From assembly GCF_022227765.1 (NCBI RefSeq), contig NZ_JAJMLZ010000014.1, forward strand, positions 1-32,987: a stretch of 32,987 bases of DNA. Reading direction: 5' to 3'. A program made the position numbers and the translations under genes. A model generated the notes under the pieces. The model searched no databases. It was given only the letters and a program-made list of their open reading frames with translations, and was not told where the DNA came from. Below, in pieces: positions 1 to 32,987 of the stretch. This DNA is from Ectothiorhodospira shaposhnikovii. GTDB lineage: Bacteria; Pseudomonadota; Gammaproteobacteria; Ectothiorhodospirales; Ectothiorhodospiraceae. Positions within the stretch are counted from its first letter, which is position 1. Each line of letters opens with the position of its first letter.

Positions 1-54
1 AAGCTCACCGGTAAATTAGGAGCGCAGCGAGTAATTTATCCGCGCGCAGCTTTT
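1..54. other. 5' flank of the left group II intron
   Basis: These bases precede the first recognisable intron base. They form an imperfect hairpin: GGTAAATTA around 10-18 can pair, with one bulge, with TAATTTATCC around 31-40, and the outer AAGCT and AGCTT can also pair. A run of five T follows directly before the intron. It could be a terminator or folded target site used by the intron. No attC core (GTTRRRY) is present, so I do not call an integron site. Confidence 0.35.
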
Positions 55-885
55 TGTGTACGCCCGACATGGGCATGAACTGATGGGGTGAAAGTCCCCT
101 GTAGGAGTACCTGTGATGTCCACTCTGTGGACGACTGTAACTACTAGCCGACGGCAAGGGCAAACCCGTGAGGGAATGTCTGAAGGAAGCCCGAGCGCAA
201 AGGGCGAGCCGACGGACAGACAAAATCGCCGGGAGCGATTTTGAACAGCCGCAGGCTGGCCCGAAGGGCGAGCCCCAGGGATGGGGCGAGTAAATCGCAT
301 ATAAGGCTCAGTCCCCGGGCGAGTCAGCACAAGGTGACAAAGCCCATCAGGTGCAGGGGATAGGGTAAATGCGGCGGTTGTGCACTGAAAGTTCATGTTC
401 TTATTCGGGGAGATCTGTCTCACTTGCGGTCCGTGTCCCTATGGGAGTCGAACTGAGGGCCGGCTCGAAAGGGCCGGAATAACCATCGAACCCTACCGGG
501 GCTGTGGTCGCCATGGGAGCCGGACTGAGGGCCAGCCCGAAAGGACTGGAATCACCACCGGACCCTACCGTGACCCGGACAGCGCGCCAATCGGCAACGC
601 TTGGCGTGATGAGGCAGAAGTCAGCAGACGGCATAGTAGCCAAACGCTCACCGTAATGGGTGAGACACGGTGAAGGCCCGAACCTCCGGCAACGAGAGAG
701 ACCCGCGTGTCTCAACGGCCGTAATGCGCCCGACCGGGTGAAACGGCCTTGGCGATTCGTTGGGTAACCAGCGTTGAAGGTCACCATGGTTGCATGGTCC
801 TTTGAACTCCGGAGGAAACGCCCCGTGCGGACCCGCATGCGGGATGTTGTGGAGGCCGGGGGAGAAAAACCCCCGGCTATCCGAT
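55..885 (+). mobile_element. Group II intron without an encoded protein (ORF-less)
   Basis: The start GTGTACGCCCGACATGGGC closely resembles the 5' end of known bacterial group II introns (usual GTGCGCCCGACATGGGC), with two extra bases. Other family-typical stretches follow: TGATGGGGTGAAAGTCCCC (81-99), GAGGGAATGTCTGAAGGAAG (171-190), TTCATGTTCTTATTCGGGGA (391-410) and GGCAGAAGTCAGCAGACGGC (613-632). The 3' end holds a domain V-like stem with the GTGCGGACCCGCATG core (815-840). Domain VI has perfect arms GCCGGGGG/CCCCCGGC, a candidate branch A at 879 and the end CTATCCGAT (877-885). In relatives a 1.3-1.8 kb reverse transcriptase frame lies between GAAGGCCCGAAC (about 673-684) and domain V. 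Here only about 110 bases lie there, and none encode RT motifs. Splicing or mobility would need a maturase from elsewhere. I found no convincing EBS1 for the T-rich 5' flank, so the copy may be degenerate. Confidence 0.8.
441..571 (+). repeat. Two imperfect 58/59-bp direct repeats inside the intron
   Basis: Copy 1 is 441-498 and copy 2 is 513-571. Both begin ATGGGAG and end ACCCTACCG, with about nine substitutions and one extra A in copy 2. Each copy can form a short hairpin. A pair inside that stem changes from G-C in copy 1 to A-T in copy 2, a compensatory change that suggests a kept RNA structure, probably in intron domains II-IV. Confidence 0.6.
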
Positions 886-889
886 TACA

Positions 890-1231
890 TTAAGCCATCT
901 CTGCTTCATAGTAATTTGATAATGCAGTGACTATGGCCTTTAAGTTTCTTAGGTTGGCTTCTGCGGTGGCTCTTGATATTCCCAGAGCCTCTTCTTCTCG
1001 TGTTTTTTCTGCAGCTAGATCTTGGTCTACAGCCTCGATCACCTGGCTTTTCACAGCATAAAGTTTAGACCTGTCAGAAAATGAATCCAGATTGCCATCA
1101 GTGTAATACCTGAGCAAATAGCCAAACTCGCTGACAAGCTTGCCGTTGATGGATAGCCCCATGTGACCATCGAAGTTGATTCCGTTTTCTTCAGCGACTT
1201 TTCTAAGTTTTCGATTCCTAAAGAACGACAC
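890..1231 (-). CDS. Small hypothetical protein, 113 aa
   Basis: I do not recognise this protein. It starts with GTG at 1231, preceded by a clear AAAGGAG ribosome site 7 bases upstream, so translation is credible. The product is soluble, with a basic N-terminus (SFFRNRKLRK) and a charged C-terminal half, likely helical or coiled-coil. It has no signal peptide or membrane segment. Its stop codon is only five bases from the 3' end of the left group II intron, which lies on the opposite strand. Base composition is clearly AT-richer than every other gene in the window, and rare-looking codons such as AGA and ATA occur, which suggests recent transfer. Its function cannot be inferred. Confidence 0.65.
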   Translation of the reverse strand: MSFFRNRKLRKVAEENGINFDGHMGLSINGKLVSEFGYLLRYYTDGNLDSFSDRSKLYAVKSQVIEAVDQDLAAEKTREEEALGISRATAEANLRNLKAIVTALSNYYEAEMA

Positions 1232-1607
1232 TGCTTACTCCTTTCAGAATGTAACTGAGATTAGACAGAGTCGGCCTTTCCCAGGAAAGACAGACTCTTC
1301 CATATCGGTGATATACAGAATCAATCCTCGCCATCTGCCACCCCCATCCGGGCAGCAGAAACCCCCTGGCCCCAGCCAGCCCCGCCGGTAAATTCATGAC
1401 TCAATGAAAGGAAACCCAAAGAAAAAACCCACCGCCGAAGCCCACCCGCTTCGCCGGCACGGTTCCATCGCCACCCGGGGTGGGTGGCGGGAAGATGCGT
1501 CAGTACACAGTTGGCTGGTATTGCACCGGCCCTGTTGATCTCCATGTCTCCGGCTCCTTGCCGAAAATCCACACTGCCACCAAGGCTAGTTCATCCTGCG
1601 GCGATTT
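1232..1607. other. Gene-free stretch between the small gene and the tetR operon
   Basis: No credible coding region is seen in these 376 bases. An open frame at 1321-1572 (minus) has low-complexity composition, no ribosome site, and runs through the terminator described at 1422-1458. The right part probably carries the 3' untranslated end of the tetR operon, and the left part the promoter of the small gene. Confidence 0.6.
1422..1458 (-). terminator. Rho-independent terminator of the yhiI-rbbA-yhhJ-tetR operon
   Basis: Read on the minus strand, CCGGCGAAGC and GCTTCGGCGG pair as a 10-bp stem with one mismatch around a GGGTGG loop. TGGG and a run of six T follow. It lies about 150 bases downstream of the tetR stop. 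Confidence 0.65.
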
Positions 1608-2252
1608 TCACGCCTCCACCGGCTCCAGCAATTCCATCAGCAGTTGTGCATGGGCGCGTCTGAGGTCTTTCAGGCTGGCCTGGGTGGCTTCTTCTCCAAA
1701 GATCATCCGCGTGATGGCGGCGTACAGGGCCGGGGCCATGAGTAGTTCCGCCTGTTGGGTGAGGGGGCTGTGGCGTACGAGGCCCCGGGCGCGGCAGTGC
1801 TCCAGCATGGTCTGCTGTTCCTTCAGATAGGTGTCCAGCACCTCGCGGCGCCAGTAGTCCACCAGGTGGGGGGCGCGGTGGCTCTCGGTGATCAGCAGGC
1901 GCAGGGCGGCGATGAAATCCGGGTCGGTAACCCGGTCGTAGGTGTGTGCAATGAAGGCGTCCACCACCTCCGCCAGGGTGTCGCCATCGTCCAGCATCCA
2001 TTTGCGGTTGTTGAAACTGGGGCTGAGCACCTTGAACAGCAGGGTCTCGAAAATCTGGTCCTTGCTCTTGAAGTGGGCGTAGAGGCCGCCCTTGGACAGG
2101 CCGGCCCGGGCGGCGATGTCATCCATCCGGGTGGCGGTGAAGCCTTTCTCCGAAAACTCGATCAGGGCTGCCTCGATGATCTGCCGCATGCGTTCTTCGG
2201 CGGCGAGGCGGCGGCGTCTGGCGGGAGGCCGGGGGGCGACGGTGCTGGACAT
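1608..2252 (-). CDS. TetR/AcrR family transcriptional regulator
   Basis: This 214-aa protein has a typical TetR N-terminal DNA-binding domain at about residues 20-70 (IIEAALIEFSEKGFTATRMD, then IAARAGLSKGGLYAHFKSK). The C-terminal ligand and dimer domain is helical and varies between family members. It is the last gene of the operon, 39 bases after the yhhJ-type permease. By analogy with similar clusters it probably represses its own efflux operon. The perfect palindrome at 7328-7355, about 80 bases upstream of the first gene, is the obvious operator candidate. The basic N-terminal extension (PRPPARRRR) may add DNA contacts. The ligand is unknown. Confidence 0.92.
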   Translation of the reverse strand: MSSTVAPRPPARRRRLAAEERMRQIIEAALIEFSEKGFTATRMDDIAARAGLSKGGLYAHFKSKDQIFETLLFKVLSPSFNNRKWMLDDGDTLAEVVDAFIAHTYDRVTDPDFIAALRLLITESHRAPHLVDYWRREVLDTYLKEQQTMLEHCRARGLVRHSPLTQQAELLMAPALYAAITRMIFGEEATQASLKDLRRAHAQLLMELLEPVEA

Positions 2253-2291
2253 GATGACGTTCCGGTTGCCGATATGGGGGGCGCGCGTTCT

Positions 2292-3416
2292 TCAGGCCAT
2301 GCGTCCCAGGGTCTTGCGGAAGCGGGCCAGGGAAACGCTGAAGAGTACCGTACCGATCAGGAGCAGGAACAGGCACTGGGGCCAGATCACGTCCAGGCCG
2401 GCGCCCCGGTAGAGGATGGCCTGGCCCAGTTCCACGAAGTGGGTGGTGGGGGCCACCAGCATCACCTGTTGCACCAACTCGGGCATGCTTTCCCGTGGCG
2501 TGATGCCGCCGGAGAGCATCTGCAGGGGCAGCAGCACCAGTACCATCAGCATCCCGAACTGGGGCATGTTGCGGGCCAGGGTGGCCATGAAGATGCCCAT
2601 GGAGGTGGTGGCGAACAGGTGCAGGGCGGCGCCCAGCAGGAACAGGGATACCGAGCCCTGGATGGGCACGCCCAGCAGGCCCCGCACCACCAGGAACAGG
2701 GACGCCGTGGCGGCCAGCAGGACCACCAGGCCCATGGACCAGATCTTGGCCAGCATGATTTCACCGGGGGTGACCGGCATCACCAGCAGGTGTTCCACCG
2801 TGCCGTGCTCCCGCTCCCGGATCAGGGCGGCGCCGGTGAGGATGATGGAGAGCAAGGTGACGTTGTTGATGATCTGCATCAGGGCGCCGAACCAGACCTC
2901 GTCAAGGCCGGGGTTGAAGCGGGCGCGCAGTGCCAGATCCACCGGCGGCCCCGTGGCGTCACGGTAGCGCTGCACGAATTCCTGCACCTCCGCCATGACA
3001 ATCTGCTGAATGTAGGTGTTGCCGATGAACGCCTGGCTCATGCGGGTGGCGTCCACGTTGAGCTGGATGTCCGGCGAGCGTCCGGCCAGCACGTCCCGCT
3101 GGAAGTTGGGCGGGATGTTGAGCACGAAGGTGTAGCGTCCGGCGTCCAGGCCCGGGTCCATCTCGGCCCAGGTAATCAGTGCCGGCCGCTCGAACATGGG
3201 GGGATAGAAGGCCGAGGTGATGCGGGCGGACAGGGGGGACTGGTCCTCGTCGACGATGGCGATGGCGGCCATGTTGATGCCGGAGGGGAGGGCGGTGGCG
3301 GCGGTGTACACCGAGATGGTGACGGTGTAGAGGATCAGGACCAGCATGATCGGGTCCCGCAGGAGGCTCCACAGTTCCTTGACGCCCAGGCGATGGATGT
3401 TCATGAGGCGGCGCAT
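2292..3416 (-). CDS. yhhJ: ABC-2 type permease, YhhJ-like
   Basis: This is a 374-aa inner-membrane permease of the ABC-2 family, matching YhhJ in length. It has one N-terminal membrane helix (LLRDPIMLVLILYTVTISVY), a large periplasmic domain to about residue 170, then five hydrophobic segments. The motif ALIREREHGTVEHLLVMPV is the family's cytoplasmic coupling loop. I chose the ATG at 3416 because it lies two bases after the stop of the upstream rbbA gene and has AGGAG 8 bases before it; the open frame extends further only through a shadow of rbbA. It probably pairs with the permease half of RbbA and with the adaptor to export a hydrophobic substrate. The substrate is unknown. Confidence 0.9.
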   Translation of the reverse strand: MRRLMNIHRLGVKELWSLLRDPIMLVLILYTVTISVYTAATALPSGINMAAIAIVDEDQSPLSARITSAFYPPMFERPALITWAEMDPGLDAGRYTFVLNIPPNFQRDVLAGRSPDIQLNVDATRMSQAFIGNTYIQQIVMAEVQEFVQRYRDATGPPVDLALRARFNPGLDEVWFGALMQIINNVTLLSIILTGAALIREREHGTVEHLLVMPVTPGEIMLAKIWSMGLVVLLAATASLFLVVRGLLGVPIQGSVSLFLLGAALHLFATTSMGIFMATLARNMPQFGMLMVLVLLPLQMLSGGITPRESMPELVQQVMLVAPTTHFVELGQAILYRGAGLDVIWPQCLFLLLIGTVLFSVSLARFRKTLGRMA

Positions 3417-3418
3417 GG

Positions 3419-6175
3419 TCAGCGCTCCTGCTTTTTCAGCAGCAGGATGGACAGCCCCATGATCACCGGCACCGCCAGTAGCATGGGCCAGAAGATGGTG
3501 TACAGGTCGCTCAGGCCCAGCCCCTTGCTGAAAACGCCCCGGGTGATGAGGAGCATGTGGGTAGCCGGGTAGATCTCGCCGACGAGGCGGCCGGCGCCTT
3601 CCAGGGAACTCACCGGGTGGATCATGCCGGCAAACTGGATGGCGGGGATCAGGGTGCCGATCATGGCCAGGAACATGGCGGCCACCTGGCTGCGGGTGAC
3701 GGTGGAGGCCAGCAGGCCCATGCCGGTGGAGATGATGCTGAAGATGAGCACCGCCAGCAGCAGGGTGGGGAAACTGCCGGTGACGGGCACGCCGAACAGG
3801 GTCACCGCCAGCAGGGCCATGAGCAGGAAATTGATCATGGCCAGGGCCACATAGGGGATCTGCTTGCCCAGCAGGAATTCGACGCGGGTGACCGGGGTGA
3901 CGTAGAGGTTGGTGATGGAGCCCATTTCCTTTTCCCGCACCACCGACAGGGCGGTGAGCATGGCCGGCAGCATGAGCAGCAGCAGGGGGATGACCGCCGG
4001 CACCATGGCGGGCAGACTGCGCACGTCCGGGTTGTAGCGGAAGCGGGTTTCGATCCCGGCGACGGGGGTGGCCGCGGCGGTGCCCAGGCGCAGGGCCTGC
4101 TGTTCCAGCAACCATTGCCGGTGGATGCCCTGGACGTAGCCGCGGACGGTCTCCGCCCGTCGCGGCATGGCGCCGTCGATCCACATGCCGATCTCCACCG
4201 GATGACCCCGCAGCAGGTCACGCCCGAAGCCGGGCGGAATTTCGATGGCCAAGGTCAGTTCGCCGTTGACCATGCGCCGGTCCAGGTCGGCGTAGTCCCG
4301 GATCGGGGGCCGTTCGTTGAAGTAGCGGGAACCCGCCAGGCTCAGGGTGTAGTGCTGGCTGAGGGTGCTCTGATCATGGTCGAGGACGGCGTACTGCAGG
4401 TCTTCCACGTCCAGGCTGATGCCGAACCCCATGATCACCATGAGGATCAGCGAACCCAGCAGGGCCAGGGAGGCGCGGACCGGATCGCGGCGCAGTTCCA
4501 GGGTCTCCCGCCACAGGTAGCTGAGTAGCCGTTGCGGGCTGAACCGGGGGCTACGGCTGTGACCGCGGGTGGGGACAGGGGGCGTCCGGGGCGTGGCCTG
4601 GGGTTTGTGGCCGTCGTCCGCCGCGGCCTGATCGGTGCCCGCGCCGGCCTCGATCAGGTAGTCGATGAAGGCCTGTTCCAGGCTGTCGGCACCGCGTTTT
4701 TCCACCAGTCTGGCGGGGACATCGCTGTCCAGCACCTGGCCGGCGTGCATCATGGACATGCGGTCGCAGCGTTCGGCCTCGTTCATGAAGTGGGTGGAGA
4801 TGAAGATGGTCACCCTGTCTCGCCGGGACAGGTCGATGAGCAGGCGCCAGAAGTTGTCCCGGGCGACGGGGTCCACCCCGGAGGTGGGTTCGTCCAGGAT
4901 CAGCAGTTCGGGGCGATGGACCATGGCCACCGCCAGGGAAAGCCGCTGGCGCATCCCCAGGGGCAGTCTATCGGGCAGGCTGTTGCGCACGTCTTCCAGG
5001 TCAAAGCGCTGGACCATCTCGTCCACCCGGGCCGGTATCTCCGTCTCGGGCACCTGGAACAGACGGGCGTGCAGCACCAGGTTCTGCTGCACCGTCAGTT
5101 CCCCATACAGGGAGAAGGCCTGGGACATGTAGCCCACCCGGCGGCGGGTGTCGATGTCCCGCGGGTCCACCTCGTGCCCGAATAGCCAGGCCTGACCCTC
5201 GCTGGGGGGGAGCAGACCGGTGAGCATTTTCATGGTGGTGGTCTTGCCGCAGCCGTTGGAGCCCAGAAAGCCGAAGATCTCCCCCCGGCGGATGCGCAGG
5301 CTCACCCGGTTCACCGCGACGAAATCACCAAAGCGCATGGTCAGGTCCCGGGCCTCGATGGCCACGTCGCGGGCCTCGCCATCCTCCAGGGGCGGGATGC
5401 GTACCGGTTCGTGGCCCCGTGTCTTTTCCTCCGGCAACAGCTTGATGAAGGCCTCTTCCAGGTGCCGGCTGCCGGTGTTGGCCAGCAGGGCCGCCGGGGT
5501 ATCCGTGGCTAGAACCCGGCCCTCGTCCATGGCCACCAGCCAGTCGAAACGCTGGGCTTCGTCCATGTAGGCGGTGGCCACCAGCACGCTCATCTGCGGG
5601 CGATCCTTGCGGATGCGGGTGATCAGGTCCCAGAACTGGGCGCGGGCCAGGGGATCGACGCCGGTGGTGGGCTCGTCCAGGATCAGCAGGTCGGGATCGT
5701 GGATCAGGGCGCAGCACAGGCCCAGTTTCTGTTTCATGCCGCCGGAGAGCTTGCCCGCCGGGCGGCTCAGGAAGGGCTGCAGGCCGGTGCTGCCGGTGAG
5801 GTCGTCGATGCGGCGGCGGCGTTCGGGGGCGTCGTGGCCGAACAGGCGGGCGAAGAACTGCAGGTTTTCTTCCACCGACAGGGTGGGGTAGAGGTTGCGC
5901 CCCAGTCCCTGGGGCATGTAGGCGATGCGGGGGCAGACCGCCTCCCGGTGACGGCGGTCGGCCATGTCGCCGTCCAGGACCGTGATCTGTCCTGTCTGCA
6001 TGGCCCGGGCGCCGGCCAGCAGGGCCAGCAGGCTGGATTTGCCCACCCCGTCCGGCCCGATCAGGCCCACCATGCGGCCGGTGGGGATCTCCAGGTGGAT
6101 GTCCCGCAGGGCGATGACCGGGCCGTAGCGCAGTCCCACCCCTTGCAGTCGGGCGACCACGGGGGCGGCGTTCAT
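3419..6175 (-). CDS. rbbA: RbbA-type ABC transporter: two ATPase domains fused to a permease
   Basis: This 918-aa protein matches E. coli RbbA (about 911 aa) in layout. ATPase domain 1 has Walker [10 protein letters not shown] at residues 40-48, signature LSGGMKQK and Walker [14 protein letters not shown]. ATPase domain 2 has Walker [10 protein letters not shown], signature LPLGMRQR (unusual first residues) and Walker [15 protein letters not shown] Pro-rich linker leads to a C-terminal ABC-2 permease with the [18 protein letters not shown] loop. E. coli RbbA was described as a ribosome-associated ATPase, but the fused permease and the HlyD-type neighbour argue for membrane export. Its ATG overlaps the stop of the adaptor gene (ATGA), showing translational coupling. 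Aspartate replaces the usual asparagine or serine in the first Walker A loop. Confidence 0.93.
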
Positions 6176-7245
6176 CCGCGGGGTACCCGGGCAGCGAGTG
6201 CGTCAGGCCAGGAGGTTTGCGGGTCCAGTTTCACCCAGACCACGCCGGGCAGGCCGGTCTTCACCTGGGTGAGGTGCTGTTGCAGCAGTTCCCGGTCGAT
6301 CTGGGCCCGGACCCGGAACATGAGTTTCTGGCGTTCGGAGGCGGTTTCCACGGTCTTGGGGGTGAACTGGGCGGTGCTGGCCACGAAGGAGATGTGGGCG
6401 GGAATCACATATTGGGGGGCGGCGTCCAGAATGATGCGGGCCTCGCTGCCCAGGGCCACCCGGCCGGCCTGCTCGGTGGGCAGGAAGAAGGTCATGTATA
6501 CGTCGCTCAGGTCCACCAGGTTGAGCACGCGGCCGCCGGCTCCCAGCACCTCGCCCGGCTGGGCCACCCGGAACTGTACCCGGGCGTCCCGGGGGGCGGT
6601 GAGCCGACTGTCCAGAATGTCTGCCTCGATGCGGGTGATGGTGGCGGCGGCGGCGGTCACGCCGGACTCGGCGCCGGTGACCTGGGCCTCGGCGGCGGCG
6701 ATGGCGGCGCGTACGGCTTCCGCCTGGGCCTTGGCCGCATCCACCGCCGCGCGGGTGCTCTGGGTGCGTGCGCGGTCGTCATCCAGGATCTGTTCGGAGA
6801 TGGCGCCCCGCTGGGACAGGCTCTCCGAACGGACCAGCCGGCGCTGGGCGGCGTCCAACTCGCTTTCCCGCTGCACCACCAGGGCCTGGGCGGCGGCCAG
6901 GTCGCTGCGGCGCAGGGCCACCTGGGCCCTGGCGCTGAGCACCGTGGTGAGGGCCTGCTGGTGCTGGGCGCGGGCCTCGGCCAGTTGGGCCTCCAGGGAG
7001 CGGGTGTCCATCTGCGCCAGGACCTGTCCGGTGGTGACGAAATCCCCTTCGTCCACGAAGATCTCCGCCACCCGTCCCGGCAGCTTGGTGGCCACGTCGA
7101 TTTCGGTGGCCTCGATGCGGCCGTTACCCGAGGCAAGACCCGGGTGGGTGGCGCCGTCCTGAAACTGCATCCAGGCGTAGAACGTGCCGGCGGCAACCAC
7201 CAGCAGGGTGGCGACAATGCTCAGTGTCTTGAGTGGGGGGCGCAT
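6172..7245 (-). CDS. yhiI: HlyD-family membrane fusion protein, YhiI-like
   Basis: This 357-aa periplasmic adaptor has an N-terminal signal anchor ([20 protein letters not shown]). A biotinyl-lipoyl half follows ([20 protein letters not shown]), then a long alpha-helical hairpin rich in Ala, Gln and Arg (about residues 80-215) and a beta-barrel C-terminal part. It is the first gene of the operon and overlaps rbbA by four bases. It would link the inner-membrane ABC complex to an outer-membrane channel; no outer-membrane factor is encoded nearby. The ATG at 7245 is used although its Shine-Dalgarno match is weak. Confidence 0.92.
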
Positions 7246-7327
7246 GATGCAGACCTGTGTGGCGTTGCAGGGGATGCTGTGGCCAGTGTGGCACGCTGCG
7301 TTGCCTACGGGTCTTGATCTGTATCAC

Positions 7328-7355
7328 GTTAAAAACCGACTGGTCGGTTTTTAAC
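7328..7355. promoter_or_regulatory. Perfect palindrome, candidate TetR operator
   Basis: Arms GTTAAAAACCGAC and GTCGGTTTTTAAC (13 bases each) flank a TG centre. The core ACCGAC-TG-GTCGGT resembles known TetR-family operators. It lies between the efflux operon start (7245) and the stop of the unknown gene at 7374, both on the minus strand. The same hairpin followed by TTTTT could also end transcription of the upstream gene, so a dual role is possible. Confidence 0.6.
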
Positions 7356-7373
7356 TGGGCCGAACCGAGGGCT

Positions 7374-8564
7374 TCAGCCGCCCCGGCGCCGGAACCGGCT
7401 GGATTTCTTGAGTTCGCCGAGAATCATCCGTTCCAGTCCGTCCAGGTCTTCGCTGCGTACCTGGGCCACGTCGCTGATCCAGGCGGTGGTCTCGTTTCGT
7501 TTCTTGCTGAAGTAATCGAGGATGAACTGCTCCGACAGGAGCATGAAGCGGATCGCCTGGGCCGGATCGACCTGCAGGAACGGGTTGCGGGCGATCTGCA
7601 TGGCGGACGATTCCTGCTGCTGGCAGTAGCGGTTGAGCAGGGCGTAGAGGGCCATGCGGGCGTCGGACTGGCCGATGGGCAGGTTGTTTCGGGTTCGCGG
7701 GTGCAGGGCGGCGTCCACCAGGGCATCCAGCCACAGGGTCAGCTGGTTTTCGGAAATGCTCACCTCGCGGGCGCGTTGTTCCGCCACCAGGGCGCTGATG
7801 CGGGACTGCAGGTGTTCGGCCTGATGATTGGTCTGGTTTTTCTTGACCGTGCGACGCCACAGGGTCTGGGTCTGTTCCAGCTCCGTGCGCAGGTGTTCGA
7901 TCTGTTGTCGGAGTGTCTCGGCCTGATGGTCCAGTCGGCTGACTTGCTGGAGCTTGTCGTGCATCTCGTGCTGCACGATGTCCAGCCGCACACGAAAGTA
8001 GCGGCTGAGCAGGTTTTCGATGCGCTCACTATGCTGATGGAGCTTGACGATCGCCTGCCGGATCGTTTCCGCGTGTTCTCCGTCGGCGGACTGGTGTCGA
8101 AGGAGCTGGGCGGCCATGCTGGCATCGCTGTTTTCCGCCCGCACGTCCAGCAACAGGGCGTTCAGCGCGCGGATGGCATGACCCAGCCGATCCAGCAGGA
8201 TCGGTTCCTGATCGGCCTGCCAGCGGCCATGCAGGCGTTCCAGATCTTCCAGTTTGTAGTGGAAGATCTTCACGTTGGCGGTATTTCCCGTCAGCCTGGA
8301 TTTGTCCAGGGCGGCCATCACTTCGTCGCCGTAACGCGCCTGCAAGTCCAGGCGACGTTCCAGGTGATGGGCGTTGGCCGCCAGGATGAGGCTTTCCAGG
8401 GCGCGCCGGGAGTAGAGCGGGGCCTCTTCCACCAGATCCAGGGGGATGTTTTCGGGTAGCTTTTCCGGGGGCAGGCGGGCCAGTTCCTCCGGCGAGAGCG
8501 AGGTCACCAGCTTCCTGAACACCTCCATGGGGATGGCGGGTTGACGCGTTGCCGGAGGGATCAT
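7374..8564 (-). CDS. Hypothetical coiled-coil protein, 396 aa
   Basis: I do not recognise a named family. The protein is hydrophilic, without a signal peptide or membrane helix. The N-terminal 60 residues contain LSPEELARLPPEKLPENIPL. The centre, about residues 150-265, is Gln/Glu/Leu/Arg-rich and very likely a long coiled coil (MHDKLQQVSRLDHQAETLRQ and onwards). The C-terminal 110 residues look like a helical domain ending in a basic tail (KKSSRFRRRGG). It starts 29 bases after the nadA stop on the same strand, so the two are probably cotranscribed. No clear Shine-Dalgarno precedes the ATG at 8564, and a later ATG at 8528 is possible. A cytoplasmic scaffold or cell-envelope role would be only a guess. 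Confidence 0.7.
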   Translation of the reverse strand: MIPPATRQPAIPMEVFRKLVTSLSPEELARLPPEKLPENIPLDLVEEAPLYSRRALESLILAANAHHLERRLDLQARYGDEVMAALDKSRLTGNTANVKIFHYKLEDLERLHGRWQADQEPILLDRLGHAIRALNALLLDVRAENSDASMAAQLLRHQSADGEHAETIRQAIVKLHQHSERIENLLSRYFRVRLDIVQHEMHDKLQQVSRLDHQAETLRQQIEHLRTELEQTQTLWRRTVKKNQTNHQAEHLQSRISALVAEQRAREVSISENQLTLWLDALVDAALHPRTRNNLPIGQSDARMALYALLNRYCQQQESSAMQIARNPFLQVDPAQAIRFMLLSEQFILDYFSKKRNETTAWISDVAQVRSEDLDGLERMILGELKKSSRFRRRGG

Positions 8565-8593
8565 GGCGTGGGCCGCGTGCGGGACGGGGACGC

Positions 8594-9673
8594 CTAGGCG
8601 TCCCCGCGTCCCAGGACGGGGGTCTGCAGTTGCCGGGCGAAGTCCAGCATGCGTTGGGTGGAGCGCAGGGCGCCCTCGCGCACGGACTCGTCCACCTGGA
8701 CTTCATTGCCGCCTTGTTCCAGTACCTGGAGCAGGTTGTGCAGGCCGTTCATGGCCATCCAGGGGCAGTGGGCACAGCTACGGCAGGTGGCGCTGTGGCC
8801 GCCGGTGGGGGCTTCGATGAAGGTCTTGTGGGGGGCCGCCTGGCGCATCTTGTAGAAGATGCCGCTGTCGGTGGCGACGATCAGGGTGGGGTGGGGCAGT
8901 TCCCGGGCCGCCTTGATCAGCTGGGAGGTGGAGCCCACGGCGTCGGCCTGGGCGATGACCCCGGCGGGGGATTCCGGATGGACCAGCACGGCGGCTTCCG
9001 GGTGGGCCTTCTTGAGGTCGTCCAGGCCGCGGGTGCGGAATTCGTCGTGGACCACGCAGGTGGCATCCCACAGCACCATGTCGGCGCCGGTGGTTTCACG
9101 GATGTGGTGTCCCAGGTGCCGATCCGGCGCCCACAGGATCTTCTTGCCCTGGGCCTTGAGGTGTTCCACCAGCTTCACGGCGATGCTGGAGGTGACCACG
9201 TAGTCGGCGCGTGCCTTCACCCGGGCGGAGGTGTTGGAGTAGACCACCACGGTACGGTCGGGGTGGGCGTCGCAGAAGGCCTCAAACGCATCCGCCGGGC
9301 AGCCCAGGTCCAGGGAGCATTCCGCTTCCAGGGTGGGCATGAGCACGGTCTTTTCGGGGCTGAGGATCTTGGCGGTCTCGCCCATGAAGCGGACCCCCGC
9401 CACCACCAGGGTGGAGGCCGGGTGTTCCTGGCCGAAGCGGGCCATGTCCAGGGAGTCGGAGACGCAGCCGCCGGTTTCCTCGGCGATCCGCTGCAGGTCT
9501 TCATGGACATAGTAGTGGGCGACCAGCACGGCATCCCGTTCCTTGAGCAGGGTCTTGATCCGCTCGATCACCGCGTCGCGCTCGGCGCCGGTGAAGCGGG
9601 GCATGTGACTCTCCACCCAGGCGGTTTCGGGTACCTGAAAGTGGCGGAGGGGTTGTGCGGTGACTGCGGTCAT
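8594..9673 (-). CDS. nadA: Quinolinate synthase NadA
   Basis: This 359-aa enzyme condenses iminoaspartate with dihydroxyacetone phosphate to quinolinate in de novo NAD synthesis. It needs a [4Fe-4S] cluster. The three expected cluster cysteines are C119 (ECSLDLGC), C206 (WDATCVVHD) and C303, the last in a CRSCAHC cluster. Substrate-binding motifs [27 protein letters not shown] and TGGHSATC are present. I chose the ATG at 9673 (MTAVTAQPL) because AAGGGG lies upstream and the length fits the family; the open frame extends 41 residues further but without family similarity. NadB is not in the window. Confidence 0.96.
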
Positions 9674-9897
9674 GAATCTTGGGTCCCCTTGGACATGCAG
9701 GGTGTTAACTGACTTGATCTTAATCGATCCTGGCCCGACTGGACGCACGAAGCGTCGATTCGGGTGCGGAAATCGGGCGTGCCTGTTCCCGGTCATTGTA
9801 TTTGGACCGGAAGATATTATGCCCGTTCAGCGGCCCTGTCTGGTGGAACAGTGGGTTGCTGTCCTGGATTTTCAAATGCAGACAGAGGTTTGTGCTG

Positions 9898-10419
9898 ATG
9901 AATAAGCCCGAGGCTTCTCCTTCCAGGGCGCGTCGCTGGCGGCGACTGGCCATCGAACTGCTGATCGTGCTGCTGATCTTTCTGGCCCTGAAGGCCTGGC
10001 TGCAGCGGGACATGATCAGCGGCGAGGCGCCTGATTTTCAGGCCCGGCTGCTGGACGGCACTCCGGTGAGCCTGGCGGACTACCAGGGCGCGCCGGTGCT
10101 GGTGCATTTCTGGGCTACCTGGTGCGGGATCTGTCGTCTGGAGCAGGGCAGCATCGAGTCCATCAGCCGGTCCTGGCCGGTACTGACCGTGGCCATGCAG
10201 TCCGGCGACGCCGACACGCTGGCGGCCTACATGGCGGAGCATGGCTATACCCAGGCGGTGATCGCCGATGAGGACGGCGCCCTGGCGGCCCGCTTCGGCG
10301 TGGGGGCCGTGCCGGCCAGCTTTGTGCTGGATGCCGAGGGTAATGTCCGGTTCCGGGAGCGGGGATTCACCACCGGCTGGGGGCTGCGCGCGCGGCTGTG
10401 GGTGGCCCGGTTGCTCTGA
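9898..10419 (+). CDS. TlpA/ScsD-like membrane-anchored thioredoxin
   Basis: This 173-aa protein has a basic N-terminus, one membrane helix (LAIELLIVLLIFLALKAWL, residues about 17-35) and a periplasmic thioredoxin fold. The active site is WCGIC (C76, C79) and the cis-proline loop is AVPASFVL. Length and layout match ScsD-type and TlpA/ResA-type proteins that reduce or exchange disulfides in the periplasm. It stands alone, divergent from nadA, without ScsB or cytochrome maturation genes nearby, so its redox partner is unknown. The ATG at 9898 was preferred because it directly precedes the charged N-terminus; the upstream extension looks untranslated. Confidence 0.88.
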   Translation: MNKPEASPSRARRWRRLAIELLIVLLIFLALKAWLQRDMISGEAPDFQARLLDGTPVSLADYQGAPVLVHFWATWCGICRLEQGSIESISRSWPVLTVAMQSGDADTLAAYMAEHGYTQAVIADEDGALAARFGVGAVPASFVLDAEGNVRFRERGFTTGWGLRARLWVARLL

Positions 10420-10618
10420 GGTGATGGAACGGTAAATCCGTAACGGCTGTGCGCCCTGTCATGGAATTTCAATCCGGCAACTGGGCCGAGAGGGTTTAAT
10501 CACGTTATATTCACTTTCAAAAGATCCGGGATCCTGCTCCTCCGGGGCCGCGCCCGGCATTGCGTCCATGAACGCTGAATAAACATGGGGCGTCAGACCC
10601 CTGCAAGAGGAGTAGAAC

Positions 10619-12500
10619 ATGCACGAGCTCAACGACGTTATCTCGCCGGAAGCCGCGGGCAGCCTGGCGGGTCTGTTCAGGGAGCGAGTCAAGAGAACGC
10701 CGGAGGCGGTGGCCTTTCGTCAGTTCGACACCGCCTCTTCCAGTTGGCAGACCCGAACCTGGAAGGAAATGGCGCAGGAAGTGGCTCGCTGGCAGGCGGC
10801 GCTGCTCAAGGAGGGATTCAAGCCCGGCGACCGGGTCGCGGTCATGCTGCGCAACTGCCGGGAATGGGTCATTTTCGACCAGGCTTCGATGGGGTTGGGT
10901 CTGATCACCGTCCCGCTCTATACCGATGATCGGCCCGACAACATCGCCTATATCCTTCAGGACGCCGGTGCCCGGATGCTGCTCCTGGGAGGCAAGGCCC
11001 AGTGGCGACGGCTGCAGGAGGTGCGGGACCGTCTGGAGACGGTACAGCGCATCGTCTCGGTGGAGGCCATTCCCAAGGGGGATTTCTCCGAAGAAGAGCG
11101 CCTGGTTTCCCTGGATGACTGGACCCGGGGACTGGAAGGGGAACTGATCACCCACGAGGCGGACCCCCACGGCCTGGCTACTATTGTCTATACCTCCGGC
11201 ACCACCGGACGTTCCAAGGGTGTGATGCTTTCCCATCACAATATCCTCTCCAATGCCCATGCCTCCCAGCAGTGCGCGCCCATGGGCGCGGATGACCTGT
11301 TCCTCTCCTTCCTGCCCCTCTCCCATACTCTGGAACGCACCGCTGGTTGCTACATGCCCATGATGGTGGGCGCCCAGGTGGCCTACGCCCGCTCCATTCA
11401 GGGGCTGGCGGAGGATCTGCTCACCCTGCGTCCCACGGTGATGATTTCCGTGCCGCGCATCTATGAGCGCATCTACGGCCGCATCAACGCCGGACTGGAG
11501 GAAAAGTCTCCCCTGGCGCGCAAGCTGTTTCTGACCACGGTGAATATCGGCTGGCGCCGGTTCGAGCATCAGCAGGGCCGGGCTGGCTGGCATCCCGGTC
11601 TCCTGCTGTGGCCGGTCCTGAAGAAGATCGTGGCCGACAAGGTGACTTCCCGTCTGGGAGGGCGCCTGCGCTATGCGGTCTGCGGCGGCGCGCCGCTGCC
11701 GCCGCCCATTGCCCGTTTCTTCATCGGTCTGGGGCTGCCGGTGTTCCACGGCTTCGGCATGACCGAGGCCAGTCCCGTGGTGAGCGTGAACCGTCCCGAT
11801 GACAACCTCCCCGCCAGCGTGGGCGCGCCCCAGCACAGCGCCTCGAACTCGCCCATGCGACGACAACCTCCCCGCCAGCGTGGGCGCGCCCCTGCCGGGG
11901 GTGGAGGTGAAGATCGGTGATGATGACGAGCTGCTGGTGCGTGGCCCTTCGGTGATGCAGGGTTACTGGAACAACGAGGAGGCCACCCGGGAAACCATCG
12001 ACGCCGACGGCTGGCTGCACAGCGGCGACAAGGCCCGGTTCGACGAGCAGGGCCATATCTTCATCATCGGCCGCATCAAGGAAATCCTGGTGCTGGGCAA
12101 CGGGGAAAAGGTGCCGCCCGCCGACATGGAAATGGCCATCACCCTGGACCCCGTGTTCGAACAGGCCCTGGTGCTGGGGGAGGGCAAGGCCTATCTGAGC
12201 GCCTTGGTGGTGCTCAACCCCGAAGAATGGGAGAAACTGGCCAAGACGCTGGAGGTGGATCCCCGGGATGCCGAGGTCCTGCGCAGCCGCAAGGTGGAAA
12301 AGGCCTTGCTGGAGCGGGTGGGTGTTCAGCTCAAGGAGTTCCACGGCTATGCCCAGGTGCGGCGTCTGACCGCCTCCCTGGAGCCATGGGAAGTGGACGG
12401 CGGCTTGCTCACGCCCACCATGAAGATGAAGCGTAACCTGATCATGGCCCAGTTCCAGCGGGAGATCGAGCAGATGTACGAGGCGCACAACAATCGCTGA
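10619..12500 (+). pseudogene. Long-chain acyl-CoA synthetase, frameshifted by a 61-bp insertion
   Basis: The product is an AMP-forming acyl-CoA ligase that activates fatty acids with ATP and CoA. The first part (10619 to about 11830) has the P-loop IVYTSGTTGRSKGVMLSH and FGMTEASPVVS. The second part (about 11862 to 12500, next frame) has SGDKARFDEQGHIFIIGR and KEILVLGNGEKVPP, the hinge and C-terminal lysine region. Between them a 30-base sequence occurs twice, separated by 31 foreign bases. Removing 61 bases restores one frame of 606 aa, the usual length of FadD15-like enzymes. The start ATG has AGAGGAG 6 bases upstream. As it stands the gene makes a truncated protein lacking the C-terminal domain. 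A sequencing or assembly artefact is possible but unlikely for a structured 61-bp insert. fadL and acuI follow on the same strand. Confidence 0.88.
11801..11891 (+). repeat. 30-bp direct repeat around a 31-bp filler within the acyl-CoA ligase gene
   Basis: Bases 11801-11830 and 11862-11891 are identical (each begins GACAACCTCC and ends GGGCGCGCCC). The filler 11831-11861 begins CAGCACAGCG and has no counterpart in the protein family. The spacing of 61 shifts the frame by one. Confidence 0.9.
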
Positions 12501-12590
12501 GACTTGTGCCGGAGTGATTCGGCGGTGCGATTGACGCGATTGGCGGGAAGGGGAGAGGACTTCCTCAAAGCGATGCACTGAGTCTGTTGC

Positions 12591-12650
12591 TGGGTTTGTC
12601 ACTGGATTTGTCACTGGGTTGTCATTCCCGCGAAAGCGGGAATCCAGTCA
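12591..12650 (+). repeat. Short tandem repeats and a dispersed-type hairpin repeat
   Basis: Three near-copies of TGGGTTTGTCAC (12591-12623) lead into ATTCCCGC-GAAA-GCGGGAAT (12624-12643), followed by CCAGTCATGA. The hairpin is the widespread proteobacterial intergenic repeat whose false translation reads SFPRKRESS. It could also weakly end transcription between the ligase gene and fadL. Confidence 0.75.
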
Positions 12651-12693
12651 TGACTTAATATCAACGACACTAAAAATAGAGGGGATGCAGGGG

Positions 12694-14061
12694 ATGACGA
12701 TGCAGGCAGTTCGTATTCGCAACGGCCTTTCACTGGGGGCGGCCGTGTCACTGGCGCTGGCGGGTGGCGCCATGTGGTCCGAGCCGGTCAAGGCGGCCGG
12801 ATTCTACATTCAGGAGCAAAGTGTCAGCGGCCTGGGGCGGGCCTTTGCGGGGGATGCCGCCATTGCCTCCGATGCCAGTACCATCTTCTTCAATCCCGCG
12901 GGGATGACGTATCTGTCGGGGCCGGAGGTCCAGGTTGCGGTGCATCTGCTGGTGCCGAAGGCGGATGTTCGCAATGATGGTTCGACGGCATCGACACCGA
13001 CCTATACAGGTGCTTATGAAGGCGGCAATGGTGGCAACCCCTACGATCCCACACCGGTGCCGAACTTCTTCTATGCCAGGCCGTTCAATGATCAGCTCTG
13101 GTATGGCTTCGGGATTACTGCCCCTTTCGGCCTGGCCAACTCCTACGACAAGGATTTTTTTGCCCGCTACGATTCCACGGAGACGGAGCTGAAGGTCATC
13201 AACTTCCAGCCTTCCATTGCCTACCAGGTCAATGAGCGGTTTTCCGTGGGTTTCGGCCTGGACATCCAGTATGCGGATGCCGTCCTGGAGAATGCCTTGC
13301 CGGACCCGGTGGCTCCGGGCGGTCCTACTCCGGCGGGCGATGGCGGCGAGGTACGACTGGATGCGGACAGTTGGGACTATGGCTTCAATCTGGGGATGAT
13401 TTTTCAGGCCACTTCGGATACTCGCCTTGGCATCCATTATCGACAAGGCATCAAGCACACCCTTGATGGGGAGGCCAGAACCATTCTGCCCCCAGGTCTT
13501 GGCGGTACTGAGCGGACACAAAGCGGAAAGGCAACCCTGCACTTGCCGGATATCCTCAGTGTAGGGGGCATGCACCGATTGAATGATCGCTGGACCTTGT
13601 TGGCACAATACAGCTGGTTCAACTGGTCGAACTTTGACGAGATCCGCGTGCGTTTCAGTGATGGTACAGAAGACAATGTCACTGAACAGAACTATAAGAA
13701 CTCCTGGGCCCTGGCAGTGGGTGCCGAGTATCGTCTGGATGAGCGTTGGATCCTGCGCGGAGGTATCCAGTATGACCGCACGCCCACCCAGGACGGCTAT
13801 CGTTCGACCCGCACGCCCGACGGTGACCGGACCTGGTTCTCCTTCGGTGCCAGTTACCAGCAAGGACCCCACTGGGGCTTTGACCTGGCCTATACCTATA
13901 TCGATATCAGCAAGGAGTCTCTGGAGTTGAGTCGAGTGTTCTATGAGACGCCGGAGGGAGCTTCGCCTCCCCCCTTCCCGCTGGATACCAGTATTGATAT
14001 CTCCGGCACCACCCGCGGTCACGTCCACATCCTGGCTGCCGCCATGCGCTACAACTTCTGA
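12694..14061 (+). CDS. fadL: FadL/OmpP1-family outer-membrane fatty acid porin
   Basis: This 455-aa outer-membrane beta-barrel takes up hydrophobic compounds such as long-chain fatty acids. The signal peptide spans about residues 1-33 (LSLGAAVSLALAGGAMWSEPVKA). The mature N-terminus AGFYIQEQSVSGLGRAFAGD and the NPAGM motif are family hallmarks of the hatch domain. The C-terminus ends AAAMRYNF, a typical barrel-assembly signal. I chose the ATG at 12694, 9 bases after AGAGGGG; the longer frame begins in the intergenic repeat and is false. ATGs at 12685 and 12700 are alternatives. It lies between an acyl-CoA ligase and an acyl-CoA-linked reductase, suggesting a lipid-uptake unit. Confidence 0.93.
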   Translation: MTMQAVRIRNGLSLGAAVSLALAGGAMWSEPVKAAGFYIQEQSVSGLGRAFAGDAAIASDASTIFFNPAGMTYLSGPEVQVAVHLLVPKADVRNDGSTASTPTYTGAYEGGNGGNPYDPTPVPNFFYARPFNDQLWYGFGITAPFGLANSYDKDFFARYDSTETELKVINFQPSIAYQVNERFSVGFGLDIQYADAVLENALPDPVAPGGPTPAGDGGEVRLDADSWDYGFNLGMIFQATSDTRLGIHYRQGIKHTLDGEARTILPPGLGGTERTQSGKATLHLPDILSVGGMHRLNDRWTLLAQYSWFNWSNFDEIRVRFSDGTEDNVTEQNYKNSWALAVGAEYRLDERWILRGGIQYDRTPTQDGYRSTRTPDGDRTWFSFGASYQQGPHWGFDLAYTYIDISKESLELSRVFYETPEGASPPPFPLDTSIDISGTTRGHVHILAAAMRYNF

Positions 14062-14067
14062 GGTCCC

Positions 14068-15072
14068 ATGGACGCCACCTTCCCGGCCCTGCTGATACGC
14101 GACCAGGTTCAAGGGTCTGAGCGCGTCGATTTCATCCGCATGGATGAGGCCGATCTCATGCCCGGGGACGTGGAGGTGGCGGTTCATTATTCCTCGCTCA
14201 ATTACAAGGACGCCCTGGGCATTACCGGCAGCGGTCGGGTGTTGCGTCGTTCTCCCATTGTGGGCGGCATCGATGCGGCCGGTGAAGTGATCGCCTCTTC
14301 GGACACCCGCTTCAAGCCCGGTGATCCGGTGCTGGTCACCGGGGCGGGCCTGGGGGAGTATCACCACGGGGGGTTCGCCGGTCGCATCCGGGTGCCCGCC
14401 GACTGGGTGGTGCCCCTGCCTGCCGGAATGGATTGCCGCCAGGCCATGATCCTGGGCACGGCGGGGCTGACCACCGCCCTGATTCTCAAGCGTTTTCAAG
14501 AAAATCAACAGCTTCCGGAGATGGGGCCGATCCTGGTCACCGGCGCCAGCGGTGGGGTCGGCGCCCTGACCATCAGTCTGCTGGCCGCCCAGGGCTACGA
14601 GGTGGTGGGCCTCACCGGGAAACCGGAGATGGCTCCCTGGCTCAGGTCGCTGGGGGCGTCCGAGGTACTGGACCGACATGGTCTGTCCATGGGCTTTCGC
14701 CCGCTGGAGACGGCCCGCTGGGGCGGTGCCGTGGATGTGCTGGGGGGGGAAGTCCTGGGCTGGCTGGCCCGGACCGTGGATGACTGGGGCAACATCGTGG
14801 TGGTGGGTCTGGCCGGTGGGGCGGATCTGCGGACCACGGTCATGCCTTTCATCCTGCGGGGGGTGTCACTGCTGGGGGTGACGTCCGCCAACTGCCCCCT
14901 GCCCATGCGAGGCCCCTTGTGGGAGCGGCTGGGCAGTGACTGGGCGATTCCTCATCTGGACTCCATCCTGAGCGAGGAGGCTACTCTGTCGCAGTTGCCC
15001 GAGTTCAGCCGCCGCATGCTGGCGGGCAGGACCTGGGGCCGAATCCTGGTGAATCCGCGCGCTGATACCTGA
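14068..15072 (+). CDS. acuI: AcuI/YhdH-type acrylyl-CoA reductase (medium-chain dehydrogenase)
   Basis: This 334-aa protein belongs to the YhdH/YhfP branch of zinc-free medium-chain dehydrogenases. Members reduce acryloyl-CoA to propionyl-CoA with NADPH. The N-terminal GroES-like domain has SSLNYKDALGITGSG and PIVGGIDAAGEV. The nucleotide-binding domain has VTGASGGVGALTI at about residue 155. The ending RTWGRILVNP is typical. It starts six bases after the fadL stop and is probably cotranscribed. In cells it may detoxify acrylate or reduce other enoyl-CoA or quinone substrates; the exact substrate cannot be read from sequence. Confidence 0.92.
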   Translation: MDATFPALLIRDQVQGSERVDFIRMDEADLMPGDVEVAVHYSSLNYKDALGITGSGRVLRRSPIVGGIDAAGEVIASSDTRFKPGDPVLVTGAGLGEYHHGGFAGRIRVPADWVVPLPAGMDCRQAMILGTAGLTTALILKRFQENQQLPEMGPILVTGASGGVGALTISLLAAQGYEVVGLTGKPEMAPWLRSLGASEVLDRHGLSMGFRPLETARWGGAVDVLGGEVLGWLARTVDDWGNIVVVGLAGGADLRTTVMPFILRGVSLLGVTSANCPLPMRGPLWERLGSDWAIPHLDSILSEEATLSQLPEFSRRMLAGRTWGRILVNPRADT

Positions 15073-15077
15073 GTCGG

Positions 15078-15473
15078 TCAGGGTTGGCCGATGCCCGATA
15101 GGATGGAGTCCCGGGTAATGACTTCCCGCATCACCCGGCTTTCTGGGTGCCTCCCGCCGCAGATATCCAGCACCCTGCCATCGGCCAGGTGGGCTTCGAT
15201 GTTGTAGCCCAGGCCCGGTTCATGATTGAGGGTGATGGTGCGGGTCTCGCCGGCTCGCAGCTGCAGCAGGGTGGTGTGTTGTTCGGTGTCCACGTTGGCA
15301 TAACCGATCTCCACCGTGGGGATGGTCTCGCCGGTGCGGTTCTGTACATGCACGATGATGGCACGCTCGGGCAGAGTCAGTTCCGGGGTGGTGGCCCAGA
15401 GGGTGATGCCGATACCCGCGACCAACGCCATGGGTACGAGTAGCCAGAGTGTCCAGGAGCCTGAGTCGTTCAT
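15078..15473 (-). CDS. Hypothetical membrane-anchored protein, 131 aa
   Basis: I do not recognise a family. There is one N-terminal membrane helix (TLWLLVPMALVAGIGITLWA, about residues 7-27), then a roughly 100-residue, probably beta-rich, periplasmic domain (AIIVHVQNRTGETIPTVEIG, then ETRTITLNHEPGLGYNIEA). The domain pattern resembles a small immunoglobulin-like or lipocalin-like fold, which is inference. The gene is convergent with acuI (five bases between stops) and divergent from the RND adaptor. No strong ribosome site precedes the ATG. Confidence 0.65.
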   Translation of the reverse strand: MNDSGSWTLWLLVPMALVAGIGITLWATTPELTLPERAIIVHVQNRTGETIPTVEIGYANVDTEQHTTLLQLRAGETRTITLNHEPGLGYNIEAHLADGRVLDICGGRHPESRVMREVITRDSILSGIGQP

Positions 15474-15633
15474 CAGCGAATGCTAATTCGTCAGCCGGCC
15501 CCTTGTCATTGATAACCGGCAATTCGGATCTTGCCCGCCCCACCCTCCCGTGTCCGAAGGCTGCCTCATCCCTGCTATGCTGGCACCCATACCCTGTCTG
15601 ACCCTCACCCGTCCTCGCCAAAGGAAAGAACGG

Positions 15634-16761
15634 ATGCCTCCTCTTGCCCCCCGCCGACCCTGGTTTCCTTTCGTGTTTCCCCTGCTTGCCGTCTTGCTGG
15701 GTGCCTGCGGTGGCCCGCCGGAACCGGAACCTGAACCCCGGGTGCGCCCGGTGATGGCGGTCGAGCTGGAAAGCCCGACGGGATTGGCGGCACGCAGTTT
15801 CAGCGCCCGGGCCGAGGCGGCGGAACGGACCGGCCTGGCCTTCCGGGTGTCCGGCCAAGTGGTCTCGGTGCGCGCGGATCTGGGGGATTACGTGTCCGCC
15901 GGCACCGAGCTGGCACGACTGGATGACCGGGATTACCGGCTCAAGGTGCGTGAACTGGAAGGGCAGCTGGCGGCCGCCGAAGGCAAACTGACGGAGGCCC
16001 GGGCGAATTTTGAGCGGGGCCGCACCCTGGTGGCCGACGGCACCATCAGCCGTGCCGATTTCGACCGTCTTCAGGCCGGTTTTCAACAGGCCCGGGGGCA
16101 GCGGGATGCCCTTGCCGAAGGGCTGGCCACGGCCCGGGCGGCGCTGGAGGACACCGTGCTGCGGGCACCCTTCAATGCCCATGTGGCGGTGCGTGCCGTC
16201 GAACCCTTCGAGCAGGTGAGCCCCCAGCGGGTGGTCTTCGTGCTGGATCGACTGGACGTGATCGAGCTGCGGGTGGGCATGCCGGAGACACTGGTGGTGC
16301 ACCGTGAGCGCCTGACGGCGGTGGATGTGCATTTTGCCGCCCTGGGCCGCGACTATGCCGGCCACGTCAGGGCCATCGGGGTGGACGTGGATGAGGATAC
16401 CCAGACCTATCCGGTGCGCATCGCCGTGCAGAATCCGGATCGTCGCATCCTGCCGGGCATGACCGCCCGGGTGGATTTTCGCGCGGCGATGCCGGAAGCA
16501 CACCTTGCCGACTATTTTCTGGTGCCGCTGACGGCCGTGACGGAATACCGGGGCGATCCCCATGTGTGGCGCCTGGACGAGGCGGATGAAAGGGTGCACC
16601 GGGTTCCGGTGAGCCTGGGTCCCCTGGAGCGTGAAGGCATGCGCGTCCGGGGGGATCTGCAGCCCGGTCAGCGGGTGGTGGTGGCCGGCGTACAGCATCT
16701 GGAGGAAGGTCAGCGGGTGCGGTTGTTGACCGAGGATGACATCCGGGGGGCGCGCCGATGA
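15634..16761 (+). CDS. RND efflux adaptor, periplasmic lipoprotein
   Basis: This 375-aa membrane fusion protein has a lipoprotein signal ending LLAVLLGAC, with the lipidated cysteine about residue 27. The mature start is rich in Pro and Glu. Lipoyl halves flank a short helical hairpin (VSGQVVSVRADLGDYVSAGT; LRAPFNAHVAVRAVEPFEQV), followed by barrel and membrane-proximal domains. I chose the ATG at 15634 because AAAGGAAAG lies just upstream. It overlaps the pump gene by four bases (ATGA), so the two are translationally coupled. It would connect the pump to an outer-membrane channel not encoded here. Confidence 0.93.
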   Translation: MPPLAPRRPWFPFVFPLLAVLLGACGGPPEPEPEPRVRPVMAVELESPTGLAARSFSARAEAAERTGLAFRVSGQVVSVRADLGDYVSAGTELARLDDRDYRLKVRELEGQLAAAEGKLTEARANFERGRTLVADGTISRADFDRLQAGFQQARGQRDALAEGLATARAALEDTVLRAPFNAHVAVRAVEPFEQVSPQRVVFVLDRLDVIELRVGMPETLVVHRERLTAVDVHFAALGRDYAGHVRAIGVDVDEDTQTYPVRIAVQNPDRRILPGMTARVDFRAAMPEAHLADYFLVPLTAVTEYRGDPHVWRLDEADERVHRVPVSLGPLEREGMRVRGDLQPGQRVVVAGVQHLEEGQRVRLLTEDDIRGARR

Positions 16762-19700
16762 ACGCCGCTGTCTGGGCCATCGGCAATGGCCGTTTCGTGG
16801 GGTTCGTGGTGGCGCTGCTGGTGCTGATCGGCATCGTTGCCTATACCCAATTGGGGCAGCTGGAAGACCCCGAGTTCACGGTGCGCACCGCGGTGGTCTA
16901 CACCGAATATCCCGGTGCCCGGGCGGTGCGGGTGGAACAGGAGGTGACCGAGCGCATCGAACTCAAGATCCAGCAGATGGGGTCGCTGGATCAGGTGGAG
17001 TCCTACAGCCGGGACGGGGTGTCGGTGATCTTTGTGGACATCCAGGAGCGCCATGGCCCCGACCAGTTGCGCCAGATCTGGGATGAGTTGCGCCACAAGG
17101 TCAACGAGGCGGCGCTGAGCTTGCCGGATGGCGTCGTCGGCCCCTTTGTGGATGACGAGTATGGGGATGTATTTGCCATGCTGCTGTCGCTCACCGGGGA
17201 GGGGTACGGGTACGACGATCTGGACCGCATCACCGATACCGTGCGCCGTGAGTTGTTGCGGGTGCCCGGGGTGGCCAAGGTGGAGATCTTCGGTGCCCAG
17301 GGGGAACGGGTGTTCGTGGAAACCTCCCGGGACAAGATCGCCGAGATGGGCCTGACTCCCCATCTGGTGGTGCAGGCCCTGAACCGTCAGAACGTGGTGG
17401 CCCCGGCCGGGTTCGTGGAACTGGGGCCCCGGCAGGTGCGGATCTTCGCCAGCGGGGTGTTCGAGTCCCTGGAGCAGATCCGGGACCTGGCCATCCGCAG
17501 CCCGGTCACCGGCAATCTGGTCTATCTGCGGGATTTTGCCGAGGTGCGCCGGGGCTTTGCCGATCCGCCCGAGGCCCTGCTGCGTTATGACGGGACGCCT
17601 GCCCTGGCCATCGGCATCGTGCCCACCTCGGGGGTGAACGTGGTGGACCTGGGGCGTCTGGTGAACGAACGCCTGGACGAGATCACCCGCGGCCTGCCGG
17701 TGGGCATGGCCTTCGGCGTCATCGCCGACCAGCCCCGGGAGGTGCGCACGGCGATCAACGAATTCATGGTCAACCTGGCCATGGCGGTGGTGATCGTCAT
17801 TGCCGTGCTGCTGATTTCCCTGGGGCTGCGGACCGGGCTGATCGTGGGGTCCGGGGTGCCGTTCACCATCCTGGCCACCTTCATCGCCATGTGGATCACG
17901 GGCATCGACCTGCACCGGGTGTCCCTGGGGGCGCTGGTGATCGTGCTGGGCATGATGGTGGACAATGCCATCGTGGTGGCGGAGCTCACCTATGTGAAGA
18001 TGCAGCGGGGCCTGGATCGTCTGGAGGCGGCGCGGGAGGCGGTGGCCGAGACTGCCTGGCCGCTGCTCTCCGCCACCCTGATCGCGGTGCTGGCCTTCTC
18101 CCCCATCGCCCTGACCCAAACCGCCACCGGGGAATTCACCCGCTCCCTGTTCTGGGTGGTGGGTTTCAGTCTGCTGCTGAGCTGGGTGCTGGCCATCACG
18201 GTCACCCCGGTGATGTGTCATCGCTGGATGAAGGTGAGCGCCGGCGGCGAAGGGCAGGACCCCTATGGGGGGCGGCTGTACGGCGGGTTCCGCGGCCTGC
18301 TCCACACAGTGCTGGTCTGGCGTCGCACGGCAGTGGCCGCCTTCGTGGGTCTTTTGATCGTGGCGGTGCTGGGTTTCATGCTGGTGCCGCAGATCTTTTT
18401 CCCGCCGGCGCAACGGGCCCAGTTCATGGTGGATTACTGGTTGCCCGAGGGCAGCCGTATCACCCATACCGCCGCCGACATGGCGGCCATCGAGGCCTGG
18501 CTGGGAGGCCACGAGGAAGTGGACACGGTAACGGCCTTCATCGGCGAGGGTGCCCCCCGATTCTATCTGCCCATGTTGCCCGAAAGTCCCAATCCCGCAT
18601 TCGGCCAGATCCTGGTCAATCTGCGCGAGGTTGGGGATCTGGAGCCGATGATGGCCCGGACCCTGGATTTCATGCGCGAGGGCTTCCCCGACGCCGAACC
18701 CCGGGTGCGGCCCATGCAGCTGGGGGATCCGGTGCGCTATCCGGTGATGCTCCGCATCCTGGGGCCGGACCGGGTGGTGTTGCGGGAACTGGCGGAAGAG
18801 GCCGCGACCCGGCTGCGGGCCGATTCCCGGGTGGCCCATGTTCACCCCAACTGGCGGGACAGGACGCCGCAGATCCAGGTCCAGGTGGACCAGGAACGGG
18901 CCCGGCGAGCCAATGTCACCAGTGCCGCCGTGGCCGAGGCCCTGGCCACCGCCTTTGCCGGCCAGGCCATCGGCGTCTACCTGGAAGACGACAAGCGCAT
19001 CCCTATCGTATGGCGTTTCCCCCTGGAGGAGCGTACCGATCCCACCCGGGTAGAGACCATGGTGATCTGGCCGGAGCAGGGAAACCGGCCGGTGCCGTTG
19101 TTGCAGGTGGCGGATATCTCGATGGTCTGGGAAGACGCGGTGATCTGGCGTCTGGACCGGGAGCGGGCGTTGACCCTGCAGATGGATCTGGTACCCGGCG
19201 TCACCGCCCATGAGGTGGTGCGGGATCTGGCCCGCGTGGTGGAGGATCTGTCATTGCCGGTAGGGTATCGACTGACCTGGGACGGGGAGGCGGCCAAGTC
19301 CGCCGAGGCCCAGCGGGGTGTCCTGCAGCCGGTGCCGGTGGTGCTGGGCTTGATGGCGCTGGTGCTCATGGCTCAGTTCAACAGCTATCGCCGTTCCCTG
19401 ATCATCCTGCTGACCGTGCCCCTGGGAGTGGTGGGGGTCAGCGCCGGCCTGTTGTTGCTGCAGCAGCCCTTCGGTTTCATGGCCCTGCTCGGGGTGATGA
19501 GCCTGTCGGGCATGATCATCAAGAATGCCATCGTGATGGTGGAGCAGATCGATCTGGAGATGGAGCGGGCGGAGGATGCGCGCCAGGCCCTGGTGGAGGC
19601 GGCGGTGAGCCGCGTCCGGCCGGTGATGCTGGCGGCCCTGACCACGGTGCTGGGCATGATCCCCCTGGCCCTGTCCGGTCCGTTCTGGGCGCCCATGGCC

Positions 19701-19787
19701 ATCGCCATCATGTTCGGCCTGGCCCTGGCATCCCTGCTGACCCTGCTGGCGGTACCGCTGTTCTATGCGATCCTGTTCGGCAGCTGA
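16758..19787 (+). CDS. RND-family efflux pump, inner-membrane permease
   Basis: This 1009-aa proton-driven RND permease belongs to the AcrB-like superfamily. It has the usual twelve-helix layout with two large periplasmic loops (about residues 30-330 and 540-850). Helix 4 contains VIVLGMMVDNAIVVAELTYV; AcrB has VDDA here, so only one of the paired proton-relay aspartates is kept, a variant also common in other RND subgroups. The second half contains GVMSLSGMIIKNAIVMVEQI. No outer-membrane channel or local regulator is adjacent. The substrate could be drugs, bile-like compounds or metals; the lack of CusA-type methionine clusters makes metals less likely. Confidence 0.94.
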   Translation: MNAAVWAIGNGRFVGFVVALLVLIGIVAYTQLGQLEDPEFTVRTAVVYTEYPGARAVRVEQEVTERIELKIQQMGSLDQVESYSRDGVSVIFVDIQERHGPDQLRQIWDELRHKVNEAALSLPDGVVGPFVDDEYGDVFAMLLSLTGEGYGYDDLDRITDTVRRELLRVPGVAKVEIFGAQGERVFVETSRDKIAEMGLTPHLVVQALNRQNVVAPAGFVELGPRQVRIFASGVFESLEQIRDLAIRSPVTGNLVYLRDFAEVRRGFADPPEALLRYDGTPALAIGIVPTSGVNVVDLGRLVNERLDEITRGLPVGMAFGVIADQPREVRTAINEFMVNLAMAVVIVIAVLLISLGLRTGLIVGSGVPFTILATFIAMWITGIDLHRVSLGALVIVLGMMVDNAIVVAELTYVKMQRGLDRLEAAREAVAETAWPLLSATLIAVLAFSPIALTQTATGEFTRSLFWVVGFSLLLSWVLAITVTPVMCHRWMKVSAGGEGQDPYGGRLYGGFRGLLHTVLVWRRTAVAAFVGLLIVAVLGFMLVPQIFFPPAQRAQFMVDYWLPEGSRITHTAADMAAIEAWLGGHEEVDTVTAFIGEGAPRFYLPMLPESPNPAFGQILVNLREVGDLEPMMARTLDFMREGFPDAEPRVRPMQLGDPVRYPVMLRILGPDRVVLRELAEEAATRLRADSRVAHVHPNWRDRTPQIQVQVDQERARRANVTSAAVAEALATAFAGQAIGVYLEDDKRIPIVWRFPLEERTDPTRVETMVIWPEQGNRPVPLLQVADISMVWEDAVIWRLDRERALTLQMDLVPGVTAHEVVRDLARVVEDLSLPVGYRLTWDGEAAKSAEAQRGVLQPVPVVLGLMALVLMAQFNSYRRSLIILLTVPLGVVGVSAGLLLLQQPFGFMALLGVMSLSGMIIKNAIVMVEQIDLEMERAEDARQALVEAAVSRVRPVMLAALTTVLGMIPLALSGPFWAPMAIAIMFGLALASLLTLLAVPLFYAILFGS

Positions 19788-19809
19788 CGGGCGGCCCTGG
19801 CCGGTGAGG

Positions 19810-22491
19810 TCAGAGCCGCTTGCTCACCACCTTGATGCCGTCATCCTCGGGGCTGTTGCGGGAGGTGAAGCCCAGTCGGTGCATGAGGGCGATCATGTTG
19901 GTGTTCTGGGTCAGCACCTCGCCTTCCATGGTGCGCAGGCCCCGGGAGCGGGCCACGTCCATGAGTTCGTTCATCAGGTGGGAACCGATGCCGCGGCCCT
20001 GCCATTCGTCCGCGACCACCAGGCCGAACTCACAGCTCTGCTGATCCGGGTTGGCGGTGTAGCGGGCCACGGCGATCTGCAATTCCGAGCCGTCCGGCTG
20101 TTCACGCACCGCGATCAGGGCCATCTCCCGGTCGTAGTCGATCTGGGTGAAGCGCACCAGCATGTGGGGGGTGAGTTCGTGCACTGCCTGCATGAAGCGG
20201 AAGTAGCGTGCCTCCGGCGAGAGATTGCGCACGAACTCCTGCTCGATCCTGGCGTCTTCCGGTCGGATGGGACGGATGGTCAGATTGATGCCGTCCGGCA
20301 GTTGCCAGTTGCTCACCAGGTGGGCGGGGTAGGGATGGATGGCCATGTGGGCATAGCGGTCCGGCATCGACGGCGGATAGTCCACGGAGATGCGGGCGTC
20401 CACCGCCGCCAGTCCCCGTTCGTCGGCGATCAGGGGATTGATGTCCATGTCCTGGATCTCCGGTAGTTCACAGACCATCTCCGACACCCGCAGCAGTACC
20501 TGCTCCAGGGCCTCGTCGTCCACCGCCGGCATGTTGCGGAATTCCTTGAGCAGCTTGGCCACCTTGGTGCGGGCGATCATGCCCTCGATGATGACCTCGT
20601 TCAGGGGCGGCAGGGCCACGGCCCGGTCCTTGATGACTTCCACGGAAGTCCCGCCGGAGCCGAAGCTGATCACCGGACCGAAGACCGGGTCCCGCAGCAC
20701 GCCCACCATCAGTTCGCGGCCGTAGGTGCTCTTGTGCATGCGCTCGACGGTGACGCCGTTGATGCGGGCATCGGGTCGCAGGCGCCGGGTGTCCTCGATC
20801 ATGGTCTGGAAGGCGCTGCGCACGGACTCGGCGCTGGCGATGTTCAGCCGCACCCCCTGTACGTCGGATTTGTGGGTAATGTCGGGGGAGTCGATCTTCA
20901 TGGCCACCGGATACCCCACGGTGCCGGCCGCCACCAGGGCCTCGCTGGCGGTGTTGGCACGCATGGTCTGGGTGACCGGGATACGGAAGGCAGACAGGAC
21001 CGCCTTGGATTCCATGGTGCTCAGGACCTTGCGGCCTTCCGACAGGGCGCTTTCAATGATGAGCCGGGCACCTTGCACGTCGGTGCGGGTGCGGTCGGAA
21101 AGGGGGCCGGGAACCTGCAGCAGCAAGCGCTGGTTGCGCTTGTGGGCGGCCAGATAGGCAAAGGCCTCCACCGAGGCTTCCGGGGTGGTGAAGTGGGGCA
21201 GGCGTTCCTTGGTGAAGTGCTCCCGGGCGGTGCGTACCTGATTGTCTCCCATCCAGCAGGCCAGCACCGGTTTTTGGGTCTTGCGGGCCACCGGGGTGAT
21301 GGCCTGCGCCACGCCCAGGGGATCGGTCATGGCCTGGGGGGTGAGCATGACGATGGTACCGTCCACGCCGTTGTCATCCAGGCAGGCCTTGAGGGCCGAT
21401 TCGAAACGTTTGGCATCGGCGTCTCCCAGTAGATCCACCGGGTTGCCGTGGGACCACTGTTCCGGCAGGGCCTTGTTCAGGCTTTCCATGGTGGCGGCGC
21501 TGAGCTGGGCCATGGCGATGTCCAGTTCCACCGCCCGGTCCGTGGCCATGACCCCCGGGCCGCCCGCGTTGGTGACGATGGCCAGCCGGTTGCCTTCGAT
21601 CCGGTAGCCGCTGGAGAGGATGCGGGCCGCGGAGAAGAGTTGCTGGATGGTCATGGCGCGCACGGCGCCGGCCCGTTCCAGGGCGGCGTCGAAGACGTCG
21701 TCGGCACCGACCAGGGCGCCGGTATGGGACATGGCGGCCCGGGAGCCTTCCGCATGACGACCGGACTTGATGACGATGACCGGCTTCATGCGGGCCGCTG
21801 CCCGCAGGCCGCTCATGAAGCGTCGGGCGTTGCGGACCCCTTCCACGTAGACCAGGATGCTGCGGGTCTCTCGGTCCAGGGCCAGATAGTCCAGCACGTC
21901 GCCGAAATCCACGTCCGAGGCATCCCCCATGGAGACCACGGCGGAAAAGCCGATTTCCTGGCTTTCCGCCCAGTCCAGGATGCCGGTGCAGATGGCGCCG
22001 GACTGGGACACCAGGGCCAGGTTGCCGGGCAGGGCCCGGTTCTTGCTGAAGGTGGCGTTCATGCCCCGGTTGGGTCGAATGATGCCCAGGCAGTTGGGGC
22101 CGATGAGGCGCAGGTCGTACTCCTTGGCGATCTCCATCACTTCCTGTTCCAGACGCTTGCCCACCCGGCCGCTCTCGGCAAAGCCGGCGGACAGGACCAC
22201 GGCGCCCTTTACCCCGTGTTCGCCGCAGTGACGCAGGATGCCGGGCACCGTGCGCGCGGGTGTGGCCACGACCACCATGTCCACCGGGCGACCGATGGCT
22301 TCCACATCCGGATAGGCCTTGCGACCCTGGACAGTGTCATGCTTGGGATTGACCGGGTAGAGCTCGCCCTTGAAACCGGCGTCGATGAGGTTGGCGAAAA
22401 CCAGGGTACCAAGGGCGTTGGTCCGTTCGCTGGCACCGATCACGGCCACGCTGCGGGGATTGAAGATGCGGCTGAGAAAGTGTGGTCCCAT
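19810..22491 (-). CDS. patZ: PatZ/Pka-type protein lysine acetyltransferase (acyl-CoA synthetase-like plus GNAT)
   Basis: The product is 893 aa. The N-terminal 700 residues form an NDP-forming acyl-CoA synthetase-like region: the CoA-binding domain begins FNPRSVAVIGASERTNALGT, followed by ligase domains with SQSGAICTGILDWAE, MSHTGALVGADDVFDAALER and an ATP-grasp part. The C-terminal 160 residues are a GNAT acetyltransferase (CEFGLVVADEWQGRGIGSHL is the acetyl-CoA loop). Such proteins acetylate lysines of acetyl-CoA synthetase and other enzymes. I prefer the ATG at 22491, since family members begin near this motif and a promoter-like TACTAT lies at 22533-22538; longer starts at 22587 and 22614 are possible. 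It is divergent from a deacetylase gene. Confidence 0.92.
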   Translation of the reverse strand: MGPHFLSRIFNPRSVAVIGASERTNALGTLVFANLIDAGFKGELYPVNPKHDTVQGRKAYPDVEAIGRPVDMVVVATPARTVPGILRHCGEHGVKGAVVLSAGFAESGRVGKRLEQEVMEIAKEYDLRLIGPNCLGIIRPNRGMNATFSKNRALPGNLALVSQSGAICTGILDWAESQEIGFSAVVSMGDASDVDFGDVLDYLALDRETRSILVYVEGVRNARRFMSGLRAAARMKPVIVIKSGRHAEGSRAAMSHTGALVGADDVFDAALERAGAVRAMTIQQLFSAARILSSGYRIEGNRLAIVTNAGGPGVMATDRAVELDIAMAQLSAATMESLNKALPEQWSHGNPVDLLGDADAKRFESALKACLDDNGVDGTIVMLTPQAMTDPLGVAQAITPVARKTQKPVLACWMGDNQVRTAREHFTKERLPHFTTPEASVEAFAYLAAHKRNQRLLLQVPGPLSDRTRTDVQGARLIIESALSEGRKVLSTMESKAVLSAFRIPVTQTMRANTASEALVAAGTVGYPVAMKIDSPDITHKSDVQGVRLNIASAESVRSAFQTMIEDTRRLRPDARINGVTVERMHKSTYGRELMVGVLRDPVFGPVISFGSGGTSVEVIKDRAVALPPLNEVIIEGMIARTKVAKLLKEFRNMPAVDDEALEQVLLRVSEMVCELPEIQDMDINPLIADERGLAAVDARISVDYPPSMPDRYAHMAIHPYPAHLVSNWQLPDGINLTIRPIRPEDARIEQEFVRNLSPEARYFRFMQAVHELTPHMLVRFTQIDYDREMALIAVREQPDGSELQIAVARYTANPDQQSCEFGLVVADEWQGRGIGSHLMNELMDVARSRGLRTMEGEVLTQNTNMIALMHRLGFTSRNSPEDDGIKVVSKRL

Positions 22492-22529
22492 GATTCGACG
22501 GTCGACGCCCCTGAGTGAGTGTTCATCCG

Positions 22530-22562
22530 AGTATAGTATGGGAGATGCTGCGGTGCGGCGAA
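22530..22562 (-). promoter_or_regulatory. Possible promoter of the patZ-type gene
   Basis: On the minus strand a -10-like TACTAT (overlapping TATACT) lies about 40 bases before the ATG at 22491. A weak -35 (TTCGCC) sits 18 bases upstream of it. The -35 match is poor, so activator dependence is possible. Confidence 0.35.
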
Positions 22563-22658
22563 ACCGCTTCTTGAGCAGGGCTTTCATCAGTTTGCACGCC
22601 TCTTTTTGCTGCACTGCTTCGGGGTAATATGGTCATGACCACGAAGGAGCCCATGACC

Positions 22659-23588
22659 ATGACCATCGCATTCATTACCCACCATGACTGTACCCTGCAT
22701 CGGGTTGCCACACATCATCCGGAAGTGCCGGAACGTCTGGCGGCCATCGATGATCGCATGCTGGCCTCGGGGTTGAGCATGCTGCTGCGTCATTATGATG
22801 CCCCTCTGGTCACCCGCGAGCAGCTGTTGCGTGTCCATGCCGAGGATTATATCGACTGGGTGGAGGCCTCCGCACCGGGTTCCGGCGGGATGGTCTGCCT
22901 GGATGACGGTGATACGGTGATGACCGAGCACACCCTGCAGGCGGCCCGACGGGCGGCGGGGGCGGTCATCCTGGCGGTGGATCTGGTCATGGGCGGCGAG
23001 GCTAAATCGGCCTTCTGCAGTGTGCGTCCTCCGGGCCACCACGCGGAGCGCGCCCGGGCCATGGGTTTCTGCATCTTCAACAACATTGCGGTGGGAGCCG
23101 CCCACGCCTTGGCGCGTCATGGTCTGGAGCGGGTGGCCGTGGTGGATTTCGATGTGCATCACGGCAACGGCACCGAGGAGATCTTCCGCAATGAGCCGCG
23201 GGTATTGTTCTGTTCCACGTTCCAGCATCCCTTCTATCCCTTTACCGGAACGGAGGTGGATACCGACCATATCGTCGGTGTGCCCTTGGCCAGAGGGACG
23301 ACCGGGACGGAATTCCGGGAAGCGGTGGCGGAGCACTGGCTGCCGGCCCTGGAGGCCTTCCGGCCTCAGCTGATGATGATCTCGGCCGGTTTTGATGCCC
23401 ACCGGGAGGAGGACATGGCGGATTTCATGCTGATCGAGGACGACTACGCCTGGGTGACACGCAAGCTGAGGGACATTGCCCTGCGCCATGGGGAAGGGCG
23501 GGTGGTGTCCTGCCTGGAGGGGGGCTATGCCCTGTCGTCCCTGGGGCGGTCGGCCTGCGTGCACGTGGATGCCCTGATCGGGCCGTGA
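22659..23588 (+). CDS. Histone-deacetylase-family protein (lysine or acetylpolyamine deacetylase)
   Basis: This 309-aa zinc hydrolase of the arginase/deacetylase fold removes acetyl groups from lysine or polyamines. The catalytic histidine pair is RPPGHHAE (H127, H128). Zinc ligands are D165 and H167 in DFDVHHGN and D246 in AGFDAHRE. Tyr290 in LEGGY is the transition-state residue. AAGGAG at 22644-22649 suits the ATG at 22659 best (9 bases); the ATG at 22653 is closer than usual. It is divergent from the lysine acetyltransferase gene, suggesting that the two write and erase the same marks, as AcuA/AcuC do in Bacillus. The substrate is inferred from this context. Confidence 0.92.
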   Translation: MTIAFITHHDCTLHRVATHHPEVPERLAAIDDRMLASGLSMLLRHYDAPLVTREQLLRVHAEDYIDWVEASAPGSGGMVCLDDGDTVMTEHTLQAARRAAGAVILAVDLVMGGEAKSAFCSVRPPGHHAERARAMGFCIFNNIAVGAAHALARHGLERVAVVDFDVHHGNGTEEIFRNEPRVLFCSTFQHPFYPFTGTEVDTDHIVGVPLARGTTGTEFREAVAEHWLPALEAFRPQLMMISAGFDAHREEDMADFMLIEDDYAWVTRKLRDIALRHGEGRVVSCLEGGYALSSLGRSACVHVDALIGP

Positions 23589-23606
23589 CGGCGCCCCGTC
23601 CCCGAT

Positions 23607-23633
23607 CCTTCTCCCCCCTGCCGGGGGAGAAGG
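23607..23633. repeat. Intergenic palindrome, likely bidirectional terminator or dispersed repeat
   Basis: Perfect 11-bp arms CCTTCTCCCCC and GGGGGAGAAGG surround CTGCC. It lies between the convergent deacetylase and thioredoxin-like genes. This palindrome type is common between proteobacterial genes. There is no T-run, so a strict Rho-independent terminator is not shown. Confidence 0.65.
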
Positions 23634-23646
23634 GAGGCGTGTCAGG

Positions 23647-24204
23647 CTATGCCTTCCACTTGATGTTGCAGCCCAGGCTGGGTGTCTGGTCCTGGGGTGC
23701 CGGCCGCCCCGCCAGCAGGGCGTCGGCGGCGGCCCGCAGGTCAGCGCCGGTGACCGGGATGTCGCTGCCGGGTCGGGAGGCATCGAACTGCCCCCGGTAG
23801 AACAGCCGCCGGTCCGCGTCGAACAGATAGAAGTCCGGCGTGCAGGCGGCGTCATAGGCCCTGGCCACTTCCTGGGTCTCGTCGAACAGGTAGGGGAAGG
23901 TGTAGCCGAAACGACGGGCCTCGTCCTTCATCTTTTCCGGGCTGTCTTCCGGGTAGTTTTCCACATCATTGGCATTGATGGCGATGACGGCCAGCCCCTT
24001 CTCGGTATAGGCGCGGCCGAAACGGGCGAACTCGTGCCGGATCAGCTGCACGAAGGGGCAGTGATTGCAGATGAAGGCGATGACATAGCCCTTCGCATCG
24101 GGAAAGTCATCCAGGGATACCCGCTTGCCGGTACTCGGGTCGGGCAGGCTGAATGCCGGGGCTTGGGTGCCCAGTTCCAGCATGTTTGATTCTGTTCTTG
24201 CCAT
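23647..24204 (-). CDS. Thioredoxin/AhpC-TSA family protein
   Basis: This 185-aa cytoplasmic protein of the peroxiredoxin-like thioredoxin fold has the motif ICNHCPFVQLI (CxxC at about residues 46-49), in place of the usual WCxxC. Other family motifs are APAFSLPDPSTGKRVSLDDF and VARAYDAACTPDFYLFD (cis-proline loop). It starts at the ATG at 24204 with GAGGAAAG upstream. It follows the aldo/keto reductase by 25 bases and is probably cotranscribed. The role is redox-related; the partner is unknown. Confidence 0.9.
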   Translation of the reverse strand: MARTESNMLELGTQAPAFSLPDPSTGKRVSLDDFPDAKGYVIAFICNHCPFVQLIRHEFARFGRAYTEKGLAVIAINANDVENYPEDSPEKMKDEARRFGYTFPYLFDETQEVARAYDAACTPDFYLFDADRRLFYRGQFDASRPGSDIPVTGADLRAAADALLAGRPAPQDQTPSLGCNIKWKA

Positions 24205-24229
24205 GGTGGCTTTCCTCCTCGTGATGGCG

Positions 24230-25264
24230 TCATGGGCAGGGGATGGTGTGGCGCTGATGCACCGATTCGATCTCCTCCAGGACGGCTTGGCTCAATGTGA
24301 TCTCCAGGCTGGCGATGTTCTCTTCCAGTTGTTCCAGCCGGGTGGCGCCGATGATGTTGCTGGTCAAAAAGCTGCGACTGTTGACGAAGGCCAGGGCCAT
24401 TTGGGCCGGTGACAGTCCGTGGCGTCGGGCGATTTCCACATAGGCGCGGGTGGCGGCCACGCCGGTTTCCCCGGAGTAGCGGGAGAAGCGGGAGAACAGG
24501 GTCAGGCGGCTATCGGCGGGGGGTGATTCCAGGTATTTGCCGCTCAGGGCGCCGAAGGCCATGGGGGAATAGGCCAGCAGACCCACCTGTTCCCGGTGCG
24601 CCATTTCCGCCAGCCCCACCTCGAAGCCGCGGTTGAGCAGGTTGTAGGGATTCTGGATGGACACGACGCGAGGCAGGCCTTGGCGCTCGGCCACGCGCAG
24701 ATATTCCATCAGGCCCCAGGGGGTCTCGTTGGAGATGCCGATGGTGCGTACCTTGCCGGCCTTGACCATGTCCCCCAGCACCGCCAGTGTTTCGGCGATG
24801 GGGGTGTCATCGGCTTCCGGCTGGTGCTCGTAGCCCAGCTTGCCGAAGTAGTTGGTGCTGCGCATGGGCCAGTGGATCTGGTACAGGTCCACGTAGTCGG
24901 TTTGCAGGCGCTGGAGGCTGTCGTGCAGGGCCTGCTCCAGGTGAGCGCGGTCGTGTCTGGGGCCGCCGCGGATATGGCCCAGCTCGCTGCCGGGGCCGGC
25001 GGCCTTGGTGGCGATCACCAGGTCGTCCCGGCGTCCCCGCCGGGCCAGCCAGTTGCCCAGATAGGTTTCGGTGCGCCCCTGGGTCTCGGCCCTGGGGGGT
25101 ACCGGGTAGAGCTCGGCGGTGTCGATGAAGTTGATGCCGTGATCCACGGCCATGTCCAGCTGGCTGTAGGCCTCGGCTTCGGTGTTCTGTTCGCCCCAGG
25201 TCATGGTGCCCAGGCAGAGCAGGCTCACCTGGATGTCCGAAGTGCCCAGAGTCCTGTATTGCAT
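24230..25264 (-). CDS. tas: Aldo/keto reductase, Tas family
   Basis: This 344-aa NADPH-dependent oxidoreductase matches E. coli Tas (346 aa). It starts MQYRTLGTSDIQVSLLCLGT. The catalytic Asp and Tyr lie in INFIDTAELYPVPPRAETQG, the Lys in LVIATKAAG and the His in DLYQIHWP, completing the Asp-Tyr-Lys-His tetrad. GGGAGA precedes the ATG. It heads a two-gene unit with the thioredoxin-like gene. The natural substrate is unknown. Confidence 0.93.
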   Translation of the reverse strand: MQYRTLGTSDIQVSLLCLGTMTWGEQNTEAEAYSQLDMAVDHGINFIDTAELYPVPPRAETQGRTETYLGNWLARRGRRDDLVIATKAAGPGSELGHIRGGPRHDRAHLEQALHDSLQRLQTDYVDLYQIHWPMRSTNYFGKLGYEHQPEADDTPIAETLAVLGDMVKAGKVRTIGISNETPWGLMEYLRVAERQGLPRVVSIQNPYNLLNRGFEVGLAEMAHREQVGLLAYSPMAFGALSGKYLESPPADSRLTLFSRFSRYSGETGVAATRAYVEIARRHGLSPAQMALAFVNSRSFLTSNIIGATRLEQLEENIASLEITLSQAVLEEIESVHQRHTIPCP

Positions 25265-25401
25265 GATGTTCTCCCGTCCGTTTCAAGCGTTCAGGGGCAT
25301 GGTAATCCAGGATGTCCGCAATGACACGGCAATGGGGCCGAGAGGGATGTCCCGCCGGGGCTTGGGGTGGCAATCCCCGGCGGGTACAGAGCACGTCGGG
25401 C

Positions 25402-26292
25402 TTAGCCGCGTTTTTCCAGCAGGTCGCGGATGATGGGCGCCAGGATGATCTCCATGGCCAGCCCCATCTTGCCGCCGGGCACCACGATGGTGTTGCGCCG
25501 TGACATGAAGGAGTCATGGATCATGTTCAGCAGGTAGACGAAATCCACTCCGAAGCGTTTGGGATCACGGAAGCGGATCACCACCAGGCTTTCGTCCGGG
25601 GTGGGAATGTCGCGGGCGATGAACGGGTTGGAGGTATCCACCGTGGGTACCCGCTGGAAGTTGATGTCGGTGCGGGAGAATTGCGGGGTGATGAAGTTCA
25701 CGTAGTCGGGCATGCGCCGCAGGATGGTGTCGACAATGGCCTCGGCGGTGTAGCCTCGTTCCGCGTTGTCGCGAAAGATTTTCTGAATCCACTCCAGGTT
25801 GACGATGGGGACCACGCCGATGCCCAGATCCACATGTCGGGCCACGTCCGTGTCACCGTGCTTGACCAGGCCGTGGAGGCCCTCATAGAACATCAGATCC
25901 GTGCCTGGCGCGATGTCTTCCCAGGGAGTGAACTCACCGGGCTTGAGGTTGCCGTTGAGACGGCCATTGTGATGGGCGGCCTCGTCATCATTGTGGATGT
26001 AGTAGCGCTTCTTGCCGGTGCCTGTTTCGCCGTAGGTATTGAACAGTTCCTCCAGCTTGTCGAACAGGTTGGCGTCGGGGCCGAAATGGCTGAAATGGTT
26101 GTTGCCCCGGGTGCCGGCCTCTTTCATCGCCTGCTTCATTTCCACCCGGTTGTAGCGGTGGAAGCTGTCGCCCTCGATGACCACCGGGTTGATATGCTCA
26201 CGACGGAAGATGTGTTCGAAGGCATTCTTGACGGTGGAAGTGCCGGCGCCGGATGAGCCGGTGACGGCCACGATGGGATGTTTCTTCGACAT
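25402..26292 (-). CDS. cbbP: Phosphoribulokinase
   Basis: This 296-aa kinase phosphorylates ribulose 5-phosphate to ribulose 1,5-bisphosphate, the CO2 acceptor of the Calvin cycle. It has the P-loop GSSGAGTST (residues 12-20), EGDSFHRYNR (catalytic Asp and sugar binding), MFYEGLHGL and an Arg-rich region. Length matches proteobacterial class I enzymes. AGGAG lies 8 bases before the ATG. It stands alone here, without RuBisCO genes, as is frequent in gammaproteobacterial autotrophs. Some heterotrophs also carry a PrkB homologue, so autotrophy is likely but not proven. Confidence 0.95.
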   Translation of the reverse strand: MSKKHPIVAVTGSSGAGTSTVKNAFEHIFRREHINPVVIEGDSFHRYNRVEMKQAMKEAGTRGNNHFSHFGPDANLFDKLEELFNTYGETGTGKKRYYIHNDDEAAHHNGRLNGNLKPGEFTPWEDIAPGTDLMFYEGLHGLVKHGDTDVARHVDLGIGVVPIVNLEWIQKIFRDNAERGYTAEAIVDTILRRMPDYVNFITPQFSRTDINFQRVPTVDTSNPFIARDIPTPDESLVVIRFRDPKRFGVDFVYLLNMIHDSFMSRRNTIVVPGGKMGLAMEIILAPIIRDLLEKRG

Positions 26293-26439
26293 GTTCTGAC
26301 TCCTCGTTGCTTGATGGTAAAAGCCTGCGACTCATTATTTATTTGATTTATTTGTATCTATCGGCACGGTCGCCGTGACCCGGGCCGTATGCCTTGTCAT
26401 CGCTGCAAAGTCGTGAGTCCCGTTCGTGTCGTGCTGGGC

Positions 26440-28278
26440 CTAGAACACCAGGTTCAGCATCACCAACGACACGATCAGGAACAGAATCGTCATGATGCCC
26501 CCCGCCCTCACGAAGTCCATGACCCGGTAACCGCCAGGTCCCATGATCAGGGCGTTGACCTGGTGGGTGGGAATCAGAAATGAGTTGGAGGTGGCGATGG
26601 CCACGGTGAGGGCAAATACCCTTGGATCCGCGTCCATGCCCATGCCTTGCGCCGCCACGGCAAAGCTCACCGCCAGCGGCACCAGTAGCACTGTAGCCCC
26701 CACGTTGGACATCACCAGGGTGAAGAACGTCGCCAGTATCGCCATGGTGGCCTGCAAAATCCAGGGAGACACCTGGCCGAGCAGGGAGAGGGTCTGCTGG
26801 GCGATCCAGGCGGCGGTGCCGGTCTGATCCACGGCGGCCCCCAGGGGGATGAGACTGGCCAGCAGGAAGACCGTCTTCCAGCTCACGGCCCGGTAGGCCT
26901 CGTCGATGCTCAGCACGCCGGTCAGGATCATGCCGACGGCCCCCGTGAGCAGGGCCACCGACAGCCGCAGGTCGGTGAACAGGATCAGGGCCAGGGTGAT
27001 GAGAAAAAAGGTCAGGGCGAAATGCACCTTCTGGGGGCGCAACTCCTCGTGGGGGTAGTCGCTGGTGATGACGACGAAGTCACGGTCCTTCTCGATCCGG
27101 GCCAGCGAGTCCCAGCGGCAATGGCAGACCAGGGCATCTCCCGCCTGCAGCGGGACTTCCCGCAGACCCTGGCGAATGGTTTCCTCGCCCCGATGAATGC
27201 CCAGGACCGACAGCCCGTAGGTCTTGCGCATGGCAATGTCGGTAACCGAGCGCCCCACCAGATGGGAACTGGGCGGGATCACCACCTCGCCGATGCCCGA
27301 CCGGTTGGGTGCCAGGGCGTCGGCGAAGATGTCCAGCCGGTCGTTGAGCCGGTTGCCGCTTCTGGCGGCAAAGGCCTCCAGGGCTTCATGGCGCCCCAGC
27401 AGGGCCAGGTGGGCATTGGGCGCGATGGTCAGGCCGCTCCAGGGGCCGACCCGACGCTCTCCGTTCATGAAGGTGGCCACGACGATGACGGGGAATTCCC
27501 GTTCCAGGTCGCCGACGGTCTTTCCCGCCAGCGTGCTCTCCTCGCTCAGGCGCATTTCCCGGATCACGAAGTCCAGTCCGTAGACCCGCTGAAAATAGGC
27601 TTCGGTGCTTTCGGCATTGGTACTTTCCCCCTTGGTGGCGGGCAACACATAACGGCCCAGCAGGACGAAATAGAGAATCCCGGTGGTCACCAGGGCCAGG
27701 CCGATGGGGGTGACATCAAAGAGATGGAAGGGCTCCATGCCCTCCGGCAGGAGATCGTTGAGCAGGATCAGGGGGCTGGAACCCACCATGGTGATGGTGC
27801 CGCCGAGGATGGCGCAAAAGCCCATGGGCATGAGCAGCCGCGACATGCTCAGGCCGGTGCGGGCGCTGATGCGGGAGACCACGGGAATGAACAGGGCGGC
27901 GGCGCCCACGTTCTGCATGAAGCTGGAGATCACGCCCACGGTGCCGGACACCATGGGCAGGATGCGCCGTTCCGTGTGGCCGCCGACCTTCATGATGAAG
28001 CTGGCCACCTGGCTCATGACACCGGTCTTGTCCAGTCCGGCGCCGATGATCATGACCGCGATGATGGACATGACGGCGTTACTGGCAAAGCCGTTGAACA
28101 GGTTCTGGACATCGGTGATGTCGTGCAGGCCCGGCACCAGGCTCATCAGTCCCAGCAGCACCATGATGCAGATGGCGGCCACATCCACTCGAACCACTTC
28201 GGTGACGAACAGGACGATGGTGAGTCCCAGCAGCCCCAGGACCACCATCATCTGCGGTGTGAGAACGAGTGATTCCAT
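26440..28278 (-). CDS. SLC13/DASS-type permease with two TrkA-C (RCK-C) domains
   Basis: This 612-aa inner-membrane transporter belongs to the divalent anion:sodium symporter group. N-terminal helices occupy about residues 10-210, with motifs FASNAVMSIIAVMIIG and MQNVGAAALFIPV. A central soluble part (about 215-400) carries two TrkA-C-like domains (EESTLAGKTVGDLEREFPVI; PPSSHLVGRSVTDIAMRKTY). C-terminal helices contain MSNVGATVLLVPL and SNSFLIPTHQVNALIMGPGG. Relatives carry sulfate, dicarboxylates or other anions; sulfate or sulfite would suit a sulfur-based autotroph, but that is inference. The AT-rich upstream region (28279-28360) probably holds its promoter. No clear ribosome site precedes the ATG. 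Confidence 0.9.
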   Translation of the reverse strand: MESLVLTPQMMVVLGLLGLTIVLFVTEVVRVDVAAICIMVLLGLMSLVPGLHDITDVQNLFNGFASNAVMSIIAVMIIGAGLDKTGVMSQVASFIMKVGGHTERRILPMVSGTVGVISSFMQNVGAAALFIPVVSRISARTGLSMSRLLMPMGFCAILGGTITMVGSSPLILLNDLLPEGMEPFHLFDVTPIGLALVTTGILYFVLLGRYVLPATKGESTNAESTEAYFQRVYGLDFVIREMRLSEESTLAGKTVGDLEREFPVIVVATFMNGERRVGPWSGLTIAPNAHLALLGRHEALEAFAARSGNRLNDRLDIFADALAPNRSGIGEVVIPPSSHLVGRSVTDIAMRKTYGLSVLGIHRGEETIRQGLREVPLQAGDALVCHCRWDSLARIEKDRDFVVITSDYPHEELRPQKVHFALTFFLITLALILFTDLRLSVALLTGAVGMILTGVLSIDEAYRAVSWKTVFLLASLIPLGAAVDQTGTAAWIAQQTLSLLGQVSPWILQATMAILATFFTLVMSNVGATVLLVPLAVSFAVAAQGMGMDADPRVFALTVAIATSNSFLIPTHQVNALIMGPGGYRVMDFVRAGGIMTILFLIVSLVMLNLVF

Positions 28279-28465
28279 TTGGATTATATGTGTATGAGCT
28301 TATGCTATATATATTTCAAACCTTTCCATTATTTCATCATATTCTTGAAATGCAACTCCCCATCCGGGGCGTCATGGCGCCCCGGGACAGGGCCGCGCCT
28401 CTGGTCCGTGGGACAGCAAGTTCGCTATGCTCCCTGAACGACCTTATCGCCAGGAGACCCCTGCC

Positions 28466-29320
28466 ATGGACTCACAGCTCTCCCCCGTGGGGCGGTTCCA
28501 GACCCTCCTGCTGGCCACCGACGGCACCGAATGCAGTGCCGGCGCGGAAGCCGTGGCGCTGGGCGCGGCATCCCGCTGCGAGTCCCGGCTCATCCTCATG
28601 CGGGTGGTGCTGACCAATCCGGAATATGAGTCCATGGCGCCCGACCGGGTGGCGGACGAGACGGCGGCGGCTCGGGACGACCTGGAGCGCCTGCGCAAGC
28701 GGGCCGTGGACATGGGCATCGCCTGCGAGACGGTGATTCGTCATGGCGTGGATGCCTATCTGCCCGTGGTGCAAGCGGCGGAAGAAAAGCGCGTGGACTG
28801 CATTGTGGCGGGGCGTCGGCAGCGCAGTGACCTGGCCCGTCTGATGGTGGGGGATTCCACCGCCAGGATCATCGGTCATGCCCCCTGCAGCGTGCTGGTG
28901 GCCGCCCAGGGCGCGGATCGCCCCCGACGCCGGATTCTGGTGGCAACGGATGGGTCCCGGCTGGGGGATGCCGCCTGTGTGGCGGCGGCGCACCTGGCCG
29001 AGGTCTGCGAATTGCCCCTGACGGTGCTGACGGTCACATCACCGGATCAGAGCGAAGAGCGGCGGGTAGAGGCCAGTCAGACGGTGCAGCGGGTGCTGGA
29101 CAGTCTGATGCGTGAGCGTCGGGGGCGGGGTGCGGGGCTGGAGGGCATGGTGGAGCAGGGGCGGCCGGACGCGGTGATTGTGGATGTGGCCCGCGGCCGT
29201 GGGGCGGACCTGATCGTGGTCGGCAGTCACGGCCGCACCGGTCTCAAGCGCCTGTTCATGGGCAGTGTCTCCGAACGGGTCATTGGTCATGCCCCCTGTC
29301 CGGTGCTGGTCATCAAGTAA
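28466..29320 (+). CDS. Tandem universal stress protein (two UspA domains)
   Basis: This 284-aa cytoplasmic protein has two UspA domains (about residues 8-145 and 150-284). Domain 2 has the complete ATP-binding motif [20 protein letters not shown]. Domain 1 has [20 protein letters not shown], where the second motif glycine is replaced, so it may not bind ATP. I chose the ATG at 28466 (MDSQLSP) because AGGAG lies 10 bases upstream. Its 3' end overlaps the convergent trmB by eight bases. Divergent neighbours suggest its own promoter in the AT-rich gap. Confidence 0.91.
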
Positions 29321-30029
29321 CCGCCGGTTCCCTGGCAAACAGGACGTCCCACACGCCGTGCCCCAGTCGTTGTCCCCGTTGTTCGAATTTGGTCAGGGGA
29401 CGGTATTCGGGGCGGGGGCTGAAACCCTCGCCGGCCAGGTTGCGGAATCCGGCGGCCTGATTCATCACCGTCAGCATGTGTTCGGCGTAGGGTTCCCAGT
29501 CGGTGGCCAGGTGCAGTACGCCGCCCGCCCGCAAGCGCGATCCCAGTAGTGCCACGAACGCCGGCTGTACCAGGCGCCGCTTGTGATGCCGCTTCTTCGG
29601 CCAGGGATCGGGGAAATAGATCTGTATCCGGTCCAGGGATCCTTCCGGAATCTGCAGTGTCAGGACTTCCACCGCGTCATGGCAGGCCACTCTCAGGTTG
29701 GAGAGTTGCAGGGCCTCGATCTGTTGCAGCAGGTGTCCCACGCCGGGGCGATGGACTTCCACCCCGATGAAGTCCCGGTCCGGGTCTTCGGCGGCCATCC
29801 GTGCCAACGACTCCCCGTTGCCAAACCCGATTTCCAGCGTGACCGGCGCCTGTCGGCCAAACAGGGCGGGCAGATCCAGCGGCTGTGGCGTGAATGCCAG
29901 CCCCCAGCGCGGCCAGAGGTCATCCAGGGCGCGCTGCTGGCCGATGGTCAGTCGTCCTTCACGGCGGACGAAGCTGCGGACCCGGCGGTGACCGTCGGCG
30001 GAGGGCGTGAAAGGCAGTGAGTTATTCAT
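29313..30029 (-). CDS. trmB: tRNA (guanine-N7-)-methyltransferase TrmB
   Basis: This 238-aa enzyme methylates G46 in the variable loop of tRNAs with S-adenosylmethionine. The SAM-binding motif is [15 protein letters not shown], followed by [12 protein letters not shown]. The family signature is [16 protein letters not shown]. The C-terminal motif [19 protein letters not shown] is typical. It is the last gene of thiS-thiG-trmB, an order common in gammaproteobacteria, 55 bases after thiG. Confidence 0.97.
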
Positions 30030-30084
30030 GAGGCGGGATCAGGCCATGGCGGACCCGGTTGGGTCCGCCGATAGTAACGATGGA

Positions 30085-30897
30085 TTAGAAGAAGGTGCCG
30101 TCGATGGGGGACGAGGCAGAGGCATAGCGTCGGCGCGGCATCCGGCCCGCCAGGTAGGCCTCGCGACCGGCCAGGATGGCGTGTTTCATGGCCGAGGCCA
30201 TGAGGACCGGGTTGCGGGCGGCGGCGATGGCGGTATTCATAAGTACGCCGTCGCAGCCCAGTTCCATGGCGATGGCCGCATCGGAGGCCGTGCCCACGCC
30301 GGCGTCGACCAGGATGGGCACATTGGCGTTTTCCACGATCTCCAGCACGTTATAGCGATTCTGGATGCCCAGGCCCGAGCCGATGGGGGCGGCCAAGGGC
30401 ATGACGGCCACGCAGCCGATCTCTTCCAGGCGCTTGGCCAGGATCGGGTCATCGCTGGTATAGACCATGACCTTGAAGCCTTCGGCGACCAGGGTTTCCG
30501 CGGCCTTCAGGGTCTGTACCACGTCGGGGTAGAGGGTTTTCTCGTCACCGAGGACTTCCAGTTTCACCAGGTCGTGGCCATCCAGCAGTTCCCGCGCCAG
30601 ACGACAGGTGCGCACGGCATCTTCGGCGGTATAGCAGCCGGCGGTGTTGGGCAAGATGGTGTAGCGATCCGGGGGGAGTACGTCCAGCAGGTTGGGTTCA
30701 TCCGGATTCTGGCCGATGTTGGTGCGTCGGATGGCGACCGTGACGATCTCGGCGCCGCTGGCCTCGGTGGCCTGGCGGGTCTCTTCCAGGTCCTTGTATT
30801 TGCCGGTTCCCACCAGCAGGCGGGAGCGATAGGCGGTGCCGCCGATCACCAGGGGGGAATCGGTGGTCGTATCCGGGGAGTGGCTTGTGGTCGACAT
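30085..30897 (-). CDS. thiG: Thiazole synthase ThiG
   Basis: This 270-aa enzyme forms the thiazole phosphate of thiamine from deoxyxylulose 5-phosphate, dehydroglycine and ThiS thiocarboxylate. Motifs include [18 protein letters not shown], the Schiff-base lysine in [16 protein letters not shown], and [11 protein letters not shown] and [17 protein letters not shown] at the phosphate site. I chose the ATG at 30897 (MSTTSHSP) as the first start that keeps 25 bases from the thiS stop; the longer frame overlaps thiS. No strong Shine-Dalgarno is seen, so translation may be coupled to thiS. Confidence 0.97.
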
Positions 30898-30922
30898 GGG
30901 GATACCGTGTATGTGTTGAGGA

Positions 30923-31123
30923 TTAACCGCCGCCGATGGCCTGCACGATCTCGATGCGATCGCCGGGAGCAAGGCGGTGGGCGTCGAACCGGCTGCGGGG
31001 CAGCAGTTCGCCGTTCACTTCCATGGCCAGGCGGCGACCGGTCAGGCCCAGTGCTTCCACCAGTGCGGTTGCGGTGGGCGGCTCCGGCAGTTGGCGGGTT
31101 TCGCCATTGACAATGATGTCCAT
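30923..31123 (-). CDS. thiS: Sulfur carrier protein ThiS
   Basis: This 66-aa beta-grasp, ubiquitin-like protein carries sulfur as a C-terminal thiocarboxylate for ThiG. It starts [15 protein letters not shown] and ends IVQAIGGG with the required Gly-Gly tail. AAGAAG precedes the ATG. It is the first gene of the thiS-thiG-trmB unit and divergent from the tRNA-Gly locus. I saw no TPP riboswitch in the 134-base gap. Confidence 0.95.
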
Positions 31124-31217
31124 CGTGGAATCTTCTTAAGTAGACGGATGGCAGGGGAGGCATCTTAACGTAAAGCCGTCGCGTTCGGGACGCATGGTCC
31201 CGCGTGCGTCGTGACCG

Positions 31218-31246
31218 TTGAGAAGCGAACCCCGAGCGCATACACT
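31218..31246 (+). promoter_or_regulatory. Sigma-70 promoter of the interrupted tRNA-Gly gene
   Basis: TTGAGA (31218-31223) and TACACT (31241-31246) are separated by exactly 17 bases. Transcription would begin near 31253, about five bases before the tRNA. It would drive the 5' exon, the intron, the internal tRNA and the reverse transcriptase as one transcript. Confidence 0.75.
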
Positions 31247-31257
31247 ATGGTCACTGC

Positions 31258-31296
31258 GCGGGTGTAGTTCAATGGTAGAACCTCAGCTTCCCAAGC
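31258..31296 (+). tRNA. tRNA-Gly(CCC), 5' exon only, interrupted by a group II intron
   Basis: These 39 bases hold the acceptor strand GCGGGTG, the D arm (GTTC/GAAC), the anticodon stem TCAGC, the loop TTCCCAA with anticodon CCC, and the first two bases (GC) of the stem's 3' strand. The sequence then changes to GTGCGACGCG, a group II intron 5' end. The missing part should begin TGA (to complete GCTGA) and end CACCCGC-T-CCA; it is not in the window and is expected after the intron. Confidence 0.88.
31282..31296 (+). other. Intron-binding sites IBS2 and IBS1 in the tRNA anticodon arm
   Basis: IBS2 is CTCAG (31282-31286) and IBS1 is CCAAGC (31291-31296), directly at the splice junction. They are exact complements of CTGAG (31694-31698) and GCTTGG (31729-31734) in the intron. 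Confidence 0.72.
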
Positions 31297-31693
31297 GTGC
31301 GACGCGAGTCGCAAAGGTAGCTAGCCTTCCCCCACGTTTAAGAGGGGTAGAGTAGCACCCAATCGGGTATCAGCGTCCGACCCTTGTGGTCGGGGGTCAT
31401 GGTGCCCTAGCGGCGAAGGCCGCTTCAATGATTGTCCAGCATCGTCTTCGGGCGATTGCAGTGGACCGGATGTTCAGCCATCCGTAGCCTAGGGGCGGTG
31501 CGGCGTTGGTAACGACGCGGTGCTAAGCGCCCTGACAATGTAGCCACCCATGCGGGTACATGCCGTCCCGCGAGGGGTGGCATGTGTAACCAGAAGACGC
31601 GTCTGGTGAGGCGCTAGGCTGGTCTAAAGGGTTAGCGTAAGCTAATCGCTGTTAAACGCCGTAAAGTTGAACAGGCCAAAGCGTCTGACAGGC

Positions 31694-31741
31694 CTGAGCC
31701 AAAATGGCAAGTGGTCGGTTGTCCTGTTGCTTGGTCGGGAC
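31694..31741 (+). other. EBS2 and EBS1 of the tRNA-inserted intron
   Basis: EBS2 CTGAG (31694-31698) and EBS1 GCTTGG (31729-31734) are exact complements of IBS2 and IBS1 in the tRNA 5' exon. EBS1 lies in the loop of a short GTCC/GGAC hairpin, as expected for domain I. Confidence 0.68.
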
Positions 31742-32003
31742 ACGCTGACATCAGCACCACCGGCGGAAAGGCGAAACCCTCGTAGACCGTGTCATTGACG
31801 CGGAACGCGGTAAGCCCGACACGCTGTCCCCTCGGGGACTAGGCCCACCGCAAGGTGTGCCGAAGGCGTAGCGGGTAAAGGATCGTGGAGAAAGCGAATG
31901 CCCTGCTGTAATGGTGGGGATAGGGGATGAAACGATCGCCCCGATGCGAAAGCATGCTGACTTCCACGTGGTGGCCTGTCGCTAGATAGGCCTGTAGAAA
32001 TCG

Positions 32004-32035
32004 CCCTGAGGGGACTGTACACGGTCCCCTCAGGG
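32004..32035 (+). other. Perfect 12-bp hairpin just before the internal tRNA
   Basis: Arms CCCTGAGGGGAC and GTCCCCTCAGGG surround TGTACACG. It is probably an intron domain III/IV stem. It has no T-run, so termination before the internal tRNA is unlikely. Confidence 0.6.
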
Positions 32036-32065
32036 GAGAAGCGTGTATCAGTCCTCAAAGGTACC

Positions 32066-32139
32066 GCGGGTGTAGCTCAATGGTAGAGCTCCTGCTTCCC
32101 AAGCAGGCGACGTGGGTTCGATTCCCATCACCCGCTCCA
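32066..32139 (+). tRNA. Complete tRNA-Gly(CCC) carried inside the group II intron
   Basis: All parts are present: acceptor GCGGGTG with CACCCGC, D stem GCTC/GAGC, anticodon stem CCTGC/GCAGG with loop TTCCCAA (anticodon CCC, reading GGG), a four-base variable loop, T stem GTGGG/CCCAT with loop TTCGATT, discriminator T and an encoded CCA. It has the same anticodon and very similar D arm and acceptor as the interrupted tRNA upstream, but a different anticodon stem (CCTGC instead of TCAGC). No good promoter is seen directly upstream, so it probably depends on the tRNA promoter at 31218 and on processing from the intron RNA. It lies 42 bases before the RT start codon. Confidence 0.93.
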
Positions 32140-32181
32140 CTCCTGTCCCGTTCCGGGATGGGGTTCACCTAGGAGACTGAT

Positions 32182-32987
32182 ATGGACGCTATTTCACATA
32201 AATGCGATGTCGTCTCCTCCGACTGGACGCACTGGCACCAGATTCATTGGTTCAGTAGCTACCAGGCGGTGCGACGACTACAGACCCGCATAGCGAAGGC
32301 GCTCAGCTTGGTGACTGGCGTAAAGCCAGACGTCTGCAGCGGCTGCTGATACGCTCATCGAGCGCAAAGGCGATCGCGGTAAGGCGTGTCACCGAGAATC
32401 GGGGTCGCAAAACCCCCGGCGTGGATGGCATTACCTGGTCCACTCCGGAGTCGAAAATGATGGCCGTCCGGGCTCTTGAGCCCAAAGGCTATCGACCAAA
32501 GCCTCTTCGGCGTATTCACATTCCCAAAGCCAACGGAGGGAAACGCCCGCTGGGTATCCCCACGATGCACGACCGAGCCATGCAGGCGCTGTATCTGCTG
32601 GCCCTGGAACCTGTCGCGGAGACCACGGCTGATCCCAATTCCTACGGCTTTAGACCCGAGCGTTCCACGGCGGATGCTATTGTCCAATGTCGGAACGCAC
32701 TCGGACGCTCCCACTCTCCGGAGTGGGTGCTGGATGCCGATATCAAGGGTTGCTTTGACAATATCAGCCATGACTGGATGGTGAAGCATGTCCCCATGGA
32801 TGTGTCGATCCTGAAGAAGTGGCTCAAGGCAGGGTATGTGGCCCAAGGGCGTCTGTTTCCGACCCAGGCCGGCACTCCGCAAGGCGGGATTATCTCGCCC
32901 ACCCTTGCCAACCTCGTGTTGGACGGGCTGGAACGTGGGTTGAAGGAGCATTTCCCACGGCGGGCGAAGCTCAATGTGGTGCGGTAC
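32182..32987 (+). pseudogene. ltrA: Group II intron reverse transcriptase/maturase, frameshifted, cut by the window end
   Basis: Translation would begin at ATG 32182, 6 bases after AGGAG, giving MDAISHKCDVVSSDWTHWHQ and a family-typical start up to QTRIAKALS. Near 32308-32310 the coding frame moves back by one base; the initial frame stops at 32340. From 32310 the next frame continues as GDWRKARRLQRLL, TPGVDGITW (RT-0), GGKRPLGIPTMHDRAMQALY (RT-1), NSYGFRPERSTADAI (RT-2), WVLDADIKGCFDNISHDWM (RT-3, with catalytic Asp) and AGTPQGGIISPTLANLVLDG (RT-4). The window ends at VVRY, where YADD is expected. No slippery heptamer is obvious, so a one-base deletion or sequencing error is likelier than programmed frameshifting. 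The C-terminal maturase and any endonuclease domain are not visible. Confidence 0.88.

Follow-up and report, generated by a model that had tools for sequence, protein, structure and literature searches.

Group II introns in tRNA-Gly genes carry a second, complete tRNA-Gly: a candidate natural home-and-rescue retroelement

Bacterial group II introns are said to interrupt housekeeping genes only seldom (PMC6003770). One that lies in a tRNA gene, TeI4h of Thermosynechococcus elongatus, occupies the sole gene for tRNA-Ile(CAU), where it is believed to splice (PMC2882425). In organelles, chloroplast trnK contains a group II intron with the maturase gene matK (PMC4424553), and a group II intron that likewise encodes a maturase interrupts a red algal plastid tRNA-Met gene (PMC3607583). 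Group I introns are also described from bacterial tRNA genes, with putative examples in Thiomargarita and Beggiatoa (PMC4853749) and a self-splicing tRNA intron in Azoarcus (cited in PMC4390854). Conversely, tRNA genes have been listed as 'intron-encoded' in fungal mitogenomes (PMC7902536) and as 'intronic tRNA' genes in red algal mitochondria. Finally, home-and-rescue drives have been engineered, namely HomeR (PMC7968924) and Cleave and Rescue (PMC7951863).

The elements described here share features with each of these systems. Like TeI4h, they are group II introns in bacterial tRNA genes; the passages on TeI4h mention no internal tRNA and describe an intron that relies on splicing (PMC2882425), whereas the present elements carry a second tRNA, hereafter called the cargo. 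The trnK and tRNA-Met introns are similar in being maturase-bearing group II introns in an essential tRNA gene, but they are organellar and stable, and the passages that describe them mention no second tRNA. Bacterial group I tRNA introns also sit in bacterial tRNA genes, but they belong to a different ribozyme class, again with no cargo tRNA mentioned in the passages concerned. The fungal mitogenome tRNAs resemble the cargo in lying inside an intron, although the passage states neither the intron class nor any link to an interrupted tRNA. HomeR and Cleave and Rescue, as described, are homing elements that hit an essential gene and carry its replacement, but they are man-made, work in animals and involve neither an intron nor a tRNA. 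Elements with tRNA-gene integrases restore the 3' end of the tRNA from their own DNA; these use a DNA recombinase and restore the 3' end only, whereas here a whole second gene lies inside a ribozyme. The literature searched, a body of work that most subscription papers fall outside, yielded no description of a tRNA gene interrupted by a group II intron with a second tRNA inside. Group II introns in bacterial and organelle tRNA genes are thus already known, and what seems to be new is the second tRNA gene inside. To our knowledge, carrying a replacement for a broken gene is otherwise known only from engineered drives.

The window, by which we mean the whole 32,987-nucleotide stretch analysed, is one entire contig (G000:C6) that ends inside a reverse transcriptase (RT) gene. 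Near its right end, a tRNA-Gly(CCC) gene begins at 31258, beside thiS (30923–31123, minus strand; Pfam ThiS, E 2.5e-14) and behind a sigma-70-like promoter (TTGAGA, 17, TACACT; 31218–31246, plus strand). The thiS gene marks a conserved chromosomal site, and thiS-like sequence is visible by eye upstream of the tRNA in G004, G006, G010 and G355 as well. The promoter is the sole promoter-like site in 31100–32300, a weak call because one such site was found where shuffling leads us to expect 0.6. A group II intron, which starts at 31297 with GTGCGAC, interrupts this tRNA gene between bases 40 and 41. The 39-nt 5' half of the gene (31258–31296, plus strand; tRNA positions 1–40), which contains both intron-binding sites, IBS2 and IBS1, agrees at 39/39 bases with the start of the intact tRNA-Gly(CCC) gene in all eight same-genus relatives read out. 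In these 'empty' sites, the intact gene has one identical sequence (8/8). The flank upstream of the gene in G004 shares 85% identity with that of the window over 245 aligned nt and then leads directly into an uninterrupted tRNA gene. The identical 5' half and the G004 flank together therefore define the window locus as a housekeeping site with an insertion at position 40/41. A tandem tRNA array was considered and rejected, as the relatives read have a single gene at the site.

The 5' part of the intron occupies 31297–32987 (plus strand), up to the contig end within the RT gene, and has homologous complete introns in relatives. Its class is taken only from an Rfam group-II-D1D4-7 match (RF02012; 31466–31614, plus strand; 105.8 bits, E 1.7e-21, gathering threshold 34). 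Further downstream, a predicted domain IV hairpin (32004–32035, plus strand) recurs in all five single folds of carrier sequences and, with some broken cells, in the consensus fold. It is followed by the cargo, a complete tRNA-Gly(CCC) with an encoded CCA at 32066–32139 (plus strand), which is called by ARAGORN and scores 73.4 bits against the Rfam tRNA model. An initial sequence-only reading of this DNA had proposed a tRNA-Gly(CCC) 5' half stopping at a GTGCG intron start and a complete tRNA-Gly(CCC) between the 5' ribozyme domains and the RT, and both are borne out here.

The RT/maturase gene of the window copy (32182–32987, plus strand) is identified by reading frames and by an RVT_1 match at 32421–32987 (E 1.8e-30). 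The RT frame is open from 32259 to the contig end and the start codon at 32182 lies in a different frame, which places a frame break near 32300 in the window copy. The truncated RT piece scores below the cut-off for TIGR04416 (227.7 of 300). Because the window is a whole contig, domains V and VI and the 3' tRNA half are invisible in it. Neither a 3' tRNA half nor any further piece of the element's 3' end was found in the G000 assembly, nor a second copy of the element; the four D5 matches there belong, judged by eye, to other introns. The window's own 3' tRNA half, past the contig end, would be expected to resemble TGATGACG...CACCCGCTCCA.

Relatives of the window element supply the missing anatomy. 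In all, we identified six elements in five genomes of four families (G000, which holds the window, G010, G355, G758 and G281 with two copies), plus one remnant in G002. Four elements are complete (L144, L145, L146 and L250; intron length 2583–2590 nt) and show the order 5' tRNA half, D1–D3, hairpin, cargo tRNA, RT, D5/D6 and 3' tRNA half. With the cargo between D1–D4 and the RT, and D5 and the 3' half beyond the RT, the internal tRNA lies within the intron in 4/4 complete relatives, in domain IV as first proposed; a second tRNA outside the element is thereby rejected. Domains V/VI and a tRNA 3' half had also been expected beyond the RT, and both are present in the complete relatives, though not in the cut window contig. 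The predicted 3' exon, starting TGA and ending CACCCGC-TCCA, fits L145, but two other relatives start with TTT and TTA. In G010, from another genus of the same family as the window, the order is the same up to 64 nt of cargo, where the contig ends.

The sequence hallmarks of these elements are uniform. The intron 5' end is GTGCGAC in 6/6 elements and the 3' end CCCGAC in 4/4 complete ones, conforming to the group II consensus of GTGYG and AY. RF02012 (D1–D4) matches the window, L119, L144, L145, L146 and L250, and RF00029 (D5) matches the four complete elements, the window and G010 contigs ending before D5. The RTs of L144, L145 and L146 have RVT_N, RVT_1, GIIM and HNH domains, those of L145 and L146 pass the TIGR04416 cut-off, and that of L250 matches the carrier profile at 821 bits. 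Joining the exons of the complete elements yields a tRNA-Gly with the host anticodon in 4/4. Joins shifted by one or two bases were called tRNA-Gly in 0/4 and 0/4 cases for the two G281 copies, 4/4 for G355 and 3/4 for G758; the control is uneven because shifted joins in the latter two are still called.

The elements also contain sequences complementary to their insertion site. A hairpin loop, proposed as EBS1 (GCTTGG; 31729–31734, plus strand), can pair at 6/6 positions with host CCAAGC (-6 to -1), and a proposed EBS2 (AAGTTGA; 31664–31670, plus strand) can pair at 7/7 positions, one of them G-U, with host -14 to -8. We assigned both names by complementarity, and the 7-mers for the comparison were entered by hand. 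Across the six elements the EBS1 loop is conserved and pairs 6/6 every time, while EBS2 pairs at 5–7 of 7 positions and covaries with the host arm, including in the copy in tRNA-Gly(TCC) versus CCC. The earlier suggestion that the intron pairs with the host anticodon arm thus holds as complementarity.

How widely is this arrangement distributed? G010 and G002 came from a search of 96 related genomes. When 369 genomes of the class were queried with the intron 5' part without the tRNA, 13 matched, the window's own included, and regions were examined from 10 of the other 12 (not G192 and G307). Three of these matches, two in G281 and the third in G355, aligned at 74–77% identity across more than 500 nt, and all three have an intronic tRNA; in the weaker ones no tRNA was found between D1–D4 and D5, those in L151 and L152 lying outside. 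A draw of 398 genomes from the phylum gave 7 matches, own included, with the G478 and G745 regions set aside. Among them, G758 matched at 72%, again with a tRNA, and four more regions (in G782, G710 and G680) have no tRNA inside the intron. No further carrier was found among 47 genomes of the window's own order searched by RT (E up to 1e-100), where two other RTs (G019, G031) had no tRNA, or among 57 genomes of G355's order and 11 of G281's order searched by the intron 5' part. Among 293 loci, the junction CCAAGC-GTGCGAC is confined to the six elements and the remnant, apart from a single unrelated viral match, and hence no cargo-less intron was seen at this site in those loci. A phage or plasmid origin of the cargo was rejected, as scans of IMG/VR and of plasmids gave no carrier. 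One IMG/VR scan returned a single match, to a sequence without an intron match, and a further scan none; the first 23 of 80 IMG/VR RT loci scanned had no tRNA. In plasmids, the best-ranked intron match covered 64% of the query at 68%, and the best-ranked RT among the matches listed was 65% identical.

The five carrier RTs cluster together in a 52-RT phylogeny, apart from the 47 others (support 99/97; 100% of 200 bootstrap trees); G010, whose contig stops short of the RT, is not included. A tRNA was found within 900 nt upstream in 0/47 of the other RTs, a scan in which L024 and L050 had almost no upstream sequence and two more had 561 and 629 nt. Given one carrier group and no tRNA found among the others, the trait looks like a single gain in one lineage. 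In a set of 80 RT loci, several of them cut short upstream, ARAGORN found tRNAs in four (L042, L078, L083 and L085), all downstream of the RT match.

Within this lineage the cargo has the features of an intact tRNA. ARAGORN calls it a tRNA-Gly with the host anticodon in 5/6 elements; the sixth, in G010, is cut at position 64 by the contig end and its anticodon reads CCC. In each of the five complete cargos 21/21 cloverleaf pairs form (105/105 cells), with two-sided changes at 7 pairs. On four of five measures, 0/500 shuffles scored as high as the observed cargos; on the fifth, further pair types, 60/500 did. Cloverleaf structures slid along the cargos were 44–52% paired. Judged from these alignments, the changes in the cargo are compensatory.

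The two copies in G281 provide the sharpest comparison of cargo and host. They are sister elements (RT support 100/95), one in tRNA-Gly(CCC) and one in a tRNA-Gly(TCC) gene located between tRNA-Tyr and tRNA-Thr, and each cargo has the anticodon of its own host gene. Between the two host genes, only positions 31, 33 and 46 vary. The cargos vary at these three as well, each with the letters of its own host there, and additionally at 19. Between the sisters, identity is 94.6% for the cargo, as against 75.5% for the RT gene, 85.4% for D1–D3 and 87.5% for the stretch of domain IV preceding the cargo. The cargo shares its level of conservation, however, with the short segment downstream of the RT that contains D5 and D6 (94.5%). 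The cargo differences and these identities therefore indicate that the cargo is held at, or drawn to, the host's identity.

Matches to the intact gene in G281, G355 and G758 comprise interrupted halves and cargos, plus a TCC gene in G355 and G758, and among them the cargo is the sole contiguous gene for its anticodon. G281 has one additional 19-nt match to the intact gene. In that genome CCC and TCC were both found solely as an interrupted gene plus cargo, and no CCC gene other than the cargo was found in the drafts G000 and G002. Five of the six elements sit in CCC genes, and an intact TCC gene is present in G000, G002, G355 and G758. E. coli manages without tRNA-Gly(CCC), which may be dispensable where tRNA-Gly(TCC) is present. 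tRNA-Gly(TCC) itself is essential in E. coli, and only the TCC copy of G281 hits a gene expected to be essential. On this background from E. coli, rescue would be stringent only in the TCC case.

The remnant in G002, a genome of the same genus as the window, shows a cargo that has outlasted its element. It consists of the 5' half, 16 nt of intron start, 87 nt more and an intact cargo identical to that of the window, with the RT gone; a frame behind it has no Pfam match. No tRNA 3' half was found in this draft assembly, so splicing could not restore the gene there.

We propose that these elements are natural home-and-rescue retroelements, tRNA-Gly-homing introns that carry a replacement tRNA so that their insertion is tolerated, a reading to which we assign a probability of roughly 0.7. 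A group II lineage would home into tRNA-Gly genes at position 40/41, which lies on the 3' strand of the anticodon stem, and would find this site through the EBS1–IBS1 and EBS2–IBS2 pairings whose complementarity we observe. Just ahead of the RT, domain IV holds the complete tRNA-Gly with the anticodon of the interrupted gene. The host tRNA promoter would transcribe the 5' half, intron, cargo, RT and 3' half as one RNA. Splicing would restore the host tRNA, and in unspliced RNA, RNase P and the 3' processing enzymes would still free the cargo. Since the tRNA would be supplied either way, insertion into a translation gene would be tolerated. The earlier reading had likewise seen a rescue copy, and the G281 anticodon match, the compensatory changes and the G002 remnant support that view; its corollary that insertion costs the host nothing is too strong. 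A point against rescue is that a spare tRNA would be superfluous if splicing is efficient. We hold with rather less assurance, though still on balance, that the carriers are a clade of tRNA-Gly specialists in which the cargo anticodon is re-tuned upon a move to another isoacceptor gene, and tRNA processing acts as a switch between serving the host and moving. Most natural trans-splicing group II introns are split in domain IV (PMC4424553), and excision of the cargo would split the intron there and open the stem holding the RT start. Speculatively, tRNA processing may in this way also determine how far the element serves its host and how far it moves.

The same stem suggests another role for the tRNA, as a working part of the intron, in which cutting of the tRNA by tRNA-processing enzymes would regulate translation of the RT or terminate the intron RNA. 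In the consensus fold, the cargo sits at the tip of a stem whose 5' strand lies at 32041–32056 and whose 3' strand, at 32171–32189 (both plus strand), carries the RT ribosome-binding site and the start codon at 32182. Single folds reproduce the stem in 4/5 cases, G758 being the exception, and ATGGACG is invariant at the RT start in 5/5 carriers. The domain IV stem resembles the arrangement in which certain group II RTs block their own start site by binding to it. The fold is suggestive only, as the outer stem has standard pairs in 33/40 cells across just five sequences. Moreover, a regulatory tRNA needs no particular anticodon, whereas the cargo follows that of the host. The 47 non-carrier RTs do without any tRNA found upstream, and the G002 remnant retains an intact cargo with no RT left to control. 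We therefore consider a purely regulatory tRNA unlikely.

Slightly less probable still is passive capture, by which recombination with a neighbouring tRNA gene trapped a tRNA gene in domain IV and gene conversion with the host exons then kept it homogeneous, with no benefit. From position 44 on, the cargo equals the 3' exon in 3/4 complete elements, so recombination, not selection, could explain part of the match; the G355 cargo equals the usual intact host gene, whereas the G355 exons differ. Conversion could also be the source of position 46 in the G281 cargos, but for 31 and 33 its tracts would have to copy these bases yet spare the differing stem bases 30 and 38. Passive capture also fits poorly with a G758 cargo that differs from its own exons at 14/74 positions, with cargo changes that appear compensatory and with five diverged elements that all keep the cargo intact (the sixth, in G010, is cut by its contig end). 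Neither regulation nor capture explains well the anticodon tracking or the retention in the remnant. Least plausible, and in our view very improbable, is a cargo that protects or spreads the element as a decoy, as a further homing site or as a place for other elements to land. Three of the six elements have a cargo with an intact IBS1, and EBS pairing to the cargo equals that to the host in G010 and G355. In the other four of the six, however, the cargo pairs worse than the host, and no element was found inserted in any cargo read. Any 'recoding' of the cargo against re-insertion would be only partial.

If these elements are home-and-rescue retroelements, the lineage shows a way round the cost of inserting into a housekeeping gene, which is to carry the gene that is broken. 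It may also show how a tRNA gene can be replaced within a genome, as in G002, where a decayed element has left its cargo as the only tRNA-Gly(CCC) gene found. Such elements would be a natural counterpart to engineered home-and-rescue drives, and would lend themselves to testing what allows mobile introns to occupy essential genes, or prevents them from doing so.

In two tRNA-Gly genes with a TCC anticodon, as read from the sequence, the position at which the intron inserts is uninterrupted, and the contig stops within the gene shortly after it (loci L121 from genome G044 and L122 from G027). Upstream of the element in the TCC gene of genome G281 (contig C49, locus L144), the stretch at 700–1310 contains a match to RtT RNA, repeats that include a tRNA-Tyr 3' end, and a run of N.

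A decayed element in genome G002 (contig C31, locus L120, 1454–1669 and downstream) consists of a tRNA 5' half, an intron stub and an intact cargo tRNA. By eye, the frame behind this remnant resembles a piece of an integrase; a Pfam search of the frame returned no match. At the left contig end of the window, two more Rfam models of group II intron domains D1–D4 match, at 162–400 (RF02001) and 583–678 (RF01998). Inspection by eye of the listed ORFs of at least 120 amino acids revealed no reverse transcriptase beside them.

In a related group II intron that lacks the cargo tRNA (L254, 3607–3773; G680, contig C24), six bases separate the end of the D5 match from a tRNA-Leu(CAG) gene, and another tRNA-Leu(CAG) gene lies downstream. 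The D5 match of a further related intron (L251, 3891–4079; G782, contig C1) shares 5 nt with the start of an SAH riboswitch match, so this intron appears to sit at the riboswitch head.

In the carrier genome G355 (locus L146, 1140–2013 and 3769–3803), the cargo has the same sequence as the usual intact host gene, whereas the interrupted exons form an anticodon stem that is unusual yet paired. Judged from these sequences, cargo and host look as if they had been swapped.
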